NCBI RefSeq assembly: GCF_900206265.1
Contig: NZ_LT907782.1
Coordinates: 124,001 to 188,000, forward strand
Origin: Nitrosomonas ureae
Lineage (GTDB): Bacteria; Pseudomonadota; Gammaproteobacteria; Burkholderiales; Nitrosomonadaceae
Direction of reading: 5' to 3'
Length of the DNA stretch: 64,000 bases
Program-made: the position numbers and the translations under genes
Part shown: piece by piece, positions 1-64,000 of the stretch
How the letters are laid out: every line of letters starts with the position of its first letter
Position numbering within the stretch: position 1 is the stretch's first letter
Notes under the pieces: model-generated
What the model was told of the DNA's origin: nothing
Databases searched by the model: none
Seen by the model: only the letters and a program-made list of their open reading frames with translations

Positions 1-780
1 AGCCAGATTGCCCGCATAGGCGCCATAGATATCGGCAAATATATTGATGGATTTTATCGCGATTGGATGTTGGTGGGTAAGTGCAAGTGTCGTAATTGTG
101 GCGCCGCTATCCTCTTCCAGGTGGATAGGTGCAAGGTTTGAGGCTGTTGTAGAGTTCATTTGCAGGAATTTGAAAATATTGGTTAATCCGGATCCTGAAA
201 GCAATCGCTCTACGGACACATGGCCGAATTTGTTGTGGAGTGTTTCCAGTAACTGAATTTGTAGCGTGCTGGTTGGAGCAAAATCCATATGACCCGCCTC
301 GGTAGGCACTGCAAAATAACGGTCTTCAAACCAAGTGAGCCAGGCGACACCCATGCCGGTACCTGCACCGAGTACCACGCGCATTGAGTGTGTCAGCGAT
401 TTTCCAGCCTGCAGTATTGCCACATCGTCAGGCGACAAGCTTTCAATACCTAAAGCAGCTGCTTCAAAATCGTTAATCAGTTTGACAGCAGGAATTGAAA
501 ATTCGGTAGAGAGGGTGCTACTGTTGATTTGCCAAGGTAAGTTGGTTAGTTTTGCCTGTTGCGTAACAACGGGGCCTGCGACCGCAAAGCATGCCGCAAG
601 GGGGCGATCGGTACCTCGGGTTCGGTTCAGAAAATCTTGGAAAATTTCGGAGAAAGTTGCAAAATTGTGATTGTCATAACGGTGTGTGAATAATGCTCGC
701 ACCTTACCATTACTTATTTCTGCTGATTGCAGAATGGTTTTGGTGCCGCCGATATCTCCACAGACGAATTGCTTATTCAA
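1..780 (-). CDS. glk: Glucokinase, 5' part only (cut by window edge)
   Basis: ATP-dependent glucokinase, which phosphorylates glucose to glucose-6-phosphate in the cytoplasm. About 260 N-terminal residues are visible; the C-terminus lies left of the window. Reading the minus strand gives the phosphate-binding signature CGDIGGTKT at the N-terminus, then FAVAGPV, LPWQI and LGAGTGMGVAWL, and a PTEAGH motif before the substrate-binding glutamate region, all typical of the bacterial Glk family. The reading frame has an in-frame TAA a few codons upstream, and the only usable start in between is TTG at 780, so a TTG start is inferred. No strong ribosome-binding site is visible. It is divergent from the HerA-like gene at 966. 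Confidence 0.9.
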   Translation of the reverse strand, partial: MNKQFVCGDIGGTKTILQSAEISNGKVRALFTHRYDNHNFATFSEIFQDFLNRTRGTDRPLAACFAVAGPVVTQQAKLTNLPWQINSSTLSTEFSIPAVKLINDFEAAALGIESLSPDDVAILQAGKSLTHSMRVVLGAGTGMGVAWLTWFEDRYFAVPTEAGHMDFAPTSTLQIQLLETLHNKFGHVSVERLLSGSGLTNIFKFLQMNSTTASNLAPIHLEEDSGATITTLALTHQHPIAIKSINIFADIYGAYAGNLA

Positions 781-965
781 GTGTTGTTTATTTGGAAATT
801 AATCAGAAATATTATTGTGAGACTGATAAACGACTTTAACAAAACCAACGAGCAGTATACCTTGAACGGGTAGTATACATTGATCTACATGTTTTCATTG
901 CCTCTCGCGTTAATTGACATACAATGGGCTATTCAATGATTAATTCTGGTATTGCATAATTCAAA
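781..965. promoter_or_regulatory. Divergent intergenic region between glk and the HerA-like gene
   Basis: This 185-bp spacer must hold the start signals of both flanking genes. A TTGACA hexamer occurs at 914-919 on the plus strand, with an AT-rich ATTAAT-like sequence about 19 bp downstream, a weak candidate promoter for the gene at 966. AGTATAC occurs twice (about 853 and 872) as a direct repeat, which could be a regulator site. None of this is strong. Confidence 0.3.
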
Positions 966-2480
966 ATGACTGAACCGTTGATTATTGCCAAAATCGGCAG
1001 TGCCGAGTTAGAACTTTTGCCTGAAATGTCCACTCGGCACGGTTGTATCACGGGTGCGACGGGGACGGGCAAGACGGTGACCTTGCAGAAACTGGCAGAA
1101 AGTTTTTCGGGTATCGGTGTGCCGGTATTTATGGCCGATGTCAAAGGCGATTTAACAGGCATTAGCAAACCCGGTTCGCTGACAGATAAAATAAAAAACC
1201 GTCTGAGTATGATGCAGATGCATATTCCTGAATGGAAAGGGTTTCCAGTTACCTTGTGGGATGTGTTACAAGAAAACGGGCATCCGCTGCGTGCAACCAT
1301 TTCCGACATGGGGCCGTTGTTGCTGGCTCGTCTGCTGAATCTCAATGAAACACAGGAAGGTGTGATAACGCTGGTTTTCAAGGTGGCGGATGATTATGGA
1401 TTATTACTGCTCGATCTCAAAGACTTGCGGGCATTGCTGCAATTTGTCGGTGATAATGCTGATAGATTTAAAACTCAATATGGCAGCGTTTCCTCGGCAT
1501 CGATTGGTGCCATCCAGCGTGGTTTGTTACAGATAGAAGAACAAGGCGGGGACCAATTTTTCGGTGAACCCATGTTGAATATTGAGGATTTGCTGCAAAC
1601 TATCGATGGCAAAGGTGTCATTAATATTCTGGCTGCTGATAAGCTATTAAACTTCCCGCGATTGTATAGTACCTTTTTGCTATGGATGCTATCCGAGTTA
1701 TACGAGAATTTGCCGGAAATCGGGGATCGTGATAAACCTAAACTGGTATTCTTTTTCGATGAAGCGCATTTGCTGTTTAGCACAGCATCCCCTGCCTTGC
1801 TGGAAAAAATCGAACAGGTTGTCAGGTTGATACGTTCCAAAGGTGTCGGGGTTTACTTTGTAACGCAAAATCCATTTGATATTCCGCAGAAGGTATTAGC
1901 CCAGTTGGGTAACCGGATTCAGCATGCGTTACGCGCATTTACGCCGCGTGATCAAAAAGCTGTGAATTCTGTTGCTGAAACTATGCGCCCCAATCCGGAG
2001 CTGAATATCAAGCAGGCTATCATTGAGCTTTCCGTGGGTGAAGCACTGATTTCTTTTCTTGAGCGCGACGGCTCTCCAGGTATTACCGAACGTGCGTATA
2101 TCCTTCCTCCGGTTAGCCAGATTGGGCCTATTACACTCGAAGAGCGGCAGCAGTTGCTGCAATCTTCTATTGTAACGGGTGTGTATGAGCAGGAAATTGA
2201 CCGTGAGAGTGCCTTTGAATTATTACAGGCGCGGACGGGTAAAAACATGTTGGCTAGTGCTTCGCAGGCTCCTGACGATGAGAGCCTGAAGAAACCTTCG
2301 GAAGAAGGGATTCTGAAAGATCTAGGTGATTTATTCTCAAAACCTTCGGGAAGACGAGGGGGGCAGCGCGAGGGGGTTATTGATGCGATGGCAAAAAGCG
2401 CAGCGCGTTCGATAGGATCGTCAATTGCTCGTGAAATTACTCGTGGTCTGCTCGGATCGTTATTGGGTAGGCGGCGTTAG
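966..2480 (+). CDS. HerA-like ATPase, DUF853/YjgR family
   Basis: Predicted P-loop ATPase of the HerA/FtsK superfamily (helicase HerA-like, DUF853; E. coli YjgR is a member). Walker A GATGTGKT is at residues 30-37, and a Walker B with the run LVFFFDEAH lies near residue 265, followed by VTQNPFDIP, typical of the family. Length 504 aa matches the usual size of about 500. The C-terminus is Arg/Ser rich and ends in GRRR. The ATG at 966 is the first in frame and has no clear Shine-Dalgarno. Cellular role is unknown for the family; HerA proper works with NurA nuclease in archaeal end resection, but no NurA homologue is next to it here. Confidence 0.9.
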
Positions 2481-2833
2481 CAGGCCAGCACTTAAAAACA
2501 TACCGGATTATTACGCGCCATCTCCATCGGATTGTTCAACTTCTTGCAATTTTGATTAAATCAATATCTGCAACGTACATATCATTCTTTGCCGGATTCA
2601 AATCCAAAGACCGCATACATGCAGGCTCACCTTACCCATTGATTCAACTGATTCATTGCTGAATCGGCGCTATCGGAAGGTTCTCTGATTGTGCCTATTC
2701 ATCCATAAAATTTACTCAGCATTGTGTAAACCGAACCATTGGGTTGGCGTTAATGGGCATGGTTTTGCTTAATTTAAATTTCTTGTTGCATCGATTGATT
2801 AAATTTCCAGAGTCTCTATAAAACAAACCGGCC
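2481..2833. other. Intergenic region, 353 bp
   Basis: AT-rich spacer upstream of the ATP-grasp gene cluster. I see no gene, no clear hairpin terminator and no convincing -35/-10 pair. It must carry the promoter of the 2834 cluster unless that is transcribed from the HerA-like gene. Confidence 0.5.
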
Positions 2834-3919
2834 ATGCAAAAACTCAATATCGCTTATACCTGCAATATCCGCCATCCAGGCATGGAAGATGAGCGCTACG
2901 GTGAATTTGAAAGCCCGGCAACCATTGCAGCAGTAGCAACAGCGCTTGAGCGTGTGGGTGCGGATGTTGAAGTGATTGATGTGGGCAAGGATATTTACCA
3001 TCAGCTCGAAAAGCGCAGGCACCAAATCGATCTGGTATTCAATAACGCAGAGGGCCTGGAGGAGAAAGAGTTGCGCGAAGCCATTGTTCCCTTCTTTTGT
3101 GAGCATTTGGGCATTCCGTATACCGGCAGCAGCCCCAAGACTTTTATCAACAAAATGGATAAGGCAACGGCAAAAAGAATTGTTGCCTATGAAGGAGTGC
3201 CAACAGCGAAATTTCAACTCATGGTGCCGGGCGATCAACTCAAGAATCTGGCTTTTCCCTTAATGGTTAAACCCTACAGCGAGGGAACCAGTATCGGTAT
3301 CAGCCAGAAAAGCAAAGTGCATGATGAAGCAGAGCTTAATGCCGCCATTGCAGCGGTTTATTCTCAGTGTGAGCAAGCTGCGTTGGTGGAAGAATTTCTG
3401 CCTGGAACCGAATACACGATCGGTTTGATTGGAAATTATGTATTACCGATACTGGAAATTAATTTTGCCCATATTCCCGGGCATCCCCAGCTGCGCGATC
3501 CGCATGTAAAAAGTATTGAAAATCCATATATTTCTCATATGGCGTGGACAGATCAAGCCAGAAATTTTGCCAAGATGGCGATAGCGGCGCATGAAGCGCT
3601 TGAGGCACGTGATTATAATCGCATGGATTTTCGCGTGCGTGAGGGCCAGTTGTACTTCCTGGAGGCTAATGTCATACCCGGCATCCATCCAACAGACGCG
3701 GATCTCACTAACATGTGCCGGCACGTTGGCATCGTGCACCAGGATATGGTCGCACTTATCGTCGATAAAGCGGTGAAGCGGCTGGCATTGCGCTATCCCG
3801 AAAGATTCCATGACAAAACCCAATGGCTCGAGGACATCGCGGATTCAACTATTAACAAGGTGGCGAAAGCTGGTTTTCTTACTCATCAAGGGCGGATGTA
3901 TACCCTGCTCGGAAAATAA
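2834..3919 (+). CDS. ATP-grasp ligase of the D-alanine--D-alanine ligase family
   Basis: Predicted ATP-dependent carboxylate-amine ligase with the fold of D-Ala-D-Ala ligase. The glycine-rich serine loop SEGTSIGIS is at residues 149-157. The metal-binding residues of the last ATP-grasp block are kept: YNRMDF (Asp265) and YFLEANVIPG (Glu277, Asn279). The N-terminal region ends in YTGSSP, another Ddl signature. It is 361 aa, longer than most Ddl (about 305-350), and the region between VLPILEIN and the C-terminal block differs from typical peptidoglycan Ddl. It sits 19 bp upstream of a GNAT gene and a DapF-family epimerase, away from any mur/fts gene. I infer a specialised amino acid or dipeptide ligase; a second cell-wall Ddl remains possible. 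Confidence 0.82.
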   Translation: MQKLNIAYTCNIRHPGMEDERYGEFESPATIAAVATALERVGADVEVIDVGKDIYHQLEKRRHQIDLVFNNAEGLEEKELREAIVPFFCEHLGIPYTGSSPKTFINKMDKATAKRIVAYEGVPTAKFQLMVPGDQLKNLAFPLMVKPYSEGTSIGISQKSKVHDEAELNAAIAAVYSQCEQAALVEEFLPGTEYTIGLIGNYVLPILEINFAHIPGHPQLRDPHVKSIENPYISHMAWTDQARNFAKMAIAAHEALEARDYNRMDFRVREGQLYFLEANVIPGIHPTDADLTNMCRHVGIVHQDMVALIVDKAVKRLALRYPERFHDKTQWLEDIADSTINKVAKAGFLTHQGRMYTLLGK

Positions 3920-3938
3920 CTCATCTATAAATGAAATC

Positions 3939-4409
3939 ATGATTGTTCCCATTTCTAAAGACCTGTTTCCTGATCTTGTGAAAATTGCATTGCAAGATTT
4001 CAGCTCCTTATATCAAACCGAAGTTCATGCCGAGCTGGAAGACATTGTGCATGGCCGCTGTTTCGGACTGTGTGCCGTGAATGACGGTCGCCCGATTGGG
4101 TATGTGATCGCAAAAAGAACAGTTGATACCTATCATTTGCTGACGATCGCAGTGGATGAGAACCATCGGGGCAAAGGCTATGGTTCGCGCTTACTGGATG
4201 GCATTTTTGCCGAAGTCGCGCAGCAAGGGGGAAGAATACTCAATGTCATTACCGATGCCGATGCCAGCGAAAGCCTGCGTTTTTATCTTAAAAACGGATT
4301 TTTCCTCACCGGCATCGTGCAGGATGAATTTATCTCAGGTGTGGCTCAAGTGCATCTAACCCGAAGGATGGGATCCAGTCTGAAACAAATCAATTTTACA
4401 ACCGCTTAA
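3939..4409 (+). CDS. GNAT-family N-acetyltransferase
   Basis: Predicted acetyl-CoA-dependent N-acetyltransferase, 156 aa. The acetyl-CoA pyrophosphate loop reads NHRGKGYG at residues 75-82, preceded by the strand LLTIAVDE, and a C-terminal FYLKNGF motif is typical of GNAT enzymes. The reading frame is open further upstream into the ATP-grasp gene, but the ATG at 3939 begins the conserved domain and follows that gene's stop by 19 bp, so I place the start there. The substrate is unknown. Its position between an ATP-grasp ligase and an amino acid epimerase suggests acetylation of an amino group in the same small-molecule pathway. Confidence 0.85.
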   Translation: MIVPISKDLFPDLVKIALQDFSSLYQTEVHAELEDIVHGRCFGLCAVNDGRPIGYVIAKRTVDTYHLLTIAVDENHRGKGYGSRLLDGIFAEVAQQGGRILNVITDADASESLRFYLKNGFFLTGIVQDEFISGVAQVHLTRRMGSSLKQINFTTA

Positions 4410-4428
4410 CGTTGAAAAGGACAAAGCA

Positions 4429-5265
4429 ATGAGGATTATGGCAACAAAAATGGATGGTTGTGGCAACTCATTTCTGTTGGTTGATGAGATGAAGAACCCT
4501 GTACCCGGATTCGATCGCGCTCGGATCTCCCATGCCTTGGCAACACAACATGATACCGATGGGATTCTTTATGTGGATCAACAGCAGGGAATGCCCACGA
4601 TGAAAATTTTTGATCGCGATGGCACCGAAGAAACCATGTGCGGCAACGGGCTGCGTTGTGCAACGCGTTATTTCCGCGATACTTATGTGCGCAGTAATGT
4701 ATTCAACATCATTACCGGTGATGGTCTGAAGGAAGTGTTCGTCGATAACGACTGCGTGGAGGTCAATTTGGGCGCCGCACGGGATTACCGGCAAATCGAT
4801 CAGAATTGCCATTATGTGTATACCGGCGTGCCGCATGTCGTGGTCATCGGTTCCGAGATCAGCTTGGAAGCCGCAAGAGCGCAGGGGCAATCGTTGCGCA
4901 ACGATAAATCACTGTGCGAGTTGGTCGGCCACCCGGAAGGTGTAAATGTCAATTTCATTTGGCGCACTACGGATAGCATTACTCTGCGTACCTTTGAGGT
5001 TGGCGTGGAGGATGTTACGCAAAGCTGCGGAACCGGCAGTGCGGCAAGTGCGTATGTTGCCGCTAAGGTGTTTGGAATCGATTTGCCCATTCTGACGCAT
5101 TCTCTGGGTGGTAGCCTAAGCATCAGAAACGATGGTGGGGGGTTGTCGATCAGCGGTCCGACGCGCTATCAAGGAAAAGTGATCGGGTTTGCCCACGCAA
5201 ACTTTGCCAGATCCGTCGAACCGGTCGATTTCTGGCAGCGCAATTATGCCTGGCAGGGGATGTAG
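4429..5265 (+). CDS. Diaminopimelate epimerase (DapF) family protein, possibly a paralogue
   Basis: Cofactor-independent amino acid epimerase or racemase with two catalytic cysteines, both present: Cys71 in MCGNGLRC and Cys200 in SCGTGSA. The N-terminal GCGNSF replaces the usual GLGNDF of DapF. Length is 278 aa, normal for the family. A ribosome-binding AAAGGA-like stretch lies just upstream of the ATG at 4429. The canonical role is LL- to meso-diaminopimelate for lysine and peptidoglycan. Here the gene is 19 bp behind a GNAT gene and an ATP-grasp ligase rather than near lysine or xerC genes, so it may act on another amino acid, as DapF-like CntK does on histidine. Which holds cannot be told from this window. 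Confidence 0.85.
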   Translation: MRIMATKMDGCGNSFLLVDEMKNPVPGFDRARISHALATQHDTDGILYVDQQQGMPTMKIFDRDGTEETMCGNGLRCATRYFRDTYVRSNVFNIITGDGLKEVFVDNDCVEVNLGAARDYRQIDQNCHYVYTGVPHVVVIGSEISLEAARAQGQSLRNDKSLCELVGHPEGVNVNFIWRTTDSITLRTFEVGVEDVTQSCGTGSAASAYVAAKVFGIDLPILTHSLGGSLSIRNDGGGLSISGPTRYQGKVIGFAHANFARSVEPVDFWQRNYAWQGM

Positions 5266-5359
5266 ATCGTTTGCTCATCCTTTTGGAGTTGAAAGATCGG
5301 TACGGTTTTTATTATTGCGGCATTGTTAAAGCCGGAAAGTTTTTTCATAAGGCAGGAAT

Positions 5360-5641
5360 ATGGAATTCTCATTCGTTACTTTCTTTCTCATCATGGCTGC
5401 AATGGCCGTGGCGGATGTTTGCTGGACGCTGTATTTTATCGATGTGGATGAAAGAAGGGCCCATGCTGCCGCGTTCTGGTCGGCGATGATCATTCTGGTT
5501 ACCGCATTCACCGTCACCAATTATGTCGAGAACAAGATTTATATCGCAGCCGCTTTCCTCGGGGCGTATTTGGGCACCTATGGCACGATTGAATGGAAGA
5601 AAAAAATGGAAGCGAAATCAAAGCCAAAAATGATCGATTGA
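5360..5641 (+). CDS. Small membrane protein, three predicted helices
   Basis: A 93-aa protein with three hydrophobic segments at about residues 3-26, 36-56 and 60-78, and a basic Lys-rich tail. The first helix contains an Asp (AVADVCW). A GGCAGGA stretch precedes the ATG at 5360. I do not recognise the family. The layout (short helices, a final AAAFLGAYLGTYGTIE segment) recalls small inner-membrane proteins of the UPF0316 type, but this is only a resemblance. It lies 95 bp behind the epimerase gene on the same strand and could be the transport or anchoring part of that cluster. Confidence 0.65.
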   Translation: MEFSFVTFFLIMAAMAVADVCWTLYFIDVDERRAHAAAFWSAMIILVTAFTVTNYVENKIYIAAAFLGAYLGTYGTIEWKKKMEAKSKPKMID

Positions 5642-5854
5642 GTTTTTTTGCAACACTTGCTCCGCACCAGCTGCGGTATTACATGCCATTTCATCCCTTG
5701 ATTGACGAGTTTTAATCGCGCCTAATCATTGTTGAAAATTCCTGGAGTTTGCCCTACGGGATGCCGCAAACGCTGCCCTGAATTCTTTTCTTTCTCCTCC
5801 CAGTTAGTGTACGCTGCTGTTTTTTTAAACATATAAGCAGGCTTTTGGGTTGTC

Positions 5855-7381
5855 ATGATTACCGGTGCCATCAAAAATCAAGTCGATCAAATCTGGAACA
5901 CGTTCTGGTCGGGCGGCGTATCCAATCCTTTGTCGGTGATCGAGCAAATTACCTATCTGTTATTTGCCAAGCGTCTGGATGAATTGCATGCCGCCAAGGA
6001 AAAGCAGGCCAGCCTTCTCGGCGAGCCGATACACAACCCCATTTTTGAACCGCAGCAAACCGATCTGCGCTGGTCGTACTTCAAGGATTTCGACCCCGAG
6101 CGCAAATTCGCCGTGTTCAAAGATCAAGTGTTTCCGTTCATCAAATCGCTCAATGGCCGCGCCGGGAGTGCGTACACACGTTTCATGAAGGATGCAGTGT
6201 TCATCATCCCGACACCCGCGCTACTGGATAAAGTCACCAACATGCTCGACGCCATCCCGATGCACGACCGCGATACCAAGGGCGATCTGTACGAATACAT
6301 GTTGTCCAAGATCGCCACCGCCGGGCAGAATGGCCAGTTCCGCACGCCGCGGCATATCATCAAACTGATGGTCGAACTCACCGCGCCCACGCCGAAGGAC
6401 ATCATCGGCGATCCGGCGTGCGGCACTTGCGGTTATCTGGTTGCAGCAGCGGAATATCTGGAGCAGCACCACAAAACCATGCTGCTGGATGAAACACTGA
6501 AGAAACATTTCCATCACCATATGTTCCACGGCGCCGATTTCGATTCATCGATGTTGCGCATCGGCGCGATGAATATGACGCTGCACGGCATCGACAATCC
6601 GTCGATCGACAACCGCGACAGTCTCAGCGAAGACCACGCGCTGCATCGCAACGCCTATACGATAATCCTCGCCAATCCGCCATTCAAAGGTTCGCTCGAT
6701 TTCGACGGCACCGCCAAGGATCTGCTGCAAGTGTGCAAAACCAAAAAGACCGAACTGCTGTTCATCAGTTTGTTCCTGAAACAGCTTAAGCCTGGCGGGC
6801 GCTGCGCCTGCATCGTGCCGGACGGCGTGCTGTTCGGCTCCAGCAACGCGCACCAGCAACTGCGCCGGACACTAGTGGAAGAACACAAACTCAACGCCGT
6901 TATCTCCATGCCCTCCGGCGTATTCAAACCCTATGCAGGCGTGTCGACTGCGATCCTGATTTTTACACGCACCGACTCCGGCGGCACCGATAAGGTTTTC
7001 TTTTACGATATGCAGGCCGATGGGTTCAGCCTGGACGATAAGCGTGAACCGCTATTGACGCCGGAACAACAAGAACTCATCCGTCATTCCCGCGCAGGCG
7101 GGAATCCAGCACTTCATGCCCGAAACAACATCCCGGACATTATCGCCGGATACGGACAATGGCAAGCGACCCGGCAGGGTTTTGCGGATAAAAAGCAACA
7201 AGCCTTTGTGGTGGATAAAGCCGACATCGCCGCCAACAAATACGACCTGTCGATCAACCGTTACCGGGAAATTGAATACCAGCAAATCGAATATGAATCG
7301 CCGCAGGTCATTTTGGACAAGCTGGAAGCGTTAGAAGCGGAGATTTTGGAGGATTTGAAAGCGTTGAGGAGGATGTTGTGA
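5855..7381 (+). CDS. hsdM: Type I restriction-modification system, methyltransferase subunit HsdM
   Basis: N6-adenine DNA methyltransferase subunit of a type I system; with HsdS it forms the modification enzyme and with HsdR the restriction enzyme. It has an N-terminal HsdM helical domain (residues 1-140), the SAM-binding motif DPACGTCG at 186-193 and the catalytic motif NPPF at 274-277. Length 508 aa is normal. A REP-like palindrome has been absorbed in frame near residue 410 (HSRAGGNPA), between the catalytic domain and the C-terminal helices. The gene is richer in GC than its flanks. Its stop overlaps the hsdS start by 4 bp (GTGA), with AGGAGG just upstream, so the two are translationally coupled. 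Confidence 0.95.
   Translation: MITGAIKNQVDQIWNTFWSGGVSNPLSVIEQITYLLFAKRLDELHAAKEKQASLLGEPIHNPIFEPQQTDLRWSYFKDFDPERKFAVFKDQVFPFIKSLNGRAGSAYTRFMKDAVFIIPTPALLDKVTNMLDAIPMHDRDTKGDLYEYMLSKIATAGQNGQFRTPRHIIKLMVELTAPTPKDIIGDPACGTCGYLVAAAEYLEQHHKTMLLDETLKKHFHHHMFHGADFDSSMLRIGAMNMTLHGIDNPSIDNRDSLSEDHALHRNAYTIILANPPFKGSLDFDGTAKDLLQVCKTKKTELLFISLFLKQLKPGGRCACIVPDGVLFGSSNAHQQLRRTLVEEHKLNAVISMPSGVFKPYAGVSTAILIFTRTDSGGTDKVFFYDMQADGFSLDDKREPLLTPEQQELIRHSRAGGNPALHARNNIPDIIAGYGQWQATRQGFADKKQQAFVVDKADIAANKYDLSINRYREIEYQQIEYESPQVILDKLEALEAEILEDLKALRRML
7086..7105. repeat. REP-like palindrome inside hsdM
   Basis: ATTCCCGC-GCAG-GCGGGAAT, a perfect stem of 8 bp with a 4-base loop, flanked by CGTC and CCAG. This is the widespread CTGGATTCCCGCNNNNGCGGGAATGACG type of proteobacterial intergenic palindrome, here in reverse orientation and read through as HSRAGGNPA in the HsdM frame. 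Confidence 0.85.
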
Positions 7382-8523
7382 TTTCTCAGACCCCTTTGGT
7401 TAAAGTTTGCGAAATCATTATGGGGCAGGCTCCCGTAGGTAGTTCATACAATGAAAGTGGCGAAGGTTATGCTTTGATTGCTGGAGCTGGCGATTTTGGC
7501 GAATATTTCCCAGAACCAAAGAAACATACAGTTAAGCCAATTCGTGTATCTAAACTTAATGATCTTATCTTGTGTATTCGTGCAACTATTGGTGATTTAA
7601 ATTGGAGTGATAAAGAATATTGCCTTGGAAGAGGTGTTGCTGGATTACGGCCTGATCCTGAAAAGCTAGATAAGAGCTATCTTTGGCACTTTATTCAGTC
7701 TAATAAAGAGCAACTTGAATCAAAGGGAACGGGATCAACATTTAAACAAATTAGCCGGACTCATATTGAAGAATGGGAAATTCCAGTTCTGCCATTGGAG
7801 GAACAAAAGCGCATCGTAGCAATACTGGACAAGGCCGATGCCATACGCCGCAAACGCCAGCAAGCCATCGCCCTCACCGACCAATTCCTCCGCTCCATTT
7901 TTTTGGAGCTATTTGGTGATCCGGTGACGAATCCTAAGGGATGGGGTTTGGTAAATTTTGGTTCGGTTGGTCAACTTGATAGAGGTAAATCAAAGCATAG
8001 ACCAAGAAATGATCCAGTCTTATTGGACGGAGATCATCCACTCATACAAACTGGTGATGTCGCAAATTCTGGCGGATATATTACAGAATATAAATCAACT
8101 TATTCTGATGTTGGATTGAGACAAAGTAAGAAATGGCCTGCCGGTACTCTGTGTATTACGATTGCTGCAAATATTGCAAATACGGGAATATTGGAGTTTG
8201 ATGCTTGCTTTCCTGACAGCATTGTCGGTTTCACTCCTAATGAATTGGTGACAGTCGAATATGTACAAGCTTGGCTTGGGTTTTTACAGAAGATTATCGA
8301 AGATGCTGCGCCTGAATCAGCACAAAAGAATATTAATTTGGAAATTCTTAGAGGTTTAGTGATTCCTTTGCCAGCTATTGAGCAGCAGAAGAAATTTAGT
8401 CACATAGTTCATCATGCTAAGAGCACAAAAGAAAAACTGGCTAGCAATATAAACGAAATACAAACTCTTTTTGCTAGTTTAACTCAGCGTGCTTTTTGTG
8501 GCGAATTAAGCCAAATTGCATAG
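7378..8523 (+). CDS. hsdS: Type I restriction-modification system, specificity subunit HsdS
   Basis: DNA-recognition subunit of the type I system, 381 aa, starting with GTG at 7378 (4-bp overlap with hsdM; AGGAGG ribosome site inside hsdM). Two target-recognition domains occupy about residues 1-137 and 183-345. They are separated by the central conserved helix LPLEEQKRIVAILDKADAIR, running on through RRKRQQAIALTDQFL, and followed by a second conserved region near the end (LPAIEQQKKFSHIV). The recognition domains are markedly AT-rich, whereas the central conserved segment (7792-7915) is GC-rich like hsdM and hsdR, which indicates exchange of recognition domains. Target sequence cannot be predicted. 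Confidence 0.94.
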   Translation: MISQTPLVKVCEIIMGQAPVGSSYNESGEGYALIAGAGDFGEYFPEPKKHTVKPIRVSKLNDLILCIRATIGDLNWSDKEYCLGRGVAGLRPDPEKLDKSYLWHFIQSNKEQLESKGTGSTFKQISRTHIEEWEIPVLPLEEQKRIVAILDKADAIRRKRQQAIALTDQFLRSIFLELFGDPVTNPKGWGLVNFGSVGQLDRGKSKHRPRNDPVLLDGDHPLIQTGDVANSGGYITEYKSTYSDVGLRQSKKWPAGTLCITIAANIANTGILEFDACFPDSIVGFTPNELVTVEYVQAWLGFLQKIIEDAAPESAQKNINLEILRGLVIPLPAIEQQKKFSHIVHHAKSTKEKLASNINEIQTLFASLTQRAFCGELSQIA

Positions 8524-8563
8524 ATGGCGACCATTAAAAATAAATTTGTATAAACTGGATAGT

Positions 8564-8591
8564 GTGGATACCGGCCTTTGCCGGTATGACG
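8564..8591. repeat. REP-like palindrome between hsdS and the GIY-YIG gene
   Basis: The core ATACCGGC-CTTT-GCCGGTAT (8568-8587) has 8-bp perfect arms, flanked by GTGG and GACG. It is the same element class as the palindrome in hsdM, in the opposite orientation and with a different stem sequence. Confidence 0.8.
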
Positions 8592-8659
8592 GGCTATTGG
8601 GTGAAGGCTGTGATAGTTATGGCGATCATGCCGGTTTGAAGTGGAATGACTGTTAAAAC

Positions 8660-8953
8660 ATGACTGAGAAACAACCGGCGGTTTATATGTTGGCCAGCAA
8701 ACGGAATGGTACGCTATACATTGGTGTGACGTCGAATCTGATCCGGCGGGTTTGGGAGCACAAGCATGATTTGGTGGAGGGTTTTACCAAGAAATATCAG
8801 GTGCATCAGCTGGTCTGGTATGAGTTGCATGCAATGATGGATTCCGCGATTAGCCGGGAGAAAGCGATGAAGAATTGGAAACGTGCCTGGAAAGTCAGCA
8901 GAATTGAAGCGGTGAATCCTGACTGGCAGGATTTATATCCTGGTATTTTGTAA
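8660..8953 (+). CDS. GIY-YIG domain protein, UPF0213-like
   Basis: Stand-alone GIY-YIG endonuclease-fold protein of 97 aa. The two motif strands are YMLAS (residues 9-13) and LYIGV (19-23), followed by the conserved RRVWEHK helix with its Arg, and YE further on as the likely metal-ligand region. It contains the FTKKY and EKAMKNWKR motifs of the small single-domain family (YhbQ/UPF0213-like). The gene ends 6 bp before the GTG start of hsdR, so it is probably co-transcribed with it. Biological function of this small family is not settled; a role in the restriction system is only inferred from position. Confidence 0.88.
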   Translation: MTEKQPAVYMLASKRNGTLYIGVTSNLIRRVWEHKHDLVEGFTKKYQVHQLVWYELHAMMDSAISREKAMKNWKRAWKVSRIEAVNPDWQDLYPGIL

Positions 8954-8959
8954 AAGGCA

Positions 8960-11900
8960 GTGTTTGTTGATGACAATTTTAATGATCACAGTGTTGTGAA
9001 ACCGTCTAACTTTAACTTTCTAGCGAAGCATTGGGCTTTTCTGCATGGCGATGCGCAACAGGTGGAACGTTACACGTTGCGTGATCCGCGCGCGGCGGCG
9101 ATTTATGCGCGGCGCACGTTGGAGTTGTCGCTGCGCTGGTTGTTCGCCAATGATACGGCACTGAAACACCCTTATGAAAAAAGCCTAGCGGCAATGATTC
9201 ATGAGCCGATGTTTGCCGGCAATATCCGCCAGGGATTGTTTCACGACATCAAATTCATCCACCGGCTGGGCAATGTCGCCGCGCACGGTGATCAACATAT
9301 TTCCACGCAGGAGAGTGTGAAAGCGGCGATAGCATTACATGCCTTTCTCGGTTGGTTGTCGCGCGTATACACACGCGACAATGTTGCACCACAACCGTTC
9401 CAAGTGGATTGGCTGCCGCAGGCTGAAGTACAAACCCTGCCGCTAACGGTATCGCAGCTGGAACAAATCCAGCAGGAATTGGTCGTTAAAGATGCCGCCG
9501 CAGCCGCTGCTCATGAGAAACTGACGCAAACGGAAACCGAGCTGGCAGAGCTGCGTGCGCAACTAGCCGCATTACAACAGCTAAAGCAAGTCAACCAGAA
9601 AACCATCGGTAGCGGCGAATACACCGAAGCACAGACGCGCGAGCTGATGATCGACGTAATGCTGCGCGAAGCGGGTTGGGACCCGAAGGCGGCGCATGTC
9701 ACGGAATTTGAAGTGCGCCAGTGCATGCCGACTGTGAACGGAGAGCGCAATGGCACCGGTTATGTCGATTACGTACTGTGGAGCGATGACGGCAAGCCGG
9801 TGGCGTTGATCGAAGCCAAGAAAACCCGCCAGGATCCGCTTGCGGGCAAACGCCAGGTGGCATTGTATGCCGATTGCCTGGAGCGACAGTTCGGCCAGCG
9901 CCCGGTCATTTATTATTCCAACGGCTACACCACTTGGTTGTGGGATGATAGCTTTTATCCGCCGCGTGAAGTGCAGGGCTTCGCCACCCGTGACGAACTG
10001 CAATGGTGCATTCATCAACGCAGTGCGCGGCAGGTGTTGCACAGCATGCAGCCGAAAGTCGGGATTGCCAGCCGCTATTACCAGCAGGAAGCCGCCAAGC
10101 GCGTGATGGAACATTTCGGTGACGCATGCAAGCGCAAAAGTTTGATCGTGATGGCAACCGGCACCGGTAAAACCCGCTTGGCAATTGCATTGGTCGACAT
10201 GCTGATGCGCGCCAACTGGGTGCGGCGCGTGTTATTTCTGGCTGACCGCATTGCACTGGTGAATCAGGCGAAACGCGAATTTAACCGGCATTTGCCGCAT
10301 GTGTCGGTGGCGAGCTTGCTGGAACCGATACAAGGCGATGCGCGCGTGGTGTTTTCGACGTATCCGACGATGTTGAACTGCATCGACGGTACGCGGCGCG
10401 ACATCAAAGAAACCTTCAGTGTGGCGCACTTCGATCTGCTGATTATCGACGAAGCGCACCGCTCGGTGTATCAGAAATACGGCGCGATTTTCGATTATTT
10501 CGATGCATTGCTGCTGGGGCTGACTGCCACGCCGCGTGGCGAAGTGGAGCGCAATACGTATCGCTTGTTTGAACTTGACGATCACCAGCCGACGTATGCG
10601 TACGAATTGGAACAAGCGGTGGCGGATCAATATCTGGTGCCGCCGCGTGCGATTTCGGTGCCGCTCAAATTCCAGCGCGACGGGATTAAATATCGCGACT
10701 TATCGCCGGAAGAACAGGAAGAATACGAACGGCAGGAGCGTTTCTATGACGAAGAAAGCGGTGAACTGAAAGAGACCATCGATCCGCCGGCGCTGAATCA
10801 GTGGTTGTTCAATGTCGACACGGTGAACAAGGTGTTGATGCACCTGATGGAACACGGCATCAAGGTGGCGGGCGGTGATCAGTTGGGCAAGACCATTATT
10901 TTTGCCAAGAACAGTAAGCACGCGGATTTTATCGTCGAGCAGTTTGATAGGAACTATCCGCACTATGCCGGTAAGTTTTGCCAGAAAATCGATTTCTCGG
11001 TGAAATATGCGCAAAGCCTGATCGACGATTTCAAGGACAAGCATCGTTTCCCGCAGATCGCGGTGTCGGTCGACATGCTCGACACCGGCATTGATGTGCC
11101 GGAAATCGTCAATCTGGTGTTCTTTAAGCTGGTGCGCTCGCGCATTAAGTTCTGGCAAATGATCGGGCGCGGCACGCGGTTGTGCGAAAATCTGTTCGCA
11201 CCCGGAGAGCACAAACAAGAATTCGTTATTTTCGATTACTGCCAGAACCTGGAATTCTTCGATGCCAATCCTGCCGGATACGATGCGGGGGTACAGGAAT
11301 CGATAAAACAAAAGATTTTCAAGCGCCGCCTTGCATTGGTTGTCGCGCTGCAGAATGGATCAGCCGGAGATGTGGCGGTGAATGGTTTTGCCGCGCAGTT
11401 GAAGACGCAACTGCATAGTGGGGTGGCTGCATTGAATTTGGATAATTTCATCGTACGCCAGCAACGCAAGGAAGTGGAGCAATACACCCGGCAGGAAGCG
11501 TGGCAAATCCTGGATGAGCACGATGTGAGCGTACTTGCGGAAAAAATCAGCGGATTGCCGCTTGCGGATGCGGATGACGAATACATGCGCCGTTTTGATT
11601 TGTTGATCCTGAATCTGCAACTGGCCATTTTGCAGAACAATCCTGTGCAGGTTAATTATCAGCGCAGTGTGCAGCAGATTGTCAAAGAACTGGAGGATAA
11701 ATCGGCGATACCCAATGTGGCTGTGCAAATGCCATTGATACTGGAGTTACAGACTGATGCCTGGTGGCAGGATGTTACTCTGCCGGTGCTTGAAGACGTG
11801 CGCGTGCGGTTGCGTAAGTTGACGCGATTCATCAGCCCGGAAGAAAGGGCGGATGTGTACACTCATTTCACCGATATGCTGATTCAGGAAGAAACCGCCG

Positions 11901-12418
11901 AGTATCAGGTGATCAAGCGCGACCCGAATCTGTACAACTACCGCGAGCGGGTGCAGCGTTTTATCCGCGAACATCAGGATCATGTCACGATCCGGCGGTT
12001 AAAAAATAATGAACCGATTACGCCGATCGATATTGTTGCGCTGGAAACTATTTTGTTTGCTGACACTGGTCCGATTTCTAAGGATGCATATCAGGAAATT
12101 TATGGTCAAGAGCCGTTGGGAAAACTGGTGCGCTCGGTTGTCGGTCTGGAGCGCAGCGCCGCCAAGGCGGTGTTTTCCGGATTTTTAGCGCAGCACCCTA
12201 ACTTGAGCGCGGATCAGATGGTTTTCTTGAATGAGATTGTCGAATACTTGGTAAGAAATGGTGTTATGGAACCGCGTGCGATTTTTGAAACTCCGTTTAA
12301 TCATTATCATGAGCTGGGTGTAGTTGGTGTTTTTGGCGATACATTGAGTCGGCAAATTATCGGACATATTCAGTGCGTCAATCAGAATGCCGGGATGGTG
12401 AGTACGAGTAGCGCTTAA
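8960..12418 (+). CDS. hsdR: Type I restriction-modification system, restriction subunit HsdR with N-terminal DUF4145
   Basis: Motor and nuclease subunit of the type I restriction enzyme, 1152 aa, starting with GTG at 8960 after AAAAGG. Order of domains: DUF4145 (about residues 15-140), a coiled-coil linker (about 150-215), the HsdR N-terminal nuclease domain with ALIEAKKTR near 281-289, a superfamily 2 helicase with ATGTGKTR near 397-404 and DEAH near 496-499, the second RecA domain with MIGRGTRL, and an EcoEI-type C-terminal domain. The gene is GC-rich relative to the surrounding housekeeping genes. It is convergent with hflX. A decayed copy of residues 947-990 is found at 14074-14205, showing that a second hsdR was once here. 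Confidence 0.95.
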   Translation: MFVDDNFNDHSVVKPSNFNFLAKHWAFLHGDAQQVERYTLRDPRAAAIYARRTLELSLRWLFANDTALKHPYEKSLAAMIHEPMFAGNIRQGLFHDIKFIHRLGNVAAHGDQHISTQESVKAAIALHAFLGWLSRVYTRDNVAPQPFQVDWLPQAEVQTLPLTVSQLEQIQQELVVKDAAAAAAHEKLTQTETELAELRAQLAALQQLKQVNQKTIGSGEYTEAQTRELMIDVMLREAGWDPKAAHVTEFEVRQCMPTVNGERNGTGYVDYVLWSDDGKPVALIEAKKTRQDPLAGKRQVALYADCLERQFGQRPVIYYSNGYTTWLWDDSFYPPREVQGFATRDELQWCIHQRSARQVLHSMQPKVGIASRYYQQEAAKRVMEHFGDACKRKSLIVMATGTGKTRLAIALVDMLMRANWVRRVLFLADRIALVNQAKREFNRHLPHVSVASLLEPIQGDARVVFSTYPTMLNCIDGTRRDIKETFSVAHFDLLIIDEAHRSVYQKYGAIFDYFDALLLGLTATPRGEVERNTYRLFELDDHQPTYAYELEQAVADQYLVPPRAISVPLKFQRDGIKYRDLSPEEQEEYERQERFYDEESGELKETIDPPALNQWLFNVDTVNKVLMHLMEHGIKVAGGDQLGKTIIFAKNSKHADFIVEQFDRNYPHYAGKFCQKIDFSVKYAQSLIDDFKDKHRFPQIAVSVDMLDTGIDVPEIVNLVFFKLVRSRIKFWQMIGRGTRLCENLFAPGEHKQEFVIFDYCQNLEFFDANPAGYDAGVQESIKQKIFKRRLALVVALQNGSAGDVAVNGFAAQLKTQLHSGVAALNLDNFIVRQQRKEVEQYTRQEAWQILDEHDVSVLAEKISGLPLADADDEYMRRFDLLILNLQLAILQNNPVQVNYQRSVQQIVKELEDKSAIPNVAVQMPLILELQTDAWWQDVTLPVLEDVRVRLRKLTRFISPEERADVYTHFTDMLIQEETAEYQVIKRDPNLYNYRERVQRFIREHQDHVTIRRLKNNEPITPIDIVALETILFADTGPISKDAYQEIYGQEPLGKLVRSVVGLERSAAKAVFSGFLAQHPNLSADQMVFLNEIVEYLVRNGVMEPRAIFETPFNHYHELGVVGVFGDTLSRQIIGHIQCVNQNAGMVSTSSA

Positions 12419-12421
12419 AGG

Positions 12422-12451
12422 TTCGGAATAATTTTTATTTTCTATTTCGAA
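12422..12451. terminator. Possible terminator between hsdR and hflX
   Basis: TTCGGAATA (12422-12430) and TATTTCGAA (12443-12451) form a 9-bp stem with one mismatch around a T-rich loop. It lies directly behind the hsdR stop, in a convergent spacer, but is weak. Confidence 0.35.
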
Positions 12452-12546
12452 CGGAGTGAGAAATCTTTGGTAATTAATAGAATAAATTATTCATTACTCC
12501 AAATGGCGGTGGTTCTGCGACTTTGAATAATCGATCAATACTGTCA

Positions 12547-13896
12547 TCATCGCACTTGCTCGAACCGTTCACGCAAGTTTTTCACGACGCTGGATTCGCC
12601 GAGAATCCGGAAGAAAGCGCCTTCACCATCTGCACGTTCTTCCAGCACTTTACAGTTGGCGTAGATTTGGCTGCGCAGTTGCTGCGCTGTCCAGGGCAGG
12701 AAAAGCTCGTCTTCCACCAGATCTTGCTGGAAAAATGCGACGATTTGCTGGTGTAAATTAGCGACATCGTCAGGGCGGCGTGCGCTCATCACGATGCAAG
12801 CGGGGTACAAGGTTTTGAGCACGGCTTCGCATTCAGCTTGTGCTGCGGCATCGCCGACATGATCGATTTTGTTAAAAATGCGGATGCGTGGAATATTCTG
12901 TGCAGCAATTTCTTCAAGCACTGTGTTGGTGACTTCAAGTTGGCGTTCATAGCCGGGATCGCTTGCATCGATGACGTGAAGCAACAGTGATGCATCCAGC
13001 GCTTCGTCGAGCGTTGATTTGAACGATGCGACGAGGCCGTGCGGCAAGTTCTTGATAAATCCGACCGTGTCGCTGACAAGTATGCGCGGCACGCTCGCGG
13101 GGTGAAGGGTACGCACGGTGGTGTCGAGCGTGGCGAAAAGTTTATTGGCTACCAGCACTTCGCTGCCGGTGAGTGCGCGCATCAAGGTGGATTTTCCAGC
13201 ATTGGTGTAGCCGACGAGCGCTACGCTGGCGTTTCCTCGTCGTTCCAGCCGGCGTGCACGCTGAATCTGGCGTTCGGCATCCATCGCGATGATTTCTAAT
13301 TGCAATTCTGCAATGCGATCGCGGATCTTGCGTCGATCCAATTCAGTGTGCGATTCGCCAGCACCCCGTCCGCCGGTGCCGCTGCGTTGCCGACCTTGGG
13401 GTCCCACGAGCTTGGCCATTTCGCGCAGGCGTGGCGCCAAGTAGCTAAGGCGGGCGATTTCCACCTGAGCACGCGCAGCGGGGGAACGGGCATTGCGATG
13501 AAAAATCTCAACGATAACCATCGTACGATCCATCACCTCGCAACCGGTTTCTTTTTCCAGATTGCGTGCTTGTGACGGCGAAATCTCGTGGTCGACCAGA
13601 ATCACGTCAATAACTTTCGCATCAGGTTTGGCATTTTGCGGTGATTTCTGCCCATTGCCATCAAATTCGTTGTTTACAAACTCGCGAATTTCCTGACGTT
13701 TCCCGGCTCCTAAATATGCTGTTGCGTCAAAACCGGAGCGTTTCTGCGTGAATCTATGCACGACTCTAAATCCCAGTGTTTTTGCCAGTTCGCATAATTC
13801 GGTCAGCGATGCTTCGAACTCCGCGTCGGTCACGCTGGAGAGCTGTACAGCCGCTACAACCGCGCACCTGGATTTTTCTTGGGATTCGTTTTGCAT
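12547..13896 (-). CDS. hflX: GTPase HflX
   Basis: Ribosome-associated GTPase of the Obg-HflX superfamily, known to bind and split stalled 70S/50S ribosomes. The N-terminal HflX domain covers about residues 10-110, then a Gly-rich loop GPQGRQRSGTGGRGAGE, a coiled coil, and the G domain with GYTNAGKST (G1) at 229-237, DTVGF (G3) and NKID (G4). Length is 449 aa. A Gly/Gln/Pro-rich insert at about 80-93 is unusual. In many proteobacteria hflX follows hfq and precedes hflKC; here it stands alone between hsdR and spoT, flanked on both sides by hsdR sequence. Confidence 0.93.
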   Translation of the reverse strand: MQNESQEKSRCAVVAAVQLSSVTDAEFEASLTELCELAKTLGFRVVHRFTQKRSGFDATAYLGAGKRQEIREFVNNEFDGNGQKSPQNAKPDAKVIDVILVDHEISPSQARNLEKETGCEVMDRTMVIVEIFHRNARSPAARAQVEIARLSYLAPRLREMAKLVGPQGRQRSGTGGRGAGESHTELDRRKIRDRIAELQLEIIAMDAERQIQRARRLERRGNASVALVGYTNAGKSTLMRALTGSEVLVANKLFATLDTTVRTLHPASVPRILVSDTVGFIKNLPHGLVASFKSTLDEALDASLLLHVIDASDPGYERQLEVTNTVLEEIAAQNIPRIRIFNKIDHVGDAAAQAECEAVLKTLYPACIVMSARRPDDVANLHQQIVAFFQQDLVEDELFLPWTAQQLRSQIYANCKVLEERADGEGAFFRILGESSVVKNLRERFEQVR

Positions 13897-14073
13897 GTGC
13901 CGATAGCCTTTGATGGGAAAATTAAGTCGGAGTGACCATTATCGTTGATAAGGATCACTTGCAGAAAAAATATGTGTTTTGAAAATATTCTGCATTTACA
14001 ATTAGAGCGCATAAATTGAAAATTATCGTTTGCGGTCTGGAACTCATTTATTCATTCGGGTTTGACTAATTTT

Positions 14074-14205
14074 GTGCGGTTGAAATTGAGAAGATTAATG
14101 CGTTTATTCAGTCCGGAAAAAAGGGCGAATGTGTAAACCGGCTGCACTTATGTGCTGATTCAGAAGGATGCGAGTGGGTATCAAGTAGTGAACGCGATTC
14201 TAATC
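14074..14205 (+). pseudogene. Decayed fragment of a second hsdR
   Basis: Read in frame from 14074, the plus strand gives VRLKLRRLMRLFSPEKRANV, a stop codon, then TGCTYVLIQKDASGYQVVNA. This aligns without gaps to VRVRLRKLTRFISPEERADV, then YTHFTDMLIQEETAEYQVIK, of the intact HsdR (its codons from 11798). The nucleotide sequence also matches in blocks, such as TTCAGTCCGGAAAAAAGGGC against ATCAGCCCGGAAGAAAGGGC. The stop and scattered changes show it is dead. Similarity fades upstream, where only LEL near 14037 may correspond. The right end touches the last codons of spoT. It is the remnant of an older or duplicated restriction gene in the same orientation as the live one. Confidence 0.85.
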
Positions 14206-16305
14206 TTCTATGCGGCTAATGGTGGAAATTTCGCGAAGGTGTCTGAGGCCGCGAATAACTTGTGAGAGATGAAGTCTGTTGTTAACTTGCAGAACGAAGC
14301 GCATGTGCATGTAATCATTTTCACTTTCCATGACAATATCATCAATATTTGAATCGGCTTTGGCTATTTCAGCGGCAACCCGCGCTAATACGCCTTGTTT
14401 ATTGATCGCGATGATTTTAATCGCGGCTTCAAAAGTGCGAGTGATATCTTTTCCCCAAGTAACGTTCAGACAATTTTCCTGACTTTTGGCGCTGTGCGAA
14501 ATGTTACTACAATTCAGCATGTGAATAATCAAGCCGGAATCTTTTTTGATGATGCCAACGATAGCGTCTCCTGGTATCGGGCGGCAACATTTGGCAAATT
14601 GGACCGCCAGACCCTCAGTTCCCATGATGGTAATAGGAGTAGCCGCTTGTTCGTGGGAAACGGATTCTGCCGGCGTTGTGAGCCGCTTAGCTACAATAGC
14701 CGGAAGCTGTTTGCCTAGGGCCATTTCCGTAAATAATTCTTCCCTGGATTTGACGCCGCTATCGCGCACTAACTTATCCCACTGTATCGCGTTAATGGAA
14801 TCCGGATCGATATTGAATGAAGTGAGCGCCTGATTTAACATACGCTCACCTAATTTAATCGATTCTTCGTATTGTATCGTCTTGAGGAAATGGCGAATAT
14901 GGGAGCGTGCTCTACCGGTTGCGACGTAGCCGAGCCAAGATGGGTTGGGCTTGGCATACGGTGCGGTGACGATTTCAATGCGATCTCCACTTTTCAGTTT
15001 TGTACGTAACGGTGCATTTTCACCATTAATTTTGGCGGCAACGCAGCAATTTCCGACATCGGAGTGAACAGCATAGGCAAAGTCGACGGCGGTTGATCCC
15101 CGTGGTAGCGTCAATATCTTACCTTGTGGAGTGAAAACAAAAACATCGCTAGGGAATAAATCGATTTTAAGATGTTCCAGAAACTCGGATGAATCCGTTG
15201 AGCTGCTCAATGTTTCCATTAAATTCTGCAGCCACTGGCTGGTTTTTAAATGTAGCTCATCAAAATTTCCATCCAGATTTTTATAGAGCCAATGGGAAGC
15301 CACCCCATTTTCAGCAATTCGATGCATTTCAGCCGTGCGGATTTGTATTTCGATGGGGATGCCGAACGGGCCTAGTAATGTGCTATGCAAGGATTGGTAA
15401 TCGTTATTTTTGGGAATCGCTATATAGTCTTTGAATTTTCCTGGAATTGGCTTGTACAGGCTGTGCAGCATTCCTAACGCAATATAGCATGAGGGAATGT
15501 CTTTGACGATTACACGGAAACCGTAGATATCAAGCACTTCAGAGAATGATAAATGCTTCTCTACCATTTTGTTATAAATGCTGTATAGATGTTTTTCGCG
15601 CCCGGTCACTTCCGCTTCCAAATGCACTTCTTTTAGTTTTTGCGAAATGGTTTCCAGAATTTTTCCAACAACTTCACGGCGATTGCCACGCGCCGCTTTG
15701 GTTGCTTTTACCAGTACTTTATAGCGCATGGGGTAGGAATATTTAAAACCCAGTTCCTGTAGTTCCTGGTAGATATTGTTAAGCCCTAACCGGTGGGCAA
15801 TGGGCGCATAAATTTCCAGTGTTTCGCGAGCGATGCTGCGTTGCTTTGCCGGGAGCATGACTTCCAGGGTCTGCATATTGTGCAAGCGGTCTGCCAGCTT
15901 TATCAGAATGACACGAACATCCCGGGCCATAGCCAGCAGCATTTTGCGAAAATTTTCAGCTTGAGCTTCTTCTTGTGTTTGGAATTGAATTTTTGCAAGT
16001 TTAGAAACACCATCAACTAATTCCGCAACTGGTTCACCGAATCTTTCGCTGATTTCCGCTTTGGAGATATCGGTATCTTCTACGACATCATGCAATAGGG
16101 CCGCTGTCAGCGTAGGGGCGTCGAGATGTAACTTGCTTAAAATTCTCGCGACGGCTACGGGATGAGAAATGTAAGGTTCCCCGGACTTGCGGAATTGTCC
16201 TGAGTGAGCGCCTAAACCAAATGAATAAGCATTTTTGAGTTGGATAATATCTTCTGGTTTAAGATACTTCGATGTTTCTGAGAAAAGAAAATCTGCTTCT
16301 GGCAT
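14200..16305 (-). CDS. spoT: Bifunctional (p)ppGpp synthetase/hydrolase, RelA/SpoT family
   Basis: Makes and degrades the alarmone (p)ppGpp. The N-terminal HD hydrolase domain has HPVAVA (His48) and HDVVED (His72-Asp73), so hydrolase activity is expected, which argues for SpoT rather than RelA. The synthetase domain follows (VLDIYGFRVIVKD, DYIAIPKNNDYQSLHST), then the TGS domain (VFVFTPQGKILTLPRGST) and a C-terminal ACT domain. Length 701 aa is typical. The gene is the last of a minus-strand series gmk-rpoZ-spoT, as in E. coli. It ends SRIED, and its last bases coincide with the end of the hsdR fossil. Confidence 0.95.
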   Translation of the reverse strand: MPEADFLFSETSKYLKPEDIIQLKNAYSFGLGAHSGQFRKSGEPYISHPVAVARILSKLHLDAPTLTAALLHDVVEDTDISKAEISERFGEPVAELVDGVSKLAKIQFQTQEEAQAENFRKMLLAMARDVRVILIKLADRLHNMQTLEVMLPAKQRSIARETLEIYAPIAHRLGLNNIYQELQELGFKYSYPMRYKVLVKATKAARGNRREVVGKILETISQKLKEVHLEAEVTGREKHLYSIYNKMVEKHLSFSEVLDIYGFRVIVKDIPSCYIALGMLHSLYKPIPGKFKDYIAIPKNNDYQSLHSTLLGPFGIPIEIQIRTAEMHRIAENGVASHWLYKNLDGNFDELHLKTSQWLQNLMETLSSSTDSSEFLEHLKIDLFPSDVFVFTPQGKILTLPRGSTAVDFAYAVHSDVGNCCVAAKINGENAPLRTKLKSGDRIEIVTAPYAKPNPSWLGYVATGRARSHIRHFLKTIQYEESIKLGERMLNQALTSFNIDPDSINAIQWDKLVRDSGVKSREELFTEMALGKQLPAIVAKRLTTPAESVSHEQAATPITIMGTEGLAVQFAKCCRPIPGDAIVGIIKKDSGLIIHMLNCSNISHSAKSQENCLNVTWGKDITRTFEAAIKIIAINKQGVLARVAAEIAKADSNIDDIVMESENDYMHMRFVLQVNNRLHLSQVIRGLRHLREISTISRIED

Positions 16306-16483
16306 TGAATTTAGTTTATTGAGTATGCATCATCAAATTACATAATATTTAGATACGGGATTCTAAGTTTAAATCAAAAATTGATACTTTGTGATTTTGG
16401 GCCTGATATCGGACAGATGGATGAGGAGTAGTCAGTCCCAGAAATTACCAGGATTTATGGACCTTATATTATTGAAAGTTGAC

Positions 16484-16690
16484 TCACATATTTCTTGGGT
16501 TGAGAATCTCCAAGCCCACTTTGCCATGCGCAACTTCACGCAGCGCCACGACTGTAGGTTTATCACGTGCGGCTTCAACCAGAGGAGCAGAGCCAATTGC
16601 CAATTGTCTTGCACGCGCTGTTGCAACAAGAGTCATATCAAATCGGTTGGGTATTTTTTTTAAACAATCATCAACAGTAATTCGCGCCAT
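16484..16690 (-). CDS. rpoZ: RNA polymerase omega subunit
   Basis: Omega subunit of RNA polymerase, which helps assemble the beta' subunit and forms part of the ppGpp site 1 together with beta'. The 68-aa product starts [20 protein letters not shown], with TARARQLA and ALREVA as in the family. I place the start at 16690 rather than 15 bp upstream, because MARITV is the universal N-terminus and GGAGGT stands 5' of it. It sits between gmk and spoT, the standard proteobacterial order. Confidence 0.96.
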
Positions 16691-16780
16691 CTTATTTACC
16701 TCCAATTATGATAATAATGTGCAAATTTTACAGTAAAAAGGAGGAAATGACGGCGTTTATTCATTCACTAATAACACTTG

Positions 16781-17398
16781 TTATGATAGTTGGGTGACCA
16801 AAGTTCGGTGTCTCATAATCTGCCGTTCCGTTTTTAAGCGTTCAGCTTTGACAATGCAAATTAAATCGCTGAGTGCCTCATTCAGGTTGTTGTTAACAAT
16901 GATGTAATTAAACTCTGCGATATGATTGATTTCTTCCCGAGCCGCCATAAGTCGTTTTTTGATGACCTCGGAATCATCCTGCGCACGAGTTTTTAGCCGC
17001 GTTGCCAACGCTTCGACTGAAGGTGGGAGAATAAAAATGCCGATAGAATGAGGAAAAATTTGCTGTATTTGTTTTGCTCCCTGGCAATCGATTTCAAGCA
17101 AAATATCCTGCCCGGAAGTCATGGCGTCATTGAGCCAGTGTTGCGAGGTACCGTAAAGATTGCCATAAACTTCCGCACTTTCCACAAATTCGCCATTAAA
17201 TAGCATTTGTTTGAATTTTTCTTCATTCACGAAGTGATAGTCGCGGCCATTGATTTCTCCACTGCGGGGTGGTCGGGTGGTGTGTGATATGGATAAATTA
17301 AGATTCAAACCTGACTGCAGTAATTCTCGAACCAGACTGGTTTTTCCGGCTCCTGATGGTGCACTGATAATAAATAAACAACCTGGAGTTTTAATCAT
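16781..17398 (-). CDS. gmk: Guanylate kinase
   Basis: Phosphorylates GMP to GDP with ATP. The P-loop SAPSGAGKTSL lies at residues 13-23. The GMP-binding signature SISHTTRPPRSGEINGRDY and the downstream EIDCQGAKQI region are complete. Length is 205 aa from the ATG at 17398; a TTG 15 bp further upstream is in frame but less likely. The gene is 39 bp behind the HDOD gene and 90 bp ahead of rpoZ on the same strand. Guanylate kinase is a known direct target of ppGpp in several bacteria, which fits its neighbourhood. Confidence 0.95.
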   Translation of the reverse strand: MIKTPGCLFIISAPSGAGKTSLVRELLQSGLNLNLSISHTTRPPRSGEINGRDYHFVNEEKFKQMLFNGEFVESAEVYGNLYGTSQHWLNDAMTSGQDILLEIDCQGAKQIQQIFPHSIGIFILPPSVEALATRLKTRAQDDSEVIKKRLMAAREEINHIAEFNYIIVNNNLNEALSDLICIVKAERLKTERQIMRHRTLVTQLS

Positions 17399-17437
17399 GG
17401 TACCTGTACCCAATCAACTTTATACGTCAATAATTTC

Positions 17438-19060
17438 TTATTTTGAGTTAAGAGCGATCAGTATTTGCCCTTTCAGAATTCTAACAAGCTTCGCTTCATC
17501 ATGGGTTATTCCTTCAGGCGATTCTGTTTCACGATCTGCATAAATTAAACCAATAGGTTTTTTATTAACTACTAAGGGAAGTATAAGAATACTGCAGGCA
17601 TCAGGTAATAAGATGGTATGCCAGAGTGGCATAAGTTTTCGTATTCTAGGTATAAAAGCATTTGCAATGACGATATCTATATTTCTTTGTATTGCAAGAT
17701 GAAATAAATCAGATGTGGGTACAGTAGAGAAATTGAAGCCTTTTTGATATTCCAAATTCTTTTTACCTAGTGAACTTCGTGCACGAAATGAATTCATTTT
17801 AGAATCTTTTAAGCATAGGGTAATAAAACGAAATCCAAGTGCGGAATAAAGAGAATCCAAACCCAGGTTGATAAGGTTTTCCAGCCTATAATCACCCGAT
17901 GCCATCATCTCCGTTGTTTTTTGAATACCATTTAATAGTAATGGGGATGCATTATAGGGTTTGTTGCATGCATAGCGCTCAGTAATTTGCAAATTATGAG
18001 GTTCATCGTTATTGATCGTCAGTTCATTGATTAAATTTTCTTCCGCAGCAATATCGAATTCGCAATGCGTTGAATCCTGGCTGATTTTATTATTCCTATC
18101 CAAAGACTCCAAATCTGCACTGACTAGAAGTTCGCGTGTTTCCAAAGTAGCTTTACTGATTAATTCATTCAGTACGGACATAGTCAGATTAAATACTTTG
18201 CCAAAACGATTAAGCAATTTTTCTTTTAGCTCGATTTCCTCAGCAATTAAATTAGTACCTAAAACAAGTGGTGCGGCTTTTTCACAAAATTCTGCAGCTA
18301 TCTGCATCCATTCTTGTTTATTCTTGGGTGTGATCAAGGCGCCGGATGGTTTTGCGCTGAGGGCATGAATCACGTTGACAGGCACATTCCATTCTTCTAA
18401 CAAAGCTTCTGTCAAAGTATCAAGGCTGAAGCCAAGTACCTGCATGGATGCCTGTACTGGCGTGTGCTGGCCTTGAGTGACAAGTGCCGTCATTGAATGA
18501 TAAAGATCGGGCTCATAAGTAGCTAGTAAAATACGCCCAAGATTTTTGAATAAAGCCGAAATAGAAACTTCTTCAATATCTTTGGTAAATGAAGTTAGCG
18601 CAGCCAATTTACGACTAATTACGCTTGCCGCCAGTGCATGAATTAATTCGGCACGTACATGTGCGGCATGTTTTGCGGGCATTCCATCAACTAACAATAT
18701 AGCCAAGGCACTGGTTTTGACAGAATCAAATCCTAGCAGGAATATTGCTTTATTGATGCTGGAAATTTCCTTATTCGTAATTGCTTTATACGCTGCCGAA
18801 TTGGATAAGCGGAGGATTTTTTGCGTTAATGAAACATCGGATAAAACATAATAAGATAGTTGTTGTATCGATTGATCATCCGATGACGACAGCTTTACAA
18901 TGCGCGCGATGGAACTGCCAAGCGCCGGAAGATTGGGATCATTAGTGACGGCATCGATCAGACGATCTTTTAAGGTTTTGGCGTCACTTTTTATTGTTGT
19001 CGTAAAAACTAAGGAATTTGATGAGCCTTGAGAAAAATAAGGTTTTTGTGTAGAGCCCAT
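17438..19060 (-). CDS. HDOD domain protein with C-terminal GAF domain
   Basis: Putative signalling protein of 540 aa. An HDOD domain (a catalytically dead HD relative) spans about residues 35-240, recognised by LSDVSLTQKILRLSNSAAY and INKAIFLLGFDSVKTSA. A GAF-like sensory domain fills about 385-535 (SLYSALGFRFITLCL, ILILPLVVNKKPIGLIYADR). This is the layout of HDOD-GAF proteins seen in many beta- and gammaproteobacteria, whose ligands and partners are mostly unknown. It is followed after only 39 bp by gmk, so it may be co-transcribed with gmk-rpoZ-spoT. Confidence 0.85.
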   Translation of the reverse strand: MGSTQKPYFSQGSSNSLVFTTTIKSDAKTLKDRLIDAVTNDPNLPALGSSIARIVKLSSSDDQSIQQLSYYVLSDVSLTQKILRLSNSAAYKAITNKEISSINKAIFLLGFDSVKTSALAILLVDGMPAKHAAHVRAELIHALAASVISRKLAALTSFTKDIEEVSISALFKNLGRILLATYEPDLYHSMTALVTQGQHTPVQASMQVLGFSLDTLTEALLEEWNVPVNVIHALSAKPSGALITPKNKQEWMQIAAEFCEKAAPLVLGTNLIAEEIELKEKLLNRFGKVFNLTMSVLNELISKATLETRELLVSADLESLDRNNKISQDSTHCEFDIAAEENLINELTINNDEPHNLQITERYACNKPYNASPLLLNGIQKTTEMMASGDYRLENLINLGLDSLYSALGFRFITLCLKDSKMNSFRARSSLGKKNLEYQKGFNFSTVPTSDLFHLAIQRNIDIVIANAFIPRIRKLMPLWHTILLPDACSILILPLVVNKKPIGLIYADRETESPEGITHDEAKLVRILKGQILIALNSK

Positions 19061-19255
19061 TGTAATGTTCTTTTCTAGAAGATACTGATGTATATAAGAT
19101 AGTGAGTTTTTGGGCTATTCATATCAGACTCTTTATTTGAATGCTAAAGAAATGAAGTTTTTCCGTTTTTAAGTTATCGACACAAATAGGAATGGGTTGA
19201 TAATAAAAGTTAATCGCTATCAGGTTTAATTGGCCGCTCCCAGAGGCTGAGTTGT

Positions 19256-19726
19256 TCACTTGAACATCACGCCACGCTTGGCGAAATAATTCTGATGATA
19301 TTCTTCTGCATCATAAAATTGGCTGGCAGGTAAAATTTGCGTTACGATCGGATCTTGCCAGCGTCTGCTTATCTCGAGCCTATCCTTGGATTCCCTTGCG
19401 GATCTTTCTTGCTCCGGTGTGAAATAAAAGATAATAGAACGGTATTGCTCTCCAATATCAGGACCTTGTCGATCTTGCGTGGTAGGGTCATGGCAGTTCC
19501 AGAATTCGTTTAGCAAGGCTTCCAAAGAGATTTCATCGTCATCGTATTCCACTAATACTACTTCAATATGGCCTGTAGTACCGGCACAGACCGCAGTATA
19601 AGTCGGATTGGCGATGTGTCCGCCGGAATAACCGCAGGTGACGTTTGTAACTCCTTTATTGCTCCGGAAAGTTGCTTCGACTCCCCAGAAACACCCCGCT
19701 CCAAAAATGATTTTATGAGTACTCAT
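19256..19726 (-). CDS. msrA: Peptide-methionine (S)-S-oxide reductase MsrA
   Basis: Reduces methionine-S-sulfoxide in proteins. The catalytic motif GAGCFWGVEATF is at residues 9-20 (Cys12), followed by the family features GYSGG, EVVLVEYDD, FWNCHDPTTQDRQGPDIG and QYRSIIFY. The C-terminus shows AEEYHQNYFAKRG. Length 156 aa is on the short side, with no MsrB fusion and no signal peptide, so it is cytoplasmic. It starts 12 bp after the dsbA stop and is probably the last gene of the argS-SPOR-dsbA-msrA run, a thiol-redox pairing. Confidence 0.95.
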   Translation of the reverse strand: MSTHKIIFGAGCFWGVEATFRSNKGVTNVTCGYSGGHIANPTYTAVCAGTTGHIEVVLVEYDDDEISLEALLNEFWNCHDPTTQDRQGPDIGEQYRSIIFYFTPEQERSARESKDRLEISRRWQDPIVTQILPASQFYDAEEYHQNYFAKRGVMFK

Positions 19727-19738
19727 TAATATTTCTCA

Positions 19739-20374
19739 TTATTCCTTGCGTGCTTTTTCTATGAGCCTTTCTAGGGTTTTAATGGTATCCTGCGGCGTTG
19801 CACCCATCCTCCCACTGGTAACGTACTTTCCATTAATAACCAGAGCGGGAACACCATTAAGCTGATATTGACGGGTCATTTGCGTCGATTTCGCTATCTG
19901 ATTTTGTACGGTAAATGAATTGTAAACACTCTCAAATTTTTTTCTGTCGATACCCTGTTTCTCGATCCAGTCAAATAAAACAGATTCATTATGTAAATCA
20001 ATTTTGTCGCGATGAATGGCATCATAAATCTTATCGTTCAGCGTATCGGCTTGTGACATGGCTTCTATAGCATAATAAATTTTGGCGGCGGATGCCCAGT
20101 TTGCGCGAAGAATAGCGGGTACGTAACGGAAGCTAACATCATCCGGGATATTCATCAGCCAGGTTTTAAGATGTGGATGCAGACTATAACAATGCGGGCA
20201 TCCGTACCAGAAGAACTCCAGAACTTCGATTTTGGCGCTATCCTCAGTAGGTTGAGGTTTGGCCAGAACAATATAATCCTTACCTTCAACAATATCAGTT
20301 TGCGCACTGGTTATATTAATAAAACCAAAAGTCGACACTAAGAACAGAACTGCAAGAAACTGATAGTGATTCAT
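19739..20374 (-). CDS. dsbA: Thiol:disulfide interchange protein DsbA
   Basis: Periplasmic disulfide oxidase of the thioredoxin fold. The active site is FFWYGCPHCYSLHP (CPHC, as in E. coli DsbA), with the cis-Pro loop GVPALVING. The N-terminus from the chosen start, MNHYQFLAVLFLV, leads into FGFINITSAQ, a signal peptide. The frame is open 9 codons further (ATG at 20401), but a GGGGA ribosome site stands just before the ATG at 20374, so I use that. Mature length of about 190 aa is normal. The gene lies between the SPOR protein and msrA on the minus strand. Confidence 0.93.
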   Translation of the reverse strand: MNHYQFLAVLFLVSTFGFINITSAQTDIVEGKDYIVLAKPQPTEDSAKIEVLEFFWYGCPHCYSLHPHLKTWLMNIPDDVSFRYVPAILRANWASAAKIYYAIEAMSQADTLNDKIYDAIHRDKIDLHNESVLFDWIEKQGIDRKKFESVYNSFTVQNQIAKSTQMTRQYQLNGVPALVINGKYVTSGRMGATPQDTIKTLERLIEKARKE

Positions 20375-20455
20375 TTTAATCCCCGAATAAAAGTGCTTCA
20401 TTGATACTGGATTCTGTGTGTGGAAAAGATCTATTGAATTAAGCCTAAACCTTTT

Positions 20456-21262
20456 TTATTGTATTTTGATAAGTTGACTGTCTATACCGTTCTCTTTCAG
20501 AGAATTACTGGTTTCATCGCTATCCGATTTGTTTGTAAAAGGACCGATCCGTACCCTATACCAGATTCCTTTCTCGGCTAAATCGATTGATTGTACGGAT
20601 GCAAACACACCGAGCAGCGCGAGCCGTGCTTTAAGATTTTCCGCTTCATCATTTTTTCTGAATGCACCAGCCTGTAGAAAGATTTTTTCTTTCACAACTG
20701 GGGAGGCGTTAACTTGAGGCGATTTTAGCTGTTGTGCTTGTGGAATGGATTGTTTGAGTTCATCGGGAAGCATGCGCGATGGAATGGTGGCGATCTGTTG
20801 AGGGGATGTTTCGGATGTGCTGACAGAATCCGGTAAAGCGGGTTGTGATGAGATTTCCGTTGGCCTGCTACGGACATCCGGCGTTCTGGCAGGAACTTGC
20901 GGTTGCGCGGACAGTTCAACATTTTTCCGATATTCATGATCGATCTCGGGTTCATCAATACCGGGCAGTATCTTATAAAAATCAAACCGGGGCTTTTCTT
21001 CCACGAATTTTTCCGGTTCTTCCTGTAACGAGGCAGGTGTTTTTAGTGTCGCGGTAGTTGGCTGAGTTGGATTCTTTTCAGATGTGCTGGCTGTTTTTTC
21101 AGTAGGTAAGAACGGGCTGGGCGCATAGGTAAGATATAGCCATATGCCAATTGCGCTTGCAAGACCTAAAGCATAACCGACAAATCCACCTAAGAATGCT
21201 GAGCCTCCTTTTTCATTTGCGGATTTGGTTGAAGATTTGCGAGTTTTATAATCTCGGCTCAT
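20456..21262 (-). CDS. SPOR domain-containing inner-membrane protein (FtsN-like)
   Basis: A 268-aa bitopic membrane protein: short basic cytoplasmic N-terminus, one transmembrane helix at about residues 26-46 (FVGYALGLASAIGIWLYLTY), a long Pro/Ser/Thr/Glu-rich periplasmic linker, and a C-terminal SPOR domain (FLQAGAFRKNDEAENLKARL, WYRVRIGPF). SPOR domains bind denuded septal peptidoglycan. The argS-SPOR-dsbA order is common in betaproteobacteria, where this gene is often annotated as an FtsN-like protein. Whether it is the true divisome FtsN cannot be told from sequence alone. Confidence 0.88.
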   Translation of the reverse strand: MSRDYKTRKSSTKSANEKGGSAFLGGFVGYALGLASAIGIWLYLTYAPSPFLPTEKTASTSEKNPTQPTTATLKTPASLQEEPEKFVEEKPRFDFYKILPGIDEPEIDHEYRKNVELSAQPQVPARTPDVRSRPTEISSQPALPDSVSTSETSPQQIATIPSRMLPDELKQSIPQAQQLKSPQVNASPVVKEKIFLQAGAFRKNDEAENLKARLALLGVFASVQSIDLAEKGIWYRVRIGPFTNKSDSDETSNSLKENGIDSQLIKIQ

Positions 21263-21286
21263 GAGTGTCCTTAATTAATTATTAGG

Positions 21287-23059
21287 CTACATTTTATCAG
21301 GTGCACTCACACCCAGTAATGTTAAACCGTTATGCAATACCTGACGAATTGATGCGATCAGCGCCAACCTGGCATGTTGCAATGGAATTTCAGGAACCAG
21401 AAAACGCGTTGAATTATAGTAACTATGGAATTCGCTGGCTAGCTCTCGGAGATAAAATGCGATGAGATGAGGCGAAGATTCTTTGGCAGCTATTTCGATT
21501 GTGTCGGGAAAGTCGATCAGTTTTTGCAGCAGAGCCAACTCAGCCGGGCTGGACAATGCGTCAACGTTAGCTTCTTGCAAATCGTCGATATTACCCTCCC
21601 ATTGCATCAATACGCTGCATACACGAGCGTGAGCATATTGGACGTAATAGACCGGATTTTCGTTGCTTTGCGATTTGGCCAGATCCATGTCAAAGTCTAA
21701 ATGTTGATCGCTTTTCCGCATCACGTAAAAAAATCGCGCGGCATCCTTGCCGACTTCCTGACGTAATTCACGTAATGTGACGAATTCACCGGAGCGGGTT
21801 GACATTGGCGCTTTTTTGCCATCGCGATACAGTACGGCAAATTGTACCAACGCGATTTGCAATCTTTCGGCATCAAGTTCCAATGCCTGCAGCGCGCCTT
21901 TTACTCGCGGGATATAACCGTGATGATCTGCGCCCCAGATATTGATCACCTGATCAAAGCCGCGCTCAAATTTATTCAGATGATAGGCGATATCGGAGGC
22001 GAAATAGGTAAATTGACCGTTCTCCCGCTGCACAACGCGATCTTTCTCGTCGCCAAAATCCGTAGAACGAAACCAGATCGCGCCGTCTTGTTGATACAAA
22101 TGATGTTTCTTTGCCAATAGATCAATTGTGTGTGCTACCAGACCATTGTCATATAGCGATTGTTCTGAAAACCAAGTATCAAATTCAACACCGAACTCCA
22201 TCAAATCATTGCGGCAATCGCCTAATTGCTCAGTGAGCACAAGATTATGTATATACGTATAATCCTGACCCAGTATTTTCTTTGTATTAGCAATCAGTTT
22301 ATCTAGTTGCTCATCGGTGTTTACTGCGGTTGCTCGCACAGCCTCCGGCAAACTATCCAGCAAGAGCTCAGGTTGATGGACATAACGTTGTGCATGCGCC
22401 TGAAAAATCAGTTGCGCCATGGTTCTAACGTATTCTCCTTGATAGGCATTGTGCGGAAAAGGGACATGGATGTGATTGAGTTCGAGATAACGCAGCCACG
22501 TTGATAGCGTCAAGATATCCATTTGCCGCCCCGCATCGTTAACGTAGAATTCCCGGGATACATCAAATCCTACTGCAGCCAGGATATTGGATAAGCTCGC
22601 TCCAATGGCTGCACCACGGCCATGACCCACATGCAGGGGTCCTGTCGGGTTGGCTGAAACAAATTCCACCTGGATTTTTCTTCCTTGACCAGAGGTACTA
22701 TTTCCAAATGTATTTTTGCTACGTAATATGAGATGTAGAAATTGTTGTTTGGCGGAATTTTTAAGATACAGATTGATAAATCCTGCCCCCGCGACTTCCA
22801 CTTTCTCCAGATAGGGTGACGATGGCAGTGCATTAATCAATAATTGTGCAATTTCCCGCGGGTTTTTATGTAACGGTTTGGCTAACTGCATGGCCAAATT
22901 ACACGAATAATCCCCATGACTGGCTTGTTTAGTGCGTGTCAGTTCAACACTTATAGCGGCGGTTTCAAAAGCTGTAATGGCGCTGGATGCTTTCTTGATA
23001 AGCTTGATAAAGTGTGTTTTGAAGTTGGGGAAATCGGATGATGTCATAGTTGAGGGCAA
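21287..23059 (-). CDS. argS: Arginyl-tRNA synthetase
   Basis: Class I aminoacyl-tRNA synthetase charging tRNA-Arg. The N-terminal Add1 domain leads to the HIGH motif in the form HVGH (residues 143-146, SANPTGPLHVGHGRGAA). The KMSKS-equivalent loop reads KKAPMSTRSGEFVTL, and ALMOST-type anticodon-binding helices end the protein. Length of 590 aa is typical. An ATG 12 bp into the frame (MTSSDF) is an alternative start. The short spacer to the SPOR gene (24 bp) indicates one transcript. Confidence 0.95.
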   Translation of the reverse strand: MPSTMTSSDFPNFKTHFIKLIKKASSAITAFETAAISVELTRTKQASHGDYSCNLAMQLAKPLHKNPREIAQLLINALPSSPYLEKVEVAGAGFINLYLKNSAKQQFLHLILRSKNTFGNSTSGQGRKIQVEFVSANPTGPLHVGHGRGAAIGASLSNILAAVGFDVSREFYVNDAGRQMDILTLSTWLRYLELNHIHVPFPHNAYQGEYVRTMAQLIFQAHAQRYVHQPELLLDSLPEAVRATAVNTDEQLDKLIANTKKILGQDYTYIHNLVLTEQLGDCRNDLMEFGVEFDTWFSEQSLYDNGLVAHTIDLLAKKHHLYQQDGAIWFRSTDFGDEKDRVVQRENGQFTYFASDIAYHLNKFERGFDQVINIWGADHHGYIPRVKGALQALELDAERLQIALVQFAVLYRDGKKAPMSTRSGEFVTLRELRQEVGKDAARFFYVMRKSDQHLDFDMDLAKSQSNENPVYYVQYAHARVCSVLMQWEGNIDDLQEANVDALSSPAELALLQKLIDFPDTIEIAAKESSPHLIAFYLRELASEFHSYYNSTRFLVPEIPLQHARLALIASIRQVLHNGLTLLGVSAPDKM

Positions 23060-23157
23060 GCAGTAGTATTAGTTTATTGCGCTGAATTAAAGCGCATTGA
23101 TACAGATTTATATTTGGATCATTTTAATGTCAGACACATTTTATCAGGTGGGTGACC

Positions 23158-23898
23158 TTAACCCAAAAATTGCTGACGATGTGTTTCAAAGAGGCAGATT
23201 CCTGCGCTAACGGCAACATTCAAGCTTTCAATATTACCCTGCATCGGGATTCTAACCAACTGATCGCAATTTTCCCGCGTCAAGCGCCGCAACCCTTTTT
23301 CTTCAGAACCGAATACCCAGGCAACAGAACCGCTGATCGGGAAATGAGTTAAATCGTGCGCAGCGTCTTCTGCGGTACCAAAAATCCAAATTCCTTGTTC
23401 TTTTAATTGTTTTAATGTGCGTGCCAGATTGGTGACAGAAATATAGGGCACGGTATCTGCCGCCCCGCTGGAAACCTTGTACACTGTGGGCGTTAATCCA
23501 ACCGCCCGGTCTTTCGGAGCAATTACTGCATGTACGCCAAAAGCATCGGCGACGCGTAGACACGCACCCAGATTGTGTGGATCTTGGATTCCATCCAACA
23601 CCAGCAATCGTGCAGGTTCGGTTAATCCATTAAGGATGTCATCAATACTGACATAATTACTTGAACTATCGATATTGGCCACAACGCCCTGGTGGCGATC
23701 ATTGCCTGATATGCTGGTGAGTTTTGATCCGGTGCAGGAGATTACATGGATCTTCTTGTTTTCTGCCAGTTTGATTAATTCCTGCGCGCGTTGATCTGTG
23801 CGCGTAGCATCGATAAAAATCTCTCTGATACTATTAGGGTTTTGTCGTAATCGACTGGTAACGGCATGAAAACCAAATATAAAACGAGTGCTGGGCAC
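23158..23898 (-). CDS. rlmB: 23S rRNA (guanosine-2'-O-)-methyltransferase RlmB
   Basis: SPOUT/TrmH-family methyltransferase that modifies G2251 of 23S rRNA. The N-terminal L30e-like substrate domain starts FIFGFHAVTSRL. The three SPOUT motifs are present: LDGIQDPHNLGACLRVADAFG, WVFGSEEKGLRRL and IPMQGNIESLNVAVSAGI, the trefoil-knot SAM site. Length is 246 aa. It lies 118 bp downstream of rnr on the same strand, the usual rnr-rlmB order of proteobacteria. Confidence 0.95.
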   Translation of the reverse strand: MPSTRFIFGFHAVTSRLRQNPNSIREIFIDATRTDQRAQELIKLAENKKIHVISCTGSKLTSISGNDRHQGVVANIDSSSNYVSIDDILNGLTEPARLLVLDGIQDPHNLGACLRVADAFGVHAVIAPKDRAVGLTPTVYKVSSGAADTVPYISVTNLARTLKQLKEQGIWIFGTAEDAAHDLTHFPISGSVAWVFGSEEKGLRRLTRENCDQLVRIPMQGNIESLNVAVSAGICLFETHRQQFLG

Positions 23899-24016
23899 GT
23901 TCTAATTAAACCTGAAAAAATAATGAGACATCATTTACCGCAAAGTGTGTATAGAAATAGGACAGGTTGCACAATAACGCTTTGTGTATAGGAGTATTGT
24001 AAAGCAATTTCAAATA

Positions 24017-26242
24017 CTAAAGAGATTTCTTGTTTTTGACTGAACCCTTTGTTTTGGATTGTCTTGTTTTCTTTTCCGGTTCAGCTATAGCAAAATCTAT
24101 TTTACTGGTTTCTAAATCAACTCGAACCAGCTTGACGCGTATCCGGTCACCAAGACGATATTGTTTACCGCTGCGTTCTCCCAGTAAAACATGCTTGGTC
24201 GCATCAAAATGAAAATAGTCACTGGGCAACTCAGAAATATGCACCAGTCCCTCGACATAAATATTGTCTAGTGCGACGAATAAGCCGAATCCGGTTACGC
24301 TGCTGATCACTCCATCGAAACATTCCCCGATTTTATCCTGCATATAAAAGCATTTTAGCCAGGATTCAACATCGCGCGTGGCATCGTCAGCACGACGCTC
24401 GGTCATTGAGCAGTGTTGCCCAAACTCCTGCCAATCACCAGGCTGATAAATTTCTCCTTTTAATACCGCTTTAATCGCGCGGTGCACCAAAAGATCAGGG
24501 TAGCGTCTGATTGGCGAGGTAAAATGCGTATAAGCATCGTATGCAAGCCCGAAATGACCGGTTAGATCAGGACTGTAGATAGCTTGTTGCAGCGATCTCA
24601 GCATTACGGTTTGAAGCAATTGTGCATCCGATCTATCTTTTATTTTGAGTAAGGTCTGCGCGTAATCCTGTGCGCTGGGTTTGTTTTTTCCTCCCAGTTG
24701 AATACCGAATTCTTTCAGGAAGTTGCGCAACGTATCAATCTTTTCCGGGGTAGGGCTTTCATGAATGCGATAAAGTGTGGTCTGGCCGTGTTTCTGCAGA
24801 AAATCCGCCGCACAGACATTGGCAGCCAGCATGCATTCCTCAATCAAGCGGTGTGCTTCGGTGCGTTGTACTGGCAAAATCTTTTCGATTTTTCCTTGAT
24901 TGTTGAAGAACATCTGCGTCTCGGTAGTTTCAAAGTCGATTGCGCCGCGCTTCTTGCGGGCTTTTAGTAAGGATTTAAAAAGCTTATAAATTAATTGCAA
25001 ATGAGGTAATAATTCTGCATATTCCTGTGCTTCGCAGCTTTTTGCGTCATCCAGCATTGCAGTAACTTGGGTATAGGTTAAGCGCGCGCGTGAAAGCATT
25101 ACAGCCGGATAAAAAGAATAATTCAATATGTCGCCATTGGCTTGGAATTGTATTTCGCATACCATGCACAGACGTTTCTTGTCAGGATTGAGTGAACATA
25201 ATCCATTAGATAAAATCTCTGGCAACATTGGAATGACACGACGTGGGAAATAAACCGAATTTCCTCGATTGAATGCTTCTCGGTCAATCAGATCGTGTGG
25301 TTTGACATAGTGACTGACATCTGCGATAGCAACATATAATCGATATCCTTTACCATCATTTGTGCAGAAAACAGCATCGTCAAAATCCTTTGCAGTCTCA
25401 CCGTCAATGGTTATCAGCGGTAAATGACATAGATCTTCGCGTCCGGATAGGTCTTTTTTTAATACATTTTTTGGAAATTTGATTGAGAGTTCCTGAATAT
25501 CAGGTGAAAATTCGTAGGGTAAGTCATGTTTGCGCAATGCAATTTCAATTTCCATTCCGGGCGCGGTATAGTTGCCGAGAATTTCAATAATTTTACCGAT
25601 AGGTTGTGTGTGCTTGCTGGGTTGCTGAATGATTTCCACCATGACAACTTGACCAGCTTGGGCCTTCAGCGAGTGCTCCTGAGCGATTAGTATATCCTGA
25701 CTGATGCGCTTGTTCTCCGCTGCCACCGATAGAATTCCGTGATCAATGTGTAACCGGCCTACTAATTGCTTATTGCAAGATTCTAATACCTCCACAATTG
25801 CAGCTTCTCTGCGTCCTCGTCGATCCAAGCCAATTTCGCGTACAACAACATGGTCACCGTGTAATGCTTTTTGCATTTCCTTTGCGCTTAAATACAAGTC
25901 TGCACTACCGTCATCCGGGATCAGAAAACCGAATTTATCGGCATGACCCTGAATTCTACCTTTGATCAAATCTAGTTTCTCCATCACGCAAATATCGCTT
26001 TTGCGGTTACGGAAAATCTGGCCTTCGCGCATCATTGCTGACAAGCGGCGATTAAACAGATCTTCTTCTTTTTTTGTAATGGATAGCAATTTTTGTAATA
26101 AGCGCTCAGCCACCGGAATACCTTGCTGTTTTAGAACCTGCAAAATATATTCCCGGCTAGGTAACGGGTGTCCGTAGCGTTTCTTTTCGCGTTCATAATG
26201 CGGATCAAAGCTCCGCAAGTTTTGTTTCTTCTTATTTGACAA
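24017..26242 (-). CDS. rnr: Ribonuclease R
   Basis: Processive 3'-5' exoribonuclease of the RNB family that degrades structured RNA. Order: N-terminal winged-helix domain with PSREYILQ, cold-shock domains (about 75-225), the RNB catalytic domain with TIDGETAKDFDDAV near residue 280, HFTSPIRRYPDLLVHR, an S1 domain (DGVISSVTGFGLFVAL) and a Lys-rich tail. Length 741 aa. The start is TTG at 26242 (encoding MSNKKKQ), with TAGGA about 10 bp upstream; the next in-frame ATG would cut into the conserved domain. The -35 element of the divergent tRNA gene overlaps this start codon. Confidence 0.95.
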   Translation of the reverse strand: MSNKKKQNLRSFDPHYEREKKRYGHPLPSREYILQVLKQQGIPVAERLLQKLLSITKKEEDLFNRRLSAMMREGQIFRNRKSDICVMEKLDLIKGRIQGHADKFGFLIPDDGSADLYLSAKEMQKALHGDHVVVREIGLDRRGRREAAIVEVLESCNKQLVGRLHIDHGILSVAAENKRISQDILIAQEHSLKAQAGQVVMVEIIQQPSKHTQPIGKIIEILGNYTAPGMEIEIALRKHDLPYEFSPDIQELSIKFPKNVLKKDLSGREDLCHLPLITIDGETAKDFDDAVFCTNDGKGYRLYVAIADVSHYVKPHDLIDREAFNRGNSVYFPRRVIPMLPEILSNGLCSLNPDKKRLCMVCEIQFQANGDILNYSFYPAVMLSRARLTYTQVTAMLDDAKSCEAQEYAELLPHLQLIYKLFKSLLKARKKRGAIDFETTETQMFFNNQGKIEKILPVQRTEAHRLIEECMLAANVCAADFLQKHGQTTLYRIHESPTPEKIDTLRNFLKEFGIQLGGKNKPSAQDYAQTLLKIKDRSDAQLLQTVMLRSLQQAIYSPDLTGHFGLAYDAYTHFTSPIRRYPDLLVHRAIKAVLKGEIYQPGDWQEFGQHCSMTERRADDATRDVESWLKCFYMQDKIGECFDGVISSVTGFGLFVALDNIYVEGLVHISELPSDYFHFDATKHVLLGERSGKQYRLGDRIRVKLVRVDLETSKIDFAIAEPEKKTRQSKTKGSVKNKKSL

Positions 26243-26263
26243 AGCAGTGATTTCCTATAGAAT
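26236..26263 (+). promoter_or_regulatory. Promoter of tRNA-Leu
   Basis: TTGACA at 26236-26241 and TAGAAT at 26258-26263, spaced 16 bp, lie about 35 bp before the tRNA. This is close to sigma-70 consensus. The -35 box overlaps the start codon of rnr on the other strand. Confidence 0.7.
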
Positions 26264-26298
26264 TACGCGTTCTTTGGCAGCCTGTTTGGCTGTTCTTT

Positions 26299-26383
26299 GC
26301 CCAGATGGCGGAATTGGTAGACGCGCATGGTTCAGGTCCATGTGCCTTCGGGTGTGGAGGTTCGAGTCCTCTTCTGGGCACCA
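26299..26383 (+). tRNA. tRNA-Leu(CAG)
   Basis: An 85-base tRNA with encoded CCA. The acceptor stem is GCCCAGA paired with TCTGGGC. The anticodon stem CATGG/CCATG holds the loop TTCAGGT with anticodon CAG at 26333-26335, reading CUG codons. The long variable arm (TGCCTTCGGGTGT) is typical of leucine tRNAs, and the T arm GGTTCGAGTCC is intact. Confidence 0.97.
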
Positions 26384-27052
26384 TCAATCCCAATACAATA
26401 GCTTGTTGAATAAAAAATTATTATTGCTTGGTATAAGCTTGGTATAAATTGGTATGTCTAAATATTTTTTCTAGTTGTTTTTTAGTTAGCAAATTATATC
26501 AATTATGCTTATCTTTATTTTATATCACATCTCTGATGTAGTATTCCAAAATAAGGTAAATTCAATACTCCTCCTTCAAAATTCCTGTGCAAAAAATTTA
26601 ATGAGCTGAACGATCTATAATCTATAGACTGTAACCTGTAACCTGTAACCTGTAACCTGTAACCTGTAACCTGTAACCTGTAACCTGTAACCTGTAACCT
26701 GTAACCTGTAACCCTTCGGGAGGTAAATTTTTTGTTTTATTTCTTCTTTACTGATTTCTATCTTCTCCGGCTTTTCCAGATAAGCTAGCTCTTGGCTGCT
26801 GTTTAATCTTTGCATCATCATTCATATATCCGCAATCAATTAACCAATAAATGTGAAATCGTTTGATAATCAATATCCTTGTGTACATATATGATAATGT
26901 TGATTCCTATCATATGTATCCTGGATTTCTTACAGATGAAATGTGATTTGTAAAGAACAGAGATAAATGACTTGTTATATAATGTGTTTTCTGATATTAG
27001 TACAAAATTTTTATACACTACCAACTACTGGAAGCGATAGGAGCCTTAAAAG
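26384..27052. other. AT-rich intergenic region between tRNA-Leu and dksA
   Basis: A 669-bp stretch. GCTTGGTATAA occurs twice in tandem near 26428-26450. The heptamer array is at 26631-26714. A minus-strand frame at 26615-26821 reads through the array as GYRLQVT repeats after a 38-residue Lys/Glu-rich start; I regard it as doubtful. TATAAT at 26978-26983, about 70 bp before dksA, is a plausible -10 box, though its -35 is weak. No integrase or att duplication was seen. Confidence 0.6.
26631..26714. repeat. Heptamer tandem repeat, (GTAACCT) x 11
   Basis: Eleven uninterrupted exact copies of GTAACCT (26631-26707) followed by a degenerate twelfth unit GTAACCC. On the opposite strand the unit is AGGTTAC, which has no stop codons in any frame. 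It is the only simple tandem repeat of this size in the window and lies in an AT-rich non-coding stretch. Confidence 0.97.
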
Positions 27053-27478
27053 ATGTCAAAAGAGCTACAAGGTAAACAAGTGACTCCCTATGAACCAAAA
27101 TCGGGTGAGGAATATATGAGTCCTAATCAGCTATTGCATTTTCGCAAAATACTGGAAGGTATGAAAATTGAGCTTAGTCAAGAAATTGATCGTGCTGTTC
27201 ATACGATGCAGGATGAGGCAACGGTTTTTGCTGATCCTAATGATCGTGCGAGTCAAGAATCTGATATGACGCTTGAGTTACGAAATCGTGATCGTGAGCG
27301 TAAGCTCATTAAAAAGATTGATGAAATTATTGGTAAGATTGATTCTGAGGAGTATGGCTATTGCGAGAGCTGCGGGGTGGAGATTGGATTAAAAAGGCTT
27401 GAAGCAAGACCAACGGCAACGCTCTGTATTGATTGCAAGACATTAGATGAAATGCGCGAGAAACAGATAGCGAAATAA
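27053..27478 (+). CDS. dksA: RNA polymerase-binding transcription factor DksA
   Basis: Binds the secondary channel of RNA polymerase and acts with ppGpp in the stringent response. The coiled-coil tip carries DPNDRASQESD (residues 62-72), with the acidic residues required for activity. The zinc finger reads CESCGVEIGLKRLEARPTA and then LCIDC, all four cysteines present, and the end is the usual TLDEMREKQ helix. Length is 141 aa; E. coli DksA is 151. AGGAG precedes the ATG at 27053. It belongs functionally with spoT, rpoZ and gmk elsewhere in this window. Confidence 0.95.
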   Translation: MSKELQGKQVTPYEPKSGEEYMSPNQLLHFRKILEGMKIELSQEIDRAVHTMQDEATVFADPNDRASQESDMTLELRNRDRERKLIKKIDEIIGKIDSEEYGYCESCGVEIGLKRLEARPTATLCIDCKTLDEMREKQIAK

Positions 27479-27520
27479 CGGTGATAATATCAAGATTAAG
27501 TCATTATAATATAATTATTA

Positions 27521-27542
27521 AACCCTGTAAAAATACAGGGTT
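27521..27542. terminator. Terminator hairpin between dksA and pnp
   Basis: AACCCTGTA and TACAGGGTT form a perfect 9-bp stem around AAAA. It lies between the convergent dksA and pnp genes and can serve both strands; the better U-rich tail is on the pnp (minus) side. Confidence 0.75.
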
Positions 27543-27583
27543 GCATGTATGCCCCAATGCAGTTTTAAGTGAGGGATTTCATC

Positions 27584-29713
27584 TCATGATTCTTCCTTCG
27601 TCATAGGATCAGAATCAGACGGATTTTCATCAGAAGATACAGCTTTCATACTTAGCCTTAACCTCCCTTTGTCGTCAGCTTCAAGAACTTTAACCCGTAC
27701 CTGTTGACCTTCATTAAGGTGATCAGAAACATTATTGACTCGTTCATTGGCAATTTGAGAAATATGAAGCAATCCATCTTTGCCAGGAAGGACACTTACT
27801 ATCGCTCCGAAATCAAGCAGTTTCAGAACTACACCATCATAGATTTTTCCAACTTCAACTTCTGCAGTAATATCTTCAATACGTTTTTTAGCAAGCTCGC
27901 CACCTTCGGCACTGACGCATGCAATTGTTACCTGACCATCATCGGTAATATCAATGGTAGTACCTGTTTCTTCCGTAAGCGCACGAATGACAGCACCACC
28001 TTTACCAATTACGTCACGAATTTTTTCTGGATTAATTTTGAGTTTTATAATACGTGGTGCGTGGACCGAAATATCTTCGCGAGTTGATGGTAGGGCCTGT
28101 TTCATAATTTGCAGAATATGCATCCTTCCTTCATGAGCTTGTATCAGTGCCGCATGCATAATTTCTTTGGTGATGCCTTGTATCTTAATATCCATTTGCA
28201 GTGCGGTAATACCTTTTTCCGTACCGGCGACTTTAAAATCCATATCACCAAGATGATCTTCGTCGCCGAGTATATCCGTAAGAACTGCGAAGCGGTTTCC
28301 ATCCTTGATTAATCCCATGGCAATACCCGCAACATGAGCTTTTAGGGGTACTCCGGCATCCATTAGTGCAAGACAGCCGCTGCAAACCGATGCCATTGAG
28401 CTAGAGCCGTTGGATTCAGTGATTTCAGAGACAACTCGCAAAGAATAGCCGAACTCTTCAGGGGGGGGGAGAACAGCAACAAGAGCGCGCTTTGCCAGGC
28501 GTCCATGCCCGATTTCACGGCGTTTGGGAGTGCCAACACGACCTATTTCTCCTGTGGCATAAGGGGGCATATTATAGTGGAGTATAAATCGCTCATTATA
28601 ATCACCTTGTAATGAATCAATTTTTTGCTCGTCACGAGCAGTGCCTAAAGTGGCAATTGCAAGTGCTTGTGTTTCGCCGCGAGTAAAGAGTGCTGAGCCA
28701 TGAGTGCGGGGTAATACCCCATTACGAATCGTTATAGCTCTGACTGTGCGAGTACCTCGACCGTCAATGCGAGGTTCTCCATCCAGTATTTGGTTGCGGA
28801 CGATTTTTGATTCCAGTGAAAAGAATGCTTCCATAAAAGCTTGTAATTCGGGTCCGTTCTCTGTGCCGACTCCAAGTTCATTCGATATACGCTCTCTAGT
28901 TGTTTTTATTGCTTCAGAACGCGTTTGTTTTTGTTTTATTTTGTATGCTTGCCGTAAATCAGCTTCTGCCATCATGGCAATTTTTTCTTCAAATGCGCTG
29001 TCTTTTGCAGGTGGTGTCCAATCCCATGCAGTTACACCAGCCTCATCAGCAAACTCATTAATTGCATCAATAACTATCTGCATTTGCTCATGGCCATATG
29101 TTACGGCACCAAGCATTACTTCTTCCGATAACTCTATTGCTTCGGATTCAACCATCAAAACGGCGTGTTGCGTTCCTGCAACAACCAAATTTAATTGTGT
29201 ATCCTTAAGTTCTGAGGTAGTTGGATTTAAGACATACTCATTGTTGATGTAGCCAACGCGAGCTGCACCGAGGGGGCCATCAAAAGGAATTCCAGAGAGA
29301 GTCAATGCGGCAGATGTGCCAATAATCGAAGGAATATCAGGGTCAATTTCATTGTCAGCCGACATAACAGTAGCTACTATTTGAACCTCGTTATAGAAAC
29401 CTTCGGGGAAAAGTGGACGGATCGGGCGATCGATTAATCGCGAAGTTAGTGTTTCTTTCTCGGATGGGCGTCCTTCACGCTTAAAGAAGCTTCCTGGTAT
29501 TCTACCCGCCGCATAAGATCTTTCCTGATAGTCGACAGTAAGTGGAAAAAAATCCTGACCAGGTTTTATGTTTTTTGCACCCACTACGGTCACAAGTACT
29601 ACCGTATCATCCATTGTAACTACTACGGCACCATGTGCCTGCCTTGCAATTTCACCTGTTTCCAGTGTAAGTTGATGTCGTCCGTAGGTAATGCTTTTCT
29701 TTATAGATTTCAA
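27584..29713 (-). CDS. pnp: Polyribonucleotide nucleotidyltransferase (PNPase)
   Basis: Phosphorolytic 3'-5' exoribonuclease of the RNA degradosome. Two RNase PH-like domains (about residues 10-215 and 310-540) with [20 protein letters not shown] and [19 protein letters not shown] are followed by the KH domain ([19 protein letters not shown]) and S1 domain ([20 protein letters not shown]). Length 709 aa is standard. It lies 132 bp downstream of rpsO on the minus strand, the conserved rpsO-pnp operon. Confidence 0.97.
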
Positions 29714-29845
29714 TTAATAACCCTTTTTCTTCTGAATAAATTTTTCTAAATCTTGGATTACCTGCAAGCCAACGCATTGATTGCATGACAACTTTAATGG
29801 GAAATAATTTATGTGATAGCTGCCAATTAAGTAAAAGAGGCACGT

Positions 29846-30115
29846 TTATTTACGTAAGCCAAGGCGTTCAATCAATGTCTGATAAGTATCTAAGTTACGT
29901 TGTTTTAAATAATCAAGTAACTTGCGGCGGCGACCAACCATACGCAGTAAACCGCGCCGGGAATGATGATCTTTGACGTGAATCTTGAAGTGTCCTATCA
30001 AATCATTGATTCTGGCTGTTAAAAGTGCAACTTGAACTTCTGGAGAACCAGTATCCCCTTCTGCTCTTTGATAGTCGCGTACTACCTGTGCTTTTTGGTC
30101 GATTGTGACTGACAT
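29846..30115 (-). CDS. rpsO: 30S ribosomal protein S15
   Basis: Primary 16S rRNA-binding protein of the platform, 89 aa. It shows [35 protein letters not shown] and the end LIERLGLRK, the full family pattern. GGAG lies 7-8 bp before the ATG at 30115. It precedes pnp. A TATAAT box (minus strand, 30143-30148) lies about 30 bp upstream. Confidence 0.97.
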
Positions 30116-30142
30116 AAATTTCTCCGATTAAATTACCCTATT

Positions 30143-30148
30143 ATTATA
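30143..30148 (-). promoter_or_regulatory. Candidate -10 box for rpsO-pnp
   Basis: TATAAT on the minus strand, about 30 bp upstream of the rpsO ATG. The region 17-18 bp further upstream (TTAAAG) is a poor -35. Confidence 0.45.
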
Positions 30149-30465
30149 AAAGCCCGAAATTTTACTCTTTAATATTGCGCTTGTCCAAACTGGATCCAGG
30201 TATGTTGCCCAAGTTACGATGTGATAATGACAGTGATGATTGCAAAAGTGAATACAGACATGATAAGCGACAAATTGTGATAATTCTTAACCAACTCTAA
30301 TTAGCATGCGGCGTGCCTTAAATAAATTCTAATTTTGAAAATTAATGGTATTTAACATTTGTACAAGTGAATAACACTTTTTGATTGTTAGCCGGAAAAA
30401 TCATGCCAGAATTTTTGCACATTGATAAGTTGCCGTTGGGTTTTTCGCGAGCCTGAATCAAATCT
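30149..30465. other. Intergenic region upstream of rpsO
   Basis: About 320 bp, AT-rich, between the rpsO promoter region and the stop of the GTPase gene. No open reading frame, strong hairpin or repeat was seen. Confidence 0.5.
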
Positions 30466-31929
30466 TCACACCTGTGAGTTTTTGCCCCCATTACCTGAGG
30501 GATTGGTGAATTGATCATTCAACGCTTGGATGTAATCATTGGCTTCATTAATAATTTCATCAATCGTCTGTTGCGTAGTTTCATTCCAGCCTGCAGGGTT
30601 TTTTAACAACATCGGACGATATGCCGCCGTACTCCTATTAAAAGCATGCAGGTATTGTTTAAATGTTTCATGATCATTACCCAGTTCTTTACCTAGTTTT
30701 CTCAGCAATCCGTTGGCAACAGTGCGACGGATAGAGAAATGTACATAAATGATACCAATCAAAGCAAATGCGGCAATAACAACCGATGAGGTTTCGCCTT
30801 GCATGAGCTGAGTGGCAAATGTTTTTAGAAGATCCCAAGATTCGGTCATAGTAAAAGCGGTGCTTGCCAATATTGCCAGAGTGAAAAATACCAATCCATC
30901 AATAAGGATGACTTTATTTTTCCATTTCTTTAACATTTCACAAAGCTTATTAACCTTTTTGTTTTTAATATCTTTTGCAGTTTGCTCAAGTTTTCCGACG
31001 ATTCGATACGAGCGCTCCACTTCGATTTGGTGCATCCGTGCATCGATATCCGCCATATCTTCTTCACGTTTTTTCTCAAAGCGTTCTCGAACATGGGGGT
31101 TAGCAATTGGAACAGCCGCACTTGGATTATAAATACGATAAAATCGCCCGCTGATTAATCCTACTTCTGCAAGAGAGCGTTGCCAGGCTGATACAACTTC
31201 TTCAGGGTTGTCTTCTTGTGCGGTAACATCAATTTGATTGAGAATATATAAAAATTTATTTGCATCGGCCCGGTTCACACTAGCCGATACCAGATAAGCC
31301 AATGTATCCTGCATGGCTTTGGGTTCCGGATGACGTGCATCAAAGAATACCAATACAAGATCTGATAAATTAATGATGTGCTGAGTTAGGCGCAATGTAG
31401 ATGCACGCTGATTGTCAGCGTCAAAACCTGGGGAATCAATCATAATTTTCCCGCGAATATTTTCAGATGGACAAGTTTTTAATTGTAAATAAGCATCGAT
31501 ACGTTCTTGCCCAGCTTCGGAAATTTCATCAATGCTGCGGCTGATTTGAAAAAAAGGAAATCGCGGATCCGCATCAAGCGCGATACCAGGAAGAGTTTTG
31601 GCTTCATTGTGACGGCTAAAGCAGATTACTGTAAATTTATCATCAACAGCCTGATTGCCAGTGCGTTGCAGTGGCATATTCAAATAAGAATTAATATAGG
31701 TTGATTTGCCAGCAGAAAATGTACCCAATACTGCAATCATGGGCCACCACGTTACACATGTCGCATAAGACTCATCTTTATTGATTAGCCCCATGCTATG
31801 ACCCACGTAGTCCATTTTTCTGAAACTTTTGACGGCATTAGCCAAAGTTGGATTGTCCGGATGCTCATCTACAAGATGTTTCTGTAGGCTTTTTAAATAC
31901 TTATTAATTTGAGTCGAGTTGTGTGGCAT
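30466..31929 (-). CDS. Dynamin-like GTPase with two transmembrane helices
   Basis: A 487-aa bacterial dynamin-family GTPase. G1 is GTFSAGKST (residues 69-77), G3 is DSPG (165-168) and G4 is NQID (231-234). Then come a charged helical stalk (about 275-335) and two transmembrane helices at about 339-361 and 381-399. A third helical region and a Gly/Asn-rich tail end the protein. GTFSAGKST with a Phe is typical of the dynamin/YjdA-like group rather than Era or Der. Bacterial dynamins remodel or protect membranes; some act in pairs or in phage defence. No second dynamin gene is adjacent, and the substrate membrane is unknown. Confidence 0.82.
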   Translation of the reverse strand: MPHNSTQINKYLKSLQKHLVDEHPDNPTLANAVKSFRKMDYVGHSMGLINKDESYATCVTWWPMIAVLGTFSAGKSTYINSYLNMPLQRTGNQAVDDKFTVICFSRHNEAKTLPGIALDADPRFPFFQISRSIDEISEAGQERIDAYLQLKTCPSENIRGKIMIDSPGFDADNQRASTLRLTQHIINLSDLVLVFFDARHPEPKAMQDTLAYLVSASVNRADANKFLYILNQIDVTAQEDNPEEVVSAWQRSLAEVGLISGRFYRIYNPSAAVPIANPHVRERFEKKREEDMADIDARMHQIEVERSYRIVGKLEQTAKDIKNKKVNKLCEMLKKWKNKVILIDGLVFFTLAILASTAFTMTESWDLLKTFATQLMQGETSSVVIAAFALIGIIYVHFSIRRTVANGLLRKLGKELGNDHETFKQYLHAFNRSTAAYRPMLLKNPAGWNETTQQTIDEIINEANDYIQALNDQFTNPSGNGGKNSQV

Positions 31930-32611
31930 AACAATCCCTTTTCAATCTTATAAAAAGTGTGTTCCATGCATGAAACGAACGATGCATTTTAGTAAATTCA
32001 TTCTACTTGTTTACAGTCAGTATTTTTCTAATGAATTATTTGATCCTCGACAAGCGAAATGTAAGCTCATCAGATTTTCTGTACGCATACAGCAAAAAGA
32101 TATCGCATTGCAATGAGTTATAACGCATTAAATACAGGCTTAATATTAATCGGGAACGGCTGACTTGGGATTCTATCAAGAACAATGATAGCTTGTCAGC
32201 AAATCATATCCCATAATATTTATGCTTAATTTCTGAGAATTGACATTATCTCCTGACTCAGTATGCGGTTCTGATTGAATTTTGACCATCTATTGTACAT
32301 TCCATAATGAAAGACTAAGGTGGCTTTGTCCCTCATCGATGGATGACTTCATAGAGGTTTGCGCGACGAGCTTATTTACGCCATAGAGATAGAAATAAGA
32401 AATTGACGGTTGCTTCTTGCATCTAATCCTATATCCGACTAGGTTAAAGTTTTGTCGGTTGAGGGTGCCATGAAGACAGCTCGACAACGGGAGAAGGCAT
32501 CACTTTTGATGTTGCAGGGTGGTGTGAAAGAATTTTTAATGATATTAAATAATCAATGAGATAATTATCAAAGATCATATTGAATCGCATAAATATTAAA
32601 GTGCTGTGTCT
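31930..32611. other. Intergenic region, 682 bp, with possible degraded coding sequence
   Basis: No convincing gene. A minus-strand frame at 32290-32487 (65 codons) and a short plus-strand frame from ATG 32470 (30 codons, MKTARQREKASLLMLQGGVK) have coding-like composition but no recognisable family. CCGAC and GTCGG flank a 14-base centre near 32436-32459, a weak inverted repeat. The stretch may hold a decayed gene. Confidence 0.4.
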
Positions 32612-33640
32612 TTATACTGGCAATGTATAAGGTAGTGATTTTATTTTTAAGATCGGACCTTGCAACGATTGCCAATGAATATTGCAGGTATTTACGCTAC
32701 TTTGCTGGATCACTGCCAGTGCATCATATCCTCCGCAGGGCGATGGTGCGATATTAACAATATTGCCACAGGATTGGTCAACCATATCTGCACTATAAAG
32801 CGCATCGCCAGCCTTAATTGTTTCCGTAGTGGTGAAGTGCACTAGAAACATGCGACGTTTAAGCTTACCGAGATACTGTGTTCGTGCCACAATTTCTTGC
32901 CCGGGATAACAGCCCTTTTTAAAACTTACTCCACCGATTGCATCCAGATTAATCATTTGCGGCAAGAAAGTTTCTTGGGTTTCTGGCAGAATAATCGGAA
33001 TACCTGACTGAATATCTAGCCAATCCCAACAAGCTGTACCAACTGGGTTAGCATTTTGCTTAAGACGTTCCCAAACAGCAGGCGCATTTTCAAGCGACGT
33101 GATCACTTCCATACGGTTATTCGCAACATGCAGCATGCTAATTTCTTTATCAATTACGGGATCTGAATTATTTGCGGATTTGCAAAATTCAGCTGTTAAT
33201 ACAGAAACATTAGGTCCTGCAACACCAATTCGAATCCAGGCATTGCTGATATCGGTCAGTTGGACTTTAGAACGCAGTATATACAATGATAAACGTTTTA
33301 TCGTGGAAGCGACCAAGCTGGCAGGTAATTGCATAATCACACTTTGATTCTTTTGCCACAGTAAGAAACTTGCCAAAATTCGGCCTTTGGAAGTGCAATA
33401 TCCCCCATATTGCGCTATTTCCGAACTGATTTCCCGGATATCGCAACTAAGCTGGCTTTGTAAAAAATTTTTTGCGTCATCTCCAGAGAATTGAATTAAT
33501 CCGCGATGTGAGAGATCTGTCATAATGGTTTTGTTTCGCGTGTCGCTAAGTTCTGCAGAAATATCACCAAAATGCAATACGCAATTATTCAAAATGACAG
33601 CATGTTGATTACATAAATAGGTTTGCCAATCAGAATTCAT
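32612..33640 (-). CDS. ygfZ: Folate-binding Fe-S cluster repair protein YgfZ
   Basis: YgfZ/GcvT-like protein that uses a folate to help maintain certain Fe-S enzymes, including MiaB. The diagnostic motif KKGCYPGQEIVART, with its conserved cysteine, is complete. The N-terminal DLSHRGLIQFSGDDAKNFLQ matches the GcvT fold start. Length is 342 aa, similar to the E. coli protein (326 aa). It is transcribed divergently from a YgfX-like gene, and ygfZ is also near ygfX in enterobacteria. The gene is monocistronic here. Confidence 0.93.
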   Translation of the reverse strand: MNSDWQTYLCNQHAVILNNCVLHFGDISAELSDTRNKTIMTDLSHRGLIQFSGDDAKNFLQSQLSCDIREISSEIAQYGGYCTSKGRILASFLLWQKNQSVIMQLPASLVASTIKRLSLYILRSKVQLTDISNAWIRIGVAGPNVSVLTAEFCKSANNSDPVIDKEISMLHVANNRMEVITSLENAPAVWERLKQNANPVGTACWDWLDIQSGIPIILPETQETFLPQMINLDAIGGVSFKKGCYPGQEIVARTQYLGKLKRRMFLVHFTTTETIKAGDALYSADMVDQSCGNIVNIAPSPCGGYDALAVIQQSSVNTCNIHWQSLQGPILKIKSLPYTLPV

Positions 33641-33762
33641 ACTAATATAGTTCGAGAGTCAATATGGGCGTGATTATACGATATCGTGTCTGGGTAAAAT
33701 CAAGAAGCGGTGAAGGAAAATTGCCATTATTCGTCAATTATTGAGGGCTATGTAATTTATTT

Positions 33763-34197
33763 ATGGCGGCTTTATCTATCCACCGTAAACCTTCATTCCG
33801 GCTCGCTGTGATATTGAGTTCAGCGCATATTGCAACAGCAATTCTATTGTGGCCGCTGTCACTTTCCTTGGAAGTCAAAATGTTAATCGCTATCCTGATA
33901 GTGATTAGCCTGATTCATTACTTGGGTCGTGATGCGTTGCTTTATGCAAATAAAGCGGTGATTTCTTTTACGCTCTCGGAAAAGATGCAATGTACAGCGA
34001 TCGCTCGATCCGGTAAAACGACTATTTGTAAGGTATTGGGGAGTACGTTCGTTGCACCTTATTTAGTGGTAATAAACCTTAAGCCTGAAGGTGAGTTTTT
34101 TCCTTGCAGTATTGTAATATTACCCGATGGTATTGATCTGGATATGCATAGACAATTAAGAGTTTGGCTTCGCTGGAAATGGCAAGGCGATAAATAA
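33763..34197 (+). CDS. YgfX-like small membrane protein
   Basis: A 144-aa protein with two N-terminal transmembrane helices (about residues 12-32 and 37-57) and a C-terminal soluble part ending VILPDGIDLDMHRQLRVWLRWK, which matches the LPD...RRLRVWLRW pattern of the YgfX family. E. coli YgfX (CptA) was described as a membrane toxin acting on cytoskeletal proteins and is encoded with SdhE (YgfY/CptB). No sdhE-like gene is next to it here. It diverges from ygfZ with 122 bp between them. Confidence 0.75.
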   Translation: MAALSIHRKPSFRLAVILSSAHIATAILLWPLSLSLEVKMLIAILIVISLIHYLGRDALLYANKAVISFTLSEKMQCTAIARSGKTTICKVLGSTFVAPYLVVINLKPEGEFFPCSIVILPDGIDLDMHRQLRVWLRWKWQGDK

Positions 34198-34457
34198 GCT
34201 AATGATATACCCAAAATCTGTGCGCTATACCGCAATAGGTAATTCATCAAAAACGGTATTCAAAGTAATTGTGCTGTGAATTTCGTTATACTCAATAAAA
34301 GGGGTTATTGATAGTTTCGCCAAGTCGGTTTGCACTAATAAATCCCTTGAATGCTCTACACAAAAAACGATAGAAAACCTTCTATATTGAGTTGATAATT
34401 AGGAAAATTGCTAACCATGTTACGCAATTAGTTATTTAATTTGAAATTTTTGCATTA

Positions 34458-34907
34458 ATGAGACAATTCTTTTTAATATTTCTAACGATTAGCTTACTTG
34501 GGTGTAGCGCTATCACAGCAGTAAATCAACGTTCATTTATCGATGTCAAATTGATTGGGGTATGGGAAGGTGAATATGTGGAAGAAAGTGGAACTGTAAA
34601 AAGATGGACACAAACACGAAATGCTGATGGTACATATACGATTGATTTCAGTTTTACAGGACTGGATGGTACCGTCAGGAATTTTACCGAATCAGGCAAA
34701 TGGTGGATAAAGGGAAGTCTTTTTTATGAAGTTGCTTTGCCACAAGAGGGAACCCCGGATAAATATCAGTATTCTTTCAAAAAGAAAGAATGTGTAAGTT
34801 TCGTTCTAGTTGAGAGCTATGAATTAGCTGAAGGATCAAGTAACTATGAGTTCAGTGAATGTCTTGCTACAGATTCACCCCCTGCAGCTATTGGCGGATC
34901 GATTTGA
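34458..34907 (+). CDS. Small predicted lipoprotein
   Basis: 149-aa protein with a lipoprotein signal peptide: MRQFFLIFLTISLLGC, lipobox LLGC with Cys16. The mature part resembles a small beta-barrel or lipocalin-like fold (VWEGEYVEESGTVKRWTQTR, TIDFSFTGLDGTVRNF) but I do not recognise the family. It stands alone, about 260 bp downstream of the YgfX-like gene and convergent with the TIGR04073-type gene. Role unknown. Confidence 0.75.
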   Translation: MRQFFLIFLTISLLGCSAITAVNQRSFIDVKLIGVWEGEYVEESGTVKRWTQTRNADGTYTIDFSFTGLDGTVRNFTESGKWWIKGSLFYEVALPQEGTPDKYQYSFKKKECVSFVLVESYELAEGSSNYEFSECLATDSPPAAIGGSI

Positions 34908-35179
34908 ATTTTTGTTCGCTTATCGTTTGTTATTGTTACTGAAACAAAAAATGTAATTTGATAATACTAGCGTCGATTTACCTTTTCGAAATTATTGATA
35001 ATTCAACGCTGCATGGCCCTGCAATTTTATTACAGCTTACCTGCAAGATTCAGTAATCATAATTGTTAACCAAATTTGAATTTAATTGTAATAAAACTGC
35101 TTCGGCTATTGAGTGACAAGTATTCCACCCTGACATGCGTTGCGTTAATTTGGCCATTAATAGGTAACAAAAAGCTTGA

Positions 35180-35542
35180 TTAACGCATTTGTGCTTCAAC
35201 GAAAGTCGTTTTCCGGCTAAAGTCATCCCAAATATATGCGGGCTTAACAAAAGGTGTGGTAGGGATCAGGAATGTTGCAATATCAAAAGCGCCACTTAGA
35301 GAGCGTCCAACTGCATTGGCAATACCCGTGATAAACCCGACCGTCATGCCGTGGATGACACCATCTTGATTGCCGACAATACTAATCGTTTTAGGTATTT
35401 CGGCTACGCCTGTCACAGCATTGGCAAGACCTGTTCCTAATTTCTCAACTACTTTGTCCGGGTATTGCTCGGCAAATGCAGGATTAACAGCAACCAGGAA
35501 TATTGCAAATGTGATTATCAGTATCTGAATTATTGTTTTCAT
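35180..35542 (-). CDS. Exosortase system-associated protein, TIGR04073-like
   Basis: A 120-aa secreted protein with a signal peptide ending NPAFA (cleavage after about residue 24). The mature part shows KLGTGLANAVTGVAEIPKTI, HGMTVGFITGIANAVGR and TPFVKPAYIWDDF, the pattern of the TIGR04073 family, which tends to occur in genomes with exosortase/PEP-CTERM systems. The function is unknown. No exosortase gene lies in this window, though an EpsL-like gene does (56323). It is followed upstream by another unknown membrane protein on the same strand. Confidence 0.8.
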   Translation of the reverse strand: MKTIIQILIITFAIFLVAVNPAFAEQYPDKVVEKLGTGLANAVTGVAEIPKTISIVGNQDGVIHGMTVGFITGIANAVGRSLSGAFDIATFLIPTTPFVKPAYIWDDFSRKTTFVEAQMR

Positions 35543-35607
35543 AATCGTTATTTCCTAAGTAATTGATTTTAAAATGTTATATATGTTATTCAAAAATAAA
35601 TGTTTTT

Positions 35608-36132
35608 TTATTTGAGATTTTCTATTTTGGTTGACTGTCTTAAAACGTTTGTGATTTTCTCAACTTCGCGTTCGATTTGTTGTTCTGGATAGTCGCGGTT
35701 CTGTAGTTCGGTTCTGATTCTATAAGCTATTTCCAGAATCAGAAGATCCATCGTGCTCTTATCATTTCGCTGCGATGCCTCTTGATATTCTGTCTGAAAC
35801 CGGGTGATGGCTTTCAATATGGCGTCTTCATTAAGATTCAAGCTGAATAAAATGGATTCTAATTCAAATTTCAAATTACCGGATAAAGCTGGCTGCATTG
35901 ATTTCTGGTCTTGCGTCGGTTCGTAGGGTATGTACTTAGGCAGCATTACCGATAACATAATCAAAGCCACACCGGAACCCACTGTAACAAAGACAAAATG
36001 CCAGCGTTGATATTCTTTTCCGCGAAGCTTTATACGATTGATGCGTCGAAATCCAAGCCAGGTTTGAGCCACTATTCCTACAAAAAACAGAATGACACCA
36101 AGTGCCATGGTAATAGGTACGATCGGGTGCAC
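35608..36132 (-). CDS. Membrane protein of unknown function with C-terminal coiled helices
   Basis: 174 aa, GTG start at 36132 with AGGAG about 8 bp upstream. Two transmembrane helices at about residues 5-27 and 47-67, the loop between them basic (RRINRIKLRGKEYQR, cytoplasmic), then a helical soluble C-terminus rich in Glu, Gln and Arg. I recognise no family. It lies 65 bp upstream of the TIGR04073-like gene on the same strand and may be co-transcribed with it. Confidence 0.75.
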   Translation of the reverse strand: MHPIVPITMALGVILFFVGIVAQTWLGFRRINRIKLRGKEYQRWHFVFVTVGSGVALIMLSVMLPKYIPYEPTQDQKSMQPALSGNLKFELESILFSLNLNEDAILKAITRFQTEYQEASQRNDKSTMDLLILEIAYRIRTELQNRDYPEQQIEREVEKITNVLRQSTKIENLK

Positions 36133-36755
36133 AGTTAAACTCCTAGGTTCTTATCTTAATGTTTTTGTTTATGTATATCTTTTGTAAAAAATAATTTTAG
36201 TCATCTTGCGCCACATTGTTAATGAAAGATGATTCAATGATTCTGTTTGATCGTATATTCTAGCTCAAAATGACGCTGAGTTATTATTCGTTTGGCAATC
36301 CTGTTAATTGCTCGAGTGATTTCTTTATGTCAGAAATAATATAAAAGCTATCATTATATATTCCTGTTTTATATTATTTTAATTAAATTACGTGGTGATA
36401 AAAATAAGTGTGGGAGGGTGGCGGTGGGTTTCCAGTCGACGCAAAATTATTGACGCTTCATTCATGGAATAAAATTATAATCAATGACCGTTTTATACTT
36501 TGCATATTTTTCTGACATAAACTATCCGCAGATAACGATTAAAATGTACTCTTGATATACAATACGCTTACTATTAAGGCGGTTAATTTAACATGATAAA
36601 AGCTCCAGTAGTTTGAGGGAGTTATTTTGAATTAAGGGCGCCATGAAATGATTCCTTGCTGTTAGGTCAGATGAGAAAGAAGTATCATATCGAGTAAATA
36701 GGATTACTATGTACCTTATCCTGGGTACGATAAATATATTTTTTAGGAGAATCGA
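36133..36755. other. Intergenic region upstream of prkB
   Basis: 623 bp of AT-rich DNA between divergent genes. No gene or repeat seen. TTGATA (36552-36557) and TATTAA (36572-36577) are spaced only 14 bp, too close for a good promoter. A clear TAGGAG ribosome site for prkB is at about 36744. No unambiguous CbbR (LysR-type) site was recognised. Confidence 0.5.
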
Positions 36756-37625
36756 ATGTCGCAAAAACACCCGGTTATCGCCGTTACCGGATCTTCAGGT
36801 GCAGGTACCTCAACGGTAAAGACTAGTTTTGAACATATATTTCGTCGTGAAAAACTAAAGGCGGTTATTGTAGAAGGTGATAGTTTTCATCGCTATGATC
36901 GCGAAGCGATGAAGCAAGCTGTGGCAGAATCGGAAAAAAACAATGGACGCCCGATCAGTCATTTTGGTCCGGAAGCCAATGAATTTGAAAAATTGGAAGC
37001 GTTATTTAAGGAATATAGCAATAACGGCAGCGGACAGACGCGTCTATATCTGCATAATGATGAGGAAGCCAGTCCGTGGCAGCAGAAAGCGGGCACATTT
37101 ACTCCATGGTCACCAATCCCAGCTGGTTCTGATTTATTGTTTTATGAGGGCTTGCACGGCGGTGCAAAGAGTGATACGGCCGATGTTGCCAGATATGTGG
37201 ATTTGCTGGTTGGCGTGGTTCCGATCGTTAATCTTGAATGGATTCAGAAAATATTTCGTGATACCAATGCTCGGGGTTATTCAACAGAAGCGGTAACGCA
37301 CACGATCCTGCGTCGCATGCATGATTATGTGCATTACATTACGCCGCAGTTTTCTCGTACACATATCAACTTCCAGCGCGTGCCCACTGTCGATACGTCC
37401 AATCCGTTTATTGCGCGTGAAATTCCAACGCTGGATGAAAGCCTTGTGGTAATCCGCTTTAGAAACCCGGAAATGGCGGATTTTCCTTTTTTGCTGAGAA
37501 TGATTCATGATTCATTCATGTCGCGCCCCAATACCATTGTTGTTCCAGGCGGAAAAATGGGTATGGCGATTGAACTCATATTGACGCCAGTGATTCTGGA
37601 TATTGTCGCTAAAAGTAGAGTCTAG
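36756..37625 (+). CDS. prkB: Phosphoribulokinase
   Basis: Makes ribulose-1,5-bisphosphate from ribulose-5-phosphate and ATP in the Calvin-Benson cycle. The P-loop TGSSGAGTST is at residues 11-20. Proteobacterial PRK features follow: VEGDSFHRYDREAMKQA, SHFGPEANEF, LFYEGLHGG and RRMHDYVHYITPQFSRTHIN. Length 289 aa fits the octameric proteobacterial form. A strong TAGGAG site precedes the ATG. Its presence indicates autotrophic carbon fixation. It is not next to RuBisCO genes in this window. Confidence 0.96.
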   Translation: MSQKHPVIAVTGSSGAGTSTVKTSFEHIFRREKLKAVIVEGDSFHRYDREAMKQAVAESEKNNGRPISHFGPEANEFEKLEALFKEYSNNGSGQTRLYLHNDEEASPWQQKAGTFTPWSPIPAGSDLLFYEGLHGGAKSDTADVARYVDLLVGVVPIVNLEWIQKIFRDTNARGYSTEAVTHTILRRMHDYVHYITPQFSRTHINFQRVPTVDTSNPFIAREIPTLDESLVVIRFRNPEMADFPFLLRMIHDSFMSRPNTIVVPGGKMGMAIELILTPVILDIVAKSRV

Positions 37626-37772
37626 AAATTTTTTGATCGGCCTCGATTAATTCATGGATTGCGATAATATGTGAATGCTTATTTATCGGATTCTGGATTA
37701 ATCAAAGTGCCGGAAATCCAATTCATGCAGCTGTTCTTAAATATGTCCAGACTGCATTAGCTCTATCCGCTC

Positions 37773-39989
37773 ATGACTTCTTTATTATCCGATCTGAATC
37801 CGCAGCAACTGGAAGCGATTACATTGCCACACCAGTCTGTGTTGGTTTTAGCTGGTGCCGGTAGCGGTAAGACACGCGTATTGACGACGCGCATTGCATA
37901 TCTGATCCAATCGGAGCAAGTAAGTCCGAGCGGTATTCTGGCTGTTACATTTACCAACAAAGCAGCTAAGGAGATGCTGGCGCGGATTACCGCTATGCTG
38001 CCGATTAATCCGCGCGGAATGTGGATTGGGACATTTCATGGATTGTGTCACCGCATGTTGCGCTCGCATTATCAAGATGCCGGTTTGCCTCAAGCGTTTC
38101 AGATCCTGGATTCTGCGGATCAATTGGCTTTAATTAAACGTATCTTGAAAGATTTATCCGCTGACGACAAGAAATTCCCGCCCCGTCAAGTTCAGTGGTT
38201 TATCAACAATGCCAAGGAATCTGGTTTACGTGCCGCTTATGTTACGCCCGATGATGTTTTCTCACGCCACATGCTCGAATTTTATCAAGCATATGAGCAG
38301 CGATGTCATAAAGAGGGTGCCGTGGATTTCGCCGAATTGTTGTTACGCAGTTATGAACTGCTGAGCCGCAATGAAATCTTATGTCAGCATTACCGGGAAC
38401 GTTTTAATCATATTCTGGTGGATGAATTTCAGGATACTAATCCACTGCAATACAAATGGCTCAAATTGCTGGCGGGTACGGGAACGAAGGAAACGGCGGC
38501 GGTTTTTGCGGTCGGTGATGATGACCAAAGCATTTATGCGTTTCGTGGTGCATACAGCGGCAACATGAAAGACTTTGAGCGCGACTTTGGCATCACAAAA
38601 ATAATCAAGCTGGAGCAGAATTATCGATCCCATGGGAATATTCTGGATGCAGCTAATGCATTAATTGAAAATAATAGCGAGCGTTTGGGTAAAAATCTTT
38701 GGACTGCTGAGGGAAGGGGCGAGCCATTACGTGTTTACAACGCGCCAAATGATTTCGATGAAGCCGCATTTATTGTTGAAGAAGTTAAAACTTTGCATGC
38801 GGAGGAGGGTATCGCCTTATCAGAAATTGCGTTGCTATATCGCTCCAATGCACAATCACGAGTACTTGAACACAGCTTGTTTAATGCTGCAATACCTTAT
38901 CGTGTCTATGGGGGTATGCGATTCTTTGATCGTCAGGAAATCAAACACGCATTAGCTTATTTACGCTTAATTGCCAATCCTGATGATGATGGCGCTTTAT
39001 TGCGTGTCATCAACTTTCCGGCACGTGGTATAGGTGCTCGTAGCTTGGAACAATTGCAAGATGATGCCAAAGCTCAAGGTCACAGCCTGTGGGCGGCAGC
39101 ATTGCAAAAATGTGGCGGTGAAGTGTCATTGTTGCAAGAATCGCACAAATCCTTAAAAGGTGTAGCCAAGTTTGTATTTCTGATCATGACGATGCGTCAA
39201 AGCTGTGGCGAGTTACTGTTGCCTCAAATTGTAGAGTACATGCTGATTCATAGTGAGCTATTGGTGCATTATGCCAAAGAGCGCGAAAGTTCGGAAAGGC
39301 TCGAAAATTTGAATGAGCTAATTAATGCTGCGACCAGTTTTGTGCATGAAACCGGAAATGACAGTCTGACCGAGTTTCTTGCTCACGCTTCACTGGAAGC
39401 TGGTGAGCATCAGGCCGGCAGCGGTCGGGATGCATTGCAATTGATGACAGTTCATGCAGCTAAAGGATTGGAGTTTCATACTGTGTTTCTAAGCGGATTG
39501 GAGGAGGGGCTTTTCCCGCATGAGAACAGTTTGAATGAAAGCAATGGCATCGCTGAGGAAAGGCGCTTGATGTACGTGGCCATGACACGCGCTCGCCGCC
39601 GGTTATATCTGAGTTTTACGCAAAGCCGAATGCTACATGGCCAAACTCGATATAACATTGCGTCACGCTTTCTCGATGAAATTCCACAAGCCTGCTTAAA
39701 ATGGCTGCAGGCTGGACCGAGAAATCCGGATACCTTCCTCCGCTACTCGAATGCGACTAGTCAAACCTCTGTGGATGCATCAAGAAATTCGTCAGGTATC
39801 CACTCTAGATCTTTCAACAGTGGTATTGGTGGATGGAAAATCGGACAGAGCGTGATGCATGCCAAATTCGGTGTCGGTGTTATTATCAATTGTGAAGGTT
39901 GCGGCAGTGATGCGAGAGTTCAGGTAAATTTTGATCAAGCTGGAATGAAATGGCTGTCGCTTGAATATGCAAAGTTGTCGACAGTTTAA
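37773..39989 (+). CDS. uvrD: DNA helicase II, UvrD/PcrA type
   Basis: Superfamily 1A 3'-5' DNA helicase for nucleotide-excision and mismatch repair. Walker A AGAGSGKT is at residues 27-34; DEFQDTN, GDDDQSIYAFRGA, QNYRSHG, LMTVHAAKGLEF and VAMTRARRRLYLSF are the following helicase motifs in order. The C-terminal Tudor-like piece WKIGQSVMHAKFGVGVI distinguishes UvrD/PcrA from Rep. Length 738 aa. It is 147 bp downstream of prkB and convergent with the first BNR-repeat gene. Confidence 0.93.
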   Translation: MTSLLSDLNPQQLEAITLPHQSVLVLAGAGSGKTRVLTTRIAYLIQSEQVSPSGILAVTFTNKAAKEMLARITAMLPINPRGMWIGTFHGLCHRMLRSHYQDAGLPQAFQILDSADQLALIKRILKDLSADDKKFPPRQVQWFINNAKESGLRAAYVTPDDVFSRHMLEFYQAYEQRCHKEGAVDFAELLLRSYELLSRNEILCQHYRERFNHILVDEFQDTNPLQYKWLKLLAGTGTKETAAVFAVGDDDQSIYAFRGAYSGNMKDFERDFGITKIIKLEQNYRSHGNILDAANALIENNSERLGKNLWTAEGRGEPLRVYNAPNDFDEAAFIVEEVKTLHAEEGIALSEIALLYRSNAQSRVLEHSLFNAAIPYRVYGGMRFFDRQEIKHALAYLRLIANPDDDGALLRVINFPARGIGARSLEQLQDDAKAQGHSLWAAALQKCGGEVSLLQESHKSLKGVAKFVFLIMTMRQSCGELLLPQIVEYMLIHSELLVHYAKERESSERLENLNELINAATSFVHETGNDSLTEFLAHASLEAGEHQAGSGRDALQLMTVHAAKGLEFHTVFLSGLEEGLFPHENSLNESNGIAEERRLMYVAMTRARRRLYLSFTQSRMLHGQTRYNIASRFLDEIPQACLKWLQAGPRNPDTFLRYSNATSQTSVDASRNSSGIHSRSFNSGIGGWKIGQSVMHAKFGVGVIINCEGCGSDARVQVNFDQAGMKWLSLEYAKLSTV

Positions 39990-40041
39990 ACAGGGGGAGC
40001 TTATCGGACAGAATGATTTCAGCAGAAATTAAGCTATCGAT

Positions 40042-40071
40042 AATGCCACCTAGTTTCAGCTAGATGGCATT
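40042..40071. terminator. Bidirectional terminator between uvrD and the BNR-repeat gene
   Basis: AATGCCACCTAG (40042-40053) pairs with CTAGATGGCATT (40060-40071) with a single mismatch around the loop TTTCAG, 12-bp arms. It lies between the convergent stops of uvrD (39989) and the propeller gene (40090). Confidence 0.7.
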
Positions 40072-40089
40072 GTACAATTCTCGATTCTG

Positions 40090-42231
40090 TTATTTATCGG
40101 GAAATCCTGCAACTGCCCAAGTTAAACCACCATTTGTTGATTTGTAGATATTATTTCTCGCAGCGCCTAAAACCGTAGAATCTACCGCATAGGTGGGTGA
40201 TATTTGGAATTCAGTGAATTGAATATTTTCGTTTTCAAGCAACGATAAGGTTATATTTTGAGAAGCAGTGACTGCACCGGCTCCGTTCAGATTTGCACGG
40301 AACAATCCTTTGCCGCGAACATTGACAAAGATATTCCGGTCAGTGCCAAAATCCGGTGAAAATTCCACTTGCTGGACAACAGCATTTGAGCCCACCGAAG
40401 CATGGGTTTCTTTGCTCCAGGTAGTACCCCCATCGGTCGAGCGGTAAATGCCATTGTTTGTGCCAGCGATTACCAGATTATCGGTGGTGAATTGCGGAGA
40501 TACCGCAACCCACGTATATCTTTGTCCCCCCCAACCGATCGATACGATCGAGCTAGCTCCCACGCGTAAGAAGGTGTCTCCGCCATCCTGAGTGCGCCAT
40601 ACCTGTCCTGCGCGTGTAGCGGCAAATGCGGTGCGATCGTTGGCATAATTAGGCGAGACGGCGACGCTTGTAATCGGATGATTCAGTGGAACGCCGCGTT
40701 GCAGCCGCCAGGTTTTTCCAAAGTCTTTTGTATGCAGCACACCATGAAATCTCGATCCGAAATAAATTTCCTGATCGTTAGTAAAGTTTGGCGATGCTGC
40801 CAGGGTAGTGAAAGTGACGAGATCAGGGTTTATGGCAGTAAATCGAGGTACAAACTTGACGTTCCAACTATCTCCGAAATCGGTTGATTTCCCTATGAAT
40901 CCATTTCTTGCCGATATTACCGTTTGAGTGCCATTAGGATTTTGTACAATATCCGAATCAAAGAAATTTAACTTGTGTTCCTTGGGATTAGGCCAACCAC
41001 TGGTAGACCATGTGCTGCCGCCATCAGCAGAAATGGCTATGCCACGGCCGACATAAGTTGTGGCAATCATCTTTTGATCGCTGCTGAAACTCGAAGATGC
41101 AGCAAGTCCTGTCATTAGGCCTCTTCGGGTCTGTCGTTGCTTCCATGTTGTGCCGCCGTTACTCGATAAAAACAGCCCATCGAATACTGGTAAAAAAATG
41201 GTTTTATCCGTGGCATAGGTTCGGGATACTTGCAGGTCTGTCATTTCATTGAGTAATGTGGTTTGCTTTGTGACTTGAGCTCCTGAATTGAACAGCGTCC
41301 AATTATTACCTTTATCCGTGGATTTAAATATCGATTGCCTTAAGCTGGTGCAGAATACAGTGCGATCGATCGCGTAATTCGGTGAGACCGCTATATTGTT
41401 GATTGCTTCGTTAGGTAAGTTGTTTCCTTTGTTGATAAAGGTACTTCCTCCGTCACTGCTATAAAAAATCCCAAAGCTTGGAGTCGCCAGAAATATTTCT
41501 GTGGCGTCTCCTGGTGCGATGGCCATATCATAGACAATGGTTCCTGTTGGATTTCCCAAATCGATCCAATCATTACCACTGTTAGTGGATTTTTGTAAGT
41601 AACCCGAGTCGCTTGCGATCACTAAAGTGTTATCGGTAGCGTAGTTGGGTGAAATTGCAATGACCGTTACTTTGTTGGTTTTATCGAGTACCTGAACCCA
41701 GTTTGCATTGGTGCTGGAGCGGCGGAACAGGGCTCCGTTGGCATCGGTGAAGAAAAGCACATAATCCGTACCGGATTCAGCAACCTCCATTTTTCTTACA
41801 ATCAAATTTGATGCAGCAAGGCCGGTATTATAGGTTTCCCAGGAGTCGCCGCGGTTGGTTGATCGATAAATCCCGCCTTTGCCTTTGAGGCCCGCAAATA
41901 CAGTTTGATCGCTAGCAAACTTTGGGGAGACACGAAGAACACTATATTCGTAGGGATGGTTCATTCCATTCGGAATATCGGTCCAGTTAAGCCCTCCATC
42001 GGTTGAACGCAGAATTTCATTGTAACGCCAACCAGTATATGCACCGTCGGTTACTAGAAACATCGTTTTATCACTGGCATAATTCGGCGATGCGGCAAAA
42101 GCATATACCATGTCATGAGGCGTATGCGCGCGCGTACTTGTAGCGATGATGCCAATTGACAAGAAGAACGTAGTAATTATGGCGATCCGCCGAATACTAC
42201 CAATCTGAATTTTATTTAATTTAACAAACAT
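40090..42231 (-). CDS. Secreted BNR/Asp-box repeat protein, copy 1
   Basis: 713 aa, predicted exported beta-propeller protein. A signal peptide (FFLSIGIIATSTRAH) is followed by about 12 repeats of the type VSPNYAxDRTVF...STDGGxTW, each with an Asp-box (S-x-D/N-x-G-x-T/S-W/F). This is the sialidase/YCF48-like repeat class; no catalytic sialidase residues were recognised. The start is ATG 42231: the in-frame ATG at 42246 would place the AAGGAG ribosome site inside the gene. Two near-identical paralogues follow upstream in tandem, and their upstream DNA also matches. No PEP-CTERM or LPXTG tail is present; the protein ends AVAGFPDK. Function unknown. Confidence 0.85.
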   Translation of the reverse strand: MFVKLNKIQIGSIRRIAIITTFFLSIGIIATSTRAHTPHDMVYAFAASPNYASDKTMFLVTDGAYTGWRYNEILRSTDGGLNWTDIPNGMNHPYEYSVLRVSPKFASDQTVFAGLKGKGGIYRSTNRGDSWETYNTGLAASNLIVRKMEVAESGTDYVLFFTDANGALFRRSSTNANWVQVLDKTNKVTVIAISPNYATDNTLVIASDSGYLQKSTNSGNDWIDLGNPTGTIVYDMAIAPGDATEIFLATPSFGIFYSSDGGSTFINKGNNLPNEAINNIAVSPNYAIDRTVFCTSLRQSIFKSTDKGNNWTLFNSGAQVTKQTTLLNEMTDLQVSRTYATDKTIFLPVFDGLFLSSNGGTTWKQRQTRRGLMTGLAASSSFSSDQKMIATTYVGRGIAISADGGSTWSTSGWPNPKEHKLNFFDSDIVQNPNGTQTVISARNGFIGKSTDFGDSWNVKFVPRFTAINPDLVTFTTLAASPNFTNDQEIYFGSRFHGVLHTKDFGKTWRLQRGVPLNHPITSVAVSPNYANDRTAFAATRAGQVWRTQDGGDTFLRVGASSIVSIGWGGQRYTWVAVSPQFTTDNLVIAGTNNGIYRSTDGGTTWSKETHASVGSNAVVQQVEFSPDFGTDRNIFVNVRGKGLFRANLNGAGAVTASQNITLSLLENENIQFTEFQISPTYAVDSTVLGAARNNIYKSTNGGLTWAVAGFPDK

Positions 42232-42419
42232 ATTTAACTCCTTCAAGTTTGGACTGCTCCTTGATCATTGACTTGACCACATCAATTGAGATTAAGGTTA
42301 GTAGAAATATATTTTTATACCAATGATTATTGGATTATTTTGTAATAATTACCCCTATGTTCTGAACTTGCTTATTGTTTCAGATGGCCTGGCGCAATTT
42401 ATAATTGCGTATATCCCGG

Positions 42420-44561
42420 TTAATTATCGGGAAATCCTGCCACTGCCCAGGTTAGACCGCCGTTTGTTGATTTATAAATATTTTTTCTTGCAGCACCTAC
42501 AATCGTAGAATCTACCGCATATGTAGGCGATATCTGAAATTCCGTAAATTGAATATTCTCGTTCTCAAGCAGTGATAAGGTTATATTCTGCGAGGTGGTG
42601 ACTGCGCCAGCTCCATTTAGATTTGCGCGGAACAGCCCTTTGCCGCGGACATTGACAAAGATATTCCGGTCGGTAGTGCCGAAATTTGGTGAAAATTCCA
42701 CTTGCTGAACAACAGCATTAGCTCCCACTGAAGCATGGGTTTCTTTTGTCCAAGTGTTGCCCCTGTTGGTCGAGCGATAAATACCATTGTTTGTGCCAAC
42801 AATCACAAGATTATCAGTAGCAAATCGCGGAGATACTGCGATCCACGTATATCTTTGTCCAGCCCACCCGATTGCTACGATCGAGCTAGCACCTACACGT
42901 AGAAAAGTATCACCGCCATCCTGAGTGCGCCATACCTGTCCTGCCCGGGTGGCGGCAAATGCGGTGCGGTCGTTGGCATAGTTAGGTGAAACCGCCACAC
43001 TTGTAATAGGATGTGTCAATGGAACTCCATGCTGCAACCGTAAGGTTTTGCCAGCATCTTTTGTTTGAATGACACCATGAAATCTCGTGCCGAGATAGAT
43101 CTCTTTATCGTTAGTAAAATTCGGCGATGCTGCAAGTACAGTGAAGGTAACAGGATCTGGATCTATCGCAACAAATCTTGGAACATGATTGACAACCCAA
43201 CTTTCTCCAAAATCGATAGAATTCCCAATACCTCCGCTGGTTGCGGAAATAATAGTTTGAGTACCGTTAGGATTTTTTACGACCTGCGAATCGAAGAAAT
43301 TCATCCTCCTTCCCGTTGGATTGGGCCAACCGCTGGTAGACCATGTTGTGCCGCTATTGGTAGAAACGGCTATACCCCTTCCGAAATAGGTTGTGGCAAT
43401 CATGTCTTGACTACTGTTGAAACTAGTAGATAGCGCAAGTCCTGTCAGTATTTCCATTCGTGTTTGTCTTTGCAGCCATGTGGTGCCACCGTTCCTCGAA
43501 ATAAAAAGACCGTCGAATACCGGTAAAAAAATTGTCTTGTCGGTTGCATAAGTTCGAGATATTTGCAAGTCCGTCATTTCATTGATTAATGGAGTTTGTT
43601 TGGTGACCTTGGCTCCTGAATTGAACAGCGCCCAATTATTACCTTTATCCGTGGATTTAAATACCGATTGAGTCAGGCTGGTACAGAAAACTGTGCGATC
43701 GATCGCGTAGTTCGGTGAAACTGCTATGTTATTGATTGCTTCGTCGGGAAGATTAGTTCCTTTATTAATAAATGAGCTACCTCCATTATTGCTATAAAAG
43801 ATTCCAAAGTTTGGCGTAGCAAGGAATATTTCTGCACCTCCAGGGGCGATGGCCATATCGTGGATGATGGTTCCTGTTGGTGTTCCCAAATTGATCCAAT
43901 CAGTTCCTCCGTTAGTGGATTTTTTTAAACTTCCGGTACTGCTCGCAATCAGCAAAGTACGATCGGTGGCGTAGTTTGGTGATATCGCAATAACCGTTAC
44001 TTTGTTAGTTTTATCGAGCACTTGAACCCAGCTTGCATTGGTACTGGAACGACGGAATAAGGCTCCACTGGCATCGGCAAAAAAGAGCACATAGCCCGTG
44101 TTGGATTCAGCAACCTCCATTTTCCTTACAATCAAATTTGAGGCTGCGAGCCCTGTGTTATAAGGCTCCCAAGAGTCGCCACGGTTAGTTGATCGATAAA
44201 CACCGGCTCTTCCTTGGAAACCGGCGAAAACAGTTTGGTCGGTACTAAATTTTGGTGAAACACGAAGAACGCTCAATTCGTACGGGTGATCCATTCCGTT
44301 TGGAATATCTGTCCACGTAAGTCCCCCATCAGTTGATCGCAGAATTTCATCGTAGCGCCAACCGGTATATGCGCCTATGTTTGCCATAAACATTGTTTTA
44401 TCAGTGGCATAATTGGGTGATGCGGCAAATGCAAGTATCATGTCATGAGGCGTATGCGCGCGTGTACTTGTAGCGATGATGCCAATTGACAAGAAAAACG
44501 CAGTAATTATGGCAATTCGCCGAATACTGTCAATCTGAATTTTGTTTGATTTAATTAACAT
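42420..44561 (-). CDS. Secreted BNR/Asp-box repeat protein, copy 2
   Basis: 713 aa, paralogue of the genes on both sides, with the same signal peptide, the same 12-repeat layout and nearly the same end (AVAGFPDN). Differences are scattered point changes and a few codon insertions or deletions, such as FGTTDRNIF where the others have FGTDRNIF. It is separated from copy 1 by 188 bp that still contain matching upstream sequence (TTAAGG.TAGTAGAAATAT in front of copy 1). Many substitutions compared with copies 1 and 3 fall in repeats 1-7, while the last third (AASPNFTND onwards) is most alike. No frameshift or stop. Confidence 0.85.
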   Translation of the reverse strand: MLIKSNKIQIDSIRRIAIITAFFLSIGIIATSTRAHTPHDMILAFAASPNYATDKTMFMANIGAYTGWRYDEILRSTDGGLTWTDIPNGMDHPYELSVLRVSPKFSTDQTVFAGFQGRAGVYRSTNRGDSWEPYNTGLAASNLIVRKMEVAESNTGYVLFFADASGALFRRSSTNASWVQVLDKTNKVTVIAISPNYATDRTLLIASSTGSLKKSTNGGTDWINLGTPTGTIIHDMAIAPGGAEIFLATPNFGIFYSNNGGSSFINKGTNLPDEAINNIAVSPNYAIDRTVFCTSLTQSVFKSTDKGNNWALFNSGAKVTKQTPLINEMTDLQISRTYATDKTIFLPVFDGLFISRNGGTTWLQRQTRMEILTGLALSTSFNSSQDMIATTYFGRGIAVSTNSGTTWSTSGWPNPTGRRMNFFDSQVVKNPNGTQTIISATSGGIGNSIDFGESWVVNHVPRFVAIDPDPVTFTVLAASPNFTNDKEIYLGTRFHGVIQTKDAGKTLRLQHGVPLTHPITSVAVSPNYANDRTAFAATRAGQVWRTQDGGDTFLRVGASSIVAIGWAGQRYTWIAVSPRFATDNLVIVGTNNGIYRSTNRGNTWTKETHASVGANAVVQQVEFSPNFGTTDRNIFVNVRGKGLFRANLNGAGAVTTSQNITLSLLENENIQFTEFQISPTYAVDSTIVGAARKNIYKSTNGGLTWAVAGFPDN

Positions 44562-45116
44562 GTTTAATCCTTAAAGTTTTAGTTGATCGCTGATTCTATG
44601 AAATGGACATCTTGCTATGAACTAATTAATAAGTCCTGAATATTTTCTTAGTTGATTGATTTTAAGGGAATAGTTCTAAGGTCAACGAGAATATCTTTTT
44701 ATATTGATAGACTCCCGTGATTTTTTCTAGACTATTCTCGTATAGCTTTTGCGAAACCTTAAAAGTCTTACGTGGATAACTGGAGAGATCTGTAGATTAC
44801 ACTGCGGATGCGTTTTAGCAGAGGGCATTGCACGGAGCAGCGAAAACACTTATGAGGACAATGGCTAATCAAGGTTTTAATAAATTTTCCATGCTGCCTG
44901 CTTGATGAATAATCATTACCATCTCATTTTTGAATCGCTTGTATGATGGAAGGCTAATCAGTTATTTTTTTAGAAGTTGTCACTCATTAACCTTGTAGAA
45001 TAATTATCGTTGCATGCTTCAGCTTACCCCATCGTGTAACTTGGAAATTCTCTCTGAGCTCTAGACCAGTTTGTTGTCCCAACTAGTCTAGAGCAATTTA
45101 CAATGGCGTATCCCGG
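44562..45116. other. Spacer between BNR copies 2 and 3
   Basis: 555 bp. The part next to copy 2 contains the shared upstream box CTAAGGTCAACGAGAATATC (about 44676-44695), matching the boxes in front of copies 1 and 3. The part next to copy 3 (45091-45116, AGAGCAATTTACAATGGCGT) resembles the 3' flank of copy 2. The middle shows no gene. Confidence 0.6.
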
Positions 45117-47258
45117 CTAATTATCGGGAAATCCTGCCACTGCCCAGGTTAAACCGCCGTTTGTTGATTTATAAATATTTTTTCTTGCAGCACCTACAAT
45201 CGTAGAATCTACCGCATATGTAGGTGATATCTGAAATTCAGTAAATTGAATATTCTCGTTTTGAAGCAGCGGTAAGGTGATATTCTGTGAAGCAGTGACT
45301 GCGCCAGCTCCGTTAAGAGTTGCACGGAACAACCCTTTGCCGCGAACATTGACAAAGATATTCCGGTCAGTACCAAAATCCGGTGAAAATTCCACTTGCT
45401 GAACAACAGCATTAGCTCCCACTGAAGCATGGGTTTCTTTGGCCCAAGTAGTCCCCCCATCGGTCGAGCGGTAAATACCATTGTTTGTGCCAACGATCAC
45501 TAGGTTATCGGTAGCGAATTGCGGAGATACCGCAACCCACGAATAACTTTGTCCAACCCAACCGATCGATACGATCGAACTGGTCCCTACGCGTAAGAAA
45601 GTATCGCCACCATCCTGAGTGCGCCATACCTGTCCTGCCCGGGTAGCGACAAATGCGGTGCGATCGTTGACATAATTAGGCGAGACGGCGATGCTTGTAA
45701 TCGGATGATCCAGTGGAACGCCGCGTTGCAGTCGCCAGGTTTTTCCAAAGTCTTTTGTATGCAGTACGCCATGAAATCTCGATCCGAGATAAATTTCCTT
45801 GTCGTTAGTAAAATTCGGCGATGCTGCCAGAGTGGTGAAAGTGACGAGATCTGGGTCTATGGCTAGGAATCGGGGAACAAACTTGACTGTCCAGGTTCCT
45901 CCGAAATCGGAGGAGCTTCCGATGTAACTATTGGTTGCAGAAACCACAGTTTGACTGCCGTTAGGGTTTTTCACGACCTGTGAATCGAAGAAATTCATCT
46001 TCCGCCCCGTAGGATTGGGCCAGCCACTGGTAGACCAGGTTGTGCCGCCGTTAGCAGAAATAGCTATGCCTCTTCCAACATAGGTTGTGGCAATCATATC
46101 CTGATCACTGTTGAAGCTCGTGGATAACGCAAGCCCTGTCATCAGTCCCATGCGTGTTTGTCTTTGTAGCCATGTGGTACCGCCATTCCTTGAAATAAAT
46201 AGGCCGTCGAATACTGGTAAAAAGATTGTTTTATCCGTGGCATAGGTTCGGGATATTTGTAAATCGGACATTTCATTGAGCAATGTGGTTTGCTTTGTGA
46301 CTTGGGCTCCTGAATTGAACAGTGCCCAGTTATCGCCTTTATCCGTGGACTTAAATACCGATTGTCTTAAGCTGGTGCAGAATACAGTACGATCGATCGC
46401 GTAATTCGGTGAAACCGCTATATTATTGATCGCTTCATTGGGTAAGTTATTTCCTTTACTGATAAAAGTGCTTCCTCCATCGCTGCTGTAAAAAACCCCA
46501 GGAGGAGTCGCTAGGAATATTTCTGCAGCCCCTCCTGGTGCGATGGCCATATCGTGAATGATGGCTCCTCCTGTTGGATTTCCCAGATCGACCCAGTCAT
46601 TGCCGCCATTGGTGGATTTTTGTAAGTCTCCAGTGCTGCTGGCAATCACTAAGGTGTTATCAGTAGCATAATCGGGTGAAATTGCAATGACGGTGACTTT
46701 GTTGGTTTTATCAAGTACCTGAACCCAGTTTGCATTGGTGCTGGAACGGCGGAATAAGGCGCCGTTGGCATCGGTGAAAAAAAGTACATAATCCGTGCTG
46801 GATTCAGCAACCTCCATTTTCCTTACAATCAAATTCGAGGCGGCGAGTCCGGTATTATAAGATTCCCAAGAGTCGCCGCGGTTGGTTGATCGATAAATAC
46901 CGCCTTTACCTTTGAGGCCCGCAAAAACAGTTTGATCGGTGCTAAATTTTGGGGAAACACGAAGAACACTATATTCGTAGGGATGGTTCATTCCGTTCGG
47001 GATATTGACCCAGTTCAGTCCCCCATCAGTTGAACGCAGAATTTCATCGTAACGCCAACCAGTATAAGCACCGTCGGTTACTAGAAACATCGTTTTATCA
47101 CTGGCGTAATTGGGTGATGCGGCAAATGCAAGTACCATGTCGTGGGGGGTGTGTGCGTGCACACTCGTACCGGCGATTCCAATCGACAAGAAAAACGCAG
47201 TAGCTAAGGCGATTCGCCTAATACTGCCAATCTGAATTTTATTTAATTTGACTAACAT
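45117..47258 (-). CDS. Secreted BNR/Asp-box repeat protein, copy 3
   Basis: 713 aa, the upstream-most of three tandem paralogues. Signal peptide FFLSIGIAGTSVHAH, then the same 12 Asp-box repeats and the end AVAGFPDN. It is most like copy 1 in the first half (GAYTGWRYDEIL, VFAGLKGKGGIYRSTNRGDS). Small length changes inside the repeats (an extra Gly in PTGGAIIHD, a shortened PPGVFYSS) cancel out. A box matching the other copies' upstream DNA lies at 47379-47398, and an 18-bp palindrome at 47432-47449. Role unknown; extracellular or outer-membrane-associated by inference from the signal peptide. Confidence 0.85.
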   Translation of the reverse strand: MLVKLNKIQIGSIRRIALATAFFLSIGIAGTSVHAHTPHDMVLAFAASPNYASDKTMFLVTDGAYTGWRYDEILRSTDGGLNWVNIPNGMNHPYEYSVLRVSPKFSTDQTVFAGLKGKGGIYRSTNRGDSWESYNTGLAASNLIVRKMEVAESSTDYVLFFTDANGALFRRSSTNANWVQVLDKTNKVTVIAISPDYATDNTLVIASSTGDLQKSTNGGNDWVDLGNPTGGAIIHDMAIAPGGAAEIFLATPPGVFYSSDGGSTFISKGNNLPNEAINNIAVSPNYAIDRTVFCTSLRQSVFKSTDKGDNWALFNSGAQVTKQTTLLNEMSDLQISRTYATDKTIFLPVFDGLFISRNGGTTWLQRQTRMGLMTGLALSTSFNSDQDMIATTYVGRGIAISANGGTTWSTSGWPNPTGRKMNFFDSQVVKNPNGSQTVVSATNSYIGSSSDFGGTWTVKFVPRFLAIDPDLVTFTTLAASPNFTNDKEIYLGSRFHGVLHTKDFGKTWRLQRGVPLDHPITSIAVSPNYVNDRTAFVATRAGQVWRTQDGGDTFLRVGTSSIVSIGWVGQSYSWVAVSPQFATDNLVIVGTNNGIYRSTDGGTTWAKETHASVGANAVVQQVEFSPDFGTDRNIFVNVRGKGLFRATLNGAGAVTASQNITLPLLQNENIQFTEFQISPTYAVDSTIVGAARKNIYKSTNGGLTWAVAGFPDN

Positions 47259-47431
47259 GCTTAATCCCTCAAGTTTTGTCGTTCGTTGTTAATAATTAGC
47301 TTTATAGAATCAAATTATTTATATAAGCTGTTGATAAATATTAAGTTCTATATGGTTGTTTTTTTTATAAACTGATAGTTAAGATTAGTGGAAATATCCT
47401 GTGACACAATAGGTCATTGTTACTTTTTTTT

Positions 47432-47449
47432 CTAGTACATGTGTACTAG
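47432..47449. promoter_or_regulatory. 18-bp palindrome upstream of BNR copy 3
   Basis: CTAGTACA-TG-TGTACTAG, 8-bp perfect arms, about 175 bp upstream of the BNR copy 3 start. It follows a run of eight T on the plus strand. It could be a regulator-binding site; it lacks a downstream T-run on either outgoing strand needed for a good terminator. Confidence 0.45.
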
Positions 47450-47551
47450 GAAGTTTTCGTTCAATTTGAAAGCTTCACTATGACAATAAAGGAGAAATTC
47501 TTTTTACACGCTAACGACCTATTTTTACAAAGAATTTTTAATGGAAGAAAT

Positions 47552-47571
47552 CTCGGGAGCTTGCTCCCGAG
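47552..47571. repeat. Hairpin A of a REP-like pair
   Basis: CTCGGGAGC-TT-GCTCCCGAG, perfect 9-bp stem with TT loop. It shares the layout CTCGG..GCTTGC..CCGAG with the hairpin at 47626. Confidence 0.75.
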
Positions 47572-47625
47572 TCAAAGTCGATAATAAAAATTCCGTTTGA
47601 CCGGAGGTCAATCAAGCTGGCGTAA

Positions 47626-47647
47626 ACTCGGTTGCTTGCGGCCGAGT
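47626..47647. repeat. Hairpin B of a REP-like pair
   Basis: ACTCGGTTGC-TT-GCGGCCGAGT, 10-bp arms with two mismatches and a TT loop, 54 bp downstream of hairpin A. The shared core suggests the pair arose from one mobile or REP-type unit. Confidence 0.65.
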
Positions 47648-47898
47648 AGTCAGTCTGAAGGAATTTTTTTAATTCGTTCTGTGTTTTATAGACTAAATGA
47701 TATTTTTTAGGCTCTAGGCTAGCAGATCGTATCTGTGAGTCTAGAGTATTATAATTATCAATTTTCTCATATGGTTATGTCTTAATTTGGAGATTATCCA
47801 TTATTGATGTTAGATATTCGACAGGGATACGCTAATAACTTGGGCAACTGATTTCAATTAATTAACAGCTGTAAGAAGAAAATATCAGTGTTATCAGG

Positions 47899-48213
47899 CT
47901 ACTTAATTTTTGAGCCTCCCAAGCACGGGGGTGATTCGTTGGATTTTTCATTCTTTTCAGACCATTCCTTCATGGTCATGGTATGCATGACAAGCGCATG
48001 AATTGAATGAAGCTCATCTACCAGAATGTTATTGACCATTCGGTGTCGAGCTAACAGCATTTTTTCGTTAAATTTGTCAGAAACAATGGTCACTTTGAAA
48101 TGGGACTCGGATCCTTCCGGTACATTATGTTTATGACTTTCATTGATTACTTCTAGAAATTGTGGCTGCAATGTTAGCAGTTTAAGCTCGATTGAATTTT
48201 TTATATTCATCAT
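47899..48213 (-). CDS. bolA: BolA family protein
   Basis: 104-aa BolA/IbaG-type protein, a class that binds monothiol glutaredoxin with a shared 2Fe-2S cluster and influences cell shape and stress response. SHFKVTIVSDKFNEKMLLARHRMVNNIL and HALVMHTMTMKEW fit the family, with the conserved RHR and the cluster-ligand His of the HAL motif. The tail (SPPCLGGSKIK) is extended. It stands at the edge of a mobile-element scar, with no glutaredoxin gene nearby. Confidence 0.9.
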   Translation of the reverse strand: MMNIKNSIELKLLTLQPQFLEVINESHKHNVPEGSESHFKVTIVSDKFNEKMLLARHRMVNNILVDELHSIHALVMHTMTMKEWSEKNEKSNESPPCLGGSKIK

Positions 48214-48593
48214 ATGACTGATACGAGTATTTAAAAATGGAGTATATAGTTACGATTCGATTTTGCATCGTATCACCGCGTAAATTATGTTGGCGAAAGA
48301 TAACACTTGTATTACTGTCGATTATAGAAGGTTTTCATGTATGCAATAATCTTCTGAGTTGTTTATTGCTATGTTTTGAATTCTTTGTGATAAGCCTAGT
48401 TCATTTTTGAGTATTCTCCAAAATCTTTCCGTCGGACTATTCATGGCAGCTGCTTTTATGCATGATAATCTCCCTCTCTGCCAATGGTGTAATCGGAAGA
48501 TTTTTGTTTCGGGATTGATGTACGAGGTAATTCTATGTTTACTCTGCATTCAGCGTATTTTTAACCTGAAGCTGAACTCTGTTGAAACTAAGT
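48214..48593 (-). mobile_element. Region with IS3-family transposase fragment
   Basis: The minus strand at about 48380-48495 encodes RLSCIKAAAMNSPTERFWRI followed by LKNEL, which matches the region around the last catalytic glutamate of IS3-type OrfB transposases (AAMNSPTERFWR.LKNEL). The open frame runs from 48549 to 48322 but the flanking residues are not recognisable. The N-terminal DDE part, OrfA and terminal repeats are missing, so this is a remnant. Confidence 0.75.
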
Positions 48594-49100
48594 CTATTTT
48601 AAAGATTGATCCCAATAGGGTATATCGCCGACATATTCTGCGAGAAAATTAATAAATGCACGTATCTTTATAGGCAAATGCCTACTTGGGAGATAACAAG
48701 CATAAATATGGCGCTCTACCGATAGATATTCCGGCAGTGCCATCTGGAGCCGTCCTTTTTGTAGTTCCATGCCAATAGTATAAGTTGGTAGCAAAGCGAT
48801 TCCTAACCCATGAAGAGCTGCCTGTGCAAGTGCATCATTATCATTGATACGTAAGGTTCCTGATATTGGAACCTTGATCCTGCCCGTCGGTCTGCTGAAA
48901 CGCCAGTAGCCTTGCTCAACTGAGAGTGCACAATCAAGACAGTTATGTTTCTCCAGATCTTCTGGTGTTTTTGGCATGCCCCATTGCTGGAAGTACTGAG
49001 GTGTTGCACACAATATACGGCGCACGGATGCAATTTTGCGTGCCACTAGATTAGATAATGAAGTCACGAGATTAGAACGATGAGATTCTTGTAAAAACAC
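48594..49100 (-). pseudogene. LysR-type regulator, C-terminal effector domain only
   Basis: The residues from SNLVARKIASVRRILCATPQ onward, through INDNDALAQAALHGLGIALL and IRAFINFLAEYV, are the effector-binding domain of a LysR-type transcription factor. The frame is open to 49235, but upstream of about 49056 the protein no longer resembles LysR. The helix-turn-helix domain and about half of the effector domain are absent. The truncated 5' end abuts a broken IS5-family element, so insertion or deletion by that element is the likely cause. The regulator it once was cannot be identified. Confidence 0.8.
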
Positions 49101-49146
49101 AGGGATTTCATATGACATATCAGACGAAGTATGGTCGCAGCTAGAG

Positions 49147-49853
49147 ACACATCTGCCTGGACGCCAAGGCGTTTGGTGAGGGCTGGCCAGAGATAACCGG
49201 CAATTCATCAATGCTGTTTTCTGGATTATGCGCACGGGTGCGCCATGGCGGGATTTGCCGCCGGATTATGGCGATTGGAGCAATACGCACCGTCGCTTTA
49301 TTCGCTGGCGCGACAAGGGCATCTGGGAAAAATTACTGGAAGTGCTGATTGACGACCCGGATTACGAATGGCTGACGATTGATGCCAGTCATTGTAAGGT
49401 ACATCCTCATGCTGCCGGAGCCAGAGGCGGGAATCAAGACATGAGCCGCACAAAAGGGGGCTCAATACCAAGATACATCTGGCCGTGGATGCGCATGGTA
49501 TGCCGGTCAGAGTTTTTATTACACAAGGTACCACAGCGGATTGCACGCAGGCTGGCCGCCTGATCGAAGGGCTTGATGCGGATTATTTACTGGCGGATCG
49601 CGGTTATGACAGCAATGCGATTATTGAACAAGCAAGAAAACAGGGCATGGAAGCTATAATTCCTCCAAAGAAAAGCCGTGCAGCGCAAAGGTTCTACGAT
49701 AAGGCATTGTATAAATTGCGGCATCTTGTAGAAAATGCTTTTCTGCACCTCAAGAGATGGCGCAGCATCGCCACAAGATACGCCAAAAATACCACCTCTT
49801 TTCTCGCCGCTGTACAAATCAGATGCATCGCTCTCTGGGCAAATATCTCGTGA
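49147..49853 (+). mobile_element. IS5-family transposase, broken
   Basis: Decayed DDE transposase of an IS5-family element. Read from 49150, HLPGRQGVW is followed by an in-frame TGA (49177-49179), then GLARDNRQFINAVFWI, RTGAPWRDLPPDYGDWSNTH, IDASHCKVHPHAAG and TKGG. At about 49456-49463 the frame must shift by -1 to continue LNTKIHLAVDAHGMPVR through DADYLLADRGYDSNAI, then LVENAFLHLKRWRSIATRYA and ending CIALWANIS at 49853. The first 20 or so residues and the left end are missing; I could not match terminal inverted repeats. The stop and the frameshift make this copy inactive unless the shift is programmed, as in some IS5-family members. Confidence 0.9.
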
Positions 49854-49876
49854 CTACACTATCTAGAGTAAAGCCA

Positions 49877-50074
49877 ATGGAAGCTAGAGAGTTAATACAA
49901 GCACCTCAGTTATTTGTAGTTTATGCAATTACTATTCTCTATACAATCACATTTTCCTTAGCGGCGGTTGTGAACCAGCCTGCTGATGCTGCAGTGGGCG
50001 ACTCACAAAGTATGCATCAGGCTACCAAGGCAGAAATACAACTTAACGCGGTGCGCAATAGCCGCTCAGGTTAA
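49877..50074 (+). CDS. Small predicted membrane or exported protein
   Basis: A 65-aa frame with one hydrophobic segment (residues 12-33, LFVVYAITILYTITFSLAAV) and a polar tail. It begins 23 bp behind the IS5-family transposase and is followed about 80 bp later by a good hairpin terminator on the same strand. No clear ribosome site precedes the ATG. I do not recognise it; it may be a small host gene whose promoter was altered by the element, or chance. Confidence 0.4.
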   Translation: MEARELIQAPQLFVVYAITILYTITFSLAAVVNQPADAAVGDSQSMHQATKAEIQLNAVRNSRSG

Positions 50075-50155
50075 ATTTAATATGTATTATATCCTTATGT
50101 TTTTGTTGAATAAATAGTTGTAGTAAGATGCAAGAAATAAACGGGAAATAAATAG

Positions 50156-50176
50156 CTCCGTGACAAAGCCACGGGG
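50156..50176 (+). terminator. Hairpin terminator
   Basis: CTCCGTG (50156-50162) pairs with CACGGGG (50170-50176), one G-U pair, loop of seven, followed by TTGTTTATTT. It serves the plus-strand unit ending at 50074. Confidence 0.65.
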
Positions 50177-50330
50177 TTGTTTATTTCTATCAGCTAGTGA
50201 TAGTACGTACAGGACGACTTTCAGGATTTCTGTCTTGAAAAGCAACTTCAAGAAAATTATCTCCACTGTATTTTTGTCTGTAGCTGATCTTTGTCTTTCC
50301 TCGCAGCCCCGTGTTGCGCGCCGAATTCCT

Positions 50331-52064
50331 TCAGTATTTCAGAAAATGGTTAATTGTTTTTTCAATTGCGCAGATGATCAATGCCATTGAAATAGCACCC
50401 GGATCGGGTGTACCGAGGCTTTGCTCCGCATGCGGGCGTGCGCGACCAATTCTGGGACGCAGATTCTTGGTGGCTTGAGCTGCTTCATTTGCTATATCGG
50501 TTGCAATAGCCCAGGAATCTACAATCGAGAGACCTTGTGATGCCGTCATGGTAAGTGCCGCTGAGAAGGGATGCAGAACATCAACAAGAGTCTTGTCGCC
50601 CAATTGTGCTTTTCCGCGATTGATTACATCGCGAAGCGCCGAGGCAATACCGACAGCAACTGCTGATGTATCAGGCGTGATTTCATCACCCAAAGCATCG
50701 CCTAAATTGCAGAGGATAATACCCCATAAAGCACCCGATGTGCCGCCAGCGCGATCCGACCAAGCATCGCCAGCGGTTTTAAGTAATGTTCCAACACCGG
50801 TTCTGGCAACTCGCGCTTCTTTTGCCGCTGTAACCGCTGCGGTGATTCCACGCTGCATACCGATGCCGTGGTCGCCATCACCTGCAATAGCATCCAATCG
50901 GCCAAGCTCCTCGCTCATTTCATTAATTGCTTTGCTGGCGGCCTTGAGCGCCAAGAATGATAGTGCTGCAGCTGATTGTGAGCTGGTAGAGCCAATTTCT
51001 AATGAGCGTGTGTTTCTATGTGAACTTGCTTCGACTGTGTCTATGTTGGAATAGGCAAAGTTGCTCCTATAAAAGGCTGGAGTGTCTGCTGACGCAATCC
51101 AGGTTTGCTCAAGTTCATCGTTTATCCAGAATAACGTCAGTGAGAGGCCTGCCATATCAAAACTTGTGATTAATTCACCCACTATGGGTTGGACAATGGT
51201 GAATCCATGCTCGAATAGCAATCGATCAACCTGACGATAGACGACAAATAATTCTTCATATTTCACAGTGCCAAGGCCGTTCAGTATTACACCGATACGT
51301 GCAGCATCAGGATTGAGGATCATCGAAGGAATTTCAGTGAGTAATTTGTTGACCAGCATGTTTGCCAAGTCATCGGCAGTTGGCGCATTGATGCGATAGA
51401 GGCCAGGTTCACCATGAATTCCCATACCAACTTCCATCATTCCGGTTGCAACTTCGAATAGTGGTTTATTGGCACCAGGCAGAGTACAACCGGAGAATGC
51501 GACACCGAGTGTCCGTACGCGATCATTGGCATCAGTTGCAATGCGGAAAACCTCATCGAGTGATTTTTCTGCATCTGCTGCCACAGCGGCTGCTTTGAAA
51601 ACCGGCAAAGTTCCGGCAATACCACGGCGTTTATGTTTTTCAGTTAAGGGTGCAGAAGCGATGTCATCGGTTATAACCACCGTTCGAACATCGATCCCCA
51701 TCGCGCGAAGTCGTTCCTGTGCTTGATTGAAATTGAGTACATCGCCAGCATAATTGCCATAACAAAACAAGATGCCGCCACCTGCATTCACGGTCAAGGC
51801 TACATTACAAATCTGTTGTGCTGATGGCGCTGCAAAGACGTTACCCATGGCGGCGCCATGTGCCAGACCCAGACCAACGAATCCCCCAAACGCTGGGTAA
51901 TGCCCGGAACCGCCACCAATGACAAGTACGACTTGGCCTGGTTTGGCTTTATGACTGCGGATCACGCCGCCCTCAACCAAGCGTATTTGGTTGCGGTGTG
52001 CCGCAACATATCCTTCAATCAGTTCATCTGCAAATTTTGTTGGGTTATTGAATAAATAGGTCAT
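50331..52064 (-). CDS. Dihydroxyacetone kinase, fused DhaK-DhaL
   Basis: ATP-dependent dihydroxyacetone kinase of the single-chain (Citrobacter/eukaryote) type, 577 aa. The DhaK domain (about 1-335) has GGGSGHYPAFGGFVG and His217 in GMGIHGEPG, which binds the substrate covalently as a hemiaminal. The DhaL domain (about 370-575) has the ADP/Mg site GDGDHGIGMQRG and SDRAGGTSGALWG. A fused DhaL means it uses ATP, not a phosphotransferase DhaM. No glycerol dehydrogenase or Dha regulator is adjacent. In a presumed autotroph the role (triose or aldehyde salvage, osmolyte metabolism) is open. Convergent with the small gene at 49877. Confidence 0.92.
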   Translation of the reverse strand: MTYLFNNPTKFADELIEGYVAAHRNQIRLVEGGVIRSHKAKPGQVVLVIGGGSGHYPAFGGFVGLGLAHGAAMGNVFAAPSAQQICNVALTVNAGGGILFCYGNYAGDVLNFNQAQERLRAMGIDVRTVVITDDIASAPLTEKHKRRGIAGTLPVFKAAAVAADAEKSLDEVFRIATDANDRVRTLGVAFSGCTLPGANKPLFEVATGMMEVGMGIHGEPGLYRINAPTADDLANMLVNKLLTEIPSMILNPDAARIGVILNGLGTVKYEELFVVYRQVDRLLFEHGFTIVQPIVGELITSFDMAGLSLTLFWINDELEQTWIASADTPAFYRSNFAYSNIDTVEASSHRNTRSLEIGSTSSQSAAALSFLALKAASKAINEMSEELGRLDAIAGDGDHGIGMQRGITAAVTAAKEARVARTGVGTLLKTAGDAWSDRAGGTSGALWGIILCNLGDALGDEITPDTSAVAVGIASALRDVINRGKAQLGDKTLVDVLHPFSAALTMTASQGLSIVDSWAIATDIANEAAQATKNLRPRIGRARPHAEQSLGTPDPGAISMALIICAIEKTINHFLKY

Positions 52065-52206
52065 TGTTTGAGTAGCTTGAGTAGCATTTATTATCGCTTC
52101 TCAAAATGTTTCGAGAAACATGTGTGATTTTTATTACTTACAAAGTGTAATTTGAGATTCTCCACAATCTTGCCGCGGGGTAGGTGCATAGTTGCGTGGA
52201 GCAAAT

Positions 52207-55200
52207 TTATTCATCCTTTGCATATAAAGTGTTTAGATAAGCTTTAATACTTATCATTAGCGTATCGAATGTTGGGAAAAAATCAGCCAGAGCTTTTGCA
52301 TCATTGTTTTTACCTGCTTGCTCCATTTGTGCGCATACTTCACCTAATGCAAGTGCGCCCACCGAACGTGCAGATGATTTGAGTTTATGGGCCAATGAGC
52401 CTACTGTTGTCAATTGATTTGCTTGATATGCCACGTGGAGTTCTGCTGCAATTTTTTCCGCACTGGTGTAAAAATCCAGCAGCATTTCTTTAATCATTGC
52501 TGGGTCATTTCCAACCAGCTGTTCGAGAACATGGATATCGAGCGGTATTCCGGTTGACTCAGCTTTGCTGTCAGTTAGGGCTGGTTGGGAATCAGATTGA
52601 GTAACTTCAATTAGCTTCCGATTGGGTAAGTATTTTTCAAGCATTGCGCGCAAATCTTCAAGCTGGACCGGTTTACTCAGATAGTCATCCATTCCGGTTT
52701 GCAGGCAGCGTTCCTTTTCTCCTTTTAGCGCATTCGCTGTCAAGGCAACAATTGGAATACGTTTTTGATTGGCTTCTATTGTTCGAATTTCTCTTGTCAA
52801 TTCAAATCCATCCATTTCCGGCATGTGTAAATCAGTCAACAACAAATCATAATCCCCCGTTTGCCAACGTTTCAATGCTTCTTTTCCATCGCTAGCGATA
52901 TCTGCTGCATATCCCAGCAGATTGAGCTGTTGGCGAATCACTTTCTGATTAATATCGTTGTCTTCCGCTACCAAAATTAGTATGCGCTGTCTCAAGGCTT
53001 CTTCACGTGAAATCGGTTTAGGCGCTGATGTGATTACGTTTTTCAGCGAAGGGGCTTCTTCTGTTTCTGCGTCTATTCTTCCGGCAGCAATCTCCATGGC
53101 GCGAAATAAAGATTGACGATACATGACATCACCATCCAACGTAATGATGTCGATATCTTCGATGCGCGCCTGCCGGCGACGGCCCCGCTTAATCACAATA
53201 AAGCGAGGTTCAATAAAAGGATGCGATTGATATAATCCTGTTTCTGCGGCATTCTTTATCGTTTCAGAACGAGCATTAAACGCAGCACGTAATTCTTCAA
53301 TGGAAGGAACTTGCTCTCCGGCATCGATAACGACGAGCCACAATCCGGGAGTAAGCTTCTGAATAATCTTCTCAATGTTGGTGAGATGAGGTGCCTGCTC
53401 AACCACTGCACCTGCACTTCTTAAATAAACAGCCAAATCATTGCTCAACCCATCATTCTCACCCAATATCAAGCAATTCATGCCGGCGAGATCATCGATC
53501 TTGTGGTCGGCATATGAGATCTTGGTGAGAGGTTTAAAAGGCATTTGTATAATAAAAGTGGAACCATGTTGAGGCGCGCTTTGTACCGTGATTTCAGCAT
53601 CCATCAATTCTGCCAGATGATGCGAAATTGCCAAACCAAGCCCGGTTCCACCAAATCGCCGTGTAGTAGAAGGATCACCTTGCGAAAAGGATTTAAACAA
53701 TTTCTCCTGAGTTTCTTTATTCATCCCGATACCATTGTCGGTGATCTGGAAAGTAACAACTACTTGATCAGGATTGGATTCGGTTAGTAATACCCGCACC
53801 GATACTTTGCCTTGCTTTTCTTGCTTGCTGGAAAATTTAATTGCGTTATTAATAATATTTACCAATATTTGGCGAAGTCGCAGGGGATCTCCCAGCATAT
53901 TCTCCGGAATTTCCGGATCAATAAATAAGGTTAATTCCACTTTTTTACTGAGAGCAACATGTGCCAGCATACCGCAAGCGTTTTCGACAATATTGGCTAA
54001 TGACATTGGAATTTTTTCGATTTCCAGTTTGCCAGCTTCGATTTTCGAGAAATCAAGAATATCTTCAATTATGGAAAGCAGCGAATAAGCGGAATCGCGT
54101 ATCAAGTTAGCCATTTCCATTTGATAGCCGGTCAGGCTGGTTTGCCTAAGTACATCAATCATGCCAATCACGCCATTCATCGGTGTGCGAATTTCGTGAC
54201 TCATGGCGGCCAGAAAAGCTGATTTAGCTTTATTAGCTTGCTCCGCCTCAATCCGAGCTTGTTGTAAATCGTTCATAATGCGTACATGTTCACGAATGTC
54301 CCGCATTACTCCGGTAAAGTGCCGTTCTTCGCCCACATAATACTCACTGACCGCTAAATATAGCTCGATTCGTTCGCCATTTTTGCGAATGCCTTCCACT
54401 TCACGTCCACGGCCGATACCATGCGATCCAGATAAATAAGGGCGACCGACATATTCCTGGCCATGGCCCGTACGGCAGTAATTTTCCATATAACTGATAT
54501 GCTTACTACGGTCCGGTTCGGGCACGATGATCGATATATTTTGTCCAATCATTTCATCGTGACTATAGCCAAACAGTTTTTCCATTACCGGATTGACGGA
54601 AAGAATCTTGCCTATTTCGTCAGTAGTAACTACACAATCCACCATGTGCTCAACAACAGAACGCATTTCCTCTTCTTTAATCGCCAAAGCGGAATTTGCC
54701 CGCTGCAGATCTGCTGTACGAGCGGCAACTCTGTTCTCCAGCTCCAAATTACTGGCGTTCAGACGCTCCACCATGAGATTAAATGTCTGTGCAAGCTGTC
54801 TCATTTCATCCCAACCTTCAATTGCGGCACGTAGATGCAAATTACCCGCCGAAATTTCTAATGCGCTATGATTCAAGTGCTTCAGAGGATCGACAACGCG
54901 GCGATTAAATAAAAAAGCTCCGAATAAAGCGGCGAGAAATGTGAGAATAACAATTATCACACCCACAAAATGCACTTGGTATACAGAAGCAAATGCCTCA
55001 TCGGCATCGATTTGCACTACCATACCCCATTTCAAGCGCGGCAAATAGCGCCATGCTGCTACGACTTCTTGACCTCGGTAATTAACAGTTAACGCGCCTC
55101 CCGAATCACCATTCAGTGCATATTGGATAGCTGTGGAGAATGGTGGTTTATCAAGAGGAATTTTTCGTTTTAGTGCAGCGTCAAGATCATACTTGAGCGG

Positions 55201-55917
55201 AGCCATTACCAAGGCAGTTTGATCATTCTCAAGTCGTGCCACTATGGTTTCTCCGCTATTGCTAAGCCCCACGTTATTTGAAATTACAGAAAAAACCAGA
55301 TGGCTATAAATTTGTAACGCTAGCACCCCTTGAATTTCTCCATCAATCATAATGGGCGTTGCAACAAATGCGGCTATGGCACCTTTGGACGGTTCGTAGT
55401 ATTCAAAGTCAGAAATACTGCTTTGCAAATTATCCAACGCATGGCGGGTAACTTTACCCAAGCCGGTATCACGGTAGCGATCAGTTCGTAAATTAGTTGC
55501 AAAATCAGATTCATGAGCTTGAGAATAAACTATTGTTCCTTGAGTTGAAATTAAGAACAGATCATAGTATCTCGCATAGTCCAGAAAGCGTTTGAAACTC
55601 TCACGATAATTCGCATCCAATCTGCGATATTCATCGGAGTCCACTCCGTATTGTTCAAAGGCTGCGGTGAGTTTAATGATAGCTTCGTGGGTTGTGTTCA
55701 TACCGCTTACTAAATAAACGTCAGACAAGCGTTCCAGAAGATAGCTATCAATTTGTTCGACTTTTTTGTCAGCGATGGCGGAGACTTTCTGAATGGCAGC
55801 TTCTTTTATTTCCGTTTCGAAGGTATGTAGTAAGCTATTACCAATAAATAGTATTGGTAATAAAGAAACTAATGTGAACCAGACAGCAAAACGCTGTGTA
55901 AGTGACGTGAATTTCAC
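52207..55917 (-). CDS. Hybrid sensor histidine kinase with Cache, HAMP, PAS, REC and HPt domains
   Basis: 1236-aa multidomain phosphorelay kinase. A transmembrane helix at about 11-30 and another at about 316-338 enclose a periplasmic double-Cache sensor. Then HAMP (339-392), coiled coil, PAS (415-545), HisKA with phosphorylated His574 (AAMSHEIRTPMNGVIGM), ATPase domain (N box near 690, ITDNGIGMN, FGGTGLGLAI), a degenerate receiver-like domain (about 812-925), a full receiver with phospho-acceptor Asp1029 (LLLTDLHMPEMDG), and HPt with His1177 (LAHKLKSSA). The layout is BarA-like. No response-regulator gene is adjacent, so its output partner is unknown. Confidence 0.93.
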   Translation of the reverse strand: MKFTSLTQRFAVWFTLVSLLPILFIGNSLLHTFETEIKEAAIQKVSAIADKKVEQIDSYLLERLSDVYLVSGMNTTHEAIIKLTAAFEQYGVDSDEYRRLDANYRESFKRFLDYARYYDLFLISTQGTIVYSQAHESDFATNLRTDRYRDTGLGKVTRHALDNLQSSISDFEYYEPSKGAIAAFVATPIMIDGEIQGVLALQIYSHLVFSVISNNVGLSNSGETIVARLENDQTALVMAPLKYDLDAALKRKIPLDKPPFSTAIQYALNGDSGGALTVNYRGQEVVAAWRYLPRLKWGMVVQIDADEAFASVYQVHFVGVIIVILTFLAALFGAFLFNRRVVDPLKHLNHSALEISAGNLHLRAAIEGWDEMRQLAQTFNLMVERLNASNLELENRVAARTADLQRANSALAIKEEEMRSVVEHMVDCVVTTDEIGKILSVNPVMEKLFGYSHDEMIGQNISIIVPEPDRSKHISYMENYCRTGHGQEYVGRPYLSGSHGIGRGREVEGIRKNGERIELYLAVSEYYVGEERHFTGVMRDIREHVRIMNDLQQARIEAEQANKAKSAFLAAMSHEIRTPMNGVIGMIDVLRQTSLTGYQMEMANLIRDSAYSLLSIIEDILDFSKIEAGKLEIEKIPMSLANIVENACGMLAHVALSKKVELTLFIDPEIPENMLGDPLRLRQILVNIINNAIKFSSKQEKQGKVSVRVLLTESNPDQVVVTFQITDNGIGMNKETQEKLFKSFSQGDPSTTRRFGGTGLGLAISHHLAELMDAEITVQSAPQHGSTFIIQMPFKPLTKISYADHKIDDLAGMNCLILGENDGLSNDLAVYLRSAGAVVEQAPHLTNIEKIIQKLTPGLWLVVIDAGEQVPSIEELRAAFNARSETIKNAAETGLYQSHPFIEPRFIVIKRGRRRQARIEDIDIITLDGDVMYRQSLFRAMEIAAGRIDAETEEAPSLKNVITSAPKPISREEALRQRILILVAEDNDINQKVIRQQLNLLGYAADIASDGKEALKRWQTGDYDLLLTDLHMPEMDGFELTREIRTIEANQKRIPIVALTANALKGEKERCLQTGMDDYLSKPVQLEDLRAMLEKYLPNRKLIEVTQSDSQPALTDSKAESTGIPLDIHVLEQLVGNDPAMIKEMLLDFYTSAEKIAAELHVAYQANQLTTVGSLAHKLKSSARSVGALALGEVCAQMEQAGKNNDAKALADFFPTFDTLMISIKAYLNTLYAKDE

Positions 55918-56322
55918 CAGTTTCTCCTAGTGATTATTTTGCTAATGGGATTGTTTAATTGGTTTTCTAACGCAATAAAGATGTCTCAATAGTTCCAATC
56001 TATAAGATTCAAATTAAGTCCTTCCCTTTGCCGCGAGCATTATTATATCTGCCGCTTTGCTTAAATAGTAAAAGACGTCTATTCTCTCCGGTTTAATGTT
56101 ATTGCAAATTGTGCCGTAATTTGATTGCTTCAAATTTCCGTAACACATATGAAAGCATTTTGTATTGTTAATTTAAACCTAATTGCTAAAAATAGCGACA
56201 CTTAGGAAGGAATGGATCAAAAAGGTAATTTTTCTTATAGAAAAAGTGTTGTTAAAAATAATTTTATGAGAATATGTTAAAGGAAAGGCGGTTCTGTCAA
56301 ATATCTGTGATATTTAACTCAT
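55918..56322. promoter_or_regulatory. Intergenic region upstream of the EpsL-like gene
   Basis: 405 bp between divergent genes. AAATATC-TGT-GATATTT (56299-56315), a perfect 7-bp inverted repeat, lies immediately before the EpsL-like start and could be an operator or fold over the start of translation. No convincing promoter was identified. Confidence 0.4.
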
Positions 56323-57699
56323 GTGAGCTCTGATAATTTGAAGTTGATGAAATATCTGTTTAGTGAAGCTACAGCCGGTCGTATTTGCCAGTGTCATATG
56401 CTCAACGTGATCTGCTTTTTAAGGCTCATTTGGTTGGGATTTCCTGCTTCTGGATGCATGTTGCTAGTTTTTCTCATACCATTTGCTGCTCATGCTCAGA
56501 CTTTTGGTAAAGTGATACAGCCCTATGGAAGTTATATTTTTACCGCGGATGATAATTTATTGCGTTTTAGGGACAATCAGAGGGTCGACAACATTCCAGA
56601 TGGAACTATTCGTAATGCGATCATTCAAAAAGACCTTTTTGATATGTCACATCGATTTACCGGGGGTGTTATCCTTCAGAAGGAAATCAGCCGGCAGCGA
56701 TTAAGTGCCAACTTTAACTATAGCCGCGTTCAGTTCGAAAGATTCAGTGTAATGGACAATAATCTGAAAAATTTCAGCGGCAACTGGAACTGGTTTCTGG
56801 GAAATCAACTGGAAGGTAATATGGGGGCTAGTTATACACAATCTTTGGCACCTTTCTTGTTTCAGCCAGGTATTAAATCCATTCGTACCGAATTGACAGA
56901 GTATATTAATGCGGCTTGGCGGTTTCATCCAAGATGGCGATTGAATGGTGAGTTTACTCATTATGATCTGGGTATCAAGGCGCCTCCTGATGTTCCACGT
57001 TTAAGATTCCTTGAACGTACTGAAAACCAATTTGAAGGAGGAATTGACTATGTTTCCTCGCGAGGTACTGCTGGCAGAAATACAATCGGAGTACTTTTTC
57101 GGCACATAGACGGCAATTTTCCGTTTGAACCTACCTCAGCATTTGTTAATAATGATTACAAGCAACACGAAGTCATGGCTAAGATTAACTGGGATATCAC
57201 GAGTAAATCCACTTTCCAGGTACGGGGTGGATGGGTAGATCGCCAGAATGCCAGTTTTGCACAGCGCGATTTTAGTGGATTCAATGCACGTGGTTTTTTA
57301 CAATGGCGACCAACAGATAAAACTGGATTGACCGTTAGTGGGTGGCGCGAAACTTCAGCCAGACAAAATCTGACCGCAAGCTATAGCCTTAACACCGGCG
57401 TAAGCTTAATACCTTATTGGAATATCACAGAAAAAGTACGAATGGAGGGAGACTTCTCGTACGAAACACGCAACTTTGGTAATCGTATAACAAATCTTAC
57501 TGATCCAGAATTATCAAATGCTTTAGGTGTGCACAATAGAATTCGAAATGCTACTGTCCGATTTGTATATAACCCTTATCTTGGTCTCGAACTTAGTGCT
57601 TCAGCCTATCATGCCGATTTAAAATCAGATTCCGTTTTTGGCGGTTTTAACGCCAATGGTGCCAATGTCAATCTGCAATATACTTACGGACAACGATGA
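56323..57699 (+). CDS. EpsL-like exopolysaccharide outer-membrane beta-barrel protein
   Basis: 458 aa, predicted outer-membrane beta-barrel of the exopolysaccharide EpsL type, seen in exosortase-B linked gene clusters. A late signal peptide, MLLVFLIPFAAHAQ, ends near residue 62; the mature part is rich in alternating aromatic/polar strands (NFSGNWNWFLGNQLEGN, ATVRFVYNPYLGLELS) and ends in NLQYTYGQR. The longest frame starts at GTG 56323, but ATG 56347 or 56398 would give a more normal signal peptide. The stop overlaps the next gene by 4 bp (ATGA). Likely role: exopolysaccharide export or assembly. Confidence 0.75.
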   Translation: MSSDNLKLMKYLFSEATAGRICQCHMLNVICFLRLIWLGFPASGCMLLVFLIPFAAHAQTFGKVIQPYGSYIFTADDNLLRFRDNQRVDNIPDGTIRNAIIQKDLFDMSHRFTGGVILQKEISRQRLSANFNYSRVQFERFSVMDNNLKNFSGNWNWFLGNQLEGNMGASYTQSLAPFLFQPGIKSIRTELTEYINAAWRFHPRWRLNGEFTHYDLGIKAPPDVPRLRFLERTENQFEGGIDYVSSRGTAGRNTIGVLFRHIDGNFPFEPTSAFVNNDYKQHEVMAKINWDITSKSTFQVRGGWVDRQNASFAQRDFSGFNARGFLQWRPTDKTGLTVSGWRETSARQNLTASYSLNTGVSLIPYWNITEKVRMEGDFSYETRNFGNRITNLTDPELSNALGVHNRIRNATVRFVYNPYLGLELSASAYHADLKSDSVFGGFNANGANVNLQYTYGQR

Positions 57700-59141
57700 C
57701 AGTTAATGATTTGCCCATAGTAGCCTTTTTCAAGCACTTGCTTGATCCATTTATTATATGGAGTATGCTGATATTGACAACCTGGTTCTATCGGGAAGAT
57801 TTCACCAGTTACTATTTGATACTAGTCATTATCACTTTCTTTATTTCCTCATATATTTTTGAGCGTATTCTTGTTTACCGTAACTGGCGCAAGGGGCGTT
57901 TGCTTGCTTATATGCGCGATACTGTGATGGGTTGGCTAATCATTGTAGCCATCCTGATATTTCTGGGCTATGCCACTAAGTTTCATAATCAGTTTTCAGG
58001 AGAAGTTCTGCTGACTTGGTTTATTGCTACGCCTTTGATGTTGATCGCAAGTCATCTGACAGTGCATAGCATTGTTGCCAGTCTGTATCACAAAGGCAAA
58101 TTGCGTTCGGCAATAATCATTGGAATCAACGAGAACAGTTTGCACTTTATCAAGCACATTGCTGATCATCCATTTTTTCTGATCAATTTCCAAGGTTTCT
58201 TCGATGAACGTAGTAGCACAAGAATTGCTGGTAGTTTTGGATCTCATGCGACCAATTCACCTGATGAACCTGAGACTGATCCGGTTTCCCGGTCGATCAA
58301 TTTTGGTTCACGCTTGGGAGGACTCGAAGGTGTCGTGTCCTATGTTCAGAAGCATAGTATTGATATGGTTTTTATCAGTTTGCCAATGTCGTCTCAGCCA
58401 CGGATCCAAAAACTAATGGATGAATTGCCTGATACCACAACTTCTATTTATTTTCTTCCAGATATTTATATCTTCGATCTGATGCAGGCGCGATTTGAGT
58501 ATATTGGCGATATTCCGGTAGTCGCCATGAATGAATCACCCTTTACCGGTATTGATGGTGTGGTCAAATCCATCAGTGATTTTGTGCTCGCGTTGGTTAT
58601 CATCATTTTATTGTCTCCTGTGATGGCATGTATTGCATTGGCAGTAAAATTTACTTCGCCGGGCCCTATCATTTTTAAACAGCGTCGATATGGTCTTAAC
58701 GGTGAAGAAATCACCGTTTATAAGTTCCGCTCTATGACAGTCATTGAAGATGGTGCAAATATCCAGCAGGCAAAAGAAAACGACCAGAGATTCACCAGAA
58801 TCGGTGGTTTTCTCCGGCGCACCTCGCTAGATGAGTTACCACAATTCTTCAAAGTGTTGCAAGGACGAATGAGCATCGTTGGTCCACGACCCCATGCGGT
58901 TGCGCATAATGAGCTCTATCGTAAATTGATCAAGGGTTATATGTTAAGGCATAAAGCCAAGCCCGGTATTACCGGCTGGGCTCAGGTTAATGGCTGGCGT
59001 GGCGAAACTGAGGTGTTGGAAAAAATGCAGGCCCGCATTGAACACGATTTGTATTACCTCAAACACTGGTCCATCTGGCTCGACCTTTGGATTATTCTTA
59101 AAACTGTTTTGATCGTCTTGCGTAAAGATAACGCATATTGA
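57696..59141 (+). CDS. Undecaprenyl-phosphate hexose-1-phosphate transferase (polyisoprenyl-phosphate sugar transferase)
   Basis: 481 aa, initiating glycosyltransferase that loads the first sugar phosphate onto undecaprenyl phosphate for exopolysaccharide synthesis. Four N-terminal membrane helices and a CoA-binding-like Rossmann region (residues 130-260) are followed by a membrane re-entrant helix (about 290-312) and the catalytic domain KFTSPGPIIFKQRRYGLNGE, YKFRSM, RTSLDELPQFFKVLQGRMS, VGPRPH, KPGITGWAQVNGWRGET. It is translationally coupled to the EpsL-like gene. The other genes of an Eps or exosortase cluster are not next to it. Confidence 0.92.
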   Translation: MTVNDLPIVAFFKHLLDPFIIWSMLILTTWFYREDFTSYYLILVIITFFISSYIFERILVYRNWRKGRLLAYMRDTVMGWLIIVAILIFLGYATKFHNQFSGEVLLTWFIATPLMLIASHLTVHSIVASLYHKGKLRSAIIIGINENSLHFIKHIADHPFFLINFQGFFDERSSTRIAGSFGSHATNSPDEPETDPVSRSINFGSRLGGLEGVVSYVQKHSIDMVFISLPMSSQPRIQKLMDELPDTTTSIYFLPDIYIFDLMQARFEYIGDIPVVAMNESPFTGIDGVVKSISDFVLALVIIILLSPVMACIALAVKFTSPGPIIFKQRRYGLNGEEITVYKFRSMTVIEDGANIQQAKENDQRFTRIGGFLRRTSLDELPQFFKVLQGRMSIVGPRPHAVAHNELYRKLIKGYMLRHKAKPGITGWAQVNGWRGETEVLEKMQARIEHDLYYLKHWSIWLDLWIILKTVLIVLRKDNAY

Positions 59142-59311
59142 TTACATGGATTTGAGTACGAAAGTAGCTGTTAATAGTGATCAAGAAGCAAATTAAGGTA
59201 ACATGGTAGTTTCTTGATCGATCAAACAAAAGATCAATACGCACATTGTCGCTAAAATATATGGTTTGGGTAATTTTGGTGATGGCGTTACTTATTGGAA
59301 TTCTGCTAAAA

Positions 59312-59317
59312 TATAAT
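59312..59317 (+). promoter_or_regulatory. Candidate -10 box for fdxA
   Basis: TATAAT about 35 bp before the fdxA start, in an AT-rich stretch. The upstream TTACTT (18-bp spacing) is a weak -35. Confidence 0.4.
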
Positions 59318-59351
59318 ATTCTATAAAAGTGTTAAGCAAGGAAAAGTTGTC

Positions 59352-59675
59352 ATGGCTTATGTTGTAACTGAAAATTGTATTAAATGTAAATATACGGATT
59401 GTGTAGATGTATGTCCGGTCGATTGCTTTCGTGAAGGACCTAATTTTCTAGTGATAGATCCAGATGAATGTATTGATTGTACATTATGTGTTGCAGAATG
59501 TCCGGTAGAGGCTATTTATGCGGAGGATGATGTACCTGATGAACAGACGCACTTTATTTCATTGAATGCTGAACTATCCAAAGAATGGCGTCCGATTATT
59601 GAAAAAAAAGATGCGCTGCCTGATGCAGATGATTGGGCTAGCATTAAAGATAAACTGGATCAACTGCAACGCTAA
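59352..59675 (+). CDS. fdxA: Seven-iron ferredoxin FdxA
   Basis: 107-aa ferredoxin with one 3Fe-4S and one 4Fe-4S cluster. Cysteines at 9, 12, 17, 21, 25, 40, 43, 46 and 50 form [17 protein letters not shown] and [12 protein letters not shown]. The FdxA family end, [20 protein letters not shown], is complete. It is a small electron carrier in the cytoplasm; the partner is unknown. It lies 28 bp before the AddB-like gene, perhaps co-transcribed; that nuclease itself probably holds an Fe-S cluster. Confidence 0.95.
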
Positions 59676-59703
59676 GTGGGAATGGCGGTAACTCAGATGC
59701 CGC

Positions 59704-62475
59704 ATGTTTGATTCTTCACAATTCCCGCAGATTCCTTTCGACGAAGTTTCTAAGCGCATAAATGCTGACAGCTTGGTGGTTACACCCAATCGCAGGCTTG
59801 CATTAGCGCTTAATGAAAAATTTAATCAAGATCAAATCAAACAGAAAAAGACTGCATGGTACTCAGCAGACATTCTGCCATTTTCTTCGCTAATTGAGCG
59901 AATTTATCTCGAATCATTATATGTCAAGCCGGTAGTTGCATTACCCTTGTTACTGTCTGTATATCAGGAACAAGTGCTTTGGGAATCAATTATTCTATCC
60001 TCGGAAGCTGGGAAAGCATTATTAAGAATTTCACAGACAGCCCATTTAGTCAGTGAAGCATGGCATCTCGCACATGCCTGGCGGTTGATTCATCGTCTAG
60101 GCGATATTGTACCGAATGAAGATATTAGGGAGTTTCTAAGTTGGGCGGAAACTTATCAAAATATAACGACACTGACCCGGCAAACGGATCAAGCGCGTAT
60201 TTGTGATCTGATCACAGAACAATATGAATTTCTAGATATTAAAAAGCCATCTCAAATAATTTGCTATGGTTTCGATGTTATTACACCACAGCAAATTCTT
60301 TTTTTAAAGAAGCTGAATAATTGCGGTTGTGAGGTTGTGATCGCTAATCCAGCCATACAATGGCCGCAATCATTAGCAACCATTCAACGATTTGAATATA
60401 CGAATAGCCAGGAAGAAATTTATCAAGCTGCAATATGGGCACGCTCCAAAATTGAAACAGTAAGTAATAGTGTGAATAGTGTGCGCGTAGGTATCGTGGT
60501 ACCGGCATTGATGAAATATCGGAATACGTTGATTCGTATTTTTAAGGAGGTAATGCATCCGGATATTCGACTTGCATTGCCAGGAGCAAAGCGAAATATT
60601 GCACCCTTTAATGTGTCTCTGGGTTTGGCGCTAATAAATTATCCATTGATTGATATAGCTTTTGTGAGCCTGGCATTACTGGATCAGAAAGTGGAATTTA
60701 ATCGCATTAGCTATTGGTTGCGCTCACCATTTCTTGCAGGAAGCGAAAATGAAATGAGTCAACGTGTGCTGCTCGATGCACAAATACGTCGTTTTTCTGA
60801 ACCTGAGATTTCTTTGGAGCGGTTATTTATACTCGTATCGCGAGCAAGTGGAGGAAAGGAATGTCCAATTTTACTGCAGTGTTTGTCAGTATTAAGGATA
60901 TTCCGTCAAACTAGGCTTCCGGAGTCAGCCAGTCATACAGTATTCGCAAGAATTATTGCCGAAGTATTGCAAATTTTGGGTTTTCCCGGAGAGCGTGGTT
61001 TGGATTCCAGCGAGTTTCAAACACTTAAAAAGTGGCAGATGCTTGTCGCAAATTTTGCAGCGCTTGATCAAGTCAACGCAAAAACCAGCTACCCTGAAGC
61101 TGTCAGCCGACTTAGACAGATGGCGGCCAATACCTTGTTTCAACCTGAAACACCTAATGTGCCTGTACAGATTATCGATGTATTTGAGGCGACCGGAATG
61201 GAGTTTGATCATCTGTGGGTCATGGGGTTATCCGATGAACAGTGGCCCTTGAGGTCCCATCCAAATCCTTTTTTGCCATTAGAGTTGCAACGCAAGGAAA
61301 AATTACCTTGGGGATCAACGTTGGAGTCATCTGCATACTGTCAACGATTGACACGGAATTGGCTATCTAGCGCCAAAGATATCATATTGAGCTATCCCAG
61401 ATATAGTAACGATCGCGATGGGCACGAATTGAAATCCAGCCCATTGATTCGATCGATACCCCTCAGAGAAGCGGTGATTCTTGATATGGAACAGCATCAT
61501 GAGCGAATTATCCAATCGTGCGAAATGGAATATATCGTAGATTGTGAATCATCACCGCTGGATAAAGAAATGGCTAAACAAGGTATCAAGGGGGGCACAT
61601 CGATAATTAAGGATTATGCCGCATGCCCCTTTCGTGCTTGGGCTAAGCATCGATTATCTATTACAGGCCTGGATGCGCCGCACACAGGTCTGAATGCAGC
61701 GGAACGAGGCTTGTTGGTGCATCAGGTATTAGCACAGCTATGGCAACAACTGAAAACCAAAGAAGCGCTTGATGATATTAGTGATCACAATCTTGAGCGC
61801 ATACTGGAAGGTATTACAAATAGTGTCATTTTACAGATGGAGCAATATAAGCCTATTGCACTTTCGGGACGTTTTGCACAAATTGAACAACGGCGTTTGT
61901 TTCGTTTGGTGCTTGAATGGCTGGATGAAGAAAAGAAACGGAGTTCCTTTAGGATGATTGCTGCGGAAGAGAAATGCCTTATTCAAATAGGCGATTTGAT
62001 TTTGAACGCCCGCTTGGATCGAATCGATGAATTGGAGGATGGGCAATGGATCGTAATTGATTATAAAACAAGCAGAAAATCCATTCAGTCAATGATCGGG
62101 GAACGTCCTGACGAACCGCAACTTCCTTTATATCTCGTGATGGCAGGGATGAAACAACAAGCTGCAGGTGCTGCATTTGCGGTCATAAAACGAGGGGAAA
62201 TGGGGTTTATGGCAGTAGCACGAGAAGCGGATCTATTGCCAGGTATAAAAGCTTTCTCGCAATTAGAAAAATGCACACGATTTAACACATGGGAGGAACT
62301 GATTGAAGCTTGGCGGCAATCTTTGACAAATCTGGCAACGGGTTTTTGCAATGGTGATGCCAGAGTAAGCCCCAAGAATTTTCCTGTAACGTGTAAGTTT
62401 TGTGATATGCAATTGTTTTGCCGGATTCATGAACGGATCGATGACAGCATTGAGTTGAGCAAGGAAAATGGCTAA
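59704..62475 (+). CDS. PD-(D/E)XK nuclease, AddB-like DNA repair protein
   Basis: 923 aa, AddB/Cas4-type nuclease with a degenerate helicase body, resembling the betaproteobacterial family called probable DNA repair protein. It starts VVTPNRRLALALNEKF. The C-terminal nuclease has LDRIDELEDGQWIVIDYKTS (Asp and Lys of the PD-(D/E)XK core, about residues 765-788). Cysteines in CPFRAWAK (about 640) and CKFCDMQLFC (about 898-908) form the probable iron-sulfur staple typical of AddB. The stop overlaps the helicase gene start by 8 bp, so the two are one functional unit for double-strand-break end processing. Confidence 0.88.
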   Translation: MFDSSQFPQIPFDEVSKRINADSLVVTPNRRLALALNEKFNQDQIKQKKTAWYSADILPFSSLIERIYLESLYVKPVVALPLLLSVYQEQVLWESIILSSEAGKALLRISQTAHLVSEAWHLAHAWRLIHRLGDIVPNEDIREFLSWAETYQNITTLTRQTDQARICDLITEQYEFLDIKKPSQIICYGFDVITPQQILFLKKLNNCGCEVVIANPAIQWPQSLATIQRFEYTNSQEEIYQAAIWARSKIETVSNSVNSVRVGIVVPALMKYRNTLIRIFKEVMHPDIRLALPGAKRNIAPFNVSLGLALINYPLIDIAFVSLALLDQKVEFNRISYWLRSPFLAGSENEMSQRVLLDAQIRRFSEPEISLERLFILVSRASGGKECPILLQCLSVLRIFRQTRLPESASHTVFARIIAEVLQILGFPGERGLDSSEFQTLKKWQMLVANFAALDQVNAKTSYPEAVSRLRQMAANTLFQPETPNVPVQIIDVFEATGMEFDHLWVMGLSDEQWPLRSHPNPFLPLELQRKEKLPWGSTLESSAYCQRLTRNWLSSAKDIILSYPRYSNDRDGHELKSSPLIRSIPLREAVILDMEQHHERIIQSCEMEYIVDCESSPLDKEMAKQGIKGGTSIIKDYAACPFRAWAKHRLSITGLDAPHTGLNAAERGLLVHQVLAQLWQQLKTKEALDDISDHNLERILEGITNSVILQMEQYKPIALSGRFAQIEQRRLFRLVLEWLDEEKKRSSFRMIAAEEKCLIQIGDLILNARLDRIDELEDGQWIVIDYKTSRKSIQSMIGERPDEPQLPLYLVMAGMKQQAAGAAFAVIKRGEMGFMAVAREADLLPGIKAFSQLEKCTRFNTWEELIEAWRQSLTNLATGFCNGDARVSPKNFPVTCKFCDMQLFCRIHERIDDSIELSKENG

Positions 62476-64000
62476 TTCTAAAATAATCCCTGATGCGGAT
62501 CAGCGCCGCCAAGCACTTGATCCATCTCAGTCATTTATTGTTCAAGCGCCTGCCGGATCGGGAAAAACAGCGCTGCTTATCCAACGTTATCTCAAATTAC
62601 TGACTTGTGTCGACACGCCTGAAGAAGTGGTTGCCATTACCTTCACGCGCAAAGCTGCGGCAGAAATGCGTACTCGGGTTCTAGCTGAATTAGAAATTGC
62701 ACGCATTCCAAGTGATGCTGAAACTGCTCATGAAAAATTAAACCGGGAGTTGGCAGCGGCTGTTTTGCAGCGCGATCAACAAGCAGGCTGGTATCTTAGT
62801 GAGCACCCCGAGCGATTGCGAATACAGACGATTGATTCATTATGCGCTTCATTGACAAGACAAATGCCTATGTTGTCAAAATTCGGCGCGCAACCCGAAA
62901 CGACTGAGGATGCTACTGATTTTTATTTGGAGGCGGTACGAGTTACGCTAGAATTGATGCAGCAAGACCACGCAATTGCCCATGATATAGAGCAGTTGCT
63001 TGAGCATCTGGATAATGACATGGCGCGCGTCGAAACTTTACTGATCGAAATGTTGGCGCAGCGTGACCACTGGTTGCGTCATATCCATAGCAAAACCCGT
63101 CAAGAGTTGGAAGAATCCTTGCAAAATTTGCGTCATCATGCATTGCAGTATGTTTGGCTGCAATTTCCCAAGGTGTTAGAAAATGAGTTGCTAGCATTGC
63201 TCCAATATGCTGCCACAAATCTGACTACTGATGGCAGAGAATCATTCCTTCCGCTTCCTAATCAAATATATAACCTTTCTTCAGTTGGTATTCAGCATTG
63301 GTGTGGAATTGCTGAATTGTTACTTACTCGGGAAGGTTCTTGGAGGAAGAAAATCTCTATCAATGAGGGTTTTCCGTCCGGCGGCAGCAAAATTGAGAAG
63401 GATGAAGCAAAGAAATGGAAGAATCGATGGAGTGACTTGATCGCTGCGCTTAGCTCAGAGGAAGTTTTCCGACAAACATTGCATGATGTGCGTCTATTGC
63501 CCCCCGCTTATTATACGGACAAGCAATGGAAAATTCTTGGTGCAATAACAAGATTATTACCGAATGCTGTCGCACAACTTAAGATTATTTTTCAAACCAG
63601 CGGTTTTGTAGATTTTTCGGAAGTTACGCAACGCGCATTGCTTGCACTGGGGGATTCCGAATTTCCTACAGATCTAGCGTTAGCATTGGATTATCGTATC
63701 CAACATTTGTTGATTGATGAGTTTCAGGATACTTCGATCAGTCAGTTTAAGTTAATTGAAAAACTTATTGCTGGCTGGGAAATGGGAGATGGGCGCAGTT
63801 TATTTGCCGTGGGAGATCCGATGCAATCCATCTACCGCTTTCGGGAAGCTGAAGTAGGGCTTTTTTTGCAAGCTCGAAATACCGGCATTGGTCATCTGGT
63901 CTTGCAGCCAATTACGCTCAGTTCTAATTTCCGCTCGCAGCAAGGCATCATTGATTGGGTTAATGAAACTTTTACACAAATTATGCCTGTTCGTGAAGAG
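62468..64000 (+). CDS. UvrD/AddA-like helicase, 5' part (cut by window edge)
   Basis: Superfamily 1 helicase, 511 residues visible, continuing past the window. It starts MANSKIIPDADQRRQALDPS; Walker A is QAPAGSGKT (about residues 27-35), then AITFTRKAAAEMRTRVL, IQTIDSLCASL, LLIDEFQDTSISQFKLI and FAVGDPMQSIYRFREAEVG, with SNFRSQQGI. The ATGGCTAA start overlaps the AddB-like gene's end. The pair resembles AddAB: helicase plus nuclease. Whether this subunit also carries a C-terminal nuclease domain lies outside the window. Confidence 0.92.
   Translation, partial: MANSKIIPDADQRRQALDPSQSFIVQAPAGSGKTALLIQRYLKLLTCVDTPEEVVAITFTRKAAAEMRTRVLAELEIARIPSDAETAHEKLNRELAAAVLQRDQQAGWYLSEHPERLRIQTIDSLCASLTRQMPMLSKFGAQPETTEDATDFYLEAVRVTLELMQQDHAIAHDIEQLLEHLDNDMARVETLLIEMLAQRDHWLRHIHSKTRQELEESLQNLRHHALQYVWLQFPKVLENELLALLQYAATNLTTDGRESFLPLPNQIYNLSSVGIQHWCGIAELLLTREGSWRKKISINEGFPSGGSKIEKDEAKKWKNRWSDLIAALSSEEVFRQTLHDVRLLPPAYYTDKQWKILGAITRLLPNAVAQLKIIFQTSGFVDFSEVTQRALLALGDSEFPTDLALALDYRIQHLLIDEFQDTSISQFKLIEKLIAGWEMGDGRSLFAVGDPMQSIYRFREAEVGLFLQARNTGIGHLVLQPITLSSNFRSQQGIIDWVNETFTQIMPVREE

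Follow-up and report, generated by a model that had tools for sequence, protein, structure and literature searches.

Four adjacent genes of Nitrosomonas ureae appear to be a small operon that makes a specialised amide metabolite. The product would most likely be an N-acetylated dipeptide containing a D-amino acid, and we give this reading about an even chance. The genes lie on the forward strand of the window, by which we mean the whole stretch of 64,000 nucleotides that was analysed (positions 124001-188000 in a genome of 3.06 Mb on a single contig), and they encode, in this order, a Ddl-like ATP-grasp ligase of 361 residues (2834..3919; Dala_Dala_lig_C of Pfam, E 2.9e-22), a GNAT acetyltransferase of 156 residues (3939..4409; Acetyltransf_1 of Pfam, E 9.4e-17), a DapF-like cofactor-independent racemase/epimerase of 278 residues (4429..5265; DAP_epimerase, E 5.4e-26, and TIGR00652), and a small membrane protein of 93 residues outside known families (5360..5641), included on the grounds of linkage and hydropathy. 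Pfam and NCBIfam are concordant on the classes of the three enzymes. Gaps of 19 bp separate the ligase from the GNAT gene and the GNAT from the epimerase gene, and 94 bp lie between the epimerase and the membrane protein genes, so the coordinates of the open reading frames bear out an earlier reading from the letters alone (the sequence-only reading), which had described three enzyme genes 19 bp apart on one strand with a membrane protein gene behind. The GNAT gene most likely starts at the ATG at 3939, as the start at 3810 given in the list of open reading frames runs into the ligase gene. A scan of positions 2400-6000 against Rfam matched nothing, and promoter and terminator scans gave counts about equal to those in shuffled sequence. 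The nearest relative with a species name that was found, Nitrosomonas ureae Nm13, has a ligase with 96% identity.

Related loci were collected by scanning contigs of GTDB genomes with peptide patterns of the ligase, a procedure that catches close relatives only. Among the 34 stretches matched, 29 encode relatives, which correspond to 28 distinct loci (25 from Nitrosomonas, one from Nitrosovibrio, one from Nitrosomonadaceae and one from a proteobacterium bin). The genes for ligase, GNAT, epimerase and membrane protein occur in identical order and on one strand at all 28 loci, and at two of these (L040 and L045) the membrane protein gene is broken at most about 115 bases from a contig end. This conservation of gene order exceeds chance, the counts of linkage being non-independent since all loci come from one family, and the survey of co-occurrence proposed in the sequence-only reading thereby identifies the set as a conserved unit. 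The ligase and GNAT genes overlap by ATGA at eight loci, the gap between the GNAT and epimerase genes varies from 19 to 633 bp and that between the epimerase and membrane protein genes from 25 to 357 bp; with ranges this wide a single transcript is likely but need not hold at every locus. The flanks of the block differ between loci, and herA, located upstream of the block in the window, was found at one of the 28, several of which are truncated. When 44 gene pairs were compared, dN/dS could be computed for 38 and dS was saturated in 6. Values did not exceed 0.134 in 37 of the 38 pairs, and the one higher value, 0.541, belongs to a pair with the broken membrane protein gene of L040; the genes of the cassette are thus under purifying selection. 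For the ligase and the epimerase, residues were compared in alignments of 29 rows (the window and the 28 loci), and for the GNAT in an alignment of 18 rows (the window and 17 of the 28 loci). The catalytic motifs are intact, as had been claimed from the window alone: the cysteine pair of the epimerase and the ligase residues that align with those of Ddl are kept in all 29 rows, and R76, G79 and G81 of the GNAT in 18 of 18.

The block might encode accessory cell-wall enzymes, with the second DapF and the Ddl variant making an altered peptidoglycan precursor or cross-bridge and N-acetylation serving as an extra modification. This would agree with the closeness of ligase and epimerase to cell-wall families and with an epimerase score above the DapF cut-off, but we consider it unlikely, firstly because canonical copies of both genes are present elsewhere in the genome. 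The search for a second dapF and a second ddl that the sequence-only reading had proposed found both of them away from the cassette: a DapF of 275 residues is encoded at C1:1.095 Mb and adjoins a DUF484-like gene, and a Ddl of 305 residues is encoded at C1:2.014 Mb, flanked by murB- and ftsQ-like genes (the names of these neighbours come from reading the sequences rather than from family searches). Given these separate copies, the epimerase and ligase genes of the cassette are not the genome's sole dapF and ddl.

The epimerase shares 78 identical residues with the genome's own DapF over 244 aligned positions and scores above NCBI's DapF equivalog cut-off TIGR00652 (146.3 versus 114.65 bits), a result that counts against a substrate other than diaminopimelate (DAP) and comes from a cut-off that puts no weight on substrate residues. 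The best fold matches of its structural model (pLDDT 86.9) are DapF structures, and an O-ureidoserine racemase was also matched. The catalytic residues Cys71 (4639..4641) and Cys200 (5026..5028) are cysteines in 29 of 29 rows, and the Asn at the alpha-amine, the Glu, and the Asn and Thr at the alpha-carboxylate are retained in all rows. According to PMC5296763, DapF from Corynebacterium glutamicum binds the distal carboxylate of DAP through Asn74, Asn159, Asn194 and Arg213, and replacing any one of these residues by alanine leaves the enzyme almost inactive; for DapF from Anabaena, PMC12039745 describes the same Arg as key for the distal group. While the DapF features at the cysteines and the alpha-carbon are present in the cassette epimerase, this distal set fails. 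The position of Asn74 is taken by Asp62 (4612..4614; Asp in 29 of 29 rows), that of Asn159 by Val134 (4828..4830; Val in every row) and that of Arg213 by Val191 (4999..5001; Val in 26 rows and Met in 3), and only the position of Asn194 retains its residue, with Asn in 29 of 29 rows. The loss of the distal Arg together with the new Asp suggests that the substrate lacks a distal carboxylate and carries a positive side chain; probably it is one of the basic amino acids, for example lysine, ornithine or arginine. No diaminobutyrate aminotransferase was found over the cut-off in the genome (four matches, the best with 221.3 versus 401.6 bits), and therefore these three seem likelier than 2,4-diaminobutyrate (Dab). 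A change from Gln to Gly at another position of the epimerase (29 of 29 rows) was given no weight because DapF from B. anthracis has Gly there too.

The ligase resembles Ddl in its ATP-grasp fold and its catalytic residues, but it does not reach the cut-off of any Ddl model in the 25 of 40 NCBIfam families listed (best 146.1 versus 243 bits). Nine positions that align with the ATP, Mg and catalytic set of Ddl are conserved in each of the 29 rows, and at a further one Ser is replaced by Thr. The differences from Ddl concern a longer loop, the second substrate, the omega-loop and about 45 extra residues at the C-terminus. The loop reads PGIHPTDADL in the window (residues 282-291; 3677..3706) and has the consensus PG[IVL]HPT[ED]ADL in the 29-row alignment. 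We take the Ser in the Ddl loop NTSPGMTxxSL to be the residue for the second substrate, and the Tyr of the omega-loop to be likewise a functional site. An Asp aligns with this Ser in 29 of 29 rows, in a register that a gap in the loop leaves unsure, and the Tyr is replaced by Asp in 20 rows, Ser in 7 and Asn in 2. The structural model (pLDDT 71.6) matches Ddl structures, with the substrate loop at residues 282-287 below 50. The active-site changes of both enzymes support the view that the substrate of the epimerase is not DAP and that the second substrate of the ligase is not D-Ala, and the replacement of the DAP distal-carboxylate residues and of the second-substrate Ser of Ddl in all rows speaks likewise against a contribution to peptidoglycan. 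In a tree of 23 rows, for which the program warned about long branches, the cassette ligases are separate from five Ddl-type rows and sister to the first ATP-grasp protein (92/94, not starred) of loci with a KamA-like radical SAM protein and tandem ATP-grasps (L072-L075), which to our knowledge are uncharacterised. The first ATP-grasp of these loci has a PG-x-H loop resembling that of the cassette ligase, and at L073 it is adjoined by a GNAT as in the cassette, but these loci differ in their radical SAM protein (read from a CxxxCxxC motif), in having two ATP-grasps and in that no epimerase was seen in them.

The cassette is patchy within one genus. The epimerase is present in 31 of 81 genomes of the genus, each match having an E-value of 8.5e-156 or better, and no weaker matches were found in these 81 genomes down to 1e-20. 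All 31 genomes also carry the ligase, which was detected in 34 of 125 family genomes and in two of the four genera, the three additional genomes lying outside the 81; the membrane protein occurs in the same 31, and partial or stop-broken copies occur in 3 others. This patchiness is a further point against enzymes of the cell wall. In wider samples, the ligase was present in 4 of 399 genomes from the order, each of them a member of the genus, the membrane protein in 1 of 369 genomes of the class and the epimerase in 1 of 398 genomes of the phylum, the last two being the window's own genome. A ligase profile matched 7 of 398 phylum genomes, its own with 734 bits and six distant ones with 158-171 bits, so that no close homologues of the cassette outside the family were found in the samples of order, class and phylum searched. 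An origin from plasmids was rejected, as no plasmid match reached at least 60% identity for the ligase or the epimerase: the ligase matched 397 records (26.9-33.1% identity among the matches listed) and the epimerase 51 records (26.7-31.4% identity among the matches listed). The membrane protein gave a single weak plasmid match, in Microvirga and amid unrelated genes, and no match in phages. When trees of the ligase and of Ddl were compared for 13 genomes, some close pairs were concordant. In the Ddl tree, the pair G000/G007 joins G013 (84/95, not starred), and in the ligase tree it lies outside a starred group of six genomes containing G013, a discordance that might hint at horizontal transfer and is too weak to claim it.

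Several known systems share parts of this gene set. The D-cycloserine cluster combines an O-ureidoserine racemase and an ATP-grasp enzyme with other partner enzymes. Its racemase shares the DapF fold and is among the top fold matches of the cassette epimerase (structure 7vdy), but the cluster is without the pair of a Ddl-type peptide ligase and a GNAT found in the cassette. Pathways for staphylopine and other opine metallophores use nicotianamine-synthase-like and opine dehydrogenase genes. Both are absent from the four-gene block, and because the conserved block holds no opine-dehydrogenase-like gene, the opine-like product considered in the sequence-only reading is unsupported. The histidine racemases CntK and HisR, described in PMC11602996 as cases in which the DapF fold was re-aimed to a basic amino acid, are weaker fold matches to the cassette epimerase than DapF or 7vdy. 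Another parallel is PddB, a racemase of 2,4-diaminobutyrate that works without PLP and belongs to the poly-D-Dab cluster; according to PMC8225329, it racemises Dab but not DAP, arginine, lysine or ornithine. Like the cassette epimerase, PddB is a second copy that derives from DapF and is linked to an enzyme forming amide bonds, and both proteins keep the two Cys and a conserved Glu and have the distal Arg changed to Val (in the cassette, with the Met exceptions given above). They differ in that all three distal Asn are changed in PddB and the position of Asn194 is kept in the cassette, and in that an N-terminal extension of 27-28 residues in PddB is absent from the cassette epimerase, whose N-terminus aligns with that of the genome's own DapF. 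The partner of PddB is an adenylating poly-D-Dab synthetase, which was not found within the four-gene block, whereas that of the cassette epimerase is the Ddl-like ATP-grasp ligase (PMC8225329).

In the asnO-ngg operon for the osmoprotectant NAGGN, a GNAT-linked ligase makes an acetylated dipeptide (PMC8070244), and the cassette could analogously provide a compatible solute, an uncharged N-acetylated dipeptide acting against osmotic or other stress. This resemblance in combining acetylation with peptide ligation, and the species names of cassette members, which indicate marine and freshwater origins (from record titles only), are consistent with such a role. However, the NAGGN operon includes an asparagine synthase and an aminopeptidase and is without an epimerase, and no asparagine synthase was found within the four-gene block of the cassette. 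As a D-amino acid would be unnecessary for such a solute and no stress regulation is known, we regard this function as improbable.

The membrane protein had no match in Pfam and NCBIfam at 0.01, and Pfam matches obtained across its members were discarded, as all had E-values of 0.0078 or worse and were mutually discordant. Its hydropathy profile has two strong peaks and a weaker third; the three helices assigned in the sequence-only reading are thus plausible rather than proven. A divergent second copy is encoded at C1:2181552 in the same genome without adjoining enzymes. A system in which the ligase attaches an amino acid to some protein, possibly the membrane protein, and GNAT and epimerase modify this tag would suit the strong conservation and constant linkage of the membrane protein and the prediction of other ATP-grasp enzymes as protein modifiers (PMC4431377), but it is very doubtful, as the closest type to the ligase is Ddl, which is known to act on free amino acids, and the divergent copy stands without the enzymes.

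For the acetylated dipeptide favoured here, the following steps may be proposed. The DapF-like enzyme would invert the alpha-carbon of an amino acid, probably a basic one and not DAP, by means of its two cysteines and without a cofactor. The Ddl-like ligase would use ATP to convert one amino acid to an acyl phosphate and join it to a second amino acid other than D-Ala, and the GNAT would transfer an acetyl cap from acetyl-CoA to an amine. The membrane protein might export the product or anchor the enzymes at the membrane. Of the pathway outlined in the sequence-only reading, the part that holds is a conserved unit separate from the canonical dapF and ddl; the acetylated dipeptide fits the enzyme set and is what we infer from it. 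More specifically, we tentatively consider it possible that the block encodes an undescribed natural-product pathway, in which a DapF-derived racemase for basic amino acids and a Ddl-derived ligase would yield an N-acetylated D-amino-acid dipeptide that the membrane protein exports to serve as a signal, a ligand for metals or a protectant.

Each kind of enzyme is already known. Neither their combination nor the pattern of residues nor the confinement to one family was met in literature searches. No report of the gene set in Nitrosomonas was found in these searches, an earlier mention in the survey of ATP-grasp amidoligases by Iyer and colleagues being possible. No article pairing Nitrosomonas with ATP-grasp was found, and the only match for Nitrosomonas with diaminopimelate epimerase concerns cyanobacteria. 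The residue pattern suggests that the automatic label of diaminopimelate epimerase is wrong for the cassette group. Nitrosomonas genomes are usually regarded as streamlined, with little secondary metabolism. If the proposal is true, a specific small molecule would be made by some nitrifiers and absent in others, and the cassette provides a compact test case for the re-aiming of two cell-wall enzymes, DapF and Ddl, to new substrates.

In the window, the gene for the small membrane protein that closes the four-gene cassette (5360-5641, + strand, 93 aa) is separated by 40 bp from a stretch of about 6.8 kb (5682-12495) that appears to hold a type I restriction-modification set, in which hsdM (5855), hsdS (7378), a GIY-YIG gene (8660), and hsdR (8960-12418) were named by eye. 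At the place of this stretch, N. ureae Nm13 (L031) has only 7 bp.

A divergent second copy of the membrane protein, which is not accompanied by the cassette enzymes, is encoded elsewhere on the single contig of the genome that contains the window (C1:2181552-2181800; 5532-5810 in the extracted locus L071), and reading of the sequence revealed an apparent integrase gene close to it. A second copy of the membrane protein was also detected in six other genomes of the genus. Three genomes from which the epimerase is absent (G1170, G018, and G1165) possess partial or stop-broken versions of the membrane protein, and these fragments are perhaps remnants of a lost cassette. In both cassette loci with a broken membrane gene (L040 and L045) the contig ends soon after the break, and a repeat, for example an insertion element, may possibly lie at these ends.

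Some Nitrosomonas genomes encode a protein of about 750 aa in which an ATP-grasp domain is fused to an M20 peptidase domain (L076, where this domain make-up was checked, and L077), and at both loci a gamma-glutamyltransferase gene adjoins the fusion gene. Further matches to this protein were found in G010, G014, and G019, and genome G026 possesses both the fusion protein and the four-gene cassette. On a Bradyrhizobium plasmid (L070), genes for an annotated lysine 2,3-aminomutase, a gamma-glutamyltransferase, a 7TM_transglut protein, and an ATP-grasp ligase are consecutive. At loci L072-L075 a KamA-like radical SAM protein occurs together with ATP-grasps, of which two are in tandem with an adjoining GNAT in L073, and these loci perhaps represent another small peptide pathway.
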